Source of the DNA: Acinetobacter sp. 10FS3-1
GTDB taxonomy: Bacteria; Pseudomonadota; Gammaproteobacteria; Pseudomonadales; Moraxellaceae
Length of the DNA stretch: 64,000 nt
Direction: 5' to 3'
Assembly: GCF_013343215.1 (NCBI RefSeq)
Contig: NZ_CP039143.1
Location: 62,001-126,000, forward strand
The notes below the pieces were generated by a model. It was not told the origin of the DNA and searched no databases. It saw only the letters and a list, made by a program, of their open reading frames with translations. Position numbers and translations under genes: made by a program. This document shows positions 1 through 64,000 of the stretch, piece after piece (positions within the stretch are counted from its first letter, which is position 1; every line of letters starts with the position of its first letter).

Positions 1-17
1 GAGGAGCATCGCCAGAC

Positions 18-1133
18 ATGGCTAAACGTGATTATTATGAGGTTTTGGGTATCGCTAAAACCGCTAGTGATGATGAAATTAAAAAAGCCTACCGTAAGTT
101 GGCGATGAAATATCATCCAGACCGTAACCCGGACAACCCTGAAGCTGAAGAGAAGTTTAAAGAAGCTGCGGAAGCCTATGAAGTGCTGTCCGATAGTGAA
201 AAACGCAGCATGTATGACCGTATGGGCCATCAGGCCTTTGAAGGTGGCATGGGGGGCGGCGCAGGCGGCTTTGGCGGATTCAGCGCAGAAGATATTTTCA
301 GCCAGTTTGGTGATATTTTCGGGGGAGCGTTTGGCGGAGGTGGCCGTGGCCAGCAACGCCAGCGCCGTGGTTCAGACCTGCGCTATGTGATGGAACTGAC
401 GCTGGAAGAAGCGGTCAAGGGCGTCAAAAAAACCATTACTTTTACTGCACCGGCACCTTGTGAGGCTTGTGATGGTAAAGGTTCTAAAAACCCACATGAT
501 GTAGAAACCTGTCCGACCTGTCATGGTGCCGGTCAGGTGCGTATGCAGCAAGGCTTCTTCTCGGTACAGCAAACCTGTAGCACCTGTCGTGGTCAGGGCA
601 AGATCATTAAGAATCCATGTAATAAATGTCATGGCTCGGGTGTATCTGAACGTCAGCAAACGCTGGAAGTGACTATTCCTGCGGGCGTGGACAATGGCGA
701 CCGTGTACGTCTGACCGGTAAAGGTGAAGCGATCCGTGATGGTCAGTCAGGCGATCTATACGTTGAAGTGGTGGTGCGTGAGCATGAAATCTTCCAGCGT
801 GATGGGGCCGACCTGTATATGGATGTGCCTGTTTCGATTGCGGATGCAGCTTTGGGTAAAGAAGTGCAGATTCCAACTCTGGATGGGCGTGTCAGTCTGA
901 AAATTCCTGAAGGCACTCAAACCGGTAAACTGTTCCGTTTACGGGGTAAGGGCGTGAAGCCGGTACGTTCGACCATGCAAGGTGATTTGCTCTGTCGTAT
1001 CGTGGTGGAAACACCTGTCAATCTGTCCGCACGTCAACGTGAATTACTGAAAGAGTTGCAAGCGACTATGGAAGGTGAGGGAAGTAAGACCTCCCCAAAG
1101 AAAAAATCATTCTTTGACCGCTTATTTGACTGA
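18..1133 (+). CDS. dnaJ: Chaperone protein DnaJ (Hsp40)
   Basis: This is the cytoplasmic co-chaperone that delivers unfolded substrates to DnaK and stimulates its ATPase. The 371-residue product has the full type I layout: a J domain with HPD at residues 33-35, a Gly/Phe-rich linker at about 75-115, four CxxCxGxG zinc motifs ([32 protein letters not shown]), then the C-terminal substrate-binding domains. Length is normal for the family. A GAGGAG ribosome site sits at the window edge just upstream of the ATG, so the start is secure. dnaK, its usual partner, would lie just outside the window on the left (inference). A strong hairpin terminator follows directly. Confidence 0.98.
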
Positions 1134-1151
1134 TCCAGCTTTCAGAGCACT

Positions 1152-1177
1152 AAAAAGGACGCTTAGGCGTCCTTTTT
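1152..1177 (+). terminator. Rho-independent terminator of dnaJ
   Basis: A perfect GGACGC/GCGTCC stem with a TTAG loop is flanked by A and T runs, 18 bases after the dnaJ stop codon. Confidence 0.9.
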
Positions 1178-1393
1178 ATGGGCTATAAGAAATTTTCACC
1201 TTAGATAGGTTTCTATTTTAATCTCAATCCTGCTTAGGCCCAGGTTTTATACACTTGAATAGTTGGCTTGTTTTTATAATCTCTCTGATAGGCGTATCCA
1301 GTCGTGTAAATGTCTGCTTCAAGAAGCTGGATGACTTTATTCTTTTGCGTAGTGGCCTTTTTATAAAATAAATAAATATATATATAAGAAAAC

Positions 1394-1421
1394 TTGATTA
1401 TTTTTATTTTTAGTGTATAGT
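1394..1421 (+). promoter_or_regulatory. Putative sigma70 promoter with long leader for the cold-shock gene
   Basis: TTGATT and TATAGT are separated by 16 bases. Transcription from here would give an untranslated leader of about 160 bases before the cold-shock start at 1589. Long leaders are characteristic of cspA-type mRNAs, where they act in temperature-dependent translation. The rest of the 455-base gap from 1134 to 1588 is AT-rich and shows no gene. The promoter is inferred from sequence only. Confidence 0.5.
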
Positions 1422-1588
1422 GGTTTTAACTAGAAAAAAGTCTTGTTTCGGTAAATCTTCTTTAAGTATCGCAGTTTTATTTATAATCCTTCGTTTTTTC
1501 AGATTTTAAGTCTCATTCTTTATTATTTCAAAGTTATACTCAGTCAATAGCTTGGCTAAAAATTATTAAAAATTAATAGGATATATAT

Positions 1589-1804
1589 ATGTCAAACTCT
1601 AATGTCGTTAAAGGTACGGTAAAGTGGTTCAATGAAACTAAAGGTTTTGGTTTTATTCAACAAGAAGCTGGTCCAGACGTTTTTGCTCATTTTAGTGAAA
1701 TTGCGAACTCAGGTTTTAAAACCTTATTTGAAGGCCAACAAGTTGAATTCAGCGTAGCACAAGGACAAAAAGGCCCGAATGCTGTAAATATTGTTGCTAT
1801 CTAA
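1589..1804 (+). CDS. Cold-shock domain protein, CspA family
   Basis: This 71-residue single cold-shock domain protein binds single-stranded RNA or DNA and is expected to act as an RNA chaperone in the cytoplasm. The RNP1 motif (KGFGFI) and RNP2 motif (VFAHF) are both intact, and the length is exactly that of the family. The start is the ATG after a short AT-rich stretch. The gene is monocistronic, with a long leader and its own terminator. Several paralogues usually exist per Acinetobacter genome, so a specific csp letter is not assigned. Confidence 0.95.
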
Positions 1805-1824
1805 GTAATTGTAAGTAGTACTAT

Positions 1825-1853
1825 AAAAAAAGCACTTATGAGTGCTTTTTTTA
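1825..1853 (+). terminator. Terminator of the cold-shock gene
   Basis: An A-run, an AGCACT/AGTGCT stem with a short loop and a T-run lie just after the stop codon. The structure is symmetrical and could work in both directions. Confidence 0.9.
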
Positions 1854-1913
1854 TGATGTTTAAATTTAATAAGAGCTTTACCCATTGGGAAAATCTAACA
1901 ACTAGGATATAAA

Positions 1914-2147
1914 TTGTTAAAAAATAATAATTTAATTGCAAAATCTCAAAATGGTACTGAAATTTTAGTATCGTTAACCCCGTTAAATAAAATGCAAAAT
2001 ACACGTCAAGGTTTAAAAACAGTGGAAGTCGGTAAAAGAGTTCTTCTAGAGTCAGGTATTGAAGTTGACTTAAATCTAGATGGGCGTAGTTTCTACACTT
2101 CTTCAAATAATTTATTTAAGCTCAATCATAGAGTTTCTAAAATTTAA
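1914..2147 (+). CDS. Small hypothetical protein, TTG start
   Basis: I do not recognise this 77-residue product. It starts with TTG after an AGGAT ribosome site. It has no signal peptide, membrane segment or known motif. It is charged and likely soluble. Its opening (MLKNNN) and a central K-x-VEV segment resemble the next small gene, which starts MLKQN and has a TVEGEN segment, so the two may be diverged tandem paralogues. They sit directly behind the cold-shock gene but after its terminator. A shared cold-related role would be a guess. Confidence 0.5.
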   Translation: MLKNNNLIAKSQNGTEILVSLTPLNKMQNTRQGLKTVEVGKRVLLESGIEVDLNLDGRSFYTSSNNLFKLNHRVSKI

Positions 2148-2209
2148 AATCTTTTAGTATTAACACCTTATATTGATATTTCCTTATTATAATATTTCCA
2201 GAGAAAAAA

Positions 2210-2410
2210 ATGCTTAAACAAAATATCTGTGTTAAAGATCAGTTTGGGGTTAAATACTCCATACAAGCTACTTTTAATGATCATGCTTCTAATTTTCATT
2301 CTAATGTAAAACATATCACGGTAGAGGGTGAAAATATCCGCCCCAGTCTTGAAATGTTGTTTAAAAGTGGGTTAAGTGGGAAAATTTTCAAAATTTTATC
2401 CTTAATTTAA
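2210..2410 (+). CDS. Small hypothetical protein, possible paralogue of the preceding gene
   Basis: I do not recognise this 66-residue product. It begins with ATG after a weak GAGA ribosome site. Its N-terminus (MLKQNICVKDQFG) is alignable with that of the gene at 1914, and it is about ten residues shorter. It is basic, with no membrane segment or signal peptide. Just beyond its stop the sequence becomes decayed insertion-sequence DNA, so its C-terminus may be altered by that insertion. Function unknown. Confidence 0.45.
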   Translation: MLKQNICVKDQFGVKYSIQATFNDHASNFHSNVKHITVEGENIRPSLEMLFKSGLSGKIFKILSLI

Positions 2411-2479
2411 ATTTGCATGTGAAGTGTAATACCATGTTGTTGTCATCCTGCCTGACTCGGGCTGTTAAAGCCGCGTCTT

Positions 2480-2945
2480 TTTCTCGAACGATGATTCAAA
2501 CATGGCATGGTTTTTGAAAGCTATGCATCCGTATCGTCATCCAAATCGCTGACTTTTCTAATAATCCTCTGATTAAGCCATTGGTATTTTTCTTCGAGTC
2601 TTGTTGCCAAGCGCTATAGACATCAGCAAAATATTCATTTATCTCTCTTTCTTCAGCAGCAGGTTCATGCAGGCTGAACTCCTTACCATTGTCTGCGGTA
2701 ATGATTTTTAGCAGATCTTGGATAGGTTGGAACAGACGGATTGTGGTTTGGCAGATTTTCTCTGCCTGAGGTGAGCGGCAATTTATTCAACCAGAGATAG
2801 CCTGTCTGCCGATCTTCAATCGAAACCAGTGCTTGCGAATGGTTTTCTTGCCCACCATTTATCTATTTCCAGATCAGCAAAGCCAGTCTACTGCTCAATT
2901 TTAATAAGCCGATCCTGAATACGTTTACACTTACTCAACGGGTGA
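2480..2945 (-). pseudogene. Decayed IS30-family transposase remnant
   Basis: No intact frame is present in the 678-base gap, but minus-strand translation in several frames gives recognisable IS30-type pieces in the right order: WEID-like and EDRQTGYLWLNKL-like segments, then TADNGKEF with the catalytic D, then YFADVYSAWQQ and NTNGLIRG. This is the DDE core of IS30-family transposases. Stops and frameshifts separate the pieces, both ends are missing and no inverted repeats could be found. It is an old inactive insertion between the cold-shock locus and the SPOR-domain gene. Confidence 0.75.
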
Positions 2946-3047
2946 CGGGTTCCAGAAAAGCCCTCCATCGGATAGGGCATAAATCTGATATTTTTCTTCC
3001 TTTCCCTATTTTAAGCTCTGTTGCATTGTATTTGAAAATTCAAGCAA

Positions 3048-3076
3048 TAAAAAAAGCACCATTTGGCGCTTTTTTT
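3048..3076 (-). terminator. Terminator downstream of the SPOR-domain gene
   Basis: An A-run, a near-perfect AGCACC/GGCGCT stem with an ATTT loop and a T-run lie 13 bases beyond the stop of the minus-strand gene at 3089. The structure is symmetrical. Confidence 0.8.
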
Positions 3077-3088
3077 AAGATCGAAATT

Positions 3089-3703
3089 TTAGCGTTTGAC
3101 CACGATGGAATCGATACCACTATTTTGCAAGGTTTGCTGGGCAATAATGGCGGCTTCGGCTGAATCATAAGGGCCGGAAACAACACGGTACCAGATCTTG
3201 CCATTTTCCACACTACGTACCACATCTGCTGAGAGGCCATTTAAAATAATTTCAGCACGACGTGCATCTGCCTGATCCGGATCATCAAAACTGCGGACCT
3301 GCAGAATATAACTGGCGGGTGCGGGTTGTGGTGCTTCCGTCATTTCCTGACCGGGTTCTAGTGTGCTTTCAGGTTCAGTCACTTCAGGCTTAGGAGCTTC
3401 CACAATCACAATGGTATCTTGGGATTTGGCTTCAGGAACGGCCTGCTCTGGAATTGGGGTAACTTGTTGCTGTGGCAACAGATCATAAAAACGGTAATCC
3501 TCATTGGTCTCTTCTTCCTGATAATGCTGGGAAGTGACCTGATTTTTAGGTTTGACGGGCTCCCAGGGTTTCCACAACAGGAGAGCCATTAAAAAACTTA
3601 ACACGATTAAAATGATCACGAGTGTGCCAAGCCAAGCTGGAATCAGTGGCTTTTTAGGCTTATTCGGTCTTTGAGATACACCGCGCTGCGTTTTTCCAAA
3701 CAC
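3089..3703 (-). CDS. SPOR-domain inner-membrane protein, FtsN-like
   Basis: This 204-residue protein has a short basic cytoplasmic N-terminus, one transmembrane helix at about residues 24-45, a Pro/Glu-rich periplasmic linker (about 50-130) and a C-terminal SPOR domain (about 130-204) that should bind denuded septal peptidoglycan. This layout is that of FtsN, the late division activator. The gene lies downstream of argS on the same strand, an arrangement known for the FtsN-like protein of Acinetobacter. The essential FtsN helix cannot be confirmed by eye, so the symbol is left empty. A plain SPOR protein is the alternative. Confidence 0.85.
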   Translation of the reverse strand: MFGKTQRGVSQRPNKPKKPLIPAWLGTLVIILIVLSFLMALLLWKPWEPVKPKNQVTSQHYQEEETNEDYRFYDLLPQQQVTPIPEQAVPEAKSQDTIVIVEAPKPEVTEPESTLEPGQEMTEAPQPAPASYILQVRSFDDPDQADARRAEIILNGLSADVVRSVENGKIWYRVVSGPYDSAEAAIIAQQTLQNSGIDSIVVKR

Positions 3704-3940
3704 TGGGGATTTCCTCTTCTTTATATTTTGATAGGAAAAGCATAACAGCAGTTATGCCCTTACTATAGCGCAATCCTGAGACATCAGGATCTAAATATTC
3801 TTATTTAGATTGCAAACTTTCAAGATTTTATAATTTACTTGAACTTTCAAATAGATATAAAAGTCAGGAAAACCATGAGCAAGGCAGAGCAATGGCAAAA
3901 GGTCGCCTGCTGGCTCTGCACAGCTTTCATCTTCTAAGCA

Positions 3941-4022
3941 TGTAAAGCAGTGCTTTGCTTTATAGACTTTTTTCGTGCCAAGCTCTCGTCTTGCGTCAAT
4001 GTAAAAGCAGTGCTTTACATTG
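3941..4022. repeat. Two copies of an AAGCAGTGCTT palindrome beyond argS
   Basis: The 311-base gap 3704-4014 holds no gene. It carries two palindromes with the identical 11-base core AAGCAGTGCTT, at 3945-3955 and 4005-4015. The second is part of a longer inverted repeat (AATGTAAA/TTTACATT arms) that includes the argS stop codon. The hairpins could end argS transcription, although no clean T-run follows on the minus strand. The same core occurs twice inside the IS3-family element near 60.7 and 61.0 kb. Confidence 0.6.
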
Positions 4023-5805
4023 ACTCGGGTGCAGAGACGCCCAGAAGTTCCAGACCATTACGCAGAACCTGACGTACGTTGACCGATAACAGCAAACGTG
4101 CCTGGGTTAATTCTGCATCATTACCCAGTACCTTGTTTTCGTTATACCAGCCATGGAACAGGGCAGCCAGTTCTTTCAGGTAGTTCCCAATCTGATGCGG
4201 TTCATAGCTGTTGGCAGCGCGCAGTACAATTTCAGGATAGGCAGCCAGTTTGGCCAGAATTTCAGTTTCGGCCTCCAGTTCCAGTTTTGCAGCCAGAGTA
4301 CGTGCACTCGCTGCATCAAAGTTCACTCCGGTAGTCACAGCTTTTTCTAACATACGGCAGATACGGGCATGTGCGTACTGGATGTAATACACCGCATTGT
4401 CTTTGCTTTGCGATACTGCCAGATCCAGGTCAAAGTCGATGTGCTGTTCAGATTTACGCATGACATAATAGAAGCGGGCCGCATCGTTACCCACTTCTTT
4501 ACGCAGGTCACGCAAGGTCACGAACTGGCCTGAACGGGATGACATTTGCACCATTTCGCCGCCACGCCATAAGCTGACGAACTGTACCAAAAGTACGGTC
4601 AGTTTCTTTGAGTCATAACCTAGCGCATCAATGGCTGCTTTCACACGTGCAATATAGCCATGGTGGTCTGAACCCCAGATATCAATAATATCGGTATAGC
4701 CACGTTGTAATTTGTTCAGGTGGTAGGCAATGTCAGAAGCGAAATAAGTGGTCTGTCCGTTACGGCGTTTGACCACACGGTCTTTTTCATCGCCAAATTC
4801 AGTTGACTTGAACCAGATATTGCCTTCAGCTTCATACAGGAAACCACGCTGATCCAGCGTTTGTAATGCTTCTTCAATTTTTTCAGTCAAGGAGGCTTCA
4901 CTGAACCATTGGTTAAAAGTAACTCCAAACTCGCCCAGGTCATCTTTAATGTCATCCAGAATGGCTTTGAGCGCAGCCTGATGGAAGACACGGTAGCCTT
5001 TACCGAGCAGGGTTTGTGAGTTAAAAATCAGGCCATCAATATGTTTTTCTTTATCGCCTGACAGAACCACTTTATTGCCTTCAGCATCTAATTCAGCGGC
5101 GTATTGCACATCTTCAGGCACGTCTTTATACACGTCAGCCACAGGGCGTACATGTGCATCGCCATCTTGGTCGATAATACTTTGTGCGATTTCTTTAACG
5201 TAATTGCCTTGGTATGCATTTTTCGGGAACACCAGTTCCTGACCGTTTAATTGCAGATAACGTAAATAGGTTGACGTTGCCAGAATATCCATCTGACGGC
5301 CGGCATCATTGACATAGTATTCGCGGTCTACTTTGGCACCGGTGGCCTCAAGTAAATTAGCCACAGTCATGCCATAAGCTGCCCCACGGCCATGACCTAC
5401 ATGCAGGCTAGACGTCGGGTTAGCCGAAACAAATTCGACCTGAATGCGTTTTTCCGCATTGGCCTGAGTACGGCCATAAGTCGCTTGTTGGGCCTGAATC
5501 TGATCCAGTACGGCAAAGCGCTGATTGGCATTCAGAAAGAAGTTGATAAAGCCCGGACCTGCAATTTCGGCCTTGCTGATATCTGCCACTTCAGGTAACG
5601 CAGTCAGGATTTTTTCTGCTAAATCACGTGGCTTCATACCGGCAGCTTTAGACGCGATCATGGCAATATTTGAGGCAAAGTCACCATGGCTTCGGTCCTT
5701 GGTACGCGTCAAACTACTTGTGTTGTTCCAGTCAGATGGGAGTACGCCTTGTGCCTGTAAAGTTTGCACTGCATGATCGAGAGCTGCTTGTATTGCCGTA
5801 TTCAT
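4015..5805 (-). CDS. argS: Arginyl-tRNA synthetase
   Basis: This class I synthetase charges tRNA-Arg with arginine in the cytoplasm. The 596-residue product has the N-terminal Arg-tRNA-synthetase domain, the HIGH-type motif HVGHGRG around residue 130, the KMSKS-region variant MSSRSG, and a C-terminal DALR anticodon-binding domain ending in RQVLRNGLELLG. The open frame extends 15 codons further upstream into a hydrophobic stretch not seen in the family. The ATG giving MNTAIQAALDHAV at 5805 is therefore preferred. The SPOR-domain gene follows 311 bases downstream on the same strand. Confidence 0.97.
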   Translation of the reverse strand: MNTAIQAALDHAVQTLQAQGVLPSDWNNTSSLTRTKDRSHGDFASNIAMIASKAAGMKPRDLAEKILTALPEVADISKAEIAGPGFINFFLNANQRFAVLDQIQAQQATYGRTQANAEKRIQVEFVSANPTSSLHVGHGRGAAYGMTVANLLEATGAKVDREYYVNDAGRQMDILATSTYLRYLQLNGQELVFPKNAYQGNYVKEIAQSIIDQDGDAHVRPVADVYKDVPEDVQYAAELDAEGNKVVLSGDKEKHIDGLIFNSQTLLGKGYRVFHQAALKAILDDIKDDLGEFGVTFNQWFSEASLTEKIEEALQTLDQRGFLYEAEGNIWFKSTEFGDEKDRVVKRRNGQTTYFASDIAYHLNKLQRGYTDIIDIWGSDHHGYIARVKAAIDALGYDSKKLTVLLVQFVSLWRGGEMVQMSSRSGQFVTLRDLRKEVGNDAARFYYVMRKSEQHIDFDLDLAVSQSKDNAVYYIQYAHARICRMLEKAVTTGVNFDAASARTLAAKLELEAETEILAKLAAYPEIVLRAANSYEPHQIGNYLKELAALFHGWYNENKVLGNDAELTQARLLLSVNVRQVLRNGLELLGVSAPESM

Positions 5806-6075
5806 AATCAGTCGAAAATAGATATCGCAGAAAAACAGCAAATATAGCAAATTTCATGCTCTTTAGGTAAAACCATTTGGACGAAATACAATTTATGACA
5901 ATGCAGAAAAAATCACTCATCCAGAAATTTTTTTATTTAAACTTGAAAAAATCAAAATAGGTATCATGTGAAAATCATGATAATTTCGAATGCTCTACTT
6001 TAAGGCCCAAACACTGCTTTCAAAGGAATGAATTTGGCTTAATATGAGTATTCTGCACACAGTCTAAGAGTCAGT

Positions 6076-6363
6076 ATGAATTCGCAACAACGCCCGGTCC
6101 TGATCGGCAATATTCCTAAACTTCCGGCGAAATGGGCCTTAATTATAGTACCTTTTATTTTGTCCTGCCTGATGAGCGGCATTATTTCCATGATCAACAT
6201 GCTGCGCAATTTAGGCTGGATCGAAGGCTTTATGGCACTCTGGTTTCACAACTGGATGATTTCCTGGGCCATTGCCTTTCCTATTGTGGTAACGCTATTG
6301 CCTTTTGTACGTAAATTCACAGGTTTATTTGTGGATATGTCGGGCAATCCACCCTCCAAATAA
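6076..6363 (+). CDS. DUF2798 family small membrane protein
   Basis: This 95-residue protein has two transmembrane helices (about residues 18-40 and 55-78) joined by a short loop. The pattern of polar and Trp residues (GWIEGFMALWFHNWMISW) is typical of DUF2798. No biochemical role is established for the family. The ATG follows a GAGTC sequence at normal distance. The gene is isolated, divergent from argS and convergent with the DUF445 gene. Confidence 0.8.
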   Translation: MNSQQRPVLIGNIPKLPAKWALIIVPFILSCLMSGIISMINMLRNLGWIEGFMALWFHNWMISWAIAFPIVVTLLPFVRKFTGLFVDMSGNPPSK

Positions 6364-6459
6364 ACATTGATCCGGCAACCCTCCTGCTACTGAATCCTGC
6401 TCAATAAAAAATAAGGTCCGGCTGTTTTAGGGCAGAGGCGTGTAGGAGGCGGAGTCAAG

Positions 6460-7761
6460 CTAAATCAGGTGCTCAACCACAGCACGGATAATGCCCAGTA
6501 CTAAACCGATACAGGCACCCACCACAACGCCATTAACCCGGATCATATGCAGGTCGCCACCCACTTCATTTTCAATCTTGTCGATCATCTCGGTTGAATC
6601 CCATTCGTGAATGCGTTCGCTGATAAAACGAATCACTTTTTCACTATACTGGTCACTGAGCTCAACCGCGAGGCTACTCAGGCGCTGGTTGAGCAGCTCC
6701 CGTACAGCCGTATTGGAAACGATATTTTCCCCGACCTGCTGTATGGCCACGCGCAGGTTCTCTGCAATCCCCGAGTCCGGTTTTTGTAGATCGTCCTTGA
6801 TCGCATCGCATAAAATCACCACCGCACCACTGATAAAGTTCAGTACCTGCGGACTGTCAAGCAGGGCATTTTTAGTGTTATTCAAACGCTGGCTGGCCAG
6901 ACTGTCATGATCCGCCAGTTGCAGCATCAGTTCCTGAGCTGCGGCCTCAATGTGAAGACGCCAAGGATGAGCCGGATCTGCCAGCATGGCTTCCACCCGC
7001 TGGATGACGGAGTCTATACTGCGCTGCTGCACATCAATACCGATCCAGCTGGCACCTTTGGCCAGTCGCCAGACTCCCATTTCCTTAAACAGGGTACGGG
7101 TCAGTTCGCGGGTCTGTTCCGGATGCGAGGTCATCCAGGCATGTACCACATCCAGACCGCGTTGTAATACATCCTGGTGGAAATCATTTTCTAAAACGGC
7201 GCGTAGCATTTCACTGGCCAGGGTATTGATCTGGGTGTTTCTGACCCATTGCACACTGTTGCTGTGGACAAATCCGGCAATTTGCTGCTGTCCGACAAAT
7301 TCAAACACTTTAGGAACGGTCTGTTGAATGACCTGGGTGACCTGAGTGCTGTTATGCGGGTTGGCCAGCCAGCGTCCCGCCGCTAGACTCAAATCGGTAT
7401 CGGCTAGGCTGCGCTCGACAATTTGGGGTGAGAGGAAATTTTCCTGAACAAAGCGTCCCATCGACTCGGCAATCCGGGCCTTGTTGCGCGGAATAATTTC
7501 GGTATGATCCCGCAGGAATTTTGGAATAGGCAGCTGGCCAAAAGGATTGCGGAACAGCACCGTAATGGCATACCAGTCAGCCAGTCCACCCACCACGCCC
7601 GCTTCGGCTGAAAGCATCAAGATATGAATCAGCCAGACATATTCAGGCAGCAGCTTGGCAGCAACCATCAGGGCCAACCAGGCCAGTACCGCCACCACCA
7701 GAGCGATCGTGGCAAAACGTTTACTGCGTTGTAAGCTCGGTGATGGTTGTTCTTTCTGCAT
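6460..7761 (-). CDS. DUF445 family membrane protein (YjiN-like)
   Basis: The 433-residue product has an N-terminal hydrophobic segment (about 16-35), a second hydrophobic region containing the conserved AGVVGGLADWYAITVLFR motif, a long soluble middle region and a C-terminal transmembrane helix within the last 25 residues. This is the layout of DUF445 proteins, such as E. coli YjiN, an inner-membrane protein of unknown function. It starts 11 bases after the lipoprotein gene on the same strand, so the two are probably co-transcribed. Confidence 0.9.
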   Translation of the reverse strand: MQKEQPSPSLQRSKRFATIALVVAVLAWLALMVAAKLLPEYVWLIHILMLSAEAGVVGGLADWYAITVLFRNPFGQLPIPKFLRDHTEIIPRNKARIAESMGRFVQENFLSPQIVERSLADTDLSLAAGRWLANPHNSTQVTQVIQQTVPKVFEFVGQQQIAGFVHSNSVQWVRNTQINTLASEMLRAVLENDFHQDVLQRGLDVVHAWMTSHPEQTRELTRTLFKEMGVWRLAKGASWIGIDVQQRSIDSVIQRVEAMLADPAHPWRLHIEAAAQELMLQLADHDSLASQRLNNTKNALLDSPQVLNFISGAVVILCDAIKDDLQKPDSGIAENLRVAIQQVGENIVSNTAVRELLNQRLSSLAVELSDQYSEKVIRFISERIHEWDSTEMIDKIENEVGGDLHMIRVNGVVVGACIGLVLGIIRAVVEHLI

Positions 7762-7772
7762 ACATGATCCTG

Positions 7773-8324
7773 TTATTGAGGAGTTGCCGGCTGGGGTTGC
7801 AGGACTGTACCGGATGGACTCACTCCATATTTAGCCCCAAGTGACTGTAAAATCAAGCGCGCATCAAAGGCATCCTGAGGTGCCTGGCCGGCCCGGAAGC
7901 ACTCAATGGTATAGGCCACCTGGGCCGGGTCCAGAGTCACGGTATAAGGGCGGTCATAAAATGGGTCTGGCCAGAACCCCGGATAACGGCGGTAGTAAGC
8001 AGAGGGATAGAAGCTCGGTGCAGGATAGACAATCGCCTGGCGGGGGGGCTGCTGAGTCCGGTTGCTTGGATCATCCAGAACGCGAAAAAACTGGAAGCCA
8101 TTCTGTACCGTCGTTTGGGCGGCTTTCAGCAGGGTAATTTCTTCTGCCGTAGCAAAACTCATATTGGGACGGGCCTGAAAGCTAATCCGGTAAGTCGTGG
8201 CATTTAAGGGCGTCGTGTTATAGCGCCCTAACTGATCAAAGGTCAAAGGTTTGGAGGGTGTGGTTGCGCAGCCACTCAGGCCAAGTGCAACAACTAGACC
8301 AAGTCCTAATAGGGTGTTTTTCAT
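7773..8324 (-). CDS. Putative lipoprotein
   Basis: The 183-residue product has a lipoprotein signal peptide with lipobox LSGC and the acylated Cys at residue 19. The mature part carries a conserved-looking domain (TYRISFQARPNMSF ... AEEITLLKAAQ) followed by a Pro/Tyr-rich stretch around PSFYPSAYYRRYPGF. It resembles the CC0125/CC1285 family of lipoproteins, a tentative assignment. The frame could begin at a TTG two codons earlier, but AGGAG lies 8 bases before the ATG at 8324, which decides the start. It precedes the DUF445 gene in one operon. Confidence 0.8.
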   Translation of the reverse strand: MKNTLLGLGLVVALGLSGCATTPSKPLTFDQLGRYNTTPLNATTYRISFQARPNMSFATAEEITLLKAAQTTVQNGFQFFRVLDDPSNRTQQPPRQAIVYPAPSFYPSAYYRRYPGFWPDPFYDRPYTVTLDPAQVAYTIECFRAGQAPQDAFDARLILQSLGAKYGVSPSGTVLQPQPATPQ

Positions 8325-8375
8325 CTCCAATCTCCTGATAGATGATCCAGCAGTCGCAGAGCTTGAAAGGGAGAA

Positions 8376-8915
8376 TCAAAAACTGCTGTCTGGCTGGGTC
8401 AGGAAAGTTAACTCTTCAGCGGTCGATGGGCGACCTAAAATCCGGTTACGGTGAGGATAACGCCCAAAGCGGTCAATAATCACCTTATGCTTTTTTTCAA
8501 ACTCCAGATTAACCGGATTGCCCAGATGCTGGAACAGCTCCAAGGCATATTCATGAATCAGTCTGGATTCGCTATGCATGAACGGCATGTACAGGAAACT
8601 GCATTGTTCCGGGCTGAGCTGTTTGTCCAGATCCAGGCTAATTGTCTCCTGAGCCAGAGCCAGAGCCAAGGGATCCTGAGCAAAGGCCTGAGGAGAGTCA
8701 CGAAACAGATTACGGGAAAACTGATCCAACACAATAATTTCAGCCAGTCGGCCTGCTATGCTTTTGCGCCAGCACCAGAGTTCGCCACGAGCTGCCTGTT
8801 GATGGATACTCATGAATTGTTGTGCAATATGCTGATCAAATTCCAGACTTTTGCTAAACCAGAAGGGCTGATGGTCGGCGTGGAACCAAAAGTCTAAAAC
8901 ATCTTGATAATTCAT
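8376..8915 (-). CDS. DUF924 family protein
   Basis: The 179-residue soluble protein begins with VLDFWF, has the characteristic FDQHIAQQF, VLDQFSRNLFR and FLYMPFMHSE segments and ends with RNRILGRPST. These are the signature blocks of the DUF924 family, an all-helical, TPR-like fold widespread in Proteobacteria. Its molecular role is not established. The gene is transcribed toward the lipoprotein operon with a short gap and may be the first gene of that unit. Confidence 0.9.
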   Translation of the reverse strand: MNYQDVLDFWFHADHQPFWFSKSLEFDQHIAQQFMSIHQQAARGELWCWRKSIAGRLAEIIVLDQFSRNLFRDSPQAFAQDPLALALAQETISLDLDKQLSPEQCSFLYMPFMHSESRLIHEYALELFQHLGNPVNLEFEKKHKVIIDRFGRYPHRNRILGRPSTAEELTFLTQPDSSF

Positions 8916-9128
8916 AGTATTTACAATTCTTTAGTCTGTATTGGTTAATAAATCACAAATTTCACATGTCTTATAGAGGAACTTTGTGTTAAAAAATTGC
9001 CCAGTTAAAAATCAATAGTTTGCCTGAAAACCCGGCAGGATGTAATGTGCCGACCAGAAATCACGTTATACTGCTATAAATTGATGATTCTACTTTATTA
9101 ATAGTTACCCCCATGAAGCGAGATTGTA

Positions 9129-10706
9129 ATGAGTCAACCTGAATCGACCGCCCACGATGTATTACCTGACTGGGTGGATTCATCGCTCATCCAAGGAATG
9201 CTGCGCGGTATCGAGCGCGAAAGCTTGCGTATGCAAAGCAACGGTTTCTTGTCCCAAGCGCCGCATCCTCGTGCCCTAGGTTCAGCCCTGACTCATCCAC
9301 ATATCACCACTGACTATTCTGAAGCCTTAATGGAGTTTATCACTCCACCGCAAAGCAGCATTCAAAAAGCCTTGGACTATCTGACCGATATTCATGCCGT
9401 CGCGCATCGCCAGCTGGAGAATGATGAAAAGCTCTGGCCGCTGTCGATGCCGTGCATGCTGGACCACAGTGATGAAAATATTCCGCTGGCCCAATATGGG
9501 ACGTCTAATATCGGGCTGTTTAAAACCCTGTACCGTCATGGCTTGGGGGTGCGTTATGGCCGCCGTATGCAGACCATTTCCGGGGTGCATTATAACCTGT
9601 CTTTCCCGGATCATTTCTTTGAAGCCCTGCAACAGCAAGAAAGCGATGAAAATTTACGGGCACTCAGCTTGCAGGACTATCGCAGTCACCGTTATATGGG
9701 GCTGATCCGTAACTTTATCCGCCTGACGCCACTGGTAATTTTTCTGGTCGGGGCCAGCCCGGCGGTCTGCCAGTGCTTTATGAGTGGCCGAGATCATCAT
9801 TTACTGCCGCTGGTTAAAGGCACCCTGTATACCCCGTATGCGACCGCTTTGCGCATGGGACGTTTTGGCTATCAGAACTCTGCACAGAAGCAACTGGGCA
9901 TTCACTACAATGACCTGCAAGGCTATCTGGAAGGACTGCAAAAAGCCGTCAAAACCCCTTATAAGCCATTTAGTCGTCTGGGCCTGAATGACCCGCAGGG
10001 ACAGCCAATCCAGATCAATGATCATGTACTGCAAATTGAAAATGAATATTACAGTCTGGTGCGTCCCAAACAGGTCCCCGAAGCCGGTGAGACCCCGTCA
10101 CAGGCCCTGCAAAACCGCGGGATTGGCTATGTCGAGCTACGGGCGGTAGACGTCAACCCGTATAGCCCGATTGGTATTAATGAAGATACTGCCGGTTTCC
10201 TGGAAGTGGTTGCATTGTACTGTCTGCTGCAAGACAGCCCGGCATTGTTGGCTGCAGAGCAGGAAATTATTGAACGAAATCAGACCGAAGTGGTCAATCG
10301 TGGCCGTGCCTTCAATGCCGCTATTGTCGAAGATGGCCAGCATTATCCGATTGAAGACTGGTGTGCCCAGCTGCTGACACGTATGCAGCCCTTGGCTGAG
10401 CTGCTTGACCAGACTTATGACACAGGACTTTATCAGCATGCCATGCAGATCATGCAAGGTCGGGTGGATGAAGTCGATGCCACTTTATCTGCCTTAATTG
10501 TCGGAGATATCCGTGCTGCAAGCAGCATGTGGCATTTTGGACAGCATCTGGCCCAGCAGCATAGTCAAGTCTATGAATCGCATCCGCTCAGTGCCGAAAC
10601 AGCAGCTTATTTTGATGAAATATCACAAAGCTCATTGCAGCAACAACAGCAGCTCGAGCAAGCGTGCAGTATCAACTTCAGTGATTATTTAGCGCAATAT
10701 CGATAA
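9129..10706 (+). CDS. gshA: Glutamate-cysteine ligase (gamma-glutamylcysteine synthetase)
   Basis: The enzyme joins glutamate and cysteine with ATP in the first and limiting step of glutathione synthesis. The 525-residue product matches the proteobacterial GshA family in length and sequence: an early GIERESLRM block, the TDYSEALMEFITP segment that binds metal and glutamate, and GIGYVELRAVDVNP in the centre. The N-terminal ATG is preceded by a weak ribosome site. dsbB follows 21 bases downstream, so the two thiol-redox genes form a likely operon. Confidence 0.96.
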   Translation: MSQPESTAHDVLPDWVDSSLIQGMLRGIERESLRMQSNGFLSQAPHPRALGSALTHPHITTDYSEALMEFITPPQSSIQKALDYLTDIHAVAHRQLENDEKLWPLSMPCMLDHSDENIPLAQYGTSNIGLFKTLYRHGLGVRYGRRMQTISGVHYNLSFPDHFFEALQQQESDENLRALSLQDYRSHRYMGLIRNFIRLTPLVIFLVGASPAVCQCFMSGRDHHLLPLVKGTLYTPYATALRMGRFGYQNSAQKQLGIHYNDLQGYLEGLQKAVKTPYKPFSRLGLNDPQGQPIQINDHVLQIENEYYSLVRPKQVPEAGETPSQALQNRGIGYVELRAVDVNPYSPIGINEDTAGFLEVVALYCLLQDSPALLAAEQEIIERNQTEVVNRGRAFNAAIVEDGQHYPIEDWCAQLLTRMQPLAELLDQTYDTGLYQHAMQIMQGRVDEVDATLSALIVGDIRAASSMWHFGQHLAQQHSQVYESHPLSAETAAYFDEISQSSLQQQQQLEQACSINFSDYLAQYR

Positions 10707-10727
10707 AACAAGAAAAGAGGATTGACC

Positions 10728-11255
10728 ATGCAATGGAGTTATCGCGGGGTAAGCGGCATGCTGTTTTTGGCTGCCGTGGTCGGGATGGTATTTGCACTTT
10801 ATCTTGAACATGTCCAGGGACTGGCCCCTTGTCCGCTCTGCGTGTTTCAACGCATCGGGCTTATTGGCTTGGGACTCATCTCCCTGATCGCTTTTTTGCA
10901 CAATCCAGCCTCCAGTCTGGGCAAGCGTCTGTATGCCTTGTTAGGTGCTTTGAGCATGTTATGGTCAGCCGGGGTGGCTGCACGGCATGTCTGGCTACAG
11001 AGTCTGCCACCGGATAAGGTGCCGAGCTGTGGTCCCGGTCTGGAGTACTGGCTGGATACCCTGCCGATGAAGGCAGTATTACAGCAGGTACTGAATGGTT
11101 CAGGGGAGTGTGCAGTGGTTGATTGGAGCTTTCTGGGGCAGTCCTTGCCGCTATGGTCACTGGTATTCTTCAGCGTATTATTACTGATTAGCCTGTGGCA
11201 GCTCTTGCGTAAATATCCGGCCAAGCCGCTAAAACGCCTGCGAGATCAATACTAA
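10728..11255 (+). CDS. dsbB: Disulfide bond formation protein DsbB
   Basis: This inner-membrane quinone reductase reoxidises DsbA. The 175-residue protein has four transmembrane segments and both periplasmic redox pairs: Cys35-Cys38 in APCPLC, and Cys101 with Cys128 in the second loop. The frame is open to an upstream TTG, but GAGG lies 7 bases before the ATG at 10728, which fixes the start. It is coupled closely behind gshA and followed by a clear terminator. dsbD is also in this window at about 21 kb. Confidence 0.95.
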   Translation: MQWSYRGVSGMLFLAAVVGMVFALYLEHVQGLAPCPLCVFQRIGLIGLGLISLIAFLHNPASSLGKRLYALLGALSMLWSAGVAARHVWLQSLPPDKVPSCGPGLEYWLDTLPMKAVLQQVLNGSGECAVVDWSFLGQSLPLWSLVFFSVLLLISLWQLLRKYPAKPLKRLRDQY

Positions 11256-11262
11256 GCAATCT

Positions 11263-11290
11263 AAAAAGCCCTCATCAGAGGGCTTTTTTT
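11263..11290 (+). terminator. Terminator of gshA-dsbB
   Basis: AAAAAGCCCTC and GAGGGCTTTTTTT flank an ATCA loop just after dsbB. The structure is bidirectional, and the converging hydrolase gene ends at its edge. Confidence 0.9.
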
Positions 11291-12621
11291 CAGGTTAAGG
11301 CAATGCCTTCAATACTGTTCAGATCGACCAGGTGCTGATAAATCTGGGTACAATTCTCATCCTCCACACTTGGGTAAAACCAGCGTGCAATCTGTTCAGC
11401 CACCAAGGGATGGTATTGAATTTCAAAATGGTTCAGGCCATAGAAAATTGCCTTATGGGCATCTGGAACTTTTAGATCGTAGCGTGGATTTGGATGTTCT
11501 CCCAGCGCACTTTTGACGCTGACCAGATAGTCTCCAATCACATTACGGGTCTTGTTCTTGCGCTTTTCCAGTTCGATCGTTCCGGCCACCAGATAGGCAT
11601 CGATATGTGAAGGAATCGGTGCCGGTTTGCGGTTGTCATCCATAAAGCCAATCCGTACCGGATTATGCTCCCAGTCATCATCGCGTACGCTGCCATAGCG
11701 CAAGTCCAGAATACCGTTGCTGCGAATATTGACGAGATGCCCGACAATTTTCACCAAAGGAAAATGTCCGAGTTTGTCTTGGAGGTTAAAACCGAAACGT
11801 TCCAGTACTGCCCCATGATGAGGCGAACCCAGACAGACCAGATTCTCGACCATGGGAATCCAGTCATGAACATTCTGCTTGCCATAAAACAGGGCACTTC
11901 GGGAGACCAGTCCCCCCATGCTGTGGCCGATCAGGTCAATGCTGGTAATCCCCGGATTACACTGGACAAGTTCCTGCAAGGTGTTGGCCAGACTATGACC
12001 ATTGGCAGAAATCCGTCGTCCGGTATTGTAGTGCAGATAGAGCATGGTATTGCGGTCACGTTGCGCCAGCAGTTTTTCACCAATTCCTTCATATTTGTGG
12101 TTGGACCAGTCTAAATGATTCATACAGAGTCCATGCACAAACAGGCTAATCCGTCCGGTCAGCTCACCTTGCTGTAAAGAACCATAATGATCATAAATGA
12201 GCATTGGCAGGGCCAGCGGATTCTGATGTTTTATCAAATAGTCACCAATAATACCGTTCAAGGCACTGACTAAAAAATGCAGGGTCGGAGTTAAAGGCTT
12301 ATGATGCAATTTGGGAAAGTGTTCAATAATTTGACGCAAACCGGGTGCAATCAGAGTATTGCCATAATGAAAAATCATGTCGTACGACGACTGGTACAGT
12401 CGGGCAATATAAGGGATATTTTGCAGGCTTTTGGCGTTCTGGTCACTAAGGCCAAACATGCTGAGTAAAATTTCACGCTGAATGGTTTTAATCAGTTCCT
12501 GGGCCACATCGTTCAGGCGCATGGTCACCAGCTGGGCCAGACCTTCCAGTACATCTGCCTGGCTGGGTGGCGTTCGATCCCATCGGCAGTAAGTTTCATG
12601 CAATGGTGTTAAACTGGGCAT
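11290..12621 (-). CDS. Lipase-like alpha/beta hydrolase
   Basis: The 443-residue protein has a serine hydrolase core with the nucleophile elbow GHSMGGLVSRS, preceded by HYNTGRRISANG and followed by GSPHHG, as in PGAP1-like and bacterial lipases. Before the core lies an N-terminal helical region of about 130 residues, which makes it longer than a minimal hydrolase. There is no obvious signal peptide, so a cytoplasmic or peripherally membrane-bound location is likely. Substrate is unknown, with lipid or polyester esters plausible. It converges on dsbB and stands alone. Confidence 0.85.
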   Translation of the reverse strand: MPSLTPLHETYCRWDRTPPSQADVLEGLAQLVTMRLNDVAQELIKTIQREILLSMFGLSDQNAKSLQNIPYIARLYQSSYDMIFHYGNTLIAPGLRQIIEHFPKLHHKPLTPTLHFLVSALNGIIGDYLIKHQNPLALPMLIYDHYGSLQQGELTGRISLFVHGLCMNHLDWSNHKYEGIGEKLLAQRDRNTMLYLHYNTGRRISANGHSLANTLQELVQCNPGITSIDLIGHSMGGLVSRSALFYGKQNVHDWIPMVENLVCLGSPHHGAVLERFGFNLQDKLGHFPLVKIVGHLVNIRSNGILDLRYGSVRDDDWEHNPVRIGFMDDNRKPAPIPSHIDAYLVAGTIELEKRKNKTRNVIGDYLVSVKSALGEHPNPRYDLKVPDAHKAIFYGLNHFEIQYHPLVAEQIARWFYPSVEDENCTQIYQHLVDLNSIEGIALT

Positions 12622-12860
12622 TTGCTTCTGTCCTTTTAATCAACCGTGTAGAGATCTCTTTCTTTTTAAAGTACTTCACGGTATAAATTCTTTTTCTGTA
12701 AAGAGTCTGAATCCTTTGCAATACTTTTAACATAGCGAGAATTACACAACATTCAGGGCTTTTTTGTCTGACAATTTAAGCAATTTCAGCTGAGAAAAAT
12801 GCGAGGTATTTCACATTTTCCAGAGAAATTTCAATCATTGATCAATATGATTAAATACTG

Positions 12861-13454
12861 ATGAATATTATTTATTTACATGGATTTCAGAGTGGAAGCC
12901 ATTCCATTAAAGGACAGTTATTACTACAATTTTGTAAAAAATATCCTGAAATCACCCTACATTTACCAGATTTAAATATGCCGCCCCAGGCTGCAGTTGA
13001 AAAGGTTTCGGAACTGATCCGCAGTTTGCCTCAGGTAGCACTGGTCGGCAGCAGTCTGGGCGGATTCTATGCGACATATCTAGTCGCAAAACATGCGGTT
13101 CCGGCTGTACTGATTAACCCGGCAATGCGACCATGGCAGCTGTTTCGTGAACTGTTTCAGGCGGAGTTGCCCTATCCTGTGCATCCGAATTGGAGTCTGG
13201 AGGTGGCAGATCTGGCACAGCTGGAGCAACTGGCGCTAAATCCTGCTCAAGATGCAGACAAAATACTGGTGCTGCTGCAACAAGGCGATGAAGTTTTGGA
13301 TTATCGTGAAGCACATCGTTATTATAGTGCTGCCCGTCCTCCGGCCATGTTAATGACAGAAGCCCATGGCAATCACGGGATGGATGATTTTGCGGAGAAA
13401 ATTCCGCTGCTTTTACAGTTTTTATCCGACTGCGTCAAAAAGGAAACCGAATAA
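12861..13454 (+). CDS. yqiA: YqiA-type esterase (UPF0227)
   Basis: The 197-residue alpha/beta hydrolase opens with MNIIYLHGFQSG, has the nucleophile elbow GSSLGGFYATYLV and a late HGNHGMDDF segment holding the catalytic His. E. coli YqiA is a short-chain acyl esterase, and yqiA-parE adjacency is conserved in gamma-proteobacteria. Here the stop is one base before the GTG of parE, so the two are translationally coupled. The ribosome site is weak. Confidence 0.9.
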   Translation: MNIIYLHGFQSGSHSIKGQLLLQFCKKYPEITLHLPDLNMPPQAAVEKVSELIRSLPQVALVGSSLGGFYATYLVAKHAVPAVLINPAMRPWQLFRELFQAELPYPVHPNWSLEVADLAQLEQLALNPAQDADKILVLLQQGDEVLDYREAHRYYSAARPPAMLMTEAHGNHGMDDFAEKIPLLLQFLSDCVKKETE

Positions 13455-13455
13455 C

Positions 13456-15336
13456 GTGTCTCAATATACGGCTCAATCTCTTGAAGTTTTATCTGGTCTG
13501 GATCCGGTGCGCCGTCGCCCGGGCATGTATACCGATACCTCGCGTCCGAACCATCTGGCGCAGGAAGTGATTGACAATGCGGTAGATGAGGCATTGGCCG
13601 GATATGCCAACAAGGTCACAGTGACGGTATATAAGGATGGCTCGCTGTCTGTAGAAGATAATGGTCGCGGCATGCCCGTGGATATTCATCCGGAATATGG
13701 CCAAAGCGGGATTGAAATCATTATGACCAAACTGCATGCCGGCGGTAAATTCAGCACCGATAATTATCAGTTTTCTGGTGGCCTGCATGGCGTGGGTATC
13801 TCTGTCGTCAATGCCTTGTCCAGCCGGATTGAAGTGTCAGTTCAGCGTCAGGGCAACCTGTATAAAATGGCCTTTGAAAAGGGCGAACCGACCGGCCCGC
13901 TGGAAGTGCTGAAAGGCAAAGCGCCCAAACGTGCATCGGGCACTACAGTACAATTCTGGCCAGAAGAAAAATATTTCGATTCTCCTAAATTTGCCCTGAA
14001 AGCCTTAAAACATAATCTAAAGGCCAAGGCAGTGTTGGCTGCTGGTCTGCAAATTAACTATATTGACCAGATTAATAACGAAAAAATCACCTGGCAGTTT
14101 GAAAACGGTCTGGTGGACTACTTGATGGATGAGCTGGAAGACCGTGAAATTATTCCGGCACCGGCCTTTGTTGCAATGGGGGAGGCAGAACGTGCCAGTG
14201 CCGAATTTGCAATTTGCTGGAATGTCGAAGGGGGAGACAGCATTCAGGAATCATACGTTAACCTGATTCCAACCGCGCAAGGTGGTACGCATGTGAATGG
14301 TTTGCGTTCCGGAGTGACCGATGCCATGCGTGAGTTCTGTGAGTTGCGTAATTTGCTGCCGCGTAATATGAAACTGTCGGCGGAAGATGTCTGGGACGGC
14401 GTAAACTATATCCTGTCCTTAAAATTCCAGGAGCCCCAGTTTTCAGGTCAGACCAAAGAGCGTCTGTCCAGTCGTGAAGCTGCTGGCATTGTTCAGAATA
14501 TTGCCAAAGATGCCTTTGCCTTGTGGTTGCACCAAAACTCGGATATTGCCCTGCAATTGGCAGAAATGGCAATTTCCAAAGCCGGGCGTCGTTTAAAAGC
14601 GGCAAAGAAAGTAGAGCGTAAAAAGATTGTTGCTGGTCCGACCTTGCCAGGCAAATTGTCGGATTGTGTCGGCCATGAGCTGGATCAGTCGGAACTGTTT
14701 ATTGTGGAAGGGGATTCGGCGGGTGGTTCGGCCAAACAGGCACGTGACAAGAATTTCCAGGCCATCATGCCCATTCGCGGAAAAATTCTGAACACCTGGG
14801 AAGTATCCTCAGATGAGGTTCTGGCATCGCAGGAAGTGCACAATATTGCTATCGCAATTGGGGTAGATCCTGGCTCTGATGACTTGTCTGAGCTGCGTTA
14901 TGGCAAAATCTGTATTCTGGCGGATGCCGACTCGGATGGTCTGCACATTGCCACTTTGCTGTGTGCATTGTTCGTGAAACATTTCCCGGTACTGGTCGAA
15001 GAGGGGCATCTATATGTGGCGATGCCGCCACTGTTCCGGATTGATGATGGTAAAGAGGTGCACTATGCTCTGGATGAAGAAGAGCTGGAGGGCATCTTGA
15101 AAAAGTGTAAAACCAAGAATCCGCAGATTACCCGATTTAAAGGTCTGGGCGAGATGAACGCCAGCCAGCTACGGGAAACGACTTTAGATCCAAATACCCG
15201 CCGTCTGGTACAGCTGGATCTGGATGATGTGCATGTCACCGCAAGTTTACTGGATAAACTGCTGGCCAAAAAACGTTCGGGTGACCGTAAAGACTGGTTA
15301 GAGCAAAAAGGTAATCTGGCAGATATTGTGGTTTAG
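13456..15336 (+). CDS. parE: DNA topoisomerase IV subunit B
   Basis: ParE is the ATPase subunit of topoisomerase IV, which unlinks daughter chromosomes with ParC. The 626-residue product shows the GHKL ATPase site (EVIDNAVDEALAG, GGLHGVG), the transducer region, and the Toprim motif EGDSAGGSAKQARD followed by PIRGKILN. The length matches E. coli ParE (630). The open frame extends 30 codons further upstream inside yqiA. The GTG at 13456, preceded by AAGGAAA, gives the family N-terminus and is preferred. GyrB is excluded because the long GyrB insertion is absent. Confidence 0.96.
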   Translation: MSQYTAQSLEVLSGLDPVRRRPGMYTDTSRPNHLAQEVIDNAVDEALAGYANKVTVTVYKDGSLSVEDNGRGMPVDIHPEYGQSGIEIIMTKLHAGGKFSTDNYQFSGGLHGVGISVVNALSSRIEVSVQRQGNLYKMAFEKGEPTGPLEVLKGKAPKRASGTTVQFWPEEKYFDSPKFALKALKHNLKAKAVLAAGLQINYIDQINNEKITWQFENGLVDYLMDELEDREIIPAPAFVAMGEAERASAEFAICWNVEGGDSIQESYVNLIPTAQGGTHVNGLRSGVTDAMREFCELRNLLPRNMKLSAEDVWDGVNYILSLKFQEPQFSGQTKERLSSREAAGIVQNIAKDAFALWLHQNSDIALQLAEMAISKAGRRLKAAKKVERKKIVAGPTLPGKLSDCVGHELDQSELFIVEGDSAGGSAKQARDKNFQAIMPIRGKILNTWEVSSDEVLASQEVHNIAIAIGVDPGSDDLSELRYGKICILADADSDGLHIATLLCALFVKHFPVLVEEGHLYVAMPPLFRIDDGKEVHYALDEEELEGILKKCKTKNPQITRFKGLGEMNASQLRETTLDPNTRRLVQLDLDDVHVTASLLDKLLAKKRSGDRKDWLEQKGNLADIVV

Positions 15337-15368
15337 GATGCTGGCTTGAAAGCAAAAAAACCTCATCC

Positions 15369-15420
15369 GGAGAGTTTCAGTCGATTAGTTGACTGAACTT
15401 CTCCAGTTAGGGGAATTTTT
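15369..15420 (+). terminator. Probable terminator downstream of parE
   Basis: A 14-base stem with one mismatch (GGAGAGTTTCAGTC against GACTGAACTTCTCC) is followed after a few bases by a T-run. The convergent PLD-like gene ends 36 bases further on. Confidence 0.6.
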
Positions 15421-15455
15421 ATTGTATCCCAATATATTTTTTAAAAACTCGTCAG

Positions 15456-16166
15456 TTAAATTTTGGTATGTTCATCCCATAAAAAATAAATACCAAATTG
15501 TCCTGTTCTAAACTCTCCACCCATCGCTTTGCCTGCATCGGTGAGGAAATGTTTTCCATTTTCTGTCAGATTTAAATATCCTTGATTGACTAAATTTTCA
15601 AACAGATCAGGTGTTTTTAAACCAAGTTTTGCGGCCAGTTTTGCAGTGGTCAGTTTGGAATAACCGCTGCTTTCCTCAGTTCTGACTTCGCTCTCAGCAA
15701 GTGGTACTGGTTCCGTCTTAATTTCATCCAGAGTAATCCGTACTTCATCACTAATACGAATAATACGTTGAGCTTCCTCATAAGCATCTTTAAAGACCTC
15801 TTGATCTTCATCTTTACGTACCAGAATCCCCATTTCATTATTATTGACCTGACTAAACTCATAGAGGTTCAAGCTTGAAATAATACATTCTGATTCATTG
15901 ATATAGCATTTTGCATGGAGATTTTTACAAAAGCTTAGACGTACATAATCCAGTTTTTGCAGCCATTTAATTTCATCGGGATGCAAATCACTTTTGCCAT
16001 AGATAATGCGAATATCAATTTTGAGCCGATCTTTATCTTCTAAGAGTTCTTTAATACGATCATTTAAACGCAAATAAGGGCTGATTAAAATTAAACGCTC
16101 TTTGGCATTTTTAATTAATTCTTCTAAAAAGAAATTCGTTGCACTGGTATTTAAAAACTTGGCCAT
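15456..16166 (-). CDS. Phospholipase D-like domain protein
   Basis: The 236-residue protein has one PLD-type catalytic half, residues about 10-120, with the HKD-like motif LHAKCYINE followed by SSLNLYEFS. It then has a C-terminal region (about 165-225) that reads like a winged-helix domain (AAKLGLKTPDLFENLVNQGYL). A single HKD motif means activity would require a dimer, as in small PLD nucleases. Proteins of this layout may act on DNA or as effectors in stress or defence, which is inference only. No signal peptide or membrane segment is seen. It stands alone, convergent with parE. Confidence 0.8.
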   Translation of the reverse strand: MAKFLNTSATNFFLEELIKNAKERLILISPYLRLNDRIKELLEDKDRLKIDIRIIYGKSDLHPDEIKWLQKLDYVRLSFCKNLHAKCYINESECIISSLNLYEFSQVNNNEMGILVRKDEDQEVFKDAYEEAQRIIRISDEVRITLDEIKTEPVPLAESEVRTEESSGYSKLTTAKLAAKLGLKTPDLFENLVNQGYLNLTENGKHFLTDAGKAMGGEFRTGQFGIYFLWDEHTKI

Positions 16167-16227
16167 GGACTCCCCTGATCATGCTCAAATATTTATTTTG
16201 TATATTAAAATACAAATAAAAGAAAAA

Positions 16228-16953
16228 TTATTCTACCTTCAAATATACACCGCTGGCAGAGACATTATGCCCAAAGCCACACGCTGAATCTCCACTGTCT
16301 TGCTCTAAAATAAGCTGTTGCCCAGCGCGAGGATTAAAAGCAAAACTAAGCTCAATTTTACAGTTATCTTGCTGATAACGGGTCTGGGTGTGATGCAGGG
16401 GCATCATTGTTTCAAATTCACCTATATTGGGGCCATAAATCAGGCTGCCTAAACCCATATATAGACCATTAAATTGAATTTGATAAGATTGCTGATGGGG
16501 CTTTACCTCAATACTACTCCAGGCGCCAAAACCGGCATGGCGAACATATTTGCCTGCCAGATTGGAGTTTTTTTGAGGTGCAGGCAGCTGCTGCAGATTA
16601 AACTGGCTACTCTTGGCTTGAGGATAAATCGAAAACCAGGCTCGTGCCCACTGCGGCTTGGCCAGTTTGGCATAACTGAGTCCGACATTATTAAACGCTG
16701 TTACAATGCTGCTTTCTGAAAAAGAAACACCACTTTCTTCGCTATGCATGTCACAAAATGCAGACCATGCCGCCTGTTGCTCAAATTGTTCAAGGGCTTT
16801 GCTATATTGTTTCTGGTCATACAATCTCTTGCCCTTCGCTGCATAGTTTTTAACCTGGGCACATTCTGATCTGAGTTGAGTTTCAAAGCTGGAATCGGCA
16901 AAACTCAGGCTACTGAGAGAAAAGATACTCATGCAGATAAGCCATTTATTCAT
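16228..16953 (-). CDS. Secreted TPR-containing hypothetical protein
   Basis: The 241-residue protein has an N-terminal signal peptide ending near SLSFADS. A TPR-like helical pair (GKRLYDQKQYSKALEQFEQQA ... NNVGLSYAKLAKPQWARAWFS) covers about residues 35-115, and a beta-rich C-terminal half follows. A Cys in SECAQV and others suggest disulfides in the periplasm. No named family is recognised. An upstream TTG is possible, but the ATG at 16953 gives a better signal peptide. Function unknown. Confidence 0.7.
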   Translation of the reverse strand: MNKWLICMSIFSLSSLSFADSSFETQLRSECAQVKNYAAKGKRLYDQKQYSKALEQFEQQAAWSAFCDMHSEESGVSFSESSIVTAFNNVGLSYAKLAKPQWARAWFSIYPQAKSSQFNLQQLPAPQKNSNLAGKYVRHAGFGAWSSIEVKPHQQSYQIQFNGLYMGLGSLIYGPNIGEFETMMPLHHTQTRYQQDNCKIELSFAFNPRAGQQLILEQDSGDSACGFGHNVSASGVYLKVE

Positions 16954-17233
16954 TGTGCTACTCAACTTGGTATTTATTTCAAATAAAACATAGCAGAAGT
17001 ATCAAGTAAAGGCGGATTTTAAAATTTAGATTTTATACAGGCTTATTGAGTCTGAGTAGAAGTGATTTTTAAGTAATTCTAATCAGAAATGGCTAATCTC
17101 TGAATTTTTAATTGAATAGATTCAAGTTTACCAGGAAACATTAGGTAGGGTAGCGCCGGTCTAACCGGATTTGGATCAAGTCAAAGCAGTAGCAGAGACC
17201 AACACTTTAAAAAATACAGCTGATTTTTGCCAT

Positions 17234-17263
17234 AAAAAAGCAGAACCCGGGTTCTGCTTTTTA
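17234..17263 (-). terminator. Terminator of the Tsx-like gene
   Basis: AAAAAGCAGAACCC and GGGTTCTGCTTTTT form a strong symmetrical hairpin 20 bases past the stop of the minus-strand gene at 17283. The remainder of the 16966-17282 gap shows no gene. Confidence 0.9.
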
Positions 17264-17282
17264 TGAGCTGCTTTTTTTTGGC

Positions 17283-18008
17283 TTAGAAGTGATATTTCAC
17301 CAGCGCACTCACATTGTTTTCGTCTTGATCTTTACGACCAAACTTATTGTTCCAAACAGAGTGTTCAATACCTACATATAAGCGTGTCTCTGGAGAAATG
17401 TGTTTGCCCGCATTCCATTTCCACTGTGTGGTCCAGTTGAGTTCACTCGCTTGAGCATCTTTTTCAGCAGTAGACCAGTCCAGGAAACCATCCACCAGGA
17501 AGTCTTCTGCTCCCAAGCTAAACGGTACGCCATAAGTGAAAGTCATTTGATAATCGTCTTTATTACCAAACACCTTTTCATTATTGGCACGATAAAAGTT
17601 TAAGCTTGCATATTGAAAATATGGAAGGTCAAGATCAAAACCTAAACCATACAGGAAGTTATCTGCATTGTCTGAGCCTTCCCACGTTGTGGAAATTAAT
17701 ACATCTTTCACAGGACCAAAGGCAAGTTTCTGGCCACTTACTTCACTTAAACTTAAGCGTGGCGATAATTCAAAATAAGTGCTTTTAGCATCATCGCCCC
17801 CACGCATACGATCCATGAAGAAAAACACATCTGCATATTTTACTTTAGCAGCGTATTCAACGGTTAGAGTGCTTTGCTGTTCGTCTACCGCTTCATAGTT
17901 TTCACCATAAAGACCGGTTACGCTAAAATCTTGCCAAACTGGTTTTGCTTGTGCCAAAGCAGCAGTTGAAGCCAAAGCACACAATGCCGCGATTTGTGTA
18001 AGTTTCAT
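17283..18008 (-). CDS. Outer-membrane channel of the Tsx/OmpK nucleoside-porin family
   Basis: The 241-residue protein has a clear signal peptide (cleavage after ALAQA), alternating beta-strand pattern and a terminal aromatic residue (VKYHF), as expected for a small beta-barrel. The opening WQDFSVTGLYGENYE and the acidic loops resemble Tsx/OmpK nucleoside-specific channels. The start is well supported by an AAGAGA site. The gene is solitary with its own terminator. The exact substrate cannot be read from sequence, and a generic small porin remains possible. Confidence 0.75.
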   Translation of the reverse strand: MKLTQIAALCALASTAALAQAKPVWQDFSVTGLYGENYEAVDEQQSTLTVEYAAKVKYADVFFFMDRMRGGDDAKSTYFELSPRLSLSEVSGQKLAFGPVKDVLISTTWEGSDNADNFLYGLGFDLDLPYFQYASLNFYRANNEKVFGNKDDYQMTFTYGVPFSLGAEDFLVDGFLDWSTAEKDAQASELNWTTQWKWNAGKHISPETRLYVGIEHSVWNNKFGRKDQDENNVSALVKYHF

Positions 18009-19119
18009 TTAAAATCTCTTCCCCCAAGAAAGCAGGTAAAGGATACAGATTAATAAGTAAAAATAAAGTTAAAATTGATCGATGACAGAAATATATTAAA
18101 AATCTTGCTTGGTCTCCTTGTCTGTTTTCTTATTACGGGTTCTTCAATACTTTCAAAAATAGGGACTAAATAGCTATGCTTAAAGAAATTTAAATGATCA
18201 GAAAACAGTAAGAGTCGGTTGAGCTGCTGCCAAAATTAAAGAAAATTTATGTCCGTTATTCTAGTTAAAGCATACTCAACAGTGAATAATTGGCGGAGTG
18301 CAATAGAAGTGGGCACAGTCAGAAGCCATTTACCACCTATTTTCTATAATCAAAATCGGGATTTTTACCCTAAGTTTGCTAAAAAATCTGGCTGATCGCA
18401 AAGGCAAGCATGTACCTTGATCAGATTAAACGGCGATGCCCTTGAGGCGGGGGATGAGAGGCACTGTGGTCAGTATTTCATCGGTTGAAGAGCAGGTTTC
18501 ATCATTTTAGATGGCATGTAGCGGTGAAGAAAAACCTGTTTCCACTCTCAAAATGGGCGGTGCTCCTCCCTCGTACTGAACTCGAAACCGAAGGGGGGGG
18601 TAAACCAGTAATTAAAGCATACATGTTTATTACTTCTATAGCGGAAGCCATCGTCACAACCCTATACGCTCACAGACTTAGAGAAAAAATATTTAAAGCT
18701 AGCAGCGGGGATCTACCGGATAATTCTCTGCATTCTCATTATCATTCGGAAGAAAATTTAGGCTGATTCTAAGTGGTCGGGATAAGCAATTTTCTCATTG
18801 GCCGAATCCAATCACGTGAATAAGATGGTGATGAACGAACTGGAAAGCGGCTTTATTTTACTAAGTAAGGACCTGTCACAATTAGTTATTCTTTTGCTAA
18901 AAAAACCAAAATAGCACTTGCATATTTTCTGGATAGAGCCGATATTCAAGGTATAAGGACATGATTCTGCAGATTCATAAAGGTGTTCATCCATTCAAAA
19001 TGGAGGAGATATTCCAATCATTTGAAGAAGTGAAATGCGTTGCGATACAGCAAACCAGAAACGTGCCAAGATAAAAATTTTGCACTAAGAAAAGTTAAAA
19101 AGATTGAGGATGGTAATTT
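18009..19119. other. Long gap with decayed sequence, no intact gene
   Basis: This 1.1 kb stretch has no frame with convincing coding character. One plus-strand frame of 93 codons (18485-18766) lacks a ribosome site and has no recognisable family. Its local composition, interrupted frames on both strands and a G8 run suggest an old degraded insertion, possibly a transposase, but no motif could be matched. The promoter of the hibernation factor gene at 19120 must lie at its right end. Confidence 0.5.
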
Positions 19120-19476
19120 ATGAATATCGAACTTCGTACAGATAAACACATTCAGAGTAGCGATCGTTTAATTAGTTATGTACGTGCAGAATTAAGTCAG
19201 GAATTCCAGCGCCACAGTGAGCGTATTACCCATTTTTCAGTCCATTTGAGTGATGAAAACGGTGCCAAAGGTGGTGATGACGATATCCGCTGCATGATCG
19301 AGGCACGTCCGGCAGGTCTAAAACCGGTGGTGGTGAATCATCGTGGTCATAATGTTGATACCGCCATTCGTGGTGCCATTGACCGTTTAAAACGCAGTCT
19401 AGAGCATGTTATTGAGAAAAAAGATACCATACGTCCGGGTGCCCTGGAAATTAAAGAGATGGAAGACGAAGTCTGA
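19120..19476 (+). CDS. HPF/RaiA-family ribosome-associated protein
   Basis: The 118-residue protein has the beta-alpha-beta-beta-beta-alpha fold of the S30AE family, with MNIELRTDKHIQ at the start and the conserved final helix TAIRGAIDRLKRSLEHVI. Family members bind the 30S decoding site and inactivate or dimerise ribosomes in stationary phase. This short form lacks the C-terminal dimerisation domain of long HPF. GAGG precedes the ATG at good distance. It is monocistronic with a terminator, and sits outside the usual rpoN cluster. Confidence 0.85.
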   Translation: MNIELRTDKHIQSSDRLISYVRAELSQEFQRHSERITHFSVHLSDENGAKGGDDDIRCMIEARPAGLKPVVVNHRGHNVDTAIRGAIDRLKRSLEHVIEKKDTIRPGALEIKEMEDEV

Positions 19477-19487
19477 TCTGGAATCCT

Positions 19488-19516
19488 GAAAAAAAGCCCT
19501 GCGGGGCTTTTTTTAT
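19488..19516 (+). terminator. Terminator of the HPF-like gene
   Basis: AAAAAAAGCCC, a short GC loop and GGGCTTTTTTT follow the stop by a dozen bases. Confidence 0.9.
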
Positions 19517-19602
19517 ATAAAATGAAAAATAGTTGTGGGAAAGACAACAAATTTTGCTTTCTTCGGCATAATAGGGAAAAACGAATTGAAGCGAGCTCCA
19601 TC

Positions 19603-20145
19603 ATGTTAACTGCGCAACAACAGCTTTTTGTGCAAGCCATCGAAGATTTAGATCTGGAACAGGTAACAAAACTCCTGGCGGATGGACTCAATCCGAATTT
19701 TATTGACCTTGAAAAAGGTCCAGTCATTTCGGTCTGGTCGGATGGATTGTTCAAATGGTGGGAAGACGTCTGTGAGGCTTATGAAGCAAATAGCCCGCTT
19801 TCAGATGAAGAAAAACAGGCACGTCTGGATATTCATTTGCAGATTCTGGAAGCATTGATTCAGGCCAAAGTCAATTTACATCTGTGGGATGCTGAAGAAA
19901 TTTATGGACCGCTCTGGGACGCAGCGAGTGCCGCCTGTGTTCCTGCAGTACAGCGCCTGCTGGATGAACAGGTCAATCCAAACACCAAAGATGAAGATGG
20001 GCAGACCATTTTGTCCTCTATTAGCGATTTATTCTTTGATTGTGATTTCGATGAAATTAACTGGTCAGAGGCCCTTGAAGAAGAAAAACAGACTCTGCAA
20101 CTGTTGCGTGACCACGGCGCAAAAATGACCAAAGAACTGAATTAA
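19603..20145 (+). CDS. Ankyrin-repeat protein
   Basis: The 180-residue protein reads MLTAQQQLFVQAIEDLDLEQVTKLLADG at its N-terminus, an ankyrin-type helix pair. Further repeats follow around residues 70-100 and 105-150 (AASAACVPAVQRLLDEQVNPNTKDEDGQT). Ankyrin repeats mediate protein-protein binding; the partner is unknown. The frame is open 27 codons upstream, but that extension overlaps the terminator region and is not ankyrin-like, so the ATG at 19603 is chosen. No signal peptide is seen. It lies 23 bases before an outer-membrane protein gene and may be co-transcribed. Confidence 0.8.
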   Translation: MLTAQQQLFVQAIEDLDLEQVTKLLADGLNPNFIDLEKGPVISVWSDGLFKWWEDVCEAYEANSPLSDEEKQARLDIHLQILEALIQAKVNLHLWDAEEIYGPLWDAASAACVPAVQRLLDEQVNPNTKDEDGQTILSSISDLFFDCDFDEINWSEALEEEKQTLQLLRDHGAKMTKELN

Positions 20146-20168
20146 ATTTGAATAAAGAGCCTAACCAG

Positions 20169-20936
20169 ATGAAGACAACATTAACAACCTTGGGTTTTAT
20201 TGCGCTGACCAGTGTCAGTGCCCAACTTTTTGCTGAAGTCGAATTTGATCGTCCGGGTGAAGGTATGGGAACCGGCACTATCCCTGTGGGGCAGCTGGCA
20301 TGGGAGCAGGGTTTGCCAACGCTGGACTATCGCGAGTCAATGGTAGAAGGAAGCAAGCTTAAAGAAACCACTTTAAATGCCGATATATTATTGCGCACAG
20401 GTTTAACCGATAGCCTGGAATTACGTTTGGGCTGGGATGGACCGGCATGGAGCCAGCAGAAATGGAACGGACACACTGAAGAAAATGATGGGCTGGGAGA
20501 TGTCAGTATTGGCCTGAAAAAAGCCATTGATCTGGACGATGACAAACTGAGCATGGCCGTGATGGCTGAAGCGCTTATTGCAACCGGTAATAAGGGGTTT
20601 AGCAATGAAGAAGATATATATAGCCTGAGCTCGGCGGTGGCCTATCAATATAGTGATCTGGTCTCGACCTCTATCACCATGCGTTATGAATGGCAGGACT
20701 CAAACTGGGCTATTAGCGCAATTCCATCTGTAGACTATCAGTTTACGGATCGCTGGTCGGGCTATTCGGAATTGATTTATCGTAAGGCCGAAAGCCAAGC
20801 CAATGAATATGCACTCGGCACGGGCGTAATGTATGCCCTCAACGATCGGATCCAGCTGGATGCCAGTATGGGGGTAGATCTGGACGGGCAGGAAAACAGT
20901 TACTTCTCCGGTCTGGGTGTATCCTTTCTCTTTTGA
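20169..20936 (+). CDS. Outer-membrane beta-barrel protein, MetA-type transporter family
   Basis: The 255-residue product has a signal peptide (MKTTLTTLGFIALTSVSA ... FAE). The rest is a chain of amphipathic beta strands ending in a Phe (GLGVSFLF). The DRPGEGMGTGTIPVGQLAWEQG opening matches barrel proteins annotated as putative MetA-pathway phenol-degradation transporters. Substrate is unknown. The frame begins at a TTG seven codons earlier; the internal ATG gives the proper signal peptide and is preferred. dsbD begins 15 bases later, so the genes may share a transcript. Confidence 0.75.
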   Translation: MKTTLTTLGFIALTSVSAQLFAEVEFDRPGEGMGTGTIPVGQLAWEQGLPTLDYRESMVEGSKLKETTLNADILLRTGLTDSLELRLGWDGPAWSQQKWNGHTEENDGLGDVSIGLKKAIDLDDDKLSMAVMAEALIATGNKGFSNEEDIYSLSSAVAYQYSDLVSTSITMRYEWQDSNWAISAIPSVDYQFTDRWSGYSELIYRKAESQANEYALGTGVMYALNDRIQLDASMGVDLDGQENSYFSGLGVSFLF

Positions 20937-20951
20937 TCTATCGCACTCGGT

Positions 20952-22784
20952 ATGATGCAACTTTTAGTAGTTCAGAAATGGAGCGCTTTATGTGCGCCTT
21001 TCCTGTTAGGCAGTGTACTGTTCAGTATAGCAGCTCAGGCCGAAACGGCGTTACTGTCACCTGAGCAGGCCTTTCCTCTGAGTGTAGTCTCGGACAGTGC
21101 TGAGCAGGCGGAACTCAGCTGGGATATTCCTGAACACTACTATCTGTATCAGCACAAGATTGAAGTCCGACAGGGCAATCAGCCGCTAACATTGGAACTG
21201 CCGCCCGCTGAAGAAATCTATGATGACAACTATGGGCATACCCAGGTTTATTATCAGCAGTTAAAATTTCAGATCCCGACTCAGCCCGGACAGTCTTATC
21301 AGGTCAGCTGGCAAGGCTGTGCCCAGGATCGGCTGTGCTATCCACCGCAAACCGCGCAGTTTAAAACCAATCTTTCCGGTCTGGTGCAATATGACACCGC
21401 AGCTTCCGGGAACACACGTCTATTAGATTTAAACAGCTCTACAACTGCCCAGAATCGTCTGCTTGATACTCTGGCTGATACTCAGCTACAACGCTCAGAC
21501 CAATCTGATCCAGATATCGAAGAAGCTATAACCGCCCAAGACCAGAAGTGGTCAGTGCGTCTGGCAGAAAGCTCCTGGGCCTATGGTTTGCTGCTGTTCT
21601 TTGGTTTAGGGCTTTTACTGGCCTTTACCCCGTGTTCGTTGCCTATGCTCCCGATCCTGACCTCGTTGTTGGTCCGTGATAGCAAAGGCTTAAAAGCCTG
21701 GATGATCGCCTTAACCTTTGTGGTTAGTATGGCCACCGTCTATGCTGTATTAGGTTTAATCGCCTCATCGGCCGGGCTGAATTTCCAACGCTGGCTACAG
21801 CAGCCGGGTACCCTGATTGCTTTTAGTGCTCTATTTGTGCTGTTTGCCCTAAACCTGTTTGGCCTGTTTGAAATTAAACTTCCGCAGCGCCTGATTCAGC
21901 GTCTGGATCAGGTTCAGGCCATGCAGCATGGAGGGAGCCTGATCAGTGCCGCAGTCATGGGCATTATCTCCGCCTTGCTGGTGGGGCCGTGTATGACAGC
22001 ACCCCTGGCAGGAGCATTGCTGTTCATTTCCCAGACCCAGAGTCAATGGCAGGGTGCCTTGTTACTCTTTGGTCTCGGATTCGGTATGGGGACACCCTTA
22101 CTGCTGGCCAGTATTCTGGGGGCCCGGATATTACCGCGTGCCGGACACTGGATGAATCAGATCAAGGTGCTATTTGCCTTTATCATGCTGGGGCTGGCGC
22201 TGTATTTTATACGCCCGCTGATTTCTGAAGCTATGTTGCAGGGGGTGTCGCTGGGCTTAGGCATGGCCTTTATTGTCTATGTGCTGTGCCGTATTTTCTG
22301 GCAGCGTACTGGCCTGAGATGGTTATATATCCTGTGTCTAGTCGTCGTGCTGCCTTATCTGGCATATAGCCAATATCAACAGAGCCAGCGTTTTTTTGTT
22401 AAGCAAAGTCACAGCACTGCCACGTGGCAAGTGGCCAAAACAGCTGCCGAATTTGAATCCTTGTTAAAACAGATACCGCATGGCCAAAAGGTCATTATTG
22501 ATATCTATGCCGACTGGTGTGTGGCCTGTCAGCCGATCGAGCAGCGTGTTTTAAAATCAGCCACGGTACAGCAGGCACTGGCACCGTACGTGCTGATCAA
22601 ACTCGATTTAAGCCAATATGATGCAGCCCATCAGTCGTTGTTTAATCAGTGGGAAATTCTGGGGCCACCGACCTATTTGTTTCTGAATGGCCAGCAGCAG
22701 GAAATCCGTGGTTTGCGTTTAACCGGGGCATTTAATGAAGCGGAATTATTGGCTCAGCTGAAACGTCTGGCACAATTCCATTAA
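20952..22784 (+). CDS. dsbD: Thiol:disulfide interchange protein DsbD
   Basis: DsbD carries electrons from cytoplasmic thioredoxin across the inner membrane to DsbC, DsbG and CcmG. The 610-residue product has all three modules: a signal peptide and an N-terminal periplasmic domain with the Cys pair in CAQDRLC, a central eight-helix domain with FTPCSLPMLP and GPCMTAPLAG holding the two membrane Cys, and a C-terminal thioredoxin domain with DWCVACQ. Two consecutive ATG codons are possible starts. It follows the barrel gene closely and converges on the diguanylate cyclase gene. Confidence 0.96.
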   Translation: MMQLLVVQKWSALCAPFLLGSVLFSIAAQAETALLSPEQAFPLSVVSDSAEQAELSWDIPEHYYLYQHKIEVRQGNQPLTLELPPAEEIYDDNYGHTQVYYQQLKFQIPTQPGQSYQVSWQGCAQDRLCYPPQTAQFKTNLSGLVQYDTAASGNTRLLDLNSSTTAQNRLLDTLADTQLQRSDQSDPDIEEAITAQDQKWSVRLAESSWAYGLLLFFGLGLLLAFTPCSLPMLPILTSLLVRDSKGLKAWMIALTFVVSMATVYAVLGLIASSAGLNFQRWLQQPGTLIAFSALFVLFALNLFGLFEIKLPQRLIQRLDQVQAMQHGGSLISAAVMGIISALLVGPCMTAPLAGALLFISQTQSQWQGALLLFGLGFGMGTPLLLASILGARILPRAGHWMNQIKVLFAFIMLGLALYFIRPLISEAMLQGVSLGLGMAFIVYVLCRIFWQRTGLRWLYILCLVVVLPYLAYSQYQQSQRFFVKQSHSTATWQVAKTAAEFESLLKQIPHGQKVIIDIYADWCVACQPIEQRVLKSATVQQALAPYVLIKLDLSQYDAAHQSLFNQWEILGPPTYLFLNGQQQEIRGLRLTGAFNEAELLAQLKRLAQFH

Positions 22785-22801
22785 CCTGCTGGATTACCGT
22801 G

Positions 22802-24001
22802 TTAAGAATATAGCTCAAGTTCGGGTTGGGTCGATGTAATATAGGCTCTGACCTGATTCCGGCCTCTGGCTTTGGCCTGATACAGTGCCCGATCAGCCTG
22901 GCTGAGTAGCTGCTGCGGGCGCAATTCTGCTTGAGAAATCGCAATACCAAAACTGGCCGTGACAGAAATTTTGGTACCCTCATCACTTTGAATCTCAAGC
23001 TGCTGAATAGCAAGACGGCAACGTTCTGCAATCTGTTGCGCCATTTCAATATTGGTATCTTTAAGTACCAAAATAAACTCTTCACCACCAAAACGGCCTC
23101 CAACATCACTTTTACGTAATTGCTGGCTCAGTACGGCACTGACCTTTATCAGGGTTTCATCACCTTTGTGGTGACCATATTGATCATTAATTTTTTTAAA
23201 ATGGTCCAAGTCTAGCAGGACCAAGGCATAGCTTAAACAGGCGCTATGATTTAATTTTTCCAGACATTGATTGATACTGCGCCGGTTAAACAGACTGGTT
23301 AAGGGATCAAGTTGGCTCAGGTGCTGAATCAGCCGTTCACGGTGCCGCCATTGGCTAAGCAGGATTTCAAACAGCATGGTGCAGATGGCCAGAATGGGTA
23401 ACATAAAATACAGCATGGAGCCCAGCCAAAAGCCATTATCAAAAAACTTGCCCTGTATATTGAACAGGGGCGAATAGGGAATTTGATGACGAAAGCTCAG
23501 ATAGGTGCAAACCGTCAGAAACAGGAATGCCGGTATCAATATGCTATAGATCAGGGCGCGATGAAACAGCACCAGACCCACTGTCATCAGGCACACACAG
23601 GCTAGGGTCGAAACGGGACTCATGACCCCCACCACATAAGCATCCCGGCAGAGGGAGATGACAAAAACACCGACCGTCAGATGAGGCAGATAGCGTTCAG
23701 CGCGCGCATGGCCTTGCCACTTATAACAAGGATAGATCAGAGCGAGCAAAACCAGTAAAAAACTGCTGTCGAGGATGAGCTGTAAGTGAATTAGTTTAAT
23801 CTGTACATATTGCCAATATTCAGGATGAAACAGCACAAACAGATCCCAACTAAGCCAGCTCAGATGGACAATGCAGCCCAGTACCAACATCAAGATACAT
23901 TTTTTTAAAATCCCCCAATTGATGACGACTTCATCTTCGATCAGATATTTTTTGATTCTCAGCCGCAGGATTTTTGCTAATAATCCTCTTATCTGCTTCA
24001 T
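22802..24001 (-). CDS. Membrane-bound diguanylate cyclase (GGDEF)
   Basis: The 399-residue protein has about six transmembrane helices within residues 30-215 and a C-terminal GGDEF domain (about 235-395) with the active-site motif GGEEF. An inhibitory-site RxxD (RKSD) lies five residues upstream of it. It should make cyclic di-GMP from two GTP and be subject to product inhibition. The N-terminal membrane region resembles no named sensor. No EAL domain is present. It stands alone, convergent with dsbD and divergent from azoR. Confidence 0.92.
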   Translation of the reverse strand: MKQIRGLLAKILRLRIKKYLIEDEVVINWGILKKCILMLVLGCIVHLSWLSWDLFVLFHPEYWQYVQIKLIHLQLILDSSFLLVLLALIYPCYKWQGHARAERYLPHLTVGVFVISLCRDAYVVGVMSPVSTLACVCLMTVGLVLFHRALIYSILIPAFLFLTVCTYLSFRHQIPYSPLFNIQGKFFDNGFWLGSMLYFMLPILAICTMLFEILLSQWRHRERLIQHLSQLDPLTSLFNRRSINQCLEKLNHSACLSYALVLLDLDHFKKINDQYGHHKGDETLIKVSAVLSQQLRKSDVGGRFGGEEFILVLKDTNIEMAQQIAERCRLAIQQLEIQSDEGTKISVTASFGIAISQAELRPQQLLSQADRALYQAKARGRNQVRAYITSTQPELELYS

Positions 24002-24264
24002 CTATTTCGCCTTAAACTTTATCGTTATTATGAAAGCGCTTTACTTTTTAGCATGGATATCTTTATAAAACTGACTATAACATAACTTAAAATTGATTAA
24101 AAAATTCCTGTTTTACCACAAAAAAGATAAAGCTACATTTGTCTGTATAGGCCTTTTGTTCCGTATTTGGAATGTTCTGTTTTATGGGCTGGGATTATCT
24201 CATTGTTGAAAAATCATTAAACTATGCCTATTTCTAGACAGACCAATTCATACAGGCAAAATAG

Positions 24265-24834
24265 ATGCAAGTTTTACATATTGATTCAAGTATTTTAGGT
24301 GATGCTTCAATTTCCCGTCAGTTGAGTCAGGCCATTGTGAGCCAGTTGCAACAAAAGCATAAAGACACCTTACAGGTAGAGTATCTAGATCTGGCGACAC
24401 AACCGATTCCTCATCTGACTGCCGAGATTCTGATGGGGCAGGATGCAGAACAGACAGCTCTGGGGGAAGAGATTTTGCAGCAGTATTTGCGTGCGGATAT
24501 TATCGTGGTGGGAGCGGCAATGTATAACTTTGGCCTGCCTTCTACTTTAAAAGCCTGGATCGACCGTATCAGTGTGGCTGGGCGTAGTTTTAAATATACT
24601 GAAAATGGCCCGATTGGTTTGGCGGGTGACAAGAAAGTCTATATTGCCAGCAGCCGTGGGGGGATCTATGGTGAACAGAGTCCGGTTGACTTTCAGGAAG
24701 CATTCCTGAAAACCGTGTTTAATTTTACCGGGGTGAGTGATATTCAGGTGATTCGTGCCGAAGGCGTGAATATGGGCGATGCAAGCAAGCAGCAAGCTCT
24801 GGAGACTGCACACCAGATGATCAGCGCGCTCTAA
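24265..24834 (+). CDS. azoR: FMN-dependent NADH-azoreductase
   Basis: The 189-residue flavodoxin-fold enzyme begins MQVLHIDSSILGDASISRQLS, which is the AzoR phosphate-binding region, and has the conserved AMYNFGLPSTLKAWIDRI and SSRGGIYG blocks. AzoR enzymes reduce azo and quinone compounds with NADH and protect against thiol stress. The length is a little shorter than the about 200-residue average. A terminator follows immediately. Substrate in vivo is unknown. Confidence 0.92.
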   Translation: MQVLHIDSSILGDASISRQLSQAIVSQLQQKHKDTLQVEYLDLATQPIPHLTAEILMGQDAEQTALGEEILQQYLRADIIVVGAAMYNFGLPSTLKAWIDRISVAGRSFKYTENGPIGLAGDKKVYIASSRGGIYGEQSPVDFQEAFLKTVFNFTGVSDIQVIRAEGVNMGDASKQQALETAHQMISAL

Positions 24835-24846
24835 GGCAGAAAATTG

Positions 24847-24875
24847 AAAAGGTCAGCCTGGGCTGACCTTTTTTA
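24847..24875 (+). terminator. Terminator between azoR and the convergent esterase
   Basis: AAAAGGTCAGCC and GGCTGACCTTTT form a perfect stem with almost no loop, followed by Ts. It serves azoR and possibly the converging gene. Confidence 0.88.
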
Positions 24876-24892
24876 TATCAGGACTTGAGAGC

Positions 24893-25804
24893 CTAGTCCT
24901 GATCCAGACGATGTGCAAACTCTGCCAAGTCAGCCAGAGATTGTCGGGCTTCATCAAACCAGGCGCTAAACATCTGGAAGTTATGCCACATGCCCGTATA
25001 GATTTTAAACTCAACCTCAACATGGGCCTGCTCGGCCTTTTCTTTGAAACGGGTGGCGTCATCCAGCAAAATTTCCTTAGAACCGACCTGAATATGGATA
25101 GGAGGTAATCCGCTCAGCTCGGCAAAGTAAGGAGAAACGCCGGGATCACCTCGGTCTATGGCGCTGGGCACATAATATTCGATCCCGGTTTTAAGCGTTT
25201 CGATTGACAGCAAGGCATCATGTTTCTGGTTATACCGTAAAGATTCACTGCTCAGAGTCAAATCCAGCAGTGGAGAAAGCAGAATAAGTCCACTAACTTG
25301 CGGGCGACCTTCCTGTTTGATTTTTAAAGCGAGGGCCAAGGCCAGGTTAGCGCCACACGAGTCACCGGACAGAATAATATCTTTGGGCTGAATTCCCTGA
25401 TCAAGCAACAGGTTGTAAACATCATATAGCGCCTCAAGCGGCTCCGGATAAGCCGATTCCGGTGCAAGCGGATAGTTCACATGCAAGACCTGCATCTGGG
25501 TACGGGCTGCAATTTGGGTCATAAAGGCCCGGTGGGTATTGAGTGAACCTAAATAGAATGCTCCTCCATGAATATGAAAAATCATCTGGGTCGATTGCTG
25601 CTGGGGTTTGATCTCTTCAGCACGTAAACCGGCCAGACGCAAGGAACGAATTTGTACAGACGGGTCTTGCGGGAACAGTTTGCATAGCTGTTCCAAGGCG
25701 ATACGCAGCGAGCTAGGAGGAAGGTTCAGACGACTTGGCGCACGAATGGCGGCTTTTAAAAAACTTTCTGTAATGAGTTGTTTCGTGAGGGGACTCATCT
25801 TCAT
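24893..25804 (-). CDS. Alpha/beta hydrolase of the hormone-sensitive lipase (HSL) esterase family
   Basis: The 303-residue protein has the HSL-family oxyanion motif HIHGGAFYLGS, the nucleophile motif GDSCGANLA and a late catalytic His in GMWHNFQ. It resembles Acinetobacter esterases that cleave short-chain acyl esters in the cytoplasm. There are two in-frame ATGs (25804 and 25798). AAGGA fits the second slightly better by spacing, so the protein may be two residues shorter. The gene is solitary, convergent with azoR and divergent from the DUF2147 gene. Confidence 0.9.
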   Translation of the reverse strand: MKMSPLTKQLITESFLKAAIRAPSRLNLPPSSLRIALEQLCKLFPQDPSVQIRSLRLAGLRAEEIKPQQQSTQMIFHIHGGAFYLGSLNTHRAFMTQIAARTQMQVLHVNYPLAPESAYPEPLEALYDVYNLLLDQGIQPKDIILSGDSCGANLALALALKIKQEGRPQVSGLILLSPLLDLTLSSESLRYNQKHDALLSIETLKTGIEYYVPSAIDRGDPGVSPYFAELSGLPPIHIQVGSKEILLDDATRFKEKAEQAHVEVEFKIYTGMWHNFQMFSAWFDEARQSLADLAEFAHRLDQD

Positions 25805-25959
25805 TATCCTTCCATATTTTTATGCTTTTATTCAAAATGAGATTATTTACCAACCTGATTTACAAGGTTACACTAAATAGTCACACGTAAAAATTGCAAA
25901 ATTGTTGTGTCTTTTTAATACTAAATTGGTCTATCAACAGACTAGGGAAATGAAAAAAA

Positions 25960-26397
25960 ATGAAAAAAATCGCGCTAACCTTAGGATTACTTGGCTTATC
26001 GGTATTAGCAAATGCCGCAGATCCTCTGAATGGTACCGTTTGGAAAACGATTGATGACAAAACTAAACAGCCAAAAGCCATGGTGAAGTTTACTGAACAG
26101 AAGAATGGTACTTTATCTGCCAGTATTCAATCGGTATTGACTCCGGGTGAAGAGAATGCCTGTACAAAATGTGAAGGACCTTATCATAACAAGTCATTAA
26201 AAGGCTTGACCATTGTGAAAGGTCTGAAAAATGTGGGTGGCACCAGCTATGAAGGTGGTTCTATTCTGGACCCACAATCTGGCAAAACCTATAAGCTAAA
26301 AGGCAATCTGGCGGAGGGTGGCAAGAAGCTGGAGCTGCGTGGCTTTATGGGGATTTCTGCTTTGGGTCGTAACCAGACCTGGATTCGTGCAAACTAA
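25960..26397 (+). CDS. DUF2147 family secreted protein
   Basis: The 145-residue protein has a signal peptide cleaved after ANA and a beta-rich domain with GTVWKTIDDKTKQPKA near the start and LELRGFMGISALGRNQTW at the end, the hallmark blocks of DUF2147. A CTKC pair in the middle may form a disulfide. Such proteins are abundant in Acinetobacter and periplasmic, with no established role. AGGGA lies 11 bases before the ATG. A strong terminator follows. Confidence 0.88.
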   Translation: MKKIALTLGLLGLSVLANAADPLNGTVWKTIDDKTKQPKAMVKFTEQKNGTLSASIQSVLTPGEENACTKCEGPYHNKSLKGLTIVKGLKNVGGTSYEGGSILDPQSGKTYKLKGNLAEGGKKLELRGFMGISALGRNQTWIRAN

Positions 26398-26412
26398 TCC
26401 ATCCTGTATATG

Positions 26413-26444
26413 CAAAAAGCCTGACATCTGTCAGGCTTTTTTTT
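26413..26444 (+). terminator. Terminator of the DUF2147 gene
   Basis: AAAAAGCCTGACA and TGTCAGGCTTTTTTTT form a strong bidirectional hairpin between converging genes. Confidence 0.9.
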
Positions 26445-26453
26445 ATATGCTGA

Positions 26454-26816
26454 TTAATCCTGTTTTTCTTCAACTAGAGCGCGATAAGCAGCTTCGTCAA
26501 ATCCGGCAATAAAGCCATCAGCAGTCTGTAAAATCGGTCTTTTAATTAAGCTGGTATGCGTGGTTAAGGCTTGCACCAGATGATCTTCACTGGCCAGTGC
26601 GGTTTGCTGCTCTTCTGCACTGAGTTTACGCCAGGTGGTGCCTTTTTTATTCAGAACCACGTCCTGACCGAGTGCATCCAACCAGCTTTTTACACATTCT
26701 GCATCAATGCCCTGTTTTTTATAATCATGGAATTCATAGCTCAACCCCAGTTCATTGAGCAGATCAAAGGCTTTTTTCATTGAATTGCAGTTTTTAATAC
26801 CATAAATTCTTAACAT
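26454..26816 (-). CDS. ArsC/Spx-family reductase-like protein (YffB-like)
   Basis: The 120-residue thioredoxin-fold protein begins MLRIYGIKNCNSMKKAF, with a single active-site Cys and not the CxxC of Spx. LSAEEQ and SLIKRPILQ follow, the latter being the conserved cis-Pro block. This is the ArsC-like YffB subgroup, whose E. coli member is thought to use glutathione; true arsenate reduction is not implied. Four in-frame start codons (GTG ATG ATG ATG) stand in a row, and the last leaves the best room for the ribosome site. Confidence 0.85.
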   Translation of the reverse strand: MLRIYGIKNCNSMKKAFDLLNELGLSYEFHDYKKQGIDAECVKSWLDALGQDVVLNKKGTTWRKLSAEEQQTALASEDHLVQALTTHTSLIKRPILQTADGFIAGFDEAAYRALVEEKQD

Positions 26817-27333
26817 CATCATCACTCATTTAAAGTCTTGGACTAGCTTAACCAAATTTAGTCAAGACGGCCACGGGGGGCTGCAAAACAGGAGTGTCCG
26901 TCTGCATAGGAAAATTTCGAATCAGGGCCAAGCTGTCATGAAACTGACATAAGGAGGGGATAAGATTCTGGATAGAACAATAAGAAATAAAGTTTTAAAT
27001 AAGAGAACAATCAGCGGATATATAAAAAAATCAAAACAATAATCAAGAATAAGAGTCATTATAATATGAGAAAACCCGCATCAATCATCCTGATTATGCG
27101 GGTCTCAGTATAACGTCCAATGTCACATCCATGAAAAACAAACTAAATTTGATGGTCTGTTTTATTTTCTTCCTACGGCTTCCTGTCCTTTATGTGTCAT
27201 CCTGACATATCCCTGTGCCGTGCAGCTATCATGCTATGTTCTTAAACTCAAAGAAATCCAAGAAATACGTCATGGCATGTAAGCAATTCACCTTAATTGA
27301 GTAAACAATTGTTTACTCAGTTCTCAAGCCTTT
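26817..27333. other. Intergenic region with hairpin and perfect palindrome
   Basis: No gene is seen in this 500-base, partly AT-rich gap. It holds an ACCCGCAT/ATGCGGGT inverted repeat at 27074-27103 that could be a terminator or end of a small RNA, and a perfect 22-base palindrome at 27298-27319 described separately. Confidence 0.5.
27298..27319. promoter_or_regulatory. Perfect 22-base palindrome beyond crc
   Basis: The sequence is TGAGTAAACAA followed by its exact reverse complement, 15 bases past the crc stop codon. There is no loop and no T-run on the minus strand, so it looks more like a regulator-binding site than a terminator. No adjacent start codon uses it, so its target is unclear. 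Confidence 0.45.
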
Positions 27334-28152
27334 TTACAATTTGTAATCAATAATGACCGGTGCATGATCACTAAACCATTCATCTTTATAGACCCAGGCA
27401 TTCACCGTACGGGTTTTCCAGTCTGGAGAACAGGCGTGGTAGTCAATCCTCCAGCCGACATTCTTGGCGCGGGCCTGACCACGATTCGACCACCAGGAAT
27501 ATAGCTCGGCTTCCTGGCGTACTTCACGGAAGGTATCTACATAGCCCAGTTCATCATAAATATGGTCCAGCCAGGCGCGTTCATGCGGTAAACAACCGGA
27601 AGATTTCTGGTTGCCCGACCAGTTTTTAATATCAATCCGTTTATGCACAATATTGTAATCCCCACAGACAATGACCGATTTATTTTCATCGCGCCATTGT
27701 TTCAGAATCTTTTGATATTCTTCTAAAAAGTGGTCTTTACGGGCCTGAGCTTCTTCACCCGATGAACCGGATGGCAGATAAAGCGAACAGATATATACAG
27801 TTTGTTCTAGGCCCAGATCGAATTCAGCGGCAATAAAACGGCCCTGTGAGTCTGCCAGTTCAAAACCCAGACCATCGGTGAGGGAGACAAAAGGCAGACG
27901 GCTATAAATGGCGGTGCCGGCATAGCCTGGACGTTCGGCTGGAAAGAGATGGGTGTACCAGCCTTCAGGCTTAAATTTATCGGTCCACTGAACATGGGTA
28001 ATGCGGCTTTCCTGCATGCAGATCACATCGGCATCGGACTTTTCCATCCATTCCAGCAAACCCTTGCTTACAGAGGAACGTAAGCCGTTGACGTTAATTG
28101 AAACGACACGAAGAATTTTTTGATCACTTGGATAGCTACTCTTTGGTATCAT
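27334..28152 (-). CDS. crc: Crc-like protein of the ExoIII/AP-endonuclease fold
   Basis: The 272-residue protein is an exonuclease III-family member. Position next to and divergent from pyrE, and sequence blocks such as SINVNGLRSS, LPSGSSGEEAQ and ERAWLDHIYDELGYVDTFREV, match the catabolite repression protein Crc of Pseudomonas and Acinetobacter. Unlike Pseudomonas Crc, the nuclease residues look intact: MQES, CGDYN and FSDHAP. It may act in catabolite repression of aromatic degradation, in DNA repair, or both. AAGG upstream fits a TTG at 28158 by spacing, while the ATG at 28152 is the conventional start. Confidence 0.82.
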   Translation of the reverse strand: MIPKSSYPSDQKILRVVSINVNGLRSSVSKGLLEWMEKSDADVICMQESRITHVQWTDKFKPEGWYTHLFPAERPGYAGTAIYSRLPFVSLTDGLGFELADSQGRFIAAEFDLGLEQTVYICSLYLPSGSSGEEAQARKDHFLEEYQKILKQWRDENKSVIVCGDYNIVHKRIDIKNWSGNQKSSGCLPHERAWLDHIYDELGYVDTFREVRQEAELYSWWSNRGQARAKNVGWRIDYHACSPDWKTRTVNAWVYKDEWFSDHAPVIIDYKL

Positions 28153-28192
28153 GCGCAAGTCTTACCTTAATTAATGGATTCAGGAGCACCTC

Positions 28193-28843
28193 ATGTCAAC
28201 GCCAGCTCAGTTTAACCCGCAAGCTTTTATCGAACTCGCATTATCACGTGGTGTGCTTAAATTTGGTGAGTTTACTTTAAAATCGGGTCGTGTGAGCCCT
28301 TATTTTTTTAATGCCGGCTTGTTAAATGATGGCGAAGCCTTGTCTCTCTTGGCATCAGGCTATGCAGCCAAGCTGATGCAATGTGATCAGGTCGAAGTGG
28401 TTTTTGGTCCGGCATATAAAGGTATTCCATTTGTTGCTGCAACTGCGGTCGCACTGTCGCAAAATCATGGTGTGAGTATACCTTGGGGCTTTAACCGTAA
28501 AGAAGCTAAAGATCACGGTGAAGGTGGCGTATTGGTCGGAGCTTCGGTTGAAGGTAAAAAAGTCTGGATTATTGATGATGTGATTACTGCCGGAACTGCG
28601 ATCCGTGAAGTGGTCACTATTCTGAAAAATGCCGGTGCACAAATTGCCGGGGTACTGGTTGCGTTAGATCGTCAGGAAAAAGGTCAGGGCGAACTTTCTG
28701 CAATCCAAGAAGTCCAAAAAGAACTTGAAATTCCAGTACATGCACTGATCACCATGAAAGACTTAATGGATTATCTGGATGGTAAAGGCGAGCAGGAAGC
28801 ACTGGCAAAAATGGAAGCCTATCGCGTTAAATACGGTATTTAA
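28193..28843 (+). CDS. pyrE: Orotate phosphoribosyltransferase
   Basis: PyrE makes orotidine monophosphate from orotate and PRPP in pyrimidine synthesis. The 216-residue product has the PRPP-binding motif [16 protein letters not shown], the [10 protein letters not shown] loop and the flexible catalytic loop [12 protein letters not shown]. Length is normal. AGGAG at good spacing fixes the ATG. It is divergent from crc with only 40 bases between, so the promoters overlap. A terminator follows. Confidence 0.97.
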
Positions 28844-28865
28844 ACCGGTATAGCTAGCAGTGGAT

Positions 28866-28889
28866 AAGGAAGCTCAGGCTTCCTTTTTT
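28866..28889 (+). terminator. Terminator of pyrE
   Basis: AAGGAAGC, a CTCAG loop region and GCTTCCTT followed by Ts lie shortly after pyrE. Confidence 0.85.
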
Positions 28890-29070
28890 ATGACTTTAAA
28901 GCAGCCAGAACACCTGATTGTCTCACTATCCATGAAAACCTAGACAATTTTGCTGGCCAAAAAAATCGTATCTGTCGACCTGATGGGCATATTCTGAGCA
29001 AAAAGTGTTAAGGAGAATTATCATTTTAAATGGGGAACATCGGATAAAAATATAGTCTATTTATAGCTTT

Positions 29071-29229
29071 TTATTGACTTAACTGTTGAGACCCTCTTTC
29101 TTTTAATTTCTTTAGCCAACCCAAAAGCTGAACCGCTTTAACAGATAGTCGCTTATCTCCGGCCGTTACTCCAACAGGATCCGTTCGTCCAGGGAACAGA
29201 TCTTTAATTTGCCCCCCACTGATTATCTC
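29071..29229 (-). pseudogene. C-terminal gene fragment inside the Tn7-like remnant
   Basis: A minus-strand open frame of 52 codons with no start codon ends in a normal stop. The translated tail includes LFPGRTDPVGVTAG and VQLLGWLKKLKERG, which reads like genuine protein. It lies directly downstream of the truncated tnsA on the same strand, so it may be the end of another transposition or cargo gene of the same element, joined by a deletion. I cannot name the family. Confidence 0.45.
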
Positions 29230-29286
29230 TTAATACCTAGCGTTTACTCATAAAAGTATAGTGGGCACAAGGTGGTTTCTCTCAAG

Positions 29287-29517
29287 TTAATTGATGACAC
29301 GCCTTAGTAATAGAAAAGTGGACAGTTCTAGATCAGAGAGCAAGTGATGAGTTCTTTGGCTTTTATGACCAAAAACTCGGTGAGATCGACCTTCTAAACT
29401 CACATCTCGAATTGTGAGCCAAGGCTTATAGTTATTTCCAAAACCCTGCCCTCGTCCTTCTTTAATCCACTTTTGAATTTTGAGTTCATGATTTTGTGTG
29501 TTCTTAGAATTAGCCAT
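29287..29517 (-). pseudogene. tnsA: Truncated tnsA, Tn7-like heteromeric transposase subunit
   Basis: Only the first about 70 residues of a TnsA-type protein remain: KWIKEGRGQG, YKPWLTIRDV, GRSHRVFGHK and HLLSDLELS align with the N-terminus of Tn7 TnsA. Full TnsA is about 270 residues and carries catalytic E, D and K. The D and K lie beyond the break, so the protein is inactive. The frame runs into unrelated sequence (RRVIN) and stops. The start is the ATG reading MANSKN at 29517, immediately behind a hairpin, as in Tn7. It begins 128 bases inside the element end and points away from glmS, the native Tn7 arrangement. Confidence 0.85.
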
Positions 29518-29568
29518 AAAAAAATCCACACAACATGCTTTTTAGAGCATATCTTGTGTGGATTTTTT
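29518..29568. terminator. Hairpin between the Tn7-like right end and tnsA
   Basis: A long stem (AATCCACACAA against TTGTGTGGATT, continued by CATGCT/AGCAT) flanked by A and T runs precedes the tnsA start codon. Tn7 has a hairpin at the same place. It probably insulates tnsA from glmS read-through. Confidence 0.75.
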
Positions 29569-29580
29569 GAGCAATATAGT

Positions 29581-29640
29581 ATTACACTTTATTACTCAGT
29601 ATGAGACTTTATTACTTGGTATGAAGCTTTATTACTCTCA
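29581..29640. repeat. Three phased TnsB-type binding repeats of the Tn7-like right end
   Basis: Three units of exactly 20 bases share the core CTTTATTACT; read on the minus strand they are AATAAAG-type sites like the TnsB sites of Tn7 (AATAAAGTCT). The outermost copy continues into the element terminus. Overlapping TnsB sites spaced by about two helical turns are the mark of a Tn7 right end. Confidence 0.85.
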
Positions 29641-29641
29641 T

Positions 29642-29649
29642 ACAATAAC
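29642..29649. mobile_element. Outer terminus of a Tn7-like element at attTn7
   Basis: The plus strand reads ACA (TGT on the element strand) at 29642-29644, followed by ATAAC as the presumed five-base target copy. Exactly 25 bases lie between the last base of the glmS stop codon and this terminus, the classical attTn7 insertion distance. The matching left end was not found in the window, so the element is a decayed one-ended remnant. Confidence 0.8.
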
Positions 29650-29669
29650 CAGCCTTGCTTCAATTCTGA

Positions 29670-31508
29670 TTATTCTACGGTCACTGATTTTGCCAGGTTA
29701 CGCGGTTGATCTACATCCGTACCCCGCAGGACGGCTACATGATAAGACAGCAACTGAACCGGAATGCTATAGACGATAGGGGCTAAAAGTGGATCTATTT
29801 CAGGAATATGCACCACATGCTGGCGTTCTTTGGCCTTGATGCCGCTATGCTCATCAGCAAAGACAAATAACTCGCCACCACGTGCCTGAACTTCTTCCAT
29901 ATTGGATTTTAATTTGTCCAGCATGTCATCCTGCGGTGCCAGAATGACCACAGGCATATCATTATCCACCAGTGCCAGCGGGCCATGTTTCAGTTCACCT
30001 GCTGCATAGCCTTCTGCATGGATATAGGAAATTTCTTTCAGTTTCAACGCACCTTCAAGCGCGATCGGGAAATGCGTCCCACGGCCGAGGAACAGACAAT
30101 GGTTTTTTTCTACAAACAGTTCAGACAGGCGCAGAATTTCATCATCATAACGCAGGGTGTCCAGAATCACTTTAGGAGTATGCCAGAGCCCGGTCGTAAT
30201 CGCGGTAACCTGTTCCGTTGAAATCGTGTTTTTGACAGTACCGATTTTCAGTACCAGCAACATCAATGCAGTCAACTGGGTGGTAAAAGCTTTGGTCGAT
30301 GCGACCCCAATTTCAGGTCCTGCCAAGGTCAGCAAGCTGTGCTCAGTTTCACGTACCATCGACGATGTAGCCACGTTACAGATGGTCATTGTGCTGATGT
30401 CTAAACCTTTGGCCTGAGCGCGTTTCTGCGTATCGCGTAAGGCCGCCAGGGTATCTGCGGTTTCACCGGACTGAGAAATACAGACATACAGGGTGTGATT
30501 TACAATCACTGGCGTGCGGTAACGGAATTCACTGGCAATTTCAACCTGACAAGGCAGGCCGATCAGCTGCTCAAACCAGTATTTGGCAATCATACCGGCA
30601 TGGTAGCTGGTCCCACAAGCAATGATCTGAATCTGCTGGATCTTGGAAAAATCCTGCTCTGCACTAACCAGAAAGTCTTCACGCAGGGCATTTCCATTGA
30701 GTGCTTGGGAAATGGTTTGCTGGATGGCTTCAGGCTGCTCATAAATTTCTTTGAGCATATAGTGCTTGTATTCGCCTTTAGAGGCATTACTCACCGCAGC
30801 ATCCAGTTCTTTCACCGGACGCTCAACCAGTTGACCATCCACAAACACTTCAATCGTGCTACGAGTCAAACGGGCAATATCCCCTTCTTCCAGGTAGATA
30901 AAGCGGTTGGTAATCGGCAGCAGGGCCAACTGGTCAGAACTGATAAAGTTTTCACCAATTCCAACCCCAATCACCAGTGGTGAGCCTTCACGCACCGTGA
31001 TTAACTCATCCGGATGATCGGTATGAACAATACCCAGTGCATACGCGCCTTTTAGTTGTGGCACCACCTGTTTTACCGCTTCCAGTAAAATCGGGGTCGA
31101 TTTCAGTGCATCATTGACCAGATGGGCAACGACTTCAGTATCAGTCTGTGAAGTGAATACATAACCTAGAGCTTCAAGGTCATCTTTCAGCTCTTGATAG
31201 TTCTCGATAATGCCGTTATGTACCACAGCCACATTGCCGGAGATATGCGGATGGGCATTGTTCTCAGTCGGCTTGCCATGTGTGGCCCAGCGGGTATGGG
31301 CAATCCCGAGCGAACCAATAATCTGTGATTCATTGACTGCATTTTCAAGGTTGGCAACCTTGCCGACACGACGTTCACGTAGAACCTGATTCTGGTTAAT
31401 CAGGGCTAAGCCGGCTGAGTCATAGCCACGGTATTCAAGACGTTTCAGGCCTTCAATTAAAATATTGGTAATGCTGCGTTCCGCAATGCCACCGACGATA
31501 CCACACAT
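29670..31508 (-). CDS. glmS: Glutamine-fructose-6-phosphate aminotransferase
   Basis: GlmS makes glucosamine-6-phosphate for peptidoglycan and lipopolysaccharide. The 612-residue protein starts MCGIVGGIAER, with the N-terminal Cys nucleophile of the glutaminase domain, and continues with two SIS sugar-isomerase domains (CGTSYHAGM, SQSGETADTLAAL) and the C-terminal VDQPRNLAKSVTVE. The 3' end is the recognition site for Tn7 TnsD proteins and is well conserved here. It follows glmU by 11 bases as the last gene of the ribB-to-glmS cluster. Confidence 0.98.
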   Translation of the reverse strand: MCGIVGGIAERSITNILIEGLKRLEYRGYDSAGLALINQNQVLRERRVGKVANLENAVNESQIIGSLGIAHTRWATHGKPTENNAHPHISGNVAVVHNGIIENYQELKDDLEALGYVFTSQTDTEVVAHLVNDALKSTPILLEAVKQVVPQLKGAYALGIVHTDHPDELITVREGSPLVIGVGIGENFISSDQLALLPITNRFIYLEEGDIARLTRSTIEVFVDGQLVERPVKELDAAVSNASKGEYKHYMLKEIYEQPEAIQQTISQALNGNALREDFLVSAEQDFSKIQQIQIIACGTSYHAGMIAKYWFEQLIGLPCQVEIASEFRYRTPVIVNHTLYVCISQSGETADTLAALRDTQKRAQAKGLDISTMTICNVATSSMVRETEHSLLTLAGPEIGVASTKAFTTQLTALMLLVLKIGTVKNTISTEQVTAITTGLWHTPKVILDTLRYDDEILRLSELFVEKNHCLFLGRGTHFPIALEGALKLKEISYIHAEGYAAGELKHGPLALVDNDMPVVILAPQDDMLDKLKSNMEEVQARGGELFVFADEHSGIKAKERQHVVHIPEIDPLLAPIVYSIPVQLLSYHVAVLRGTDVDQPRNLAKSVTVE

Positions 31509-31519
31509 AATATTTCCCC

Positions 31520-32884
31520 TTATTTCTTGATCTTTTGCGGACGTGGATAATTTTCTTTGGCAAATTGCTTGGAACGTTCCACCGCTAAACTGTTCTCTGC
31601 CACATCACGGGTAATGGTTGAGCCTGCACCGACAGTGGCACCGTTGCCAATCTGTACCGGAGCAACCAAGGAGCTGTTGGAACCAATAAAGGCATTATCT
31701 CCAATGATGGTTTTAAATTTATTGGCGCCGTCGTAGTTGCAGGTAATGGTACCGGCACCAATATTAGAACCACTGCCGATTTCGGCATCACCTAAATAGG
31801 TGAAATGATTGGCCTTGGAACCTAGGCCAATACTTGAATTTTTGACTTCGACAAAGTTGCCAATATGTACGTCATTGGCCAGTTTCGCCCCTGGACGTAA
31901 ACGTGCAAAGGGACCAATCTGTGCATCTTCACCGACAACAGCCTGATCGAATACGCTATATGGCTGTACTTTGGTGCCCGCAGCAATTTTGGTATTTTTA
32001 ATCACGCAGCCTGCGCCAATTTCAACCTGGTCGCCGAGTTCGCAATCACCTTCGATAATCACGTTGATATCAATTTTCACATCCTTACCGACTGTCAAAT
32101 GGCCACGTAGGTCAAAACGGTTGGGATCAATCAGATGAACACCTTGCTGCATCAGCTGCTTGGCTTGATACGCCTGGAACTGGCGCTCCAGGGCAGCCAG
32201 TTGTACGCGGTCATTGACGCCTTCGACTTCAAAAGCCAGCTCAGGTTCTACCGAGGCCACCTGCATGCCATCGGCTAGCGCCATCGCCACGATATCCGTC
32301 AGGTAATATTCGCCTTGTGCATTATCATTGCTTAAACGTGGCAGCCATTCATGCAATTTGGCATTGCTAACAGCATAAATCCCGGTATTGATTTCCTTAA
32401 TTTGGCGCTGTGCGTCAGTCGCGTCTTTATGTTCAACAATCGCTTGAATCTGGCCATCTTTACGGACAATACGACCATAACCTGTTGCATCTGGCAAGGT
32501 TAAGGTTACCAGGCCAATGCCTGTCTCTTGGGTAGCATTCAGCAGGTTTTGCAAGGTAGCCGGCCTAATACAAGGCACATCACCCGATAGGATCAGGGAG
32601 ATGCCATCCTGTGGCAAGACCGGTAACGTCATTTGTACCGCATGACCGGTACCCAGCTGTTCCGCCTGTTTCACCCATTGGATAATTTGATCTGCAAATG
32701 CAGTTTGGACACGATCACCGCCATGTCCATAAATGGTAATAATATTATTAGCATTCAGCTTTTTCGCCGTTTCGATCACATGACCAAGTAAGGGGCGTCC
32801 TGCAAGAGGTTGTAATACTTTGGGTAAATGAGAGCGCATACGCGTTCCTTTACCTGCAGCAAGAATAATGACAGTCGTTGACAT
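31520..32884 (-). CDS. glmU: Bifunctional UDP-GlcNAc pyrophosphorylase / GlcN-1-P acetyltransferase
   Basis: GlmU acetylates glucosamine-1-phosphate and couples it to UTP, giving UDP-GlcNAc. The 454-residue protein has the nucleotidyltransferase motif [20 protein letters not shown] at the N-terminus and a left-handed beta-helix C-terminal domain of hexapeptide repeats from about residue 250, with NFVEVKNS and YLGDAEIG in the acetyltransferase site. Length is typical. It lies between pgpA and glmS with spacings of 9 and 11 bases. Confidence 0.98.
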
Positions 32885-32893
32885 GTTCTCATC

Positions 32894-33424
32894 CTAAATG
32901 TAGCTAGGCCATGGTAAAAAAAGATAAATCAGAATACAGAGAGCTGCCCAAAGGCCGGCAATAATATCATCCAGCATGATGCCGAATCCCCCGCCGACTT
33001 GGCGGTCAATGACCCGGATTGGCCAAGGTTTCCAGACATCAAACAAACGGAACAGGGCAAAGCCAACCAGAAGCCACAGCCAGTTCATCTGCCCCATATA
33101 GAGAACGGGTAGAAACGTGATGGATTGCCCAGCAAATTCGTCCCAGACAATCCGGCCATCATCATGTACACCCATCAGCTCAGCGGTTTTGCCACAGATA
33201 TAGATGCCAATCAGTGACATGATCACCATGGCAAAAAAGCTATTTAAAAAACCCAGAGAGAGCCAGAACGGCACAAATAACAGCGCAAAAGCTGAGCCAA
33301 ACGTCCCCGGCGCTTTCGGTGCCAGGCCAGAACCAAAGCCCACTCCACTAAATACAATCAATCGGTCCTTCCAGGACATCGCTTTAAAATTTATTGCAGG
33401 TTTATGCAAAATGTTGATACCCAT
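32894..33424 (-). CDS. pgpA: Phosphatidylglycerophosphatase A
   Basis: PgpA removes the phosphate from phosphatidylglycerophosphate to give phosphatidylglycerol in the inner membrane. The 176-residue protein has the conserved GSGLAPKAPGTFGS block, VWDEFAGQ with the metal-binding Asp and Glu, three to four membrane helices and the terminal GGFGIMLDDIIAG. The chosen ATG overlaps the end of thiL by 23 bases; an internal Met at residue 16 is an alternative. nusB-thiL-pgpA order is conserved with E. coli. Confidence 0.93.
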   Translation of the reverse strand: MGINILHKPAINFKAMSWKDRLIVFSGVGFGSGLAPKAPGTFGSAFALLFVPFWLSLGFLNSFFAMVIMSLIGIYICGKTAELMGVHDDGRIVWDEFAGQSITFLPVLYMGQMNWLWLLVGFALFRLFDVWKPWPIRVIDRQVGGGFGIMLDDIIAGLWAALCILIYLFLPWPSYI

Positions 33425-34319
33425 TAAATTGAAGCAAATGATCTATGCCATTTTTTTCAAAAGTTAAACCGAGTGAAGAATGAACAGTGCCGATTATACT
33501 AATCGAAACATCAATTTGTTTTTGCAATAATTTTTCATAATTTTGCGGACTTATTGTAAAGCATAATTCATAATCATCGCCACCGGCGAGCGCATATTGC
33601 CATTTTTGCTCATCACGCAAGGTGTGCAGGGCAGGGCTGAGCGGGAGCTTATCCAGTGCCAGGGTTGCACCCACTTGAGAAGCTTGAAGAATATGTCCCA
33701 GATCTTGAGCCAGGCCATCCGAAACATCAATCATGCTATGTGCCAGGCCTTTTAAGGCAACACCGAGCTGGCAGCGTGGGCTCGGATAATCCAGCCGCTG
33801 CTGTAAGGGGTGGCCGGGATGATTCAGGGCAAAAGCTGCATCGCCGACGGTACCGCTGACACAGATCAGGTCACCCGGTTGGGCACCTGAGCGCGGAATA
33901 GCCTGTCCGCTATCGACCCAGCCAAGTGCAGTGATGCTTATGGTCAGGTGAGGGCTTTGTGTGGTATCGCCACCAATTAAGCTCACCCCAAATTGATCGC
34001 AGCAATCATACAGGCCCTGACTAAAGGCTTTGAGCCAGGCATGATCAATTTGGGGTAGGCTCAAGGCCAGCAAAATACTGTGCGGGGTGGCACCCATGGC
34101 AGCAATATCGGACAAATTAACAGCAACCGATTTCCAGCCAATCGCATGCGGGTCAGTCTCTAGGGGGAAATGTCGTCCAGCCACTGAAGTATCGGTACAG
34201 ATCACCAGTTGTTGCTGTGGAGGAGGGGTGAGCACGGCTGAGTCGTCACCGACGCCTAAATCGACAGAATTGAGATTCCGCCGATTAAAATAGCTATCAA
34301 TAATCGAGAACTCAGCCAT
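33402..34319 (-). CDS. thiL: Thiamine-monophosphate kinase
   Basis: ThiL phosphorylates thiamine monophosphate to the active cofactor thiamine diphosphate. The 305-residue AIR-synthase-fold protein has LGVGDDSAVLTP with metal-binding Asp residues, the VAVNLSDIAAMGA loop, DVSDGLAQDLGHIL and GGDDYELCFT. Length is close to the family mean. It sits between nusB and pgpA and shares the leftward transcript. Confidence 0.96.
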   Translation of the reverse strand: MAEFSIIDSYFNRRNLNSVDLGVGDDSAVLTPPPQQQLVICTDTSVAGRHFPLETDPHAIGWKSVAVNLSDIAAMGATPHSILLALSLPQIDHAWLKAFSQGLYDCCDQFGVSLIGGDTTQSPHLTISITALGWVDSGQAIPRSGAQPGDLICVSGTVGDAAFALNHPGHPLQQRLDYPSPRCQLGVALKGLAHSMIDVSDGLAQDLGHILQASQVGATLALDKLPLSPALHTLRDEQKWQYALAGGDDYELCFTISPQNYEKLLQKQIDVSISIIGTVHSSLGLTFEKNGIDHLLQFNGYQHFA

Positions 34320-34337
34320 ACAACAATGCGACTTAAA

Positions 34338-34787
34338 CTAGTGGGCTTGCTGTTTTTCTGCTGTACGTAGCGTCGTGGCTAAACGGTCCAATACACCGTT
34401 GATGTATTTATGGCTGTCTGCACCGCCAAAATGTTTAGCCAGTTCGATTGCTTCGTCCAAAACCACACGATACGGAATTTCCAGATGTTCTTTCAATTCG
34501 TAGGCGCCCAAACGCAGTGTAGCCAGCTCAACGCCGTCCAGTACGGTAATTTCACGATCCAGTACCGGAATTAAGAGCGCATCCAGTGCTTCATGATTGG
34601 CAACCACTTGAGTCAACAATTCATGATAATAGCTCAGATCCACTTTATGCATGGCATTTTCCACACGCGTACGTGCTTCAATCTCATGCACCGGATTGTG
34701 GCTCATCTGCCATTCATAAATTCCTTGCACAGCAAAACGACGTGCTTTACGTTTTGCTGCATAAGTTGCTTGAAGTGTTTGCGACAT
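34338..34787 (-). CDS. nusB: Transcription antitermination factor NusB
   Basis: NusB binds boxA RNA with S10 during rRNA antitermination. The 149-residue all-helical protein has [12 protein letters not shown] near the N-terminus and LRLGAYEL ... [18 protein letters not shown] ... YINGVLD, the diagnostic blocks. It follows ribH by four bases, suggesting translational coupling, and precedes thiL. Confidence 0.96.
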
Positions 34788-34791
34788 AGCG

Positions 34792-35262
34792 TTAGATAGC
34801 CTTTAACAAGTTAACCATTTCAATCGCAGTTAAAGCAGCTTCACTGCCTTTATTTCCTGCTTTTGTACCCGAGCGTTCAATCGCTTGTTCGATACTGTCC
34901 GTAGTGAGTACACCGTTAATGACCGGTAAGCCAGTGTCCAGGCCAACCACGCCCAAACCTTTGGCACATTCACCCGCTACAAAATCGAAATGAGGGGTGC
35001 TACCACGAATCACTGCGCCAAGTGCAATGATGGCATCGAAACGTTCCGAAACAGCCAGTTTTTTTGCAACTACCGGCAGTTCCCAGGCACCCGGTGCATG
35101 AACAACCGTAATATTATCCTCTGATACGCCATGACGTTTCAACGTATCAATAGCACCTTCTAACAGATGTTCAACAACAAAGCTATTAAAACGACCAACT
35201 AAAATCGCGAAACGGCCTTCGCTCGCGAGATGCAACATACCTTCAATACGGCGAATAGCCAT
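34792..35262 (-). CDS. ribH: 6,7-dimethyl-8-ribityllumazine synthase
   Basis: RibH condenses the ribB product 3,4-dihydroxy-2-butanone 4-phosphate with the pyrimidine intermediate to form lumazine, the last but one step to riboflavin. The 156-residue protein has [16 protein letters not shown], the substrate-binding [17 protein letters not shown] and [16 protein letters not shown] with the catalytic His. It forms capsid-like oligomers in many bacteria. It lies directly after ribB and before nusB. Confidence 0.97.
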
Positions 35263-35280
35263 AGGAACCTCGATTATTTC

Positions 35281-36396
35281 TTAAGATGTTTGTTGTGCAG
35301 TGATGTATTCCACCACTTCTAAGTTAAAGCCGGACAGGGCATTGAAACGTAATGGAGAGCTGAGCAGCTTCATTTTTTCCACGCCCAGATCACGTAAAAT
35401 TTGTGCGCCCACCCCAATGGTTTGATATTGCTGAGACAGTGCAGCATTGGATTTGACATTTTTCGGTGCTTTCAGGGTCTCTAAAGCCGGGCCTAAGTCC
35501 TGTAAATGGCGCTGGCCGATCCAGACCAGTACACCGCGGTCGCTGGTAGAAATCTCTTTGAGTGCTCGGTCCAGATTCCAGGTACTTTCACTGTCCGGTT
35601 TTTTGACTTTTAAAAGATCGCGGGTCGGGTTAAAACCATGTACGCGTACCGTCGTGACACCTTGTTTAGGCTCGCCTTTTACTAAGGCTAAATGAATATC
35701 CGGATTGCCGAGCTCACGGTAACGATACAAGTCAAAGCTGCCATATTCAGTCTCGATGACTTGATGATCAATACGCTCAACCGTCTGTTCATTGGTCATA
35801 CGGTAATGAATCAGGTCGGCAATGGTGCCAATTTTCAGACCATGCTTTTCGGCAAATACTTCCAGATCCGGACGGCGCGCCATGGTGCCATCTTCTTTAA
35901 TAATTTCACAAATTACCGATGCGGGTTCCAGACCGGCAAGGCGGGCCAGATCACATCCTGCTTCGGTATGACCTGCGCGGTGCAATACCCCACCTGGCTG
36001 TGCCATTAAAGGGAAAATATGGCCGGGCTGTACAATATCTGTTGGCTTGGCATGTGCCGCCACTGCAGTCTGAATCGTGTGAGCACGTTCAGCGGCTGAA
36101 ATGCCGGTGGTAATCCCTTCTGCTGCTTCAATAGACAGCGTGAAGTTGGTGCCGTGCTGGGCACCGTTCGCATCGACCATTAACGGTAAATTCAGCTGCT
36201 GGCAACGCTCTTTACTCAACGTCAGGCAGACCAGACCACGCGCATGGGTGATCATAAAGTTGATGTCCTCCGGGCGGACATGCGTGGCAGCAATAACCAG
36301 GTCACCTTCATTTTCACGGTCTTCATCATCCATCAGGATGACCATTTTTCCTGCACGGATATCTGCGACAAGCTCTTCAACTGTATTGAGCGGCAT
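35281..36396 (-). CDS. ribB: 3,4-dihydroxy-2-butanone 4-phosphate synthase with a degenerate RibA-like domain
   Basis: Residues 1 to about 200 form an intact RibB domain: MDDEDRENEGDLV with metal and acid residues, and PGHIFPLMAQPGGVLHRAGHTEA. The C-terminal half (about 205-371) has a GTP-cyclohydrolase II-like fold but lacks the three zinc-binding Cys and the RCDCG block, so it should not have RibA activity; separate ribA is expected elsewhere. An upstream TTG is in frame, but AAGG lies 9 bases before the ATG at 36396. No RFN riboswitch was seen in the 366-base gap upstream, which holds no gene. Confidence 0.92.
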   Translation of the reverse strand: MPLNTVEELVADIRAGKMVILMDDEDRENEGDLVIAATHVRPEDINFMITHARGLVCLTLSKERCQQLNLPLMVDANGAQHGTNFTLSIEAAEGITTGISAAERAHTIQTAVAAHAKPTDIVQPGHIFPLMAQPGGVLHRAGHTEAGCDLARLAGLEPASVICEIIKEDGTMARRPDLEVFAEKHGLKIGTIADLIHYRMTNEQTVERIDHQVIETEYGSFDLYRYRELGNPDIHLALVKGEPKQGVTTVRVHGFNPTRDLLKVKKPDSESTWNLDRALKEISTSDRGVLVWIGQRHLQDLGPALETLKAPKNVKSNAALSQQYQTIGVGAQILRDLGVEKMKLLSSPLRFNALSGFNLEVVEYITAQQTS

Positions 36397-36762
36397 CAAT
36401 CTTCACCTTCTTCTTTGATCTTTATCAGACCGAATCATGACATTATTGCTGCATAGTCTAACGCTTTTTAAGCAATTTTGCCTATGCCTATTACTTTGCC
36501 TGTAGCGTTCATTGTTATACACAGTCTTGCAGATGATGGAAAGTCGACTTTAAAGTAAAGCTCAGCTTTGTGCTGTATTTTTGCACAGTTACAAAGCAAG
36601 AAAAATGAAAAATCTGGATAAAATGCCAGCTGTTAAAAGTAAATTGGTTTTTATAGAATTTTCGCAGTTTTACTGTTTTAGGGTTGTTAAGAATAACCTT
36701 TAAAAGTGCTCATAAAACCAGACAGCCTGACCTGCTGTTAGGAATGGTCTGATCTATTTTGG

Positions 36763-37737
36763 TCAGGCCAAAAGAGATTTTTGTTCCAGCCATTGAAACA
36801 GTTGCTGATATACCTGCTCTCTGGCCGGTTTTTCTGAAAGTACCAGATCATGGACAGCATTTTGAATGGAACACAGCTGTACATCGCCCTGTAGCTTTTG
36901 GGCATGGTCAATTATATCTTGCACCTGAAGAATTACGTCACTGCTTTGTGCAGCGTGATTAAAGCGTAAAGGATAGCGGGTTTGATGGGCATGCATGATT
37001 AAAGTAGGGACTGTAAGATAAACTCCCTGATGAAGATGTTTTTGGGCCTCATAAATGGCATACACAAAACTTAAACGTACCAGAGGATAGCTTGGTTTTT
37101 TCCATTCCAGATTGAAATTCCATTCTCCTTGATAACTGATATGCAAGCTGGGTACATACCAGCGATTAAGACGGCTTGGAAACTGCAGGTCTGGAAAGCG
37201 TTTTCCTAAACGGCTCAGTTGGGGCAATAAAATCTTTTTCTCTAGATAGCGCATGTTGAAGTCATAAAATGGGCTGTTGAGCCAGAGTCCCTTGATTAGA
37301 GGGTGATTGGGATGCCGGGCGGTATAAAGGGTGGTAATTAATCCACCGGTTGAATGCCCGCATAGAAGTATCTGGTCATGGCCTTCTTGGCCAATCAGCT
37401 CGAGTGCCTGATTAATTTCAGCATCATATTCAGAGAGACTGTAGACATTGTAGAGCTTCTGGTGACATAAATGGGAGCGCCCATATTTTCTTAAATCCAG
37501 AGCATAAAAATCAAAACCTTGCTGATTAAAGCGTTCTGCCATTTCAGTTTGAAAAAAGTAATCAATAAAACCGTGGATATAAAGCACGGCCTTAGAGGTG
37601 GTTTGGGCTGCTTTTTTACGCACCAGCGTGGCAATGACCGGGCCTTCATAATCTTCAGGAAAATTGAAAGTGGTCTGCTCATAACCCTTACCTAAAATAT
37701 CAGCCTGATAGACTGGCGCCAGAGCACTATTTTTCAT
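36763..37737 (-). CDS. Lysophospholipase-like alpha/beta hydrolase
   Basis: The 324-residue serine hydrolase has the oxyanion strand YIHGFIDYFFQ, the nucleophile elbow GHSTGGLITTLY and a late His in QNAVHDLVLS, with an Asp-containing block between. It resembles the monoacylglycerol lipase or lysophospholipase group (Hydrolase_4). No signal peptide is seen. It is solitary and is the last core-like gene before the insertion-rich island. Substrate unknown. Confidence 0.85.
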   Translation of the reverse strand: MKNSALAPVYQADILGKGYEQTTFNFPEDYEGPVIATLVRKKAAQTTSKAVLYIHGFIDYFFQTEMAERFNQQGFDFYALDLRKYGRSHLCHQKLYNVYSLSEYDAEINQALELIGQEGHDQILLCGHSTGGLITTLYTARHPNHPLIKGLWLNSPFYDFNMRYLEKKILLPQLSRLGKRFPDLQFPSRLNRWYVPSLHISYQGEWNFNLEWKKPSYPLVRLSFVYAIYEAQKHLHQGVYLTVPTLIMHAHQTRYPLRFNHAAQSSDVILQVQDIIDHAQKLQGDVQLCSIQNAVHDLVLSEKPAREQVYQQLFQWLEQKSLLA

Positions 37738-37828
37738 TTTGTTATACTCATGATTTTTTAGATTATCCTTAAGGATAAGTATGAGTTTGTCAAACTCTGC
37801 TGAAAGTTTTTAATATAAAATCAACAAC

Positions 37829-37862
37829 AAAAAAGCCCCAATCTTTCGATCAGGGCTTTTAA
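37829..37862. terminator. Bidirectional hairpin at the island boundary
   Basis: AAAAAGCCC and GGGCTTTT flank a short loop. It lies ten bases before the first insertion-sequence end and upstream of the hydrolase gene, so it probably ended a gene now lost to the right. Confidence 0.65.
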
Positions 37863-37871
37863 AATTTGGAG

Positions 37872-38121
37872 GGCTTTGTTGCATACTATCTATTTTGAGG
37901 TAATGCCTCTGGGTTTTGGCCAAACTCTGTCGACGATAGCCAGCCCACTTTTTTCAAATCATTCTTTTTGGCTTTTTGGACATCTGACTGTTTTCAACTA
38001 TTGATTTCTGGCTCAAGATTCCGACTTTTTTTATTTTTACCTGGATGGTGCATTTTTTCTGGTGGAGTTACTGCAGGTGCGTGACGCTCTGAAATCACTT
38101 GTCTGCAATGTTTGTATTATA
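37872..38121 (-). mobile_element. Fragment of an insertion sequence, 3' end with GGCTTTGTTGCAT terminus
   Basis: The segment starts with the terminal sequence GGCTTTGTTGCAT. Its minus-strand translation gives broken pieces of a transposase tail (such as GYRRQSLAKTQRHYLKID). It is cut at its inner side by the first IS982-family copy. The same 13-base end appears in opposite orientation at 57361-57373. Family assignment (IS5-like) is tentative. The surrounding 380-base gap holds nothing else. Confidence 0.55.
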
Positions 38122-38966
38122 ACCCGAATCACGGATAAGAAATTGACTAGAGAAAATAAGAGGACTAGAGCCATCAGTTAAGTTGCCACACCAAACCTAA
38201 CGCTCTAGTCCTGATGTTTAGTAGTACCAAATTATTCTGTGAAATTGATGATTTCTTAAATTTGAAGAAATGTACTAGGAATTTCTCAAACAAAACTGCC
38301 ATTCTTTAAGAATCAGAACTGCTCAACTGATGATCTCGGAAATCTGTTTTATCGCCATTTGGTAGAGGTATTCTCATTTTAATAATTTTTAAAGCATTCT
38401 TCATAGGGTTAAAGGAAGATAAAAACCACTTATTTAGAAGTCTACCTTATTACCAATGATTTAATGTCATAAATCATTGGTCAAAATTGCATCACGTGGT
38501 AGAAGCTCAATGGGCTGGTTTTATGGCTGTAAATTACATATTGCGATGAATCAATTTGGTGAAATTGCCTGTTCTGCTTTATCGAATGGACATGTTGCTG
38601 ACATAAAAATGGTTGAGCAATTGGTTGCTGGTATAGAAGCACAACTTTACGGGGATCGAGGTTACATCAGCCAAGAATTAAAAATCAGATTGAAAGATCA
38701 AGGTATTGATTTAATTACTTATCATCGAAAGAATATGCAGGCTATTCAACTACAAGAATCTGATGAATATCACCTAAGACAACGCAATAAGATAGAAACA
38801 TTATTCAGTTTATTGAAGGGGCAATACAATTTAGTGACGAGTAAAGCACGTAGTCTTCATGGATTTCTGAGTGGAATTTACGCCTCACTATGTGCATATC
38901 AATTAACCCATCAAAATAAGCCAACAATTCAAATTAAGGAATCATCGGCTTAAGCAGGATCCGGGT
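38122..38966 (+). mobile_element. Degraded IS982-family element, copy 1
   Basis: Ends ACCCGAATC and GATCCGGGT are inverted repeats. The first part is a frame-broken, internally deleted version of the transposase N-terminus. From 38477 a 158-codon frame (MVKIASRGRSSMGWFYGCKL onward to QIKESSA at 38953) preserves the second half of the DDE domain and is nearly identical to copy 2. The first catalytic Asp region is deleted, so it is inactive. No target duplication is apparent. Confidence 0.85.
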
Positions 38967-38969
38967 TAA

Positions 38970-39104
38970 TTAGGTGATCGCCTAAGCGAACACCCTCAGT
39001 TTAAAAAACAATTGTACAAAGCTATTTATAGATCCCCATATGTCAGCATCGCGTTAAGTTTTATTAGCTATCTTTTTAATAAAATTCTAGTACGTAGCTA
39101 CTAA
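38970..39104 (+). pseudogene. Possible C-terminal gene fragment next to IS982 copy 1
   Basis: Directly behind the IS end a plus-strand frame of 44 codons without start runs to a stop, reading LGDRLSEHPQFKKQLYKAIY and then a hydrophobic tail. It overlaps the 3' end of the convergent receptor gene. It could be the tail of a gene cut by the insertion. The family is not recognised, and chance cannot be excluded. Confidence 0.3.
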
Positions 39105-41165
39105 ACTTACCCCATAACGACGTCCATCTAACAATTGATCACCGTCTACATCTTCTGCTTTTTCATCCAATATATTATATACACCAAATTTGCCTTTCAA
39201 GTTCGCATTAAACTGGTAATTAAAACCGGCATCGAGGAATGTATAGGCTGGATTGGCCATAGTCATTGATGAACGCCCCAAAGACTGGGAGGTTTCGCTA
39301 CGATGATGCAATCGGCTCCATATATCTAGCTGGTCATTAATCCCATAGTCAACCGTGATATTGAACATGTGTTCCGGCATCTGATTCAAGGAATTACCTT
39401 TATATTGACCTGACTGGATTTCAGTATCCGTATAGGTATAGTTTGCAGCTAGATTAATATTATCAGCCAACTCTACATCGTATGTTGCTTCAATACCTTG
39501 CATTGCCGCTTTATCAATATTAAAGCGACTACCGTAGAAGTTCCACATCAGTGGATTACCATTATTATCTAAACGATCAAAAGGATCAGGACATACCCAT
39601 GTAGATGGCTTATTATTTTCACCATTTGGTGATTGGCAGATGCGGTCTTCACTAATCCGGTCTTTAAACTCAGTATAATATGCAGTTAAAGTTGTATTTG
39701 AGCGAGCCCCTTGCCAAGCCGTACCTAATTCATAAGTTATGGATTTTTCGGGTTTTAAATCATCATTGCCCATAATAAAGGCACTGCCTTTACCTGTTAC
39801 TGAATGCACCTCACTTGAAGACTGCTTTAAATCTGGTTGCTTATAACCAGTCGATACACCACCTTTTAAAATCCAGGCATCATTAAGGTTATATACCCCA
39901 TAAATACGAGGTGAGAAATTACCATCATAGTTTTTATCATGATCATAACGTACACCCGTTGTCAGATTAAAACGCTCAGTAATAGACCAGGTATCTTCAG
40001 TAAATAATGCAAAGCCCCAACGCTCTAATTCAGTAATAGGGAGCTTTTCATTTTGATTGGTAGCACGATCAATCATTTCTTCATTTTTAAAATATGCACC
40101 AAAAACCAATTGATGTTTGCTTAGATCCCAATCCCATTGAGTATTGGCAATCCAGGTATCTGTTTCAATACCGCTGGTAATACCATTGCTACGATCTGGA
40201 TTTTTTGAGTTTTCAAGTTGCACATAGCTACGACTGGTTAACGTATCATTGTAATGGCCGTCATGCGTTAGACTATATACACTGCGATAATTGCGACCTT
40301 TACTGCCTGTTGCCTGTTTTTCACCCGGCCCTGCAACAGCAACAGTTTTACCTACTGTCGTTGCAGCTGTTTGATTAACAAAGTTAGCATCAAGCTTTAA
40401 GTCATGGTCATCGTTAAGAATGTAGGTTAAACGGCCATTAATACTTTCTCGTTCCGTATTACGGAAACCACCAATATATGCATCTTCTTCACGTTCTTGT
40501 TTATTTAGTCCGAGCTGTAAACCGAGTTTATTGGCAATTAATTGTCCTGCTAAGTAGACTGAACCTTCTTTGATATCACCAGATTGATTACTGTCTTGTA
40601 ATACTGTACCTACTTCAACTGTGCCGGTCCATACATCGGTAACCTTTTTGGTAATGATGTTAATAACACCCCCCATTGCATCAGTACCATACAACGTAGA
40701 TGCCGGGCCACGAATAATTTCAATGCGCTCAATAGCTGCCATAGGCGGTAAAATATTTTTTTCAAAACCGCTGTCGTCACCATTCGGATTTACGTCTTTA
40801 GAATATTGGCGTTTTCCATCGACTAAAAATAAGGTGTAATTTGATCCCATACCACGAATACTAATACTTTGTGCAGATCCTGAACCGGTCACTACCACCC
40901 CGGGAGTATTACGTAGAACATCATTGATATCATTATAATTACGTTTGTCTAATTCTTCCCGAGTAATCACTGTCATTGAAGCGGGTGCTTGGTTCACATC
41001 CTGCTCATAACCTGCAGCAGTTACAACAATTGTCTGTAACTTGGTTGCTTCGGTCGCTTTGGGTGTTTCGAACTGTGAAAGGGGCGTTTCTTCTGCAAAT
41101 ATTGTACTAGTCATTAGTGTTGATATAGCAAACGCTAAAGTAGACTTTAAAAATGGCTTAGTCAT
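39087..41165 (-). CDS. TonB-dependent siderophore receptor
   Basis: This 692-residue outer-membrane receptor has a signal peptide (cut after IFA), the TonB-box-like LQTIVVTA, a plug domain (about 55-160; SISIRGMGSNYTLFLVDGKRQ) and a 22-strand barrel ending in aromatic residues. Sequence style is FepA/BfrA-like, with a Cys pair in a large outer loop (ICQSPNG, WVCPDP) typical of catecholate receptors. It has its own Fur box upstream. It is flanked by two inverted IS982 copies and separated by insertions from the DUF3649-PepSY-DUF3325 genes it likely worked with. Confidence 0.93.
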   Translation of the reverse strand: MTKPFLKSTLAFAISTLMTSTIFAEETPLSQFETPKATEATKLQTIVVTAAGYEQDVNQAPASMTVITREELDKRNYNDINDVLRNTPGVVVTGSGSAQSISIRGMGSNYTLFLVDGKRQYSKDVNPNGDDSGFEKNILPPMAAIERIEIIRGPASTLYGTDAMGGVINIITKKVTDVWTGTVEVGTVLQDSNQSGDIKEGSVYLAGQLIANKLGLQLGLNKQEREEDAYIGGFRNTERESINGRLTYILNDDHDLKLDANFVNQTAATTVGKTVAVAGPGEKQATGSKGRNYRSVYSLTHDGHYNDTLTSRSYVQLENSKNPDRSNGITSGIETDTWIANTQWDWDLSKHQLVFGAYFKNEEMIDRATNQNEKLPITELERWGFALFTEDTWSITERFNLTTGVRYDHDKNYDGNFSPRIYGVYNLNDAWILKGGVSTGYKQPDLKQSSSEVHSVTGKGSAFIMGNDDLKPEKSITYELGTAWQGARSNTTLTAYYTEFKDRISEDRICQSPNGENNKPSTWVCPDPFDRLDNNGNPLMWNFYGSRFNIDKAAMQGIEATYDVELADNINLAANYTYTDTEIQSGQYKGNSLNQMPEHMFNITVDYGINDQLDIWSRLHHRSETSQSLGRSSMTMANPAYTFLDAGFNYQFNANLKGKFGVYNILDEKAEDVDGDQLLDGRRYGVSLVATY

Positions 41166-41246
41166 TGGTCACTGCATCCTAATATGTCTAAAAAGACTAT
41201 GTGAAATTTATTGCAAAGTGTAACAAATGCTCTTGGTATTGCAACT

Positions 41247-41265
41247 GATAATTATTATCAATATC
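41247..41265 (-). promoter_or_regulatory. Fur box of the TonB-dependent receptor gene
   Basis: GATAATTATTATCAATATC matches the 19-base Fur consensus at 16 positions, 82 bases upstream of the receptor ATG. Iron-dependent repression is inferred. Confidence 0.8.
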
Positions 41266-41378
41266 ATTTATTTTAATGGGGATTATATAACTTAGTTTTA
41301 CGAATTAAAGTTAATAGAGAGTCTGGATATTCGGATAGAAGCTTACGATCTATAGAGAGGCTTTTATATTAATAAATA

Positions 41379-42352
41379 ACCCGAATCCTGTTTAAGCCAA
41401 CCATTCGATTACTCGAATGGTTGGCTTATTTCGGTGGCTCAATTGATATGCGCACAATGAAGCATAAATCCCTCCTAGAAATCCACAAACACTACGTGCT
41501 CTACTCGTCACTAAATTGTATTGTCCTTTCAATAAGCTGAATAACGTTTCTATTTTATTGCGCTGCTTTAAGTGATATTCATCTGATGCAGATAATTTAA
41601 TAGACTTCATGTTCTTTCGGTGATAGGTAATTAAATCAATACCTTGTTCTTTTAATCTGCTTTTTAATTGTTGACTGATGTAGCCACGGTCGGCATAGAG
41701 TTGCGCCTGTAAACCTTCAGCTAATTGTTCAACCATTTTAATGTCAGCAACATGTCCATTTGATAAAGCAGAACAGGCAATTTCACCAAATTGATTCATC
41801 GCAATATGTAATTTACAGCCATAAAACCAGCCCATTGAGCTTCTACCACGTGATGCAATTTGGACTAATGATTTATGACGCTGAATACGTTGATTTTTAC
41901 AAACTGGCAGAGTTGTTGAATCAATCCATAAATATTGTGTAGCTTGGTCTTTCATCAGCGCCACATGTAAAGCGTGTAGGGCCAATTGGTGCATATTGAT
42001 CAGATGAATCATCCTTTGATAGCAAGGCAAGTACTTAAATAAATGGCTTTTATCTTCTTTTAACCAGGTGAAAAAGGCTTTGAAATTATTGAAGTGAGAA
42101 TACTTATACCAAATGGCGATAAAGATGATTTCAGAGATACTCAGCTGCGCTTTTCGGATTCTTAAGCAGTGATGGCTTTGCTTGAGGAATTTCCAGTAGG
42201 TTGCTTCAAATTTAAGAAAGAAATCATCAATTACACAGAATAATTCGGTACTATTGAACATCGGGACTAGAGTTGTGAGTTTGGTGTGATAACTCAACTG
42301 ATGGCTCTAGTCCTCCTATTTTTCAAGTTAATTTCTTATCCGCGATTCGGGT
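41379..42352 (-). mobile_element. Complete IS982-family element, copy 2
   Basis: The element is 974 bases with imperfect inverted ends (ACCCGAATC) and a six-base target duplication TAAATA at 41373-41378 and 42353-42358. It holds one intact transposase gene. The clean duplication shows it moved here as a unit and probably recently. Confidence 0.9.
41392..42297 (-). CDS. IS982-family transposase
   Basis: The 301-residue DDE transposase appears complete. LWIDSTTLPVCKNQRI holds the first catalytic Asp, LYADRGYIS the second, and QRNKIETLFSLLKGQY the Glu. The N-terminal half is helical with DNA-binding character. It would cut and rejoin the ends of its own element. The second half matches the broken frame in copy 1. 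The start at 42297 (MSYHTKL) is the first Met; MFNSTEL a few codons later is an alternative. Confidence 0.9.
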   Translation of the reverse strand: MSYHTKLTTLVPMFNSTELFCVIDDFFLKFEATYWKFLKQSHHCLRIRKAQLSISEIIFIAIWYKYSHFNNFKAFFTWLKEDKSHLFKYLPCYQRMIHLINMHQLALHALHVALMKDQATQYLWIDSTTLPVCKNQRIQRHKSLVQIASRGRSSMGWFYGCKLHIAMNQFGEIACSALSNGHVADIKMVEQLAEGLQAQLYADRGYISQQLKSRLKEQGIDLITYHRKNMKSIKLSASDEYHLKQRNKIETLFSLLKGQYNLVTSRARSVCGFLGGIYASLCAYQLSHRNKPTIRVIEWLA

Positions 42353-42358
42353 TAAATA

Positions 42359-42948
42359 TGATTAACTTATCTATAAATAAGAAAGCATAAGAAGCTAAAT
42401 AGCTCAGTTTAGAAAATAAATATATGTTATTTAAAATTAAAAAAATTAAGAAAAAGTCTCATTATGGTTAACTAAATTAAATGAAAAAATAAGACTTACT
42501 ATATTGAAGGTGTTGAGGTTTTTATTATGTACAAGGTATTAAATTAATTATTTATTTGGGTATTATTTATAATAAATACTGGATAAATTTTAATAACTAA
42601 ATACTTGTGTGAGAAGGCTAATTTGTCTAGAATAAACATATTATAGAAGATATGTATATGTTATATAGTTAAAAATTTATTTATATTTCAATGCTACTCA
42701 AGTAGGTATTAATAATATTTATAAAACTAATATGATAAATTTAATTATAGAAAGGATTTATTGATCCTGTAGTTTTTTATATGTATATTAGTTTAAAAAT
42801 TTAATACCTATCCAAAAAATAGAAAAGGCCCTAGAATGCTGTAAAGTTATAGGTTTTGAGGATTTCAATGCAAAGTGCATTTTTAATATATGAGGGGGTC
42901 GATTATATAGTTTGGTAAATGATGGGAAATTATTATAATATGATTAAT
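42359..42948. other. Very AT-rich spacer without genes
   Basis: These 590 bases between IS982 copy 2 and the IS5-family element are strongly AT-rich on both strands and contain no frame with coding character, no ribosome site and no strong hairpin. It was probably once the intergenic DNA between the iron-uptake operon and the receptor gene. Confidence 0.6.
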
Positions 42949-43866
42949 AGATCTCTTTCATAAATCAAAAAATGATCTTCTTTTTGGTTGATATCTGCAC
43001 TCCAGATTTCTTGGCATTCGTGCATAATCTGCGGATGGAATACATCGATTCAAAGAAGCTTTCTGAAACACAGTTCAAGCGATACACAGGCATCTCATGG
43101 TCAACCTTTGATTTAATGGTTGAGCAATTGAAGATGCATGTTCCTGCCAAAGGCAGACCACCTAAATTGAGCTTAGAGGATCAGATCCTCCTGTGCTGAA
43201 GTTATTGGCGTGAATACCGAACCTTATTCCATGTCGCAACAAATTATGGCGTGTCAGAGCCCACTGCTTCAAGAATCGTACGCCATGTAGAGGATTGTTT
43301 CATTAAGTCTAATCTGTTTAATCTACCGAAGAATTTGCCTGAAGGCGAAGGCATAGACTGGAATGTGGTGATCGTAGATGCCACAGAAATTCCAATCCAA
43401 AGGCCTAAAAAAACAGAAGAAAAGCTATAGCGGCAAGAAAAAGAAGCACACCTTCAAAGTACAGGTCATCATTCATTATAAAACTCAGAAAAAATCCTGA
43501 GTTTATGCGCTGATCGCGGTTCAATACATGATTTTGAACTCTTTAAACGCAACTTGAATCAGATTCCTGTAGGTGCCTTTATCCTTGCAGATAAGGGCTA
43601 TCATGGAATTTATACAGTGTATCCAAATAGCCTATTGCCTCTAAAAGCAAAGAAGCGCTGTAAACTGGATACTGAACTAAAAATCTATAATCAGGAAATC
43701 AACAAAAGAAGAATAGCAATTGAGCATGTATTTGGTCGCTTAAAAACCTTCAAAATTCTTGCTGAGCGATATCGCAATCGAGGCAAAAGACTGGGATTAA
43801 GATTCAATTTAATTGCTGGAATTTATAACTTCTAGCTGAGTAAAAAATGACTTATGAAAGAGGTCT
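42949..43866 (+). mobile_element. Decayed IS5-family element
   Basis: Inverted ends read AGATCTCTTTCATAAATC on the left and, as reverse complement on the right, AGACCTCTTTCATAAGTC. AAT on both sides may be a short target duplication. The size of 918 bases and the transposase fit the IS5 family. The transposase frame is interrupted, so it cannot move by itself. A second, isolated copy of the left 18 bases is present at 47324. Confidence 0.8.
42972..43835 (+). pseudogene. IS5-family transposase, interrupted
   Basis: Translation in shifting frames gives a full-length DDE transposase: FKRYTGISWSTFDLMVEQL at the N-terminus, then SYWREYRTLFHVATNYGVSE, WNVVIVDATEIPIQRPKK with the first Asp, SLCADRGSIHDFELFK, ADKGYHG with the second Asp, and RIAIEHVFGRLKTFKIL with the Glu. 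It is broken by a TGA at 43197 and by frameshifts at two A-runs (about 43408 and 43490). Either it is a true pseudogene or these A-run shifts are sequence errors. Confidence 0.85.
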
Positions 43867-44039
43867 AATTTTTCTAGTTAAATTATAAGAAAATAATTTA
43901 TATGTAAAAATATTATTTAAAGATTGCATGGTCACTTTACATATAAAGTTAAAAAAATCAAACTGTGCTTCAGGTGAATTTAAACGAAAAAGCCAATCCG
44001 AAGATCGACTTTTCAAATAAGGATGGGTAAATTACAACT

Positions 44040-44378
44040 TTAGATCAAGAAAAAAATGCCTGAAATCACAGCAATCACCGCACAGATCAATATAATTACT
44101 TTAATTTTACTCTGTAGATAACTCAGACTTAAACTCACGACCAATGCGGCAAAAGTTAAACTGCCGAGCCAATAACTGATCATGTTGCTGACTGTGCCAG
44201 CGAACAGGCATACAATAAGTGGCAGAATCAATATCACCCAGCCAAGAATGTTGGTCAGTCTGGTTTTGGAAGCATCTAACTCTTTAGCAAAAATCTGTTT
44301 CTGATGTTTGGACATAGACGCGGCGAGTGTAAAAAAACCCAGTGAAGTCAAAGCCCAAATCAATAAGAAGAACATCAT
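44040..44378 (-). CDS. DUF3325 family membrane protein
   Basis: The 112-residue protein has three to four transmembrane helices with a basic loop (SMSKHQKQIF) after the first, the layout of DUF3325. In many Proteobacteria this family is the last gene of siderophore-uptake operons with DUF3649 and PepSY proteins. Here its start overlaps the PepSY stop by four bases (ATGA), indicating translational coupling. Function is unknown; a role in periplasmic handling of ferric siderophores is inferred from context. Confidence 0.85.
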   Translation of the reverse strand: MMFFLLIWALTSLGFFTLAASMSKHQKQIFAKELDASKTRLTNILGWVILILPLIVCLFAGTVSNMISYWLGSLTFAALVVSLSLSYLQSKIKVIILICAVIAVISGIFFLI

Positions 44379-46051
44379 GCCTGATTCTCCTTGAGCATCG
44401 CTTTGGATTTTTTCGGCGGCAAGCCTTTATAGTTTTTCACTTTCTTGAACGCAAACCAGAACAGGATTGCAAGCATCCACATCGCCAGATCAAAAGAAGC
44501 AATCATCCATTGACCATTCAGGAGGGTATTCCAGATTGCCTGACCGCCAGTCAGGAAATTAATGATTGGCAACAATGCGAATGCCGCAGTTGCAAGCACT
44601 AGAAGCTCTAGCCAGGCTTGTCGGTGGCTACGAATCATGGCATACAGCGATGTCAGCAACCAAATGATAAAGAAACTACGAATCTCCCAGTTCAGTCGCA
44701 TGTCTATATCTGCCGGAATAAAGCGATTGGCATAAAAGTAGGCAGCACAAGCAATCGGTAAACCAATAATGGCAGCGATATTGGTGACTTCCACAAGACG
44801 ATAGCCAAAGGATTTATAGCCTTGCTTCTGTTGTTGTGGCGCACGCTTTACACACCAAAGAATCAAACCGGTCGCAATCATTAAAGTGCCGACCACACCT
44901 GACATAAACAGTAACCAGCGTAGAGCCAGATCCACGCCACGTGCTTCATGCAAGGTAGTGAATACGTTATAGATACCATTTGCAACTGAAGGTGTTTTTA
45001 GGGTAGTTCGATCCGCCTTTAACTCGCCTGTCACGCCATTGAAAGTAAGACTCGGATAAATGTTACGATAAGCCACACTCACGCCATTTAAAGCGCGGAG
45101 TTCAATTTCGGCTTTGGTAGTATTCGGCTGGATGATACTGATTGTGCCTACCGGATTACTTATCCATTCTTTTTCCGCTGTTGCCATTATCGGTGCCAGA
45201 TCTGTTAATGGAGCAGGGCGTGTAGATGGAGCTTTACTTTGAGAGTGTCGACCTTCACTACGCTGCCGATACTGCTCACTATTACTAGATTCAGTTTGAG
45301 TACTCTTATCCTGAATCAAGCTCTGACGTTGATCCTGCAGAAATGCTCCTCGATTTTCATAAATCTGGTTAATACCCCACGGCATCAAAGGAAAGACCAG
45401 CAGTAATAAACCGCTAAAGGTAATCATGATATGAAAGGGCAGAGCAAATACCGCAGTGGCATTATGTGCGTCTAACCAAGAACGCTGACCTTTGCCCGGA
45501 CGAAAAGTGAAAAAGTCTTTAAATATTTTCTTATGGGTAATTACACCGCTAATGATGGCGACTAGCATGAGTAGAGTAGCAATACCGACAATCCAGCGTG
45601 ACCAGAGCCGGGGCAAGCCGTACAGCTCAAAATGAAAGCGGTAGAGGAAGGAGCCTCCACGTGTTTCACGGGCCTCCAAAATTTCCCCTGTTGTACTATC
45701 AAGAGTAATACGGGTACCGCCACGACGTGCACGAGGATCTTCACCGACACTGCGAATATTCAATGTAGTGGTGGTCTGGCGTGAGTTAGGAAGCTGAATT
45801 GCCCAACTGCCAGCATCCGGATGATGCTGTTGGAGATAAGCCAATGCGACACGGGTTTGTTCGATTTGGCTCTTTTGTGGGATTGATTGATGAAATTCCG
45901 GTTTCATCCAGAGGCTGATTTCATTCTGGAAAAAACTTAAGGTTCCGGTCAAAAAAATCGCATATAAAAGCCAGCCTAAAATCAGACTAGCCCAGGTATG
46001 CAACCATGACATCGACTGGCGTGGACCTTCCTGTCTTGCATCTACTCTCAT
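44375..46051 (-). CDS. PepSY-associated membrane protein, probable siderophore reductase partner
   Basis: The 558-residue protein opens with the PepSY_TM signature SWLHTWASLILGWLLYAIFLTG, has periplasmic PepSY-like regions (about 40-140 and 250-340), and several later membrane helices with conserved His residues (HNATAVFALPFHIMITF) that could bind haem. Members near siderophore receptors are implicated in ferric-siderophore reduction in the periplasm. AGGAA precedes the ATG, and the DUF3649 stop is one base away. It is the main gene of the Fur-controlled operon. Confidence 0.88.
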   Translation of the reverse strand: MRVDARQEGPRQSMSWLHTWASLILGWLLYAIFLTGTLSFFQNEISLWMKPEFHQSIPQKSQIEQTRVALAYLQQHHPDAGSWAIQLPNSRQTTTTLNIRSVGEDPRARRGGTRITLDSTTGEILEARETRGGSFLYRFHFELYGLPRLWSRWIVGIATLLMLVAIISGVITHKKIFKDFFTFRPGKGQRSWLDAHNATAVFALPFHIMITFSGLLLLVFPLMPWGINQIYENRGAFLQDQRQSLIQDKSTQTESSNSEQYRQRSEGRHSQSKAPSTRPAPLTDLAPIMATAEKEWISNPVGTISIIQPNTTKAEIELRALNGVSVAYRNIYPSLTFNGVTGELKADRTTLKTPSVANGIYNVFTTLHEARGVDLALRWLLFMSGVVGTLMIATGLILWCVKRAPQQQKQGYKSFGYRLVEVTNIAAIIGLPIACAAYFYANRFIPADIDMRLNWEIRSFFIIWLLTSLYAMIRSHRQAWLELLVLATAAFALLPIINFLTGGQAIWNTLLNGQWMIASFDLAMWMLAILFWFAFKKVKNYKGLPPKKSKAMLKENQA

Positions 46052-46052
46052 C

Positions 46053-46409
46053 TTAATTTCCTAGGAATTTATAGGTGATATAGAGCAAAACACTGGGAAT
46101 CAGGATACCGAGAGTCGCTTTGAGAGTCTTGTTTACCATAAATACCCAAATAAAGGCCGCAGTATTTAAGCTAAAAGCAATCAAGGTGGCCGACATGGCT
46201 GCACTGCTTCCAGCCTCCATGAATAATTGGGCAATCACGATAGCAGCCAGTGAAGCAAGGATATAACCACCGACACCTGCCAAAATAAAGCGATATAAAA
46301 TCATTCCACGATAAGCCAGTATATTTGCTTTAACTTTATTTTGGCTTGATGGAGTGGTTGAAGTCATTGTTTCAGTTGCTATTACATGCATATTCGGGCT
46401 ATTTATCAT
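46053..46409 (-). CDS. DUF3649 family membrane protein
   Basis: The 118-residue protein has a polar N-terminal stretch of about 35 residues and three membrane helices (FILAGVGGYILASLAAIVIAQ, then two more), as in DUF3649, a family found only beside siderophore-uptake genes. The ATG at 46409 lacks a clear ribosome site; internal Met codons at residues 7 and 15 are alternatives. It is first in the operon, about 40 bases downstream of a Fur box. Confidence 0.83.
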   Translation of the reverse strand: MINSPNMHVIATETMTSTTPSSQNKVKANILAYRGMILYRFILAGVGGYILASLAAIVIAQLFMEAGSSAAMSATLIAFSLNTAAFIWVFMVNKTLKATLGILIPSVLLYITYKFLGN

Positions 46410-46449
46410 CGAAAATTCTATCTATAAATTTATTAAACGACTTAAATGA

Positions 46450-46468
46450 GAATGATAACAATTATTAT
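46450..46468 (-). promoter_or_regulatory. Fur box of the DUF3649-PepSY-DUF3325 operon
   Basis: GAATGATAACAATTATTAT is a good match to repeated NATWAT Fur half-units, 41 bases upstream of the first gene. The rest of the 46410-46705 gap is AT-rich with no gene. Confidence 0.75.
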
Positions 46469-46705
46469 ATGCATTGTGGAAGTCATTATTGGGGATTTGC
46501 CAACTTTACGTTAAATTTATAGTTAAATTGTGAGTGATTGCCTTATTTCATCCTCCTATTTTTATTTTTTCCAGTAAAAAATAAAATATTTTTAAAACTT
46601 ATAGTTAGATATATTTTGAATTCAAATTATTGGATAACCGACCATCTATTCTTGTTGATGGCCTACTAGTCATTTTGATTGCTAGTAGACTACTAAGATA
46701 TAAAA

Positions 46706-47028
46706 TTACATAGCAAATTTTGCTGACGCCAAGCGACTCATACTCACGCCACGCTCCGCAGCTTCAAGTACTAGTTTTTGATGAACTATTGATGGAACAC
46801 GAATAGCAAACCGTCCGCTATACTTTTTTCTGAAAGTGGTACAGGTAATTTCTCATTATTGCTGATCATATCTGCTACAACTTCACTAACAAGATCAACA
46901 ATCCCTGAAAATGCTTTAGGTTGTTCAGCATCAAGCCAAGACAGTGATGGAAATTCGGCACATAGACCGACATACTCATTTTCTTCTGCTAACCATGTAA
47001 CACGATAAGTATATTGTTTGCTATCCAT
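46706..47028 (-). pseudogene. hicB: HicB-family antitoxin with a frameshift
   Basis: The first 68 residues (YTYRVTWLAEENEYVGLCAE ... ADMISNNEKLPVPLSEK) are the degenerate RNase-H-like HicB domain. A one-base slip within the AAAAAA run near 46828 throws the frame off; the other frame then gives the expected ribbon-helix-helix tail (FAIRVPSIVHQKLVLEAAER ... SMSRLASAKFAM) to a stop at 46706. As read, the protein ends at 46786 without its DNA-binding domain. A sequencing slip at the A-run is the alternative. Confidence 0.85.
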
Positions 47029-47036
47029 TTGTCACC

Positions 47037-47282
47037 TCACAATGTTTTAAGTTTATCAAGTGCAGCTAATACTAGCCTAACCTGATAAGGTTTAGCTTTT
47101 CCGCTACCATCTTGAAGACTAATACAAGGATCACCTTACCACGGTGTTCTAAAGACCGTGTGACTACTACTTGTTTGTTTTGGTTCACCAAAATATTGCT
47201 TACAAAGCTTGAGTAAATCGACATAGCGGATATTTTTTGGGATATTCCGCAGTTGTTCTATAAGTTGATCAAGATTTACCAT
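47037..47282 (-). pseudogene. hicA: HicA-family toxin with an internal stop
   Basis: The 81-codon frame begins MVNLDQLIEQLRNIPKNI and holds the HicA block SSSHTVFRTPW followed, after an in-frame TAA at codon 49 (47136-47138), by GDPCISLQDG and KPYQVRLVLAALDKL. The His of the toxin motif is present but the product is cut in half. HicA proteins are mRNA interferases neutralised by HicB; here the order is toxin first, with eight bases between the genes. Both partners being broken points to a dead module. Confidence 0.8.
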
Positions 47283-47323
47283 TTGAATGCTCAATAGTAC
47301 CAATGATTAATAGTCTCAATATT

Positions 47324-47341
47324 AGATCTCTTTCATAAATC
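47324..47341 (+). mobile_element. Isolated IS5-family end
   Basis: These 18 bases are identical to the left end of the IS5-family element at 42949-42966 and in the same orientation, but no transposase sequence follows. It is a solo end left by deletion or rearrangement, 168 bases before tauA. Confidence 0.7.
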
Positions 47342-47508
47342 TTGGATTCTCAAATGAAGTGCAACAGAGAACTATTAAACAATCTTACTCAGCCTAATCA
47401 TATTTCCGAATAAACAAAGCCATTTTTTTTATTTTTTAATATACAAAATTTACTTTAGCGTATCTATTTATAGCCAATATATTAAAAAAGATATCGAGTT
47501 AAATCATC

Positions 47509-48534
47509 ATGAGCCGAGCAACTAAGCCACTAATTGTGACAGTCATTGTAGTGATTGCAATTGCTACATTTATCTATTTTCAAGCTAAAAAACTAGATAC
47601 GAATCCTCAAGCAGTATCAAAAAATGACAAACCTGTTGTGATTGCATATCAAACAGGAATTGACCCAACTAAAATTGCACAGGCAAAAGGTGAATATGAA
47701 AAAGACAGTGGAAACGATATTCAGTGGAAAAAATTTGATACAGGAGCAGATGTTGTCAATGCTTTAGCATCTGGTGATGTCGATATTGGAAATATTGGTT
47801 CAAGTCCTGTAGCGGCTGCGGCAAGCCATGATTTACCTATAGAAGTATTTTTTGTAGCTGCGAAACTAGGTTCTTCAGAAGCATTAGTTGTAAATAATAA
47901 AGCAGGAATTCAATCACCAGCTGACTTAAAGGGCAAAACTATTGCCGTACCATTTGTTTCAACAGCACATTACAGCTTGTTATCAGCTTTGAAACATTGG
48001 AATATTGATGAATCAGAAGTCAAAATTATTAACTTACGTCCACCTGAAATTTCAGCAGCTTGGGAGCGTGGTGATATTGAGGCAGCCTATGTATGGGAGC
48101 CAGCATTAAGTAAATTACTTGCGTCGGGTAAATCTTTGGCAGATTCCAAACAAGTCGCTGATTGGGGTGCACCAACATATGATGTTTGGGTGGTACGTAA
48201 AGATTTTGCAGAGAAAAAACCTGAATTTTTAAAGTCTTTTGTACAGACATCATTAAATACGATTAATGAATATCAACAAGACCCTGAAGAATTTAAAAAT
48301 AATACAGAATATTTAGCACGAATTTCTGAGTTAACAGGCTCAAACGCAAAAGATATTCCATTACTTTTATCTGGCAATATTTACTTAGACAAAGAACAAC
48401 AACAGCAACTTTTTGTAGAGAAATTTGCTAAAAATATTCTAGATACCGCTGAGTTCTTAAAATCACAAGGCAAGGTAGACAAAGTTAAACAAAGTTATCA
48501 AACCAATGTTAACGCAAGCTTTTTAAAACCTTAA
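47509..48534 (+). CDS. tauA: Taurine ABC transporter, substrate-binding protein
   Basis: TauA captures taurine in the periplasm for TauBC. The 341-residue protein has an N-terminal hydrophobic signal or anchor (about residues 6-26), then the periplasmic-binding-protein fold with VIAYQTGIDPTKIAQAKGEYE, GDVDIGNIGSSPVAAAASH and YVWEPALSKLLASGK, all typical of TauA. No lipobox is present. It is first of four tightly spaced genes tauABCD. The ATG has only a GAG-type ribosome site. Sulfate-starvation control by a CysB-type regulator is expected from family knowledge, but no site was identified. Confidence 0.93.
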   Translation: MSRATKPLIVTVIVVIAIATFIYFQAKKLDTNPQAVSKNDKPVVIAYQTGIDPTKIAQAKGEYEKDSGNDIQWKKFDTGADVVNALASGDVDIGNIGSSPVAAAASHDLPIEVFFVAAKLGSSEALVVNNKAGIQSPADLKGKTIAVPFVSTAHYSLLSALKHWNIDESEVKIINLRPPEISAAWERGDIEAAYVWEPALSKLLASGKSLADSKQVADWGAPTYDVWVVRKDFAEKKPEFLKSFVQTSLNTINEYQQDPEEFKNNTEYLARISELTGSNAKDIPLLLSGNIYLDKEQQQQLFVEKFAKNILDTAEFLKSQGKVDKVKQSYQTNVNASFLKP

Positions 48535-48544
48535 GGAGCCAAAC

Positions 48545-49330
48545 ATGAGTGTACTTAAGGCAGAAAATATCAGCTTAAGTTATAACAACAGCACGACACC
48601 AATATTGGAAAATATTTATCTCAATATTCCCGAGTCCTCTCTTACTATAATTTTAGGTGAGTCAGGCTGTGGCAAAACTACATTATTGAATATCTTGGCA
48701 GGTTTTCAACAGGCAGATGATGGTGTAGTAAAAATTGATAATCAAGTGCTCACAGCTCCAAGTGATCAGCGAGCGGTTGTATTTCAGGAACATGCTTTAC
48801 TACCTTGGCTAAATGTCGCTGAAAATGTAGGCTTTTCTCTGAAGTTAAAAGGTTTAGCGACTAAAGAAATTGAACAGCATGTGAGTCAAATTTTAAAAAT
48901 AGTTGGGCTTTCACATGTGACAGAAGCCAATATCTGGCAGCTCTCAGGAGGGATGAAACAACGTGTTGGAATAGCAAGAGCTTTAATTAGCCATGCGCCT
49001 TTTATTTTACTTGATGAACCTTTTGCTGCTTTAGATGCATTTACACGTGAAAATATGCAACAACTAGTTTTAGATTTATGGATCCAACAAAACAAAGGTT
49101 TTTTCTTAATCACGCATGATATCGAAGAAGCACTATTGTTGAGTCATCAATTGGTATTGATGTCTGCACATCCTGGGAAAATTATTGAAATATTACATTT
49201 AAATTTCGCTCAACGTTATAGAGATGGTGAGTCGATCCGTTCAATTAAATCAGATTCGGATTTTATACTGTTACGTGAAAAGTTATTTGAGCAATTACGC
49301 CAACAGAAATTAGAATCTTTGGAGGTTTAA
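48545..49330 (+). CDS. tauB: Taurine ABC transporter, ATP-binding protein
   Basis: TauB powers taurine import. The 261-residue ATPase has Walker A GESGCGKTT, the Q-loop QEHALLPW, the signature LSGGM, Walker B FILLDEPF and the switch His in ITHDIEEAL. Length is standard. It begins ten bases after tauA (AAGGAG ribosome site) and its stop abuts the tauC start, so the operon is compact. Confidence 0.95.
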   Translation: MSVLKAENISLSYNNSTTPILENIYLNIPESSLTIILGESGCGKTTLLNILAGFQQADDGVVKIDNQVLTAPSDQRAVVFQEHALLPWLNVAENVGFSLKLKGLATKEIEQHVSQILKIVGLSHVTEANIWQLSGGMKQRVGIARALISHAPFILLDEPFAALDAFTRENMQQLVLDLWIQQNKGFFLITHDIEEALLLSHQLVLMSAHPGKIIEILHLNFAQRYRDGESIRSIKSDSDFILLREKLFEQLRQQKLESLEV

Positions 49331-50197
49331 ATGAGTTCAAATCAACCACGAACGGTACTGAAATTTAACCCCATTATTGCACCAAAACCGAACAGTAAAA
49401 CAGTGGCTAAACGTCTTCATATTTTTAAGCAATATGCAACCACAGTATTAAGTTTAGTAAGTGTACTTTCTGTTTTACTTGCTTGGTATGTGGTTACTGC
49501 ACTACATTTGATTCCCGAATTATTTTTGCCAAGTCCTGCTGCTGTTTGGCAAAAGTTTGTAGAAGTCAGCCAACAAGGCTTCATGAAAGCAACACTCTGG
49601 CAACATTTGGCAGAAAGTATTGGGCGTGTTTTTATTGCTCTTTTTGCTGCAATTGTCATTGGTATACCTGTGGGTTTATGGATGGGCTTAAACCGTTGGG
49701 TAAGAGCTGTACTTGATCCACTCATTGAATTGCTACGTCCAATCCCACCACTTGCGTATTTACCTTTATTGGTCATTTGGTTTGGTATTGGTGAAACGAC
49801 AAAAGTTTTACTTATTTTCTTTTCAATTCTTGCACCTGTGGTGATTAGTTCTACTTATGGCGTGTTAAGTCATCAAACCAACCGTGAGCGTGCAGCACTT
49901 TCCTTAGGTGCATCTAAACGTCAAGTTTTACAGTATGTGATTTTACCAACGGCACTACCTCACATTATTACAGGTATTCGTATTGGTTTAGGGGTAGGTT
50001 GGTCAACTTTGGTTGCAGCAGAGTTAGTAGCAGCTGATCGTGGTATTGGTTTTATGGTGCAGTCAGCCGCACAGTTTTTAATCACTGATGCGGTAATACT
50101 TGGCATTATTGTAATTGCACTAGTTGCAGTAAGTTTTGAATTATTTTTACGCTGGTTGCAAAAACAACTTGCACCTTGGTACGGACAACAGTTTTAA
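49331..50197 (+). CDS. tauC: Taurine ABC transporter, permease
   Basis: The 288-residue inner-membrane permease has about six helices and the EAA loop (ERAALSLGASKRQVLQYVILP) that contacts TauB. A longer than usual cytoplasmic N-terminus (about 35 residues) precedes the first helix. It starts on the base after tauB ends, which implies translational coupling, and is followed by tauD after 15 bases. Confidence 0.95.
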   Translation: MSSNQPRTVLKFNPIIAPKPNSKTVAKRLHIFKQYATTVLSLVSVLSVLLAWYVVTALHLIPELFLPSPAAVWQKFVEVSQQGFMKATLWQHLAESIGRVFIALFAAIVIGIPVGLWMGLNRWVRAVLDPLIELLRPIPPLAYLPLLVIWFGIGETTKVLLIFFSILAPVVISSTYGVLSHQTNRERAALSLGASKRQVLQYVILPTALPHIITGIRIGLGVGWSTLVAAELVAADRGIGFMVQSAAQFLITDAVILGIIVIALVAVSFELFLRWLQKQLAPWYGQQF

Positions 50198-50212
50198 AGT
50201 AGAAGATGAATC

Positions 50213-51058
50213 ATGAGCTTAAATATTGAAAAAATAAATCCAAATATTGGTGCAATTATTTCAGGAATTGATCTAAACCAAATTTCTGAGCATGAATTAC
50301 AACATCTTCATGATGCTCTACTTGAGCATCAAGTCTTGTTTTTTCGAAAACAAAACTTAAGTGCAGATTCGCAAGTTGCTTTGGCACATAGTTTTGGTCC
50401 ATTACATATACATCCAATTTTCCTATCGTTGCCACAAGCACCTGAAATTATTGTATTAGACAGCCATCAACAAGACTTAAAAGACAATGAGCTTTGGCAT
50501 ACAGATGTGACATTTAGCCATACACCCCCACTTGGCTGTGTGTTGCAAGCGATCAAACTTCCACAAACAGGTGGCGATACTTTTTGGGCAAGTGCAACAG
50601 CATCCTTTAAAGCTTTGCCTGAGGCATTAAAGCAAAAGCTTCGTGGTTTAACTGCTACACATGATATTCGTAAATCATTTCCTGTAGAACGCTACGGTAA
50701 TACACCTGAAAAATTAAAACAGCTTGAACTTAGCTTCCAAAAAAATCCGCCTGTTGTACATCCTGTCGTGTGTAGGCACCCAGTTACACAAGAAGAAGTG
50801 CTTTTTGTAAATGAAGGTTTTACGACACGTATTAATGGGTTATCACAGCAAGAAAGTGATGAGTTACTGATATATTTATTTGAGCATAGTGTAAAAGCGG
50901 ATTTTCATTTACGTTGGCAGTGGCAAGAAGGTGATGTTGCAATCTGGGATAACCGTTGCACACAGCATAAAGCACTGTTTGATTATGGCGATGCACACCG
51001 CATTATGCACCGAGCAACTATTATTGGTAGCGTACCTGCTTATAAACTCACAAGTTAA
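50213..51058 (+). CDS. tauD: Taurine dioxygenase
   Basis: TauD is a Fe(II)/2-oxoglutarate enzyme that oxidises taurine, releasing sulfite for sulfur assimilation and aminoacetaldehyde. The 281-residue protein has the iron ligands in ELWHTDVTF (His, Asp) and a distal His in DAHRIMHRATI, with the 2-oxoglutarate-binding Arg just after. VLFFRKQNLS near the start is typical. It is the last gene of tauABCD, and no obvious terminator follows beyond a weak GAGAGG hairpin. Confidence 0.95.
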   Translation: MSLNIEKINPNIGAIISGIDLNQISEHELQHLHDALLEHQVLFFRKQNLSADSQVALAHSFGPLHIHPIFLSLPQAPEIIVLDSHQQDLKDNELWHTDVTFSHTPPLGCVLQAIKLPQTGGDTFWASATASFKALPEALKQKLRGLTATHDIRKSFPVERYGNTPEKLKQLELSFQKNPPVVHPVVCRHPVTQEEVLFVNEGFTTRINGLSQQESDELLIYLFEHSVKADFHLRWQWQEGDVAIWDNRCTQHKALFDYGDAHRIMHRATIIGSVPAYKLTS

Positions 51059-51576
51059 TTCACTACAAACGTCATAAAATTTTTGTTGAAGTTAATTCAA
51101 AACCTCTCGACCTGAGAGGGTTTGTTTTTTAAGTTGAGATTTAAAAAAAATATGTAAAAGGTTAATTTTAAATTAAATTCTGAACAGCCACCAATCTCCT
51201 AGACAAATTTGGTCCATATATTAACGAGGTATGGCTCATGTTGAGCAGACCATTCGGTCGTTGAGTCAAGTCAAATCAAGATATCTTCTCAATTTACTCG
51301 GGCTTGGTGAGAAGAGGATCAATTATTTGTACGATAAAGTTTAGGTACAGGTTTACTCATTTACAAAATTAAATGCTGAATAAGCCCTAAAAACATTGGG
51401 CTGCACAACCAAGCTTATGAAAGTTAGGAAATTTAGTAATTTATGTTTATCCAATTCATTATAAGACTAAAGTTATAGAGTCTCTATTCCAACCGCAATT
51501 ATGTGGTGCGGATAGATTGATTTATATACATCTCTTAAGTTTCTAATAACGTATAAGATTTTAATAGATTGCAGAA
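51059..51576. other. Gap between tauD and the lactate operon, no intact gene
   Basis: About 500 bases hold no credible frame. A stretch near 51185-51330 has a different texture and short interrupted frames that look like the edge of a degraded insertion, but no family could be recognised. Confidence 0.4.
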
Positions 51577-51588
51577 TTGGTCATACCA
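51577..51588. promoter_or_regulatory. Putative LldR operator O1
   Basis: TTGGTCATACCA is a palindrome of the FadR/GntR type (TGGT-N-ACCA). An identical site lies 104 bases closer to lldP. LldR is encoded in the operon, so two-site looping is plausible (inference). Confidence 0.65.
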
Positions 51589-51680
51589 AATATTAAGTTA
51601 AGTTATCTTTCTTGTGTTTTTGGGTTACTATTACTAATATAATCGCTCTAAATGTCCATTTTATTCCTTAATTACCTAAA

Positions 51681-51692
51681 TTGGTCATACCA
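51681..51692. promoter_or_regulatory. Putative LldR operator O2
   Basis: This is the second identical TTGGTCATACCA site. It overlaps the region expected for the -35 element of a promoter whose -10 TATAAT is at 51707-51712, about 45 bases before the lldP ATG. Binding here would block RNA polymerase. Confidence 0.7.
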
Positions 51693-51754
51693 GTTTGATT
51701 TATAAGTATAATGAACTGTTCAATCTAGTAGTTAAGCATTTCAAGGAGTAGACA

Positions 51755-53419
51755 ATGCTTCAACAGTGGCAACAAATTTATGATCCCATGAGTAATATTT
51801 GGGTTTCGAGTGCTATTGCGCTAGTTCCAATTGTTTTCTTTTTTTTAGCGTTAGCTATTTTTCGCATGAAGGGTAGTGTAGCCGCGACAATTACTGTTTT
51901 TTTAGCCTTTCTGGTTTCATTATTTTTATATGAAATGCCAATCGAAATGGCATTGGCATCAATGGTATATGGCTTCTTCTACGGACTGTGGCCAATTGCA
52001 TGGATTATTATCGGTGCGGTTTTTATATATAAGATTTCAGTGAAAACAGGACAGTTTGAGGTTATTCGTTCCTCTATTCTATCAATTACAGAAGATCAAC
52101 GTCTGCAAATGTTATTAGTAGGATTTGCTTTTGGTACGTTTTTAGAAGGTGCAGCAGGTTTTGGTGCACCTGTGGCAATTACTGCGGCATTATTGGTAGG
52201 ACTCGGTTTTAAGCCTTTGTATGCGGCTGGGCTATGTCTGATAGTAAACACTGCACCTGTTGCTTTCGGTGCAATGGGAATTCCGATCATTGTGGCTGGG
52301 CAGGTTTCAGGTGTTGATACCATGGAGATCAGTCAAATGGTGGGTCGTCAGTTACCCTTTATGGTGCCAATTGTATTGATATGGATCATGGCAATCATGG
52401 ATGGTTGGCGTGGAGTTAAAGAAACTTGGCCTGCTATTTTAGTTGCAAGCTTATCTTTTGGTTTAGCACAATATTTAACATCAAATTTTGTTGGGCCTGA
52501 GTTACCCGATATTACTGCTGCAATTGCATCATTGATCAGTTTAACTATATTACTTAAGTATTGGAAACCAAAACATATTTTTCGTTTTCAGGATAAAGAT
52601 ATACGGGTAGATGAAACTATTATCGAGCAAGCTCGTAAGCAATATAGTGTGGGACAGATAGCCAAAGCTTGGTCTCCATTTTTGATACTTACAGCAATGG
52701 TGACGGTCTGGAGCATCAAACCTTTTAAAGATTTATTTATTAAAGATGGTGCCCTAAGTGATTTTGTAATTTCAATTAAAGTGCCGTATCTGCATCAATT
52801 GATTCAAAAGCTGCCGCCTGTTGTGCCTGAAATTAAAGATTATGATGCGATTTATAAATTCGATTGGTTATCGGCAACGGGTACAGCAATTATGTTGGCG
52901 GCATTACTCACGATTATTTATTTAAAAATGAAACCTAAAGCGGCAATTTCGACATTCTTTGAAACAGTGAATGAACTGAAAACACCAATTTATTCGATTG
53001 GTATGGTGCTAGCTTTTGCGTTCATTGCAAACTATTCAGGTCTGTCAGCGACACTGGCTTTGGCACTGGCACATACGGGTCAAGCTTTCACCTTTTTCTC
53101 ACCATTCTTGGGTTGGGTCGGAGTGTTTCTTACAGGTTCAGATACTTCAGCTAATGCATTGTTCTCAGCGTTACAAGCAACTACAGCACAGCAAATCGGC
53201 GTGCCTGAAGTTTTATTAGTTGCTGCCAATACCAGTGGTGGAGTAACAGGTAAGATGATTTCCCCTCAATCGATTGCAATTGCTTGTGCGGCAGTGGGTT
53301 TGGTTGGTAAAGAATCTGATTTATTCAGATTTACAGTAAAGCACAGCATTATCTTTACGATCATGATTGGTATTATTGTGACCTTACAAGCTTATATTTT
53401 CCCGTGGATGATTCCGTAA
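51755..53419 (+). CDS. lldP: L-lactate permease
   Basis: LldP imports L-lactate and related 2-hydroxy acids by proton symport. The 554-residue protein has 12-14 membrane helices and LctP-family blocks such as [33 protein letters not shown] and [26 protein letters not shown] before the ATG fixes the start. It is first of lldP-lldR-lldD-dld, the lactate-use operon of Acinetobacter and relatives, with two operator palindromes upstream. Confidence 0.96.
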
Positions 53420-53436
53420 ACGGGTCAAGGAAAAGA

Positions 53437-54180
53437 ATGAAAGTCTCTGACAAAGTAGTACAGCGTTTACGTCTATTGATTGAAAAAAATAATGTGCAAA
53501 TCGGAGAGCGATTGCCTGCTGAACGCCAACTCTGTGAACAGTTGGGTGTGTCTCGTAGCTCTTTACGTGAGGCGATTCAACAGCTGATTGCCGCAGGAAT
53601 TATTCAGAGCAAAGCGGGTGCAGGTACCTATTTAAAGCAGTTGCCTGCACATTGGTCACAGCATCAAATCGTTGAGCCATTATCCGGTTTGATGGATCAA
53701 GATCCTGAATATCGTTTTGATGTACAAGAAGCTCGTATGGTGCTTGAAGGTGGTACAGCATGGTATGCGGCACAACGTGCTACCCCCAGTGATTTGATCA
53801 ATATTCGTCAGTGTTTTGAGCAGATTAGCCATTTTCAGGCTTTAGGTGATGATGCTCATGCAGCAATAGCGGATGCAAAGTTTCATCTGGCGATTGCAGA
53901 AGCATCCCACAATCTAGTGTTGATCCAAATGATGCGTAGTTTGTTTGATTTATTACAAGACAATGTGATGTTGGGGCGACGTAAAGTTTACACCACACCA
54001 CAACATTTTGAACAATTGTATGACCAACACTTTGAGGTGATGGACGCAATTGAACGTCAAGACTCAAAGGCTGCTCGTAAGGCAGCTTGTGGGCATATTG
54101 AATTTGTTGTTCAACGCGTACGTATGATCGATGAGGAAGAAGCACGTCGTCAACGTTCGAGTCGATTAAATAGGACATAA
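53437..54180 (+). CDS. lldR: Lactate-responsive GntR/FadR-family regulator
   Basis: LldR represses the operon until lactate binds. The 247-residue protein has an N-terminal winged helix (ERLPAERQLCEQLGVSRSSLREAIQQL) and a helical FCD effector domain with metal-binding His residues (DAKFHLAIAEASHN, CGHIEF). The frame begins 11 codons earlier within lldP, but AAGGAAA six bases before the ATG at 53437 decides the start. It lies between lldP and lldD as usual. Confidence 0.95.
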   Translation: MKVSDKVVQRLRLLIEKNNVQIGERLPAERQLCEQLGVSRSSLREAIQQLIAAGIIQSKAGAGTYLKQLPAHWSQHQIVEPLSGLMDQDPEYRFDVQEARMVLEGGTAWYAAQRATPSDLINIRQCFEQISHFQALGDDAHAAIADAKFHLAIAEASHNLVLIQMMRSLFDLLQDNVMLGRRKVYTTPQHFEQLYDQHFEVMDAIERQDSKAARKAACGHIEFVVQRVRMIDEEEARRQRSSRLNRT

Positions 54181-54183
54181 ATT

Positions 54184-55338
54184 ATGATTATTTCTTCTGC
54201 AAATGACTATCGTGAAGCTGCGAAACGTCGTTTACCACCATTTTTATTTGAATATATTGATGGTGGTGCCTATGCGGAATATACCTTAAAGCGTAATGTG
54301 GAGGATTTATCAAAAATCGCTTTACGTCAACGTGTGTTAAAGAACATGTCTGAGCTGAGCTTAGAAACGCAATTGTTTGGTGAGAATTTGGCATTGCCAG
54401 TGGCATTGTCACCTGTAGGCTTAACAGGTATGTATGCACGTCGCGGTGAAGTTCAAGCCGCTGTTGCCGCAGATAAAAAGGGCATTCCCTTTACCTTATC
54501 AACAGTTTCAGTTTGTCCGATTGAAGAAGTGGCACCTGCGATTCAACGTCCAATGTGGTTTCAACTGTATGTACTACGTGACCGTGGATTTATGAAAAAT
54601 GCCTTGGAACGTGCTAAAGCAGCAGGCTGTTCTACCTTAGTATTCACAGTAGATATGCCCGTTCCAGGTGCGCGTTACCGTGATGCACATTCAGGGATGA
54701 GTGGTAAAAATGCTGCAATGCGCCGTTACATGCAATCATGTATGCATCCACACTGGGCTTGGAATGTCGGTTTATTAGGGCGTCCACATGATTTAGGTAA
54801 CATTTCAAAATATCTAGGTAAGCCGACAGGTCTTGAAGATTATATCGGTTGGCTGGGCAATAACTTCGACCCTTCAATTTCTTGGAAAGATCTTGAGTGG
54901 ATTCGTGATTATTGGGAGGGTCCTATGGTTATTAAAGGAATTTTAGATCCTGAAGATGCTAAGGATGCAGTACGTTTTGGAGCAGATGGAATTGTGGTCT
55001 CCAATCACGGTGGTCGCCAGCTTGACGGTGTGTTGTCTTCTGTTCGTGCACTTCCTTCAATTGCAAGTGCGGTTAAAGGTGACATTAAAATTTTAGCAGA
55101 TTCAGGAATTCGTAACGGTCTTGATGTAGTACGTATGTTGGCTATGGGTGCAGATATTTGCATGCTTGGTCGTGCATTTGTATACGCACTTGGTGCTGCC
55201 GGCGGTGCTGGGGTAAGTAATTTACTAGATTTGATTGAGAAAGAAATGCGTGTAGCAATGACATTGACTGGTGCAAGAACCATTGCAGATATTACATCGG
55301 ATTGCTTGGTTAAGTTAGAAAAAGAGCAAGCAATTTAA
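54184..55338 (+). CDS. lldD: L-lactate dehydrogenase (FMN, quinone-dependent)
   Basis: LldD oxidises L-lactate to pyruvate at the inner membrane and passes electrons to quinone. The 384-residue protein has the FMN hydroxyacid dehydrogenase pattern: [11 protein letters not shown] near the start, [18 protein letters not shown], the active-site [10 protein letters not shown] with the catalytic His and Arg, and a late [12 protein letters not shown]. It starts three bases after lldR, so the genes are tightly coupled. Confidence 0.97.
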
Positions 55339-55544
55339 TTACCCACTTTAGTAAATTCCTGCCAAACTTCCTTGGAAAAAAGAGATTCTTATCCGAATAA
55401 TTTAGGTGAAAAGCTTCCTTTTAAAAAGGAGGCCTTAATAGTTTAGAAAGAATCTCGCCCAATCGTCACTTGAGCTGAATTTTAAAAGATACCTAGGTGA
55501 GAAAATTAAATTATTTGGGCATTTATAAAATAGAAGACTTAAAA

Positions 55545-57245
55545 ATGATAAACATTCAATCCTCTTCTCAACAAACAATTCAAAAACTGATTGATGTTGT
55601 TGGTAAAAAAAATGTAATGACTTGCGAGAAAGATACTCGTTTGTATCGCCAAGGTCGCCGTTACGGTGCAGGGAATGTCTTAGCTGTCGTTATTCCTGGG
55701 ACATTGGTAGAACAATGGAAAGTACTAAAAATAGCGGTTGACGATGGTTGTATCGTAATCATGCAAGCTGCGAATACAGGACTTACGGGTGGCTCAACCC
55801 CATTCGGCGATGATTACGACCGTCCAGTATTATTGATGAGTACTCGTCGTCTAAGTGGTATTCAAGTAATCAATGAAGGTAAGCAAGTCATTTGTTTACC
55901 AGGTGCGACTTTGGATCGTTTAGAAAAAGAATTAGCAGTTTTTAATCGTGAACCTCATTCAGTCATTGGTTCATCTTGTATCGGCGCTTCAGTCTTAGGA
56001 GGCGTGTGTAATAACTCTGGTGGAGCATTGGTGCGTCGTGGACCTGCTTACACAGAACTTGCATTATATGCAAGGGTGAATGATCAAGGCTCGCTTGAAT
56101 TAGTCAATCATTTAGGTGTTAATCTGGGGCATTCCCCTGAGGAAATCTTATCGAATTTGGAACAACGAAAATATCAAATTACCGACATCGAAAATGAGAG
56201 TCAGTGCTATGCATCAGACCATCGTTATATTAAAGATGTGGCAAAAATTGATGAAAACACACCGGCACGTTTTAATGCTGATCCATCTCGTTTATTTGAA
56301 GCATCTGGTTCAGCGGGTAAAGTCTGTGTGTTTGCGGTACGTTTAGATACGTTTGAGAGAATTTCAAGTCAAGTGTTTTATGTGGGGAGTAATCGCCAAG
56401 AAGATTTAACCGAAATCCGTCGTTTTTTACTGAAAGATTTACCGCGTATCCCTATTGCTGGTGAGTATATTCATCGTGTTGCTTATGACATTGGTGCTGA
56501 ATATGGTAAGGATACTTTTATGTTTATCGAGAAATTCGGTACAGCCAAAGTGCCTGCTGCATTTGCAATGAAAGATAAAATAGATGCTTATCTTGAAAAA
56601 CTTAAAATACGTGGTCTTTCTGATAAATTTTTGCAGTTGCTGACAAAGTTTCTACCCTCGCACTTGCCGAAGCGTATGAATGCATTTCGAAATTTATATG
56701 AACATCATTTGATACTACGTATTGAAGATCAAGATGTGGCTGCGGTAGAGGCATTTTTAGAAAGCTACTTTGATCATCACGAAACTGGTGATTATTTCCT
56801 TTGTGATGAAGATGAAGGGCGAAAAGCATTTTTACATCGTTTTGCGGTCGCAGGTGCTGCAATTCGTTATCGAGATACGCATCGATCAGAAGTCGAAGAT
56901 ATTGTTGCATTAGATATCGCACTTCGCCGGAATGATCGTGAATGGGTAGAAACCTTACCTAAAGAAATGGATGAGCAGATTTTACATAAATTGTATTACG
57001 GACATTTTTTATGTCATGTATTCCATCAAGATTACATTGTTAAAAAAAATGTTGATCCTTTAGCTATGGAACATGCAATGTGGCGTTTATTAGATAATCG
57101 TGGGGCTGAGTATCCAGCAGAGCATAATGTTGGACATTTATATGTAGCTAAGCCTGCATTGAAAAATCATTATAAAAAACTTGATCCAACAAATACTTTT
57201 AATGTCGGAATTGGGCAGACATCTAAGCTTAAATATTGGAAGTAA
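55545..57245 (+). CDS. dld: D-lactate dehydrogenase (FAD, quinone-dependent)
   Basis: Dld oxidises D-lactate to pyruvate at the membrane surface. The 566-residue protein closely follows E. coli Dld across its length: MQAANTGLTGGSTP for FAD binding, REPHSVIGSSCIGASVLGG, NNSGGALVRRGPAYTE, and the tail YPAEHNVGHLY. A frame extension back to a GTG at 55497 adds 16 residues with no match in the family, so the ATG at 55545 is preferred. It lies about 200 bases after lldD, perhaps with a separate ribosome entry. Confidence 0.94.
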   Translation: MINIQSSSQQTIQKLIDVVGKKNVMTCEKDTRLYRQGRRYGAGNVLAVVIPGTLVEQWKVLKIAVDDGCIVIMQAANTGLTGGSTPFGDDYDRPVLLMSTRRLSGIQVINEGKQVICLPGATLDRLEKELAVFNREPHSVIGSSCIGASVLGGVCNNSGGALVRRGPAYTELALYARVNDQGSLELVNHLGVNLGHSPEEILSNLEQRKYQITDIENESQCYASDHRYIKDVAKIDENTPARFNADPSRLFEASGSAGKVCVFAVRLDTFERISSQVFYVGSNRQEDLTEIRRFLLKDLPRIPIAGEYIHRVAYDIGAEYGKDTFMFIEKFGTAKVPAAFAMKDKIDAYLEKLKIRGLSDKFLQLLTKFLPSHLPKRMNAFRNLYEHHLILRIEDQDVAAVEAFLESYFDHHETGDYFLCDEDEGRKAFLHRFAVAGAAIRYRDTHRSEVEDIVALDIALRRNDREWVETLPKEMDEQILHKLYYGHFLCHVFHQDYIVKKNVDPLAMEHAMWRLLDNRGAEYPAEHNVGHLYVAKPALKNHYKKLDPTNTFNVGIGQTSKLKYWK

Positions 57246-57360
57246 TAGGAATGATTTTTAATGCAAAGCATATTGTTAGTAAATAATCCAAGATAATGGT
57301 ATCTAAGATATATAGCCGTGAACCAATTTTAAGCCAATGATTTCTTAATCTGAATGTTTA

Positions 57361-57373
57361 TGCAACAAAGCCA
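57361..57373. mobile_element. Insertion-sequence end matching the left edge of the island
   Basis: ATGCAACAAAGCC is the exact reverse complement of the terminus at 37872-37884, facing outward on the other side. No transposase frame could be recognised in the 115 bases before it. Confidence 0.55.
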
Positions 57374-57448
57374 TTCAAACTTAATAGGATATTGATTGTG
57401 GAAACCGAGAGTTATCTACTGGGTTAGATGTTCTGAATCTTTAGAAAG

Positions 57449-57480
57449 AAAGCCAATTATCTCGGAAGATAATTGGCTTG
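57449..57480. terminator. Inverted repeat between dld and the DnaC-like gene
   Basis: AAGCCAATTATCT and AGATAATTGGCTT form a 13-base perfect stem with a CGGA loop, 15 bases past the stop of the minus-strand DnaC-like gene. It is followed by only a short T-poor stretch, so termination efficiency is uncertain. Confidence 0.6.
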
Positions 57481-57494
57481 AGTAAAGAGTTTGG

Positions 57495-58241
57495 CTATCC
57501 GCTTATTCGTCGATCATCCCAATAACACGGTACGACAATCAAATTGTTTTCATGTAATCGTGAACATAATCGGACACCTAAATCCCGCTGCATATTTTGG
57601 ACTGTGAAATTGGAAATCAGCAGGGTAGATTTCATATTGTCATAACGACTATATAAGACCTTATGCACCATCTCCAAGCGTTTTTCATGCCGGTCATGCA
57701 GGCCATATTCATCAATCACCAATAAATCAAAACTGGAGAAATGGTCGATGACTTCTTTCTCAGAGCGTGAAGTATCTGACCAAGTATCCATCATTTTTTG
57801 AGCAATTTCTGCACTGGTATAGTAGCGTGCAGATTTTGTACTGTTATGCAGAATGTTGCGAATAATTGATGCACTCAGATGGGTTTTACCTGTACCCGGT
57901 GTACCAATCATCAACATGTTCGGGGTGTGACCAGAAATAATCTGCTGTGCAAAGGCCTGACATAGTTTGATGGCATTGTCTTGTGCAGGGCATGCAACTA
58001 CATAATTCTTGAAGCCACGATCCAGGTAGCGTTTATTGAGGCCTGAATTTTTAATTTTCTGTTGTAGCAATCGCTGTTGCAGTTCATTCTCATAAGCTGC
58101 ATGTGAGTGATGGACGGTTTCTTTGGCACACAATTTACAGAGCCTGTGACCAGCAATTTCCATCAGGGGTATACGGTGGGTAGGGCAAAGTGTTTCCGTT
58201 GATTCTGCGTCAAAATGAAGCATTCTAGGCATAGTATTCAT
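57495..58241 (-). CDS. DnaC-like ATP-binding helicase loader, phage type
   Basis: The 248-residue protein has an N-terminal Cys-rich segment (LCPTHRIPL ... HRLCKLCAKE, a possible zinc site), then an AAA domain with Walker A GTPGTGKTH and Walker B LLVIDEYGL. This is the DnaC/IstB-like architecture of phage replication modules. The frame is open 64 codons further upstream, but that part reads His-Leu repeats produced by a microsatellite. GAGGAAG just before the ATG at 58241 fixes the true start. It follows a DUF1376 gene, a usual partner. Confidence 0.88.
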   Translation of the reverse strand: MNTMPRMLHFDAESTETLCPTHRIPLMEIAGHRLCKLCAKETVHHSHAAYENELQQRLLQQKIKNSGLNKRYLDRGFKNYVVACPAQDNAIKLCQAFAQQIISGHTPNMLMIGTPGTGKTHLSASIIRNILHNSTKSARYYTSAEIAQKMMDTWSDTSRSEKEVIDHFSSFDLLVIDEYGLHDRHEKRLEMVHKVLYSRYDNMKSTLLISNFTVQNMQRDLGVRLCSRLHENNLIVVPCYWDDRRISG

Positions 58242-58251
58242 TAAAACTTCC

Positions 58252-58824
58252 TCAAATCCATTTGGAATTTTGTGAAAAATCCTCATTTTTTTCTTCAAAA
58301 TTTGAAGATGAAGATGAAGATGAAGATGAAGATGAAGATGAAGATGAAGATGAAGATGAAGATGAAGATGAAGGGCATGGTTCAAGCATGACTTGAGTAA
58401 TACTCGGGCTCTTCTCAGGAGCTGCTTGAGCATTTACTTTTCGTTGCTTGCTTGATGCTTGAGCATTACTTGCGGATTTCCCCCAACGTGCTTGAGCTGC
58501 ATTTTTAGCTTTATCAGATTTCATTTGCTGATTTTGCAATGCCTGGCTTTTTAAACTGCTTAAGAAACTTGAATGAATCTACTTAGATTCGACTTCAAAC
58601 AATTCCAGGGCTATCAGCGTATTCAACAAAGTTTTAGCCTTGGTATGTTGCGATAATTTTGTGATGCTACATACAGTAGCTAGGTCATGAGGAATGGCAC
58701 CATTTTTCCAGAAATCCATCATTAACAGTAGGGTGGCACCAATTTGTTCTGCTGTCATTCGTGCAAATTTCGCCTGTAGGTCGCCAATATAGAGTGGCAT
58801 CCAAATTGAAATATCTTTATGCAT
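58252..58824 (-). pseudogene. DUF1376-type phage replication protein split by an amber codon
   Basis: The first 81 codons (58579-58824) give a DUF1376 domain, as in YdaU-like phage proteins (MHKDISIWMPLYIGDLQAKF ... EVESK). A TAG follows, but the same frame stays open for a further 109 codons with a plausible continuation (IHSSFLSSLKSQALQNQQMK, KNAAQARWGKSASNAQ), a run of 23 Ser and an acidic tail. Such basic QARWGK tails are normal in DUF1376 proteins, so this was one 190-residue gene. Truncation or amber readthrough would both fit. Confidence 0.8.
58304..58373. repeat. Hexanucleotide microsatellite (GAAGAT)
   Basis: Eleven perfect copies of GAAGAT plus a partial twelfth. On the minus strand in the DUF1376 frame it encodes a 23-residue Ser run. 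Being a multiple of three, copy number change would alter length without shifting the frame. Confidence 0.97.
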
Positions 58825-58892
58825 GTGTTCACCTTTTTATAGGTATAAAGGGGTTAAGGTCATCGATTGGATGACCTTCTATGTTGGTTGTA

Positions 58893-59141
58893 TTAGTGAG
58901 CGAGACTCATTAAGCGGAGACGGGCCTGTTGGGCCAAGTCATCGTAATGGGCTTGCCCTTCATCCAGCATTCGCTGCAGCCAGAGTCTCAATGCTTGGTG
59001 ATCATCGAAGCATTTATTGATTTCCAGCAAAAAGGCCAGATTATGCAGTTTGGGAATGTGTAGCTCATGGATTAATTCACGAGCGACCATATCTGCTTCT
59101 GGGCTAACGACTACGCCGCCAAAGAAAGCTTTACTGTTCAT
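58893..59141 (-). CDS. Small hypothetical protein of the phage remnant
   Basis: The 82-residue product begins MNSKAFFGGVVVSPEADMVA and continues as a mostly helical, acidic protein (DDHQALRLWLQRMLDEGQAHY). GAGGAG stands 7 bases before the ATG at 59141, and the start overlaps the last codons of the integrase gene in another frame. The frame extends further upstream but that part is integrase antisense frame. It lies between integrase and the DUF1376 gene, suggesting a regulatory or accessory phage gene. No known family is recognised. Confidence 0.7.
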   Translation of the reverse strand: MNSKAFFGGVVVSPEADMVARELIHELHIPKLHNLAFLLEINKCFDDHQALRLWLQRMLDEGQAHYDDLAQQARLRLMSLAH

Positions 59142-60164
59142 GGGCAAGCTCCTCTGTATTGAGTCTCTCCAGCATGGCTTCAAAAGCACTACCATCGCGG
59201 CGCGTAACATTGGGGATGTAACGGCTATAGACCCGGAATAGCATTTCAGTCGTTGAATGTCCCAGCTGGCGAGCAATCCATTCCGGGTTCTCGCCTGCCG
59301 ACAGCCAGAGCGTTGCTGCTGTATGACGTGTTTGATAGGCTCTTCTAGGCTTCAATCCTAGAAAGCGCAAGATCGGATGCCAGACACGTTTATTCACCAA
59401 ACGATAATCGAGAGGTCCACCATCACGATTGCAGAAAACAAACTCTGATTTGCCATTATTTAAGCTTTTCTGTTGGAGAAAGGCCTGATAAACCCGATCA
59501 CTCATTTGGATGGTACGGTCAGAACCATAAGTTTTGGTTCCACCAAAATACCATTCACTAATGCTTCTCTGATATGGATTTCACGACGTTGTAAGTCGAT
59601 ATTGTTCCATTGCAGACCATCGATTTCACTGGTACGCATACCCGTAAAAAAGCGAATGGTGTAATAGGGCTTAAAATCATCACGAACTGTGGCTAAAATT
59701 GCATGGACTTCCTTTAATGAAAAAGGTGTGACTTCAATTTTTCCTTGCTTTAAGTTCTTGATATTCTTATAAAGGCTATCAAAGTCATATCGTTCGGCAG
59801 CACTATCGAGTATCATACGAAGTGCTATCATAATCTGGTTGATTCTTGATGGTGAAAGGCATTCTTGGTTTTTCCCGTGAGTCACTTTGGCGAGGGATGA
59901 ACGGAATCCAAGGATGTCTGACTTTTTGATATTAATAACCGGAATTGTGCCAAAAAAAGGGATTAAGTACTTTTTGATCACAATTTGAATTTTCTCCTTA
60001 TAGCTTGTACGCCATTCTATTTCTTTATCAGTGAACCAAATTTCACAGAACTTAGAAAATAGAGGTGTTTTTGAGCTGATTTCATTTACTCTGTTTTCTG
60101 CATTTTTGATTTCTTTCAAACGAGAACTTTTTGGAAAGTATTTAGCATAGTCAAAAATACCCAA
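59131..60164 (-). pseudogene. Tyrosine recombinase (phage integrase), frameshifted and truncated
   Basis: Two frames together give a phage integrase. The first (59502-60164) holds the SAM-like core-binding domain and the first catalytic Arg in RFFTGMRTSEIDGLQW. The second (59131-59505) holds YQTRHTAATLWLSAG, RQLGHSTTE and the Tyr in FRVYSRYIPN. They join by a one-base slip at the AAAA run near 59532. The N-terminal arm-binding domain is missing where the IS3-family element begins at 60165. The gene is dead twice over unless the slip is a sequence error. Confidence 0.88.
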
Positions 60165-60202
60165 TGAACCGTACCGGGTTTGTCGGAGACTTTTTATTTA
60201 AG

Positions 60203-61134
60203 TTAGGCCACCTGACCTAACGGATTAATCTTATCATAGTAGATTGCTTCAAACTCAAAAGGTGATACATAACCCAGTGCACTATGTACACGTTCTTTAT
60301 TGAACCAATCTACCCAGTTTAGTGTCGCAAGTTGTACATCTGCTAAACCTTGCCAATCTGCTTTTAAATATTCAATCACCTCTGTTTTGTATAAGCCATT
60401 CACCGTTTCAGCCAAAGCATTATCGTATGAATCACCAGTCGTACCGACTGATGCTCGTAAATTTGCTGCTTCTAAACGATTGGTATAACGAATGGAAAGA
60501 TATTGCACACCTCTGTCGGAATGATGAATCACATTCTTTGGCATGCCTCGGTCATGCAATGCTTGCTCCAATGCATCGAGCACCATGTCTGTATTCATAC
60601 GTGTTGATACTTTCCATCCAACAATTGCTCGTGAGAACACATCAATAATAAAGGCGGTATAGACCCAACCTGAATTGGTTTGAATATACGTGAAGTCAGC
60701 GACCTGAGAAGCACTGCTTCGCAAGGGTCAGGTCGATCAGCACTAAAATTCCGTTTCACCAAGTCATCCGCTCGTTTTTGATCATCTCTGCTACGGGTCG
60801 TTTGTTTATTCTTCCCACGCCAAACACCTTGTATACCTAGCTTTTGCATCAATCGAGCAACTGTACAGCGCGCAATAACATAGCCTTCACGTTTCAGTTT
60901 TTGCCAGACCTTACGCACACCATATCGACCTGAACTTTCTCTCCAAATTCGTTTAATTTGTTCAGCATGATGCAAGTCATGTAAATCTCGTTTCGCTCGA
61001 TGTTCCCTTGCGAAGCAATGCTTCTCATCCGCGAGATCTAAAGTCCGGTAATAGGTTGAAGGGGCGATCGGTAAAATCCTACAAATCGCATCAACGCCAT
61101 ACAGCTCTTTATTATTATGGATAAAATCCACCAT
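60203..61134 (-). pseudogene. IS3-family transposase orfB, frameshifted
   Basis: The N-terminal part (60595-61134) has the HTH_21 region (ELYGVDAICRILPIAPSTYY, SGRYGVRKVWQKLKREGY). The C-terminal part (60203-60724) carries the integrase-core DDE residues (VADFTYIQTNSGWVY, VIHHSDRGVQY, ETVNGLYKTEVIEY). The frame breaks at about 60707-60728, where a 22-base segment centred on the palindrome AAGCACTGCTT stands in place of the expected coding bases. A second near-copy of the segment occurs in frame at 61005-61026. The transposase is therefore probably inactive. Confidence 0.87.
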
Positions 61135-61451
61135 TATTTGTGTGGGCGGTCGAGCTCCGCCTGGGCGAAAAAAGCAGCTGCTTTGCGTAGAATTTCATTG
61201 GCACGCTTTAATTCTTTGATTTCACGTTCCATTTGCTTCATTTTTTCTTGATCTGAAAGCTGCTGTACTTTGATTGGATTTTGTTGAGCCAAATGCTTCT
61301 GATGCCAGGAACGTAGTGTTTCAGGCGTACAGCCAATCTTGGGTGCAATTGCTGTGATTGCAGCCCAATTCGATGGATAATCTTTTTCGGATTCAATCAA
61401 TAATTGAACCGCTCTATCTCTGATTTCAGGGGGATATTTGGGTTTTTTCAT
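61134..61451 (-). CDS. IS3-family transposase orfA
   Basis: The 105-residue protein has a helix-turn-helix (WAAITAIAPKIGCTPETLRSW) and a leucine-zipper-like coiled coil (EKMKQMEREIKELKRANEIL), standard for IS3 OrfA. It binds the element ends and forms OrfAB by ribosomal frameshifting. The TTTTTTC run near its end (about 61170) could be the slippery site. Its stop overlaps the orfB start. It appears intact. Confidence 0.9.
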   Translation of the reverse strand: MKKPKYPPEIRDRAVQLLIESEKDYPSNWAAITAIAPKIGCTPETLRSWHQKHLAQQNPIKVQQLSDQEKMKQMEREIKELKRANEILRKAAAFFAQAELDRPHK

Positions 61452-61556
61452 CGGAACATTCTCTCAAGAAAGTTGGTCTCCGACAAACCCGGTACGGTTC
61501 ATAATGGAGTTATAAAATAAACCAGTTGATCTGTAAGAAGGTGCTTTATTGGCCTG

Positions 61557-61625
61557 ATTAGATCCTATTAGATTAAAGAAATCTAATTAGACATTTACAA
61601 TCTAATGGAATCTAATACAATCTAT
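61557..61625. repeat. Phased AATCTAAT box array upstream of the AAA ATPase gene
   Basis: AATCTAAT occurs at 61580, 61599 and 61609, with a shortened copy AATCTAT at 61619. Its reverse form ATTAGAT(T) occurs at 61557 and 61567. Spacing is 10 bases within each cluster, so the boxes lie on one face of the helix. This looks like a cooperative operator or iteron set. Confidence 0.7.
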
Positions 61626-61657
61626 GGTAATAAATAAATCATTGCCGAGTAATTAAA

Positions 61658-62749
61658 ATGATGACCATCTCCAATGACCCTTGGCACTTTCCACGTACAG
61701 AACTGGCGAAACAAATTTTAGGCATGTTTGAGACTGGACTAGCTAGTTCTCTGACTTTTTTTGCCCCACGCCGGATGGGAAAAACTGAATTTTTACGAAA
61801 AGATATTACGCCTCTAGCTGAACAGCTTGGATGGCGCGTTTTTTATTTCAGTTTTTTAGATGCAGGCCTGCATAGTGAAGGGCAGTTTGTAAAAGCTCTT
61901 GATGAGTTTTCAAAACAAAATAGCTTAATGGGGAAAGCCACACATTGGATTAAAAATATTGGTTCTTTAAGTACAGAGGTGGCAGGGGTAAAAGCTGAAG
62001 TGACACTTTTACAAGGACAAGTGAATTCCAGTATTTTGTCTAGCATTACTAAACTGGCTCAGCAGGGGAAACCTATTTTACTGTTACTTGATGAGATTCA
62101 GGCTTTAGCTAGTTCAAAATATAAAACCACGATTGCCAGTTTACGTACCGCTTTAGATATGCATAAAGAAACAATAAAGGTGATTTTTACTGGTTCAAGT
62201 CGAGAAGGCCTGAGACAAATGTTTTCTGTAAGTAGTGCTCCATTTTTTCATTATGGACAGAATTTACCTTTTCCAAATCTAACAAAAGCATTTACAGATC
62301 ATCTGGCAGATGTATTTAATCAAACAACAGGACGTAGTTTGAATAAAGAAATTTTATGGCATGCTTTTTTAGATATGAAGCAAAGTCCTCAACTAGCAAG
62401 ATCATTAGTGGAGCGTTTAGCCTTAAACCCAATGCTGGCTATAGATTTTGCAAAGGAACAGCTTATAGCCGATACAATGGGGCATCGTGACTTTTCGGGA
62501 TTATGGGGAGAGTTTAAGTTATTAGAACAGCTAATTTTAAAAGCCATAGCGGAATCACAAGTTGAACTTTATAGTAGTCAATTTAGACAACATCTGGCTG
62601 ATTCCATTGGTGTAGATAACATTGCGGTATCAAGTATTCAATCGGCCCTACGTTCTTTATCAAAAAAACAAATTATTTTTAAACCAGAAAATGGTACTTA
62701 TGAAATCGAGGATGCTCTTTTTAAAGAATGGATTATGGATGAAGCATAA
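61658..62749 (+). CDS. P-loop ATPase, AAA/STAND-like
   Basis: The 363-residue protein has Walker A as FAPRRMGKTEFL (about residues 35-46), a Walker B-like ILLLLDEIQAL (about 140-150), a sensor-like IFTGSSREGLRQMF and a C-terminal winged-helix-like part (IQSALRSLSKKQIIFKPENG). This is the archaeal-ATPase-like branch of STAND NTPases often found in mobile and defence islands. Two ATGs stand in tandem. The upstream 60 bases carry the phased boxes. It is followed after 94 bases by a HipA-like gene on the same strand. Specific function unknown. Confidence 0.8.
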   Translation: MMTISNDPWHFPRTELAKQILGMFETGLASSLTFFAPRRMGKTEFLRKDITPLAEQLGWRVFYFSFLDAGLHSEGQFVKALDEFSKQNSLMGKATHWIKNIGSLSTEVAGVKAEVTLLQGQVNSSILSSITKLAQQGKPILLLLDEIQALASSKYKTTIASLRTALDMHKETIKVIFTGSSREGLRQMFSVSSAPFFHYGQNLPFPNLTKAFTDHLADVFNQTTGRSLNKEILWHAFLDMKQSPQLARSLVERLALNPMLAIDFAKEQLIADTMGHRDFSGLWGEFKLLEQLILKAIAESQVELYSSQFRQHLADSIGVDNIAVSSIQSALRSLSKKQIIFKPENGTYEIEDALFKEWIMDEA

Positions 62750-62843
62750 TTTTGAAAACTCACTTGGATAAAAATAATACTTTACCACTATAATAAGTAT
62801 ATAATAGGCAAAACCGCCCATACTTTACTATTTAAATAGAATT

Positions 62844-64000
62844 ATGAATGATTTTTGCTCTGTCCAAATATTTCTGAATAATCAATGGATCGATTGTGCC
62901 ACTATTGAAGTAATAGGTGAAAAAGCTAAAGGTTGGAAAGCTAGCTGCGGAACATATTATTCAATGGATTATGCAATTGAACATATGGGTTTACGAGATG
63001 GTCATGCTGTTTCAAACCATTATCCGATTAATTTAGAAAGCAATATTGAGCCTACGTGGCCAGCTTTTCTAGTTGATCTATTACCTCAAGGTTATGGTCG
63101 AAAAGAACTATTAAAAAAACTTGGCCGCCCCGAGTATGAAGAAGAGTCAGCAGATTGGCAATTGCTTAAAGTAGGAGCGAGCAACCCTATCGGTAACTTA
63201 AGAATAAAAGAAGCTCATGAATGGCTTTTAACTCAATATGCAGATCAGTTAGTACAAGGATTTGCAATACAGGAAATTATCGAACGTAGTGAAGAGTTTC
63301 TCGAGTCATTATCATCTTTTGGATTATTTATCTCTGGATCATCGGGTGTTCAAGGCGAGTGGCCAAAACTATTACTCACACAAGGTCATGATGAGCTATT
63401 TTATCTTGATCATACCTTACCTGATGAAATGGCTAAACAGCACTGGTTGGTTAAATTTAGCCGAGGAACAGATCAACGTCTAAACAAAATTTTGAATCAA
63501 GAACCCTTATATATGCAAATAGCAGCATATTTAGGATTGCGAGTATTTAGACCTCTAGAATTACATGGAAGAACTTTATTTATTCCACGTTTTGATCGGC
63601 AAGTGGTTGATAACCGTGTTGAAAGAATAGCCCAAGAAAGTTTAGCTTCTTTCAGTGGTAAAGCGGGCTTCGGAGTAAAAATGTCTCATAACGAAGTCTG
63701 CAAAATTATAATGAATTGCTGTACGGATCCAGAAACAGAAATTCTTGAATATGTAAAAAGAGATTTAGCCAATATCGCTTTAGGAAATAAAGATAATCAT
63801 ACCCGTAATACAGCATTTCAAAGGTTTAACAATGGCGATATTCGATTAACGCCTTTATTTGATTTTGCCCCTATGTGGTTACATCCAGATGGAATCGCAA
63901 GATCTACTCGATGGGAAAAAGACGATAATAACTGGGCTTCAATTGCTCATCAAATTGTAGAATGCAGTTCTTTAACCATAGAACAAATAAAATCTTTATT
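62844..64000 (+). CDS. HipA-like serine/threonine kinase, partial at window end
   Basis: The frame runs from ATG at 62844 through the end of the window (385 codons) without a stop. It has a HipA N-terminal-like segment (PAFLVDLLPQGYGRKELLKK), then the kinase core: a Gly-rich stretch ISGSSGVQGEWPKLLL, an ATP-binding lysine in HWLVKF, catalytic loop NIALGNKDNHTRNTAF and a metal-binding LTPLFDFAPM. All key residues appear present. No HipB-type helix-turn-helix antitoxin gene is visible upstream, where the AAA ATPase gene stands. It may be a toxin, or a kinase of a defence module. Confidence 0.82.
   Translation, partial: MNDFCSVQIFLNNQWIDCATIEVIGEKAKGWKASCGTYYSMDYAIEHMGLRDGHAVSNHYPINLESNIEPTWPAFLVDLLPQGYGRKELLKKLGRPEYEEESADWQLLKVGASNPIGNLRIKEAHEWLLTQYADQLVQGFAIQEIIERSEEFLESLSSFGLFISGSSGVQGEWPKLLLTQGHDELFYLDHTLPDEMAKQHWLVKFSRGTDQRLNKILNQEPLYMQIAAYLGLRVFRPLELHGRTLFIPRFDRQVVDNRVERIAQESLASFSGKAGFGVKMSHNEVCKIIMNCCTDPETEILEYVKRDLANIALGNKDNHTRNTAFQRFNNGDIRLTPLFDFAPMWLHPDGIARSTRWEKDDNNWASIAHQIVECSSLTIEQIKSL

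Follow-up and report, generated by a model that had tools for sequence, protein, structure and literature searches.

The locus downstream of glmS

The window, that is, the whole 64,000-nucleotide stretch of the Acinetobacter sp. 10FS3-1 genome that was analyzed, contains glmS and pyrE in opposite orientations, with the following features at and between them:

29670..31508, minus strand: glmS, a 612-aa open reading frame with SIS and GATase domains, the 3' end of which defines attTn7
29645..29669, minus strand: spacer of 25 nt between the glmS stop codon and the element terminus
29578..29644, minus strand: right-end TGT terminus and three 20-nt putative TnsB-type repeats
29519..29568, minus strand: hairpin between the right end and tnsA, a possible intrinsic terminator for glmS
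29307..29517, minus strand: tnsA, truncated to its first 70 codons, identified by TnsA homology
29132..29306, minus strand: left end of an IS5-family element, truncated on its inner side, with an inverted repeat at 29291-29306
28890..29131, no strand assigned: junction segment at the rearrangement described below
28866..28885, plus strand: pyrE terminator, found in a terminator scan and common to pyrE of relatives
28193..28843, plus strand: pyrE, placed beside glmS by the rearrangement

A Tn7-type right end spans 29518-29644 on the minus strand. As stated in an earlier note on this DNA, the TGT terminus (TGTATGAGAG on the minus strand) starts at 29644, exactly 25 nt past the glmS stop codon; the terminus sequence TGTATGAGAGTAATAAAG, with its first base at 29644, is followed by the repeats, the hairpin and a frame that opens with ATG at 29517. 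The phased repeats and the hairpin reported in that note were both recovered: the repeats (29578-29597, 29598-29617 and 29618-29637) are spaced by 20 nt and show 80-85% identity to the reference copy, and the hairpin arms (29519-29536 and 29551-29568) are 94% complementary, with a predicted RNA fold of -24.2 kcal/mol (z -7.7; none of 200 shuffled sequences as good). The 18-nt terminus, with at most one mismatch, occurs 40 times in 28 of the 175 genomes of the genus set, compared to 0 occurrences of the reversed control, which excludes a chance origin.

The truncated frame is homologous to the solved Tn7 TnsA (E=2.1e-21 over 67 residues), in agreement with the earlier note, but the fragment is shorter than was assumed there: tnsA ends after 70 codons at 29306, where IS sequence starts. 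A Pfam search with the 80-aa open reading frame of the tnsA fragment alone matched no family. The 175 nt at 29132-29306 are the left end of an IS, a full copy of which is found on an Acinetobacter plasmid (85% identity; ends GGCGTGTCATCAATTA) and contains open reading frames that match DUF4096 and the DDE transposase, which are IS4/5-family transposase domains. At the window locus, only one end with its inverted repeat is present, the IS sequence breaking off at 29132. The adjacent segment (28890-29131) has no match among plasmids and only short ones in the genus, none of which is convincing (best E 9e-4). Beyond its own locus, a genus search with 28844-29140 hit nothing but the pyrE terminator, frequently at sites away from pyrE, and a candidate for the missing half of the element (C1:2000333-2000454, where C1 is the contig that holds the window), obtained by searching the same genome with the interval between the two genes, was rejected given that it covers the IS sequence only.

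Altogether, a TnsA homologue, a TGT terminus with phased repeats and the attTn7 site are present at the locus, and the feature is a real, decayed Tn7-like right end, belonging to a known kind of element. Unusual are the split of the locus by a rearrangement that flanks the replication origin and a possible handover of terminator function.

Relatives of the element in Acinetobacter and beyond

With the 70-residue TnsA fragment as the query, matches were detected in 41 of the 175 genus genomes, including the source genome itself. The fragment is 91-97% identical in eight other Acinetobacter genomes, six of which have an open tnsA frame of 282-285 aa and two a truncated one (111 and 77 aa); other truncated tnsA fragments occur in the genus. 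The right end is 89-96% identical in the same eight genomes and in G088, with shorter matches elsewhere. In particular, the elements of Acinetobacter sp. ANC 4805 (G121), G086, G099, G103 and A. puyangensis ANC 4466 (G076) resemble the one in the window with respect to TnsA, the right end and the site; those of G121 and G076 are whole, with complete tnsABCDE and both ends at a single glmS locus, whereas the window element is split and truncated. The Tns proteins of G121 match the TnsA N/C, Mu-transpos_C, TnsC_Int, TnsD/TniQ and TnsE_C families, and G076 contains open reading frames corresponding to tnsABCDE. The earlier note had suggested looking for an intact relative in other Acinetobacter, and two were thus found; its view that attTn7 holds the vestigial right end of a Tn7-like element, distinct in sequence from Tn7 itself, is borne out by the TnsA match, the relatives at glmS and the Pfam assignments in G121. 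The left end of G121 contains three spaced repeats, and 5-bp duplications were identified by eye in G121 (GTTAG), G086 (TATGT) and G076 (ATAAA).

Two observations on these relatives are of separate interest. The cargo of the intact elements (L054 3282-9946 and L064 5827-10533) includes open reading frames that resemble, by eye, a cytosine methylase and a GHKL ATPase, reminiscent of defense genes. In G086, a small insertion at the start of tnsB (L056:3243-3324) carries a right-end-like TGTATGAGAGTAATAAAG and repeats, and is perhaps a non-autonomous relative.

The Tn7 transposon of Escherichia coli shares with the window element the TGT terminus 25 nt after glmS, a repeat-bearing right end next to tnsA, and TnsA homology, and also has a hairpin before tnsA; unlike Tn7, the window element is represented by a fragment only, and its sequence is diverged. 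The number of repeats differs as well: there are three 20-nt repeats in the window, whereas the tns end of Tn7 has four sites that overlap (PMC8190619). Tn7-family transposons are already known in Acinetobacter. According to the respective descriptions, Tn6171 lies 25 bp downstream of glmS and has TGT/ACA ends, a 5-bp target duplication and added TnsB sites (PMC8190619), and Tn6553 lies downstream of glmS with a 5-bp duplication (PMC9605922). Compared by description only, both differ from the window element in being described as complete.

Exchange of two blocks around the replication origin

In many relatives, pgm is the gene after glmS, as in G163; among 139 genomes, 42 have the two genes no more than 500 nt apart. 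In the source genome, the neighbor is instead pyrE, at a distance of 826 bp; in all 73 other genomes compared, in which both genes lie on one contig, the distance is at least 39.7 kb, as judged by eye among the matches listed, with wrap-around considered only where the chromosome length was entered. In four of the seven pyrE regions of relatives, copB is located within about 1-3.6 kb of pyrE (G049, G048, G083 and G138); in the other three (G163, G117 and G133), gshB is near pyrE and a copB match is absent.

The contig starts with dnaA, identified by eye, and gene order was compared with that of G049, with dnaA set to zero; G067, which differs by several blocks, was discarded as a reference in favor of the clearer G049. 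The region of G049 from -151 to -117 kb is colinear with the source genome. The next block (-116..-83 kb) is inverted at 91..65 kb of the source genome, except for one 498-nt piece at 63 kb in the opposite orientation; the region from -83 to +62 kb is again colinear, with repeats that cross-match at about 25-31 kb on either side. The block at 62..109 kb is inverted at -74..-109 kb, with a small piece (106-107 kb) colinear at -86..-84 kb, and the region at 109-119 kb is colinear at 92-100 kb; farther out, only scattered matches are found in the sequence compared. Thus, relative to G049, two blocks that flank oriC are exchanged. The outer breakpoints of the exchange are the Tn7-like element and the gap between copB and pyrE, and the inner ones are at 2400-3050 of the window (C1:64.4-65.0 kb) and at about -73 kb of C1. 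No Rfam RNA and no obvious transposase open reading frame of 80 aa or longer were found at the inner breakpoint in the window. Because the region adjacent to oriC is colinear, a single inversion was rejected, and either two nested inversions or a block exchange is needed; two nested inversions spanning the origin would produce the observed arrangement.

Remnants of a related element beside pgm

Given that a Tn7-like insertion lies at a breakpoint of this rearrangement, the seemingly lost half of the element may sit elsewhere in the genome. The source genome was searched with the whole G121 element, and among the 40 of 68 candidates that were scored, four places matched: the window itself, C1:2851899-2852053 (the middle part of tnsA), C1:2857191-2857285 (the left end) and, weakly, C1:1368097 (cargo, 66%). 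No DNA match to the G121 tnsB-E genes was found among the same scored candidates. The contention of the earlier note that the element had lost most of its genes accordingly holds for tnsB-E, but the claim that it had lost its left end does not: a left end of the same family directly precedes pgm, with the tnsA piece, the left end and pgm all within C1:2851.9-2858.7 kb, although this left end may stem from a second insertion. The stretch from the tnsA piece to the left end contains genes for an AraC-type regulator, a short-chain dehydrogenase, an acetoacetate decarboxylase-like protein, a flavin oxidoreductase and a PF10118 protein, and the tnsA piece is preceded by a multicopper-oxidase-like open reading frame (copA, by eye) and copB.

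The remnants on the two sides could also result from two successive insertions, the stub in the window being the right end of the newer element and the left end beside pgm that of an older family member, with the sequence between them lost. The 5 nt next to each end are not the same (GTTAT for the right end in the window, AGAAA for the far left end), so that there is no 5-bp target-site duplication if both ends come from one insertion; the left end is more diverged (77% identity to G121 and 84% to G076) than the right end (92% and 89%); and in G086, G076 and G088, a new element is stacked on an older scar. On the other side of the balance, the far tnsA piece starts about where the window fragment stops, some 65 nt past its end (codon ~93 versus codon 70), and a search of the far side revealed no second right end. 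The lower similarity of the far piece (86% identity to G121, compared to 95% for the N-terminal part) is not decisive for an origin from another element and is compatible with a single one: in 10 pairs of intact relatives, the N-terminal part is 91-96% and the middle part 78-92% identical. We consider two insertions unlikely, albeit a serious competitor of a single split element.

Simple decay in place, with the left end and most genes deleted at attTn7, appears far less probable still: it would fit the truncated tnsA and IS as well as the truncated tnsA fragments elsewhere in the genus, but the gene order contradicts it, except in the case of an unrelated far half, since pgm, a left end and a tnsA piece lie across oriC and pyrE is an unusual neighbor of glmS.

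The glmS terminator and the right-end hairpin

At empty sites of close relatives, the point 25 nt past glmS is in the loop of a terminator hairpin (in G050, GGCTGG GGAA CCGGCC TTTTTT). The flanks of the G121 insertion, once joined, read AAGAAAGGAGGG TTAG CCCTCCTTTCTT, and the spacer in the window (29645..29669) contains the apparent left arm, AAGGCTGG, of the glmS terminator that is whole in close relatives. The pattern is not universal: in G159, the element sits past the second arm of the terminator rather than in its loop (compare G124), and the flanks in G072, G076 and G099 are among several without a clear half terminator. Insertion into the E. coli glmS terminator was reportedly described by Gay et al. 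in 1986.

With the terminator loop as the insertion point in the closest relatives, the hairpin of the right end may stand in for the native terminator. This hairpin carries A/U tracts and has a predicted energy of about -24 kcal/mol in both the source genome and G121; its U tract is the 3' arm of the stem, and a simple terminator scan of the window did not flag it. That the repeats and the hairpin are native sequence downstream of glmS rather than derived from the element is barely conceivable: this hairpin does follow glmS in some genomes without tnsA, but all 42 genomes with pgm within 500 nt show, by eye, a different short hairpin, and the terminus matches both ends of complete elements in relatives. 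Low-threshold Rfam matches were rejected, with scores below gathering. Elsewhere in the window (61060-61176, minus strand), an ALIL pseudoknot, a frameshifting element of IS3-family elements, scores above gathering.

The explanation that we favor, and hold to be highly probable, is that the locus carries the right end and the first quarter of tnsA of a Tn7-like element at attTn7, which was hit by an IS5-family element and split by the origin-flanking rearrangement, with the hairpin as the likely glmS terminator. Under this scenario, the element would have inserted at attTn7 inside the glmS terminator hairpin, at a site that can be read from the sequence; by analogy with close relatives, the route was probably TnsD-directed and the position the loop. 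The IS5-family element, one end of which is still recognizable, would then have landed in tnsA, and, as gene order shows, the rearrangement with breakpoints here and at copB/pyrE parted the right end from the rest, possibly with the IS as its cause. At the far junction, neither IS sequence nor a long repeat was detected that would point to the mechanism of recombination. The far side (C1:2851.9-2857.3 kb), with its tnsA piece, other genes and left end, would derive from the same insertion or from an older stacked one. The stub is presumably incapable of transposing by itself. Its hairpin follows glmS directly and has most likely taken over the termination of glmS transcripts from the native terminator.

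Scars of insertions and retention of the hairpin across the genus

The sequence downstream of glmS was surveyed in 139 of the 175 genomes (G075 was excluded for lack of an identified 3' end): 28 have tnsA within 500 nt, 42 pgm, and 69 neither, the latter including G155, with a few bases only. A 12-nt terminus with at most two mismatches, sought 17-33 nt past the stop codon, is present in 10 of the 110 genomes that lack tnsA and have more than 300 nt of sequence, always at 23-25 nt, compared to none in 2200 control windows and 0.14 expected from shuffled sequences; with up to three mismatches, there are 17, whereas the control windows predict 0.25 and shuffling 1.3. As judged by eye, a right end with the hairpin remains in G038 and G059; in G001, G035, G106, G123 and G077, two fused termini make up a palindrome of ~30-40 nt at the exact attTn7 position, resembling what 'nearly precise excision' of Tn10 leaves behind; in G135 and G089, the terminus is joined to another hairpin; and G080 is of no clear type. 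The earlier note had named, as a refuting observation, the presence of the same repeats in strains that never carried an element; the terminus-bearing genomes without tnsA are best interpreted as scars of elements at the same position. Thus, the Acinetobacter attTn7 retains readable scars of many insertions.

Retention of the hairpin was assessed against G086 in five genomes in which tnsA was not found within 500 nt of glmS (G059, G142, G169, G038 and G031); G058 and G005, which also match the right-end region, were outside this comparison. The shuffle-corrected identity is 0.64-0.90 for the hairpin, 0.06-0.21 for the whole repeat region and at most 0.10 for the former tnsA start. In the outer 42 nt, no more than a 2-22-nt stretch remains at its original position. 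The hairpin is, however, not the sole survivor: the innermost 28 nt next to it persist as well in all the scars but that of G031 (0.57-0.92 in the four, -0.02 in G031). When 13 hairpins are aligned, with three rows identical to G086 omitted, 93.5% of the cells pair and four pairs are changed on both sides; one inner pair is not kept, being unpaired in 10 of the 13. The covariation score is 0.103, compared to 0.058 for shuffled alignments (0/500), with the caveat that related sequences can exceed shuffles without structure. Among the 10 scars chosen by the terminus only, two keep the hairpin, and the five hairpin-keeping genomes were all found by similarity, so that the retention is partly a matter of ascertainment. 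Because of this mode of detection and the innermost repeat kept in four of the five scars, these data do no more than suggest selection for the hairpin in the five tnsA-less relatives.

More generally, Tn7-like elements might disrupt the terminator of an essential gene while supplying a substitute within their right end, and this hairpin would be kept by selection after the death of the element; such capture would have occurred repeatedly at the Acinetobacter attTn7, and the window would represent an early stage, following the origin-flanking rearrangement. We put this forward as a tentative and, on balance, rather doubtful generalization, the odds being lowered by the survival of the innermost repeat besides the hairpin in the four scars. 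Among the titles listed in a literature search that covered few subscription papers, none concerned split elements or terminator capture. The survival of an essential gene under repeated insertion at its terminator becomes testable.

One type of scar recurs, namely, the terminus followed by a ATATACTTAGTGAAATC-like sequence, which is seen at L088 (G135), L174 (G089) and L236 (G029) and in left flanks in L056 and L063; in G135 and G089, this sequence is followed by an AGATCTG hairpin.
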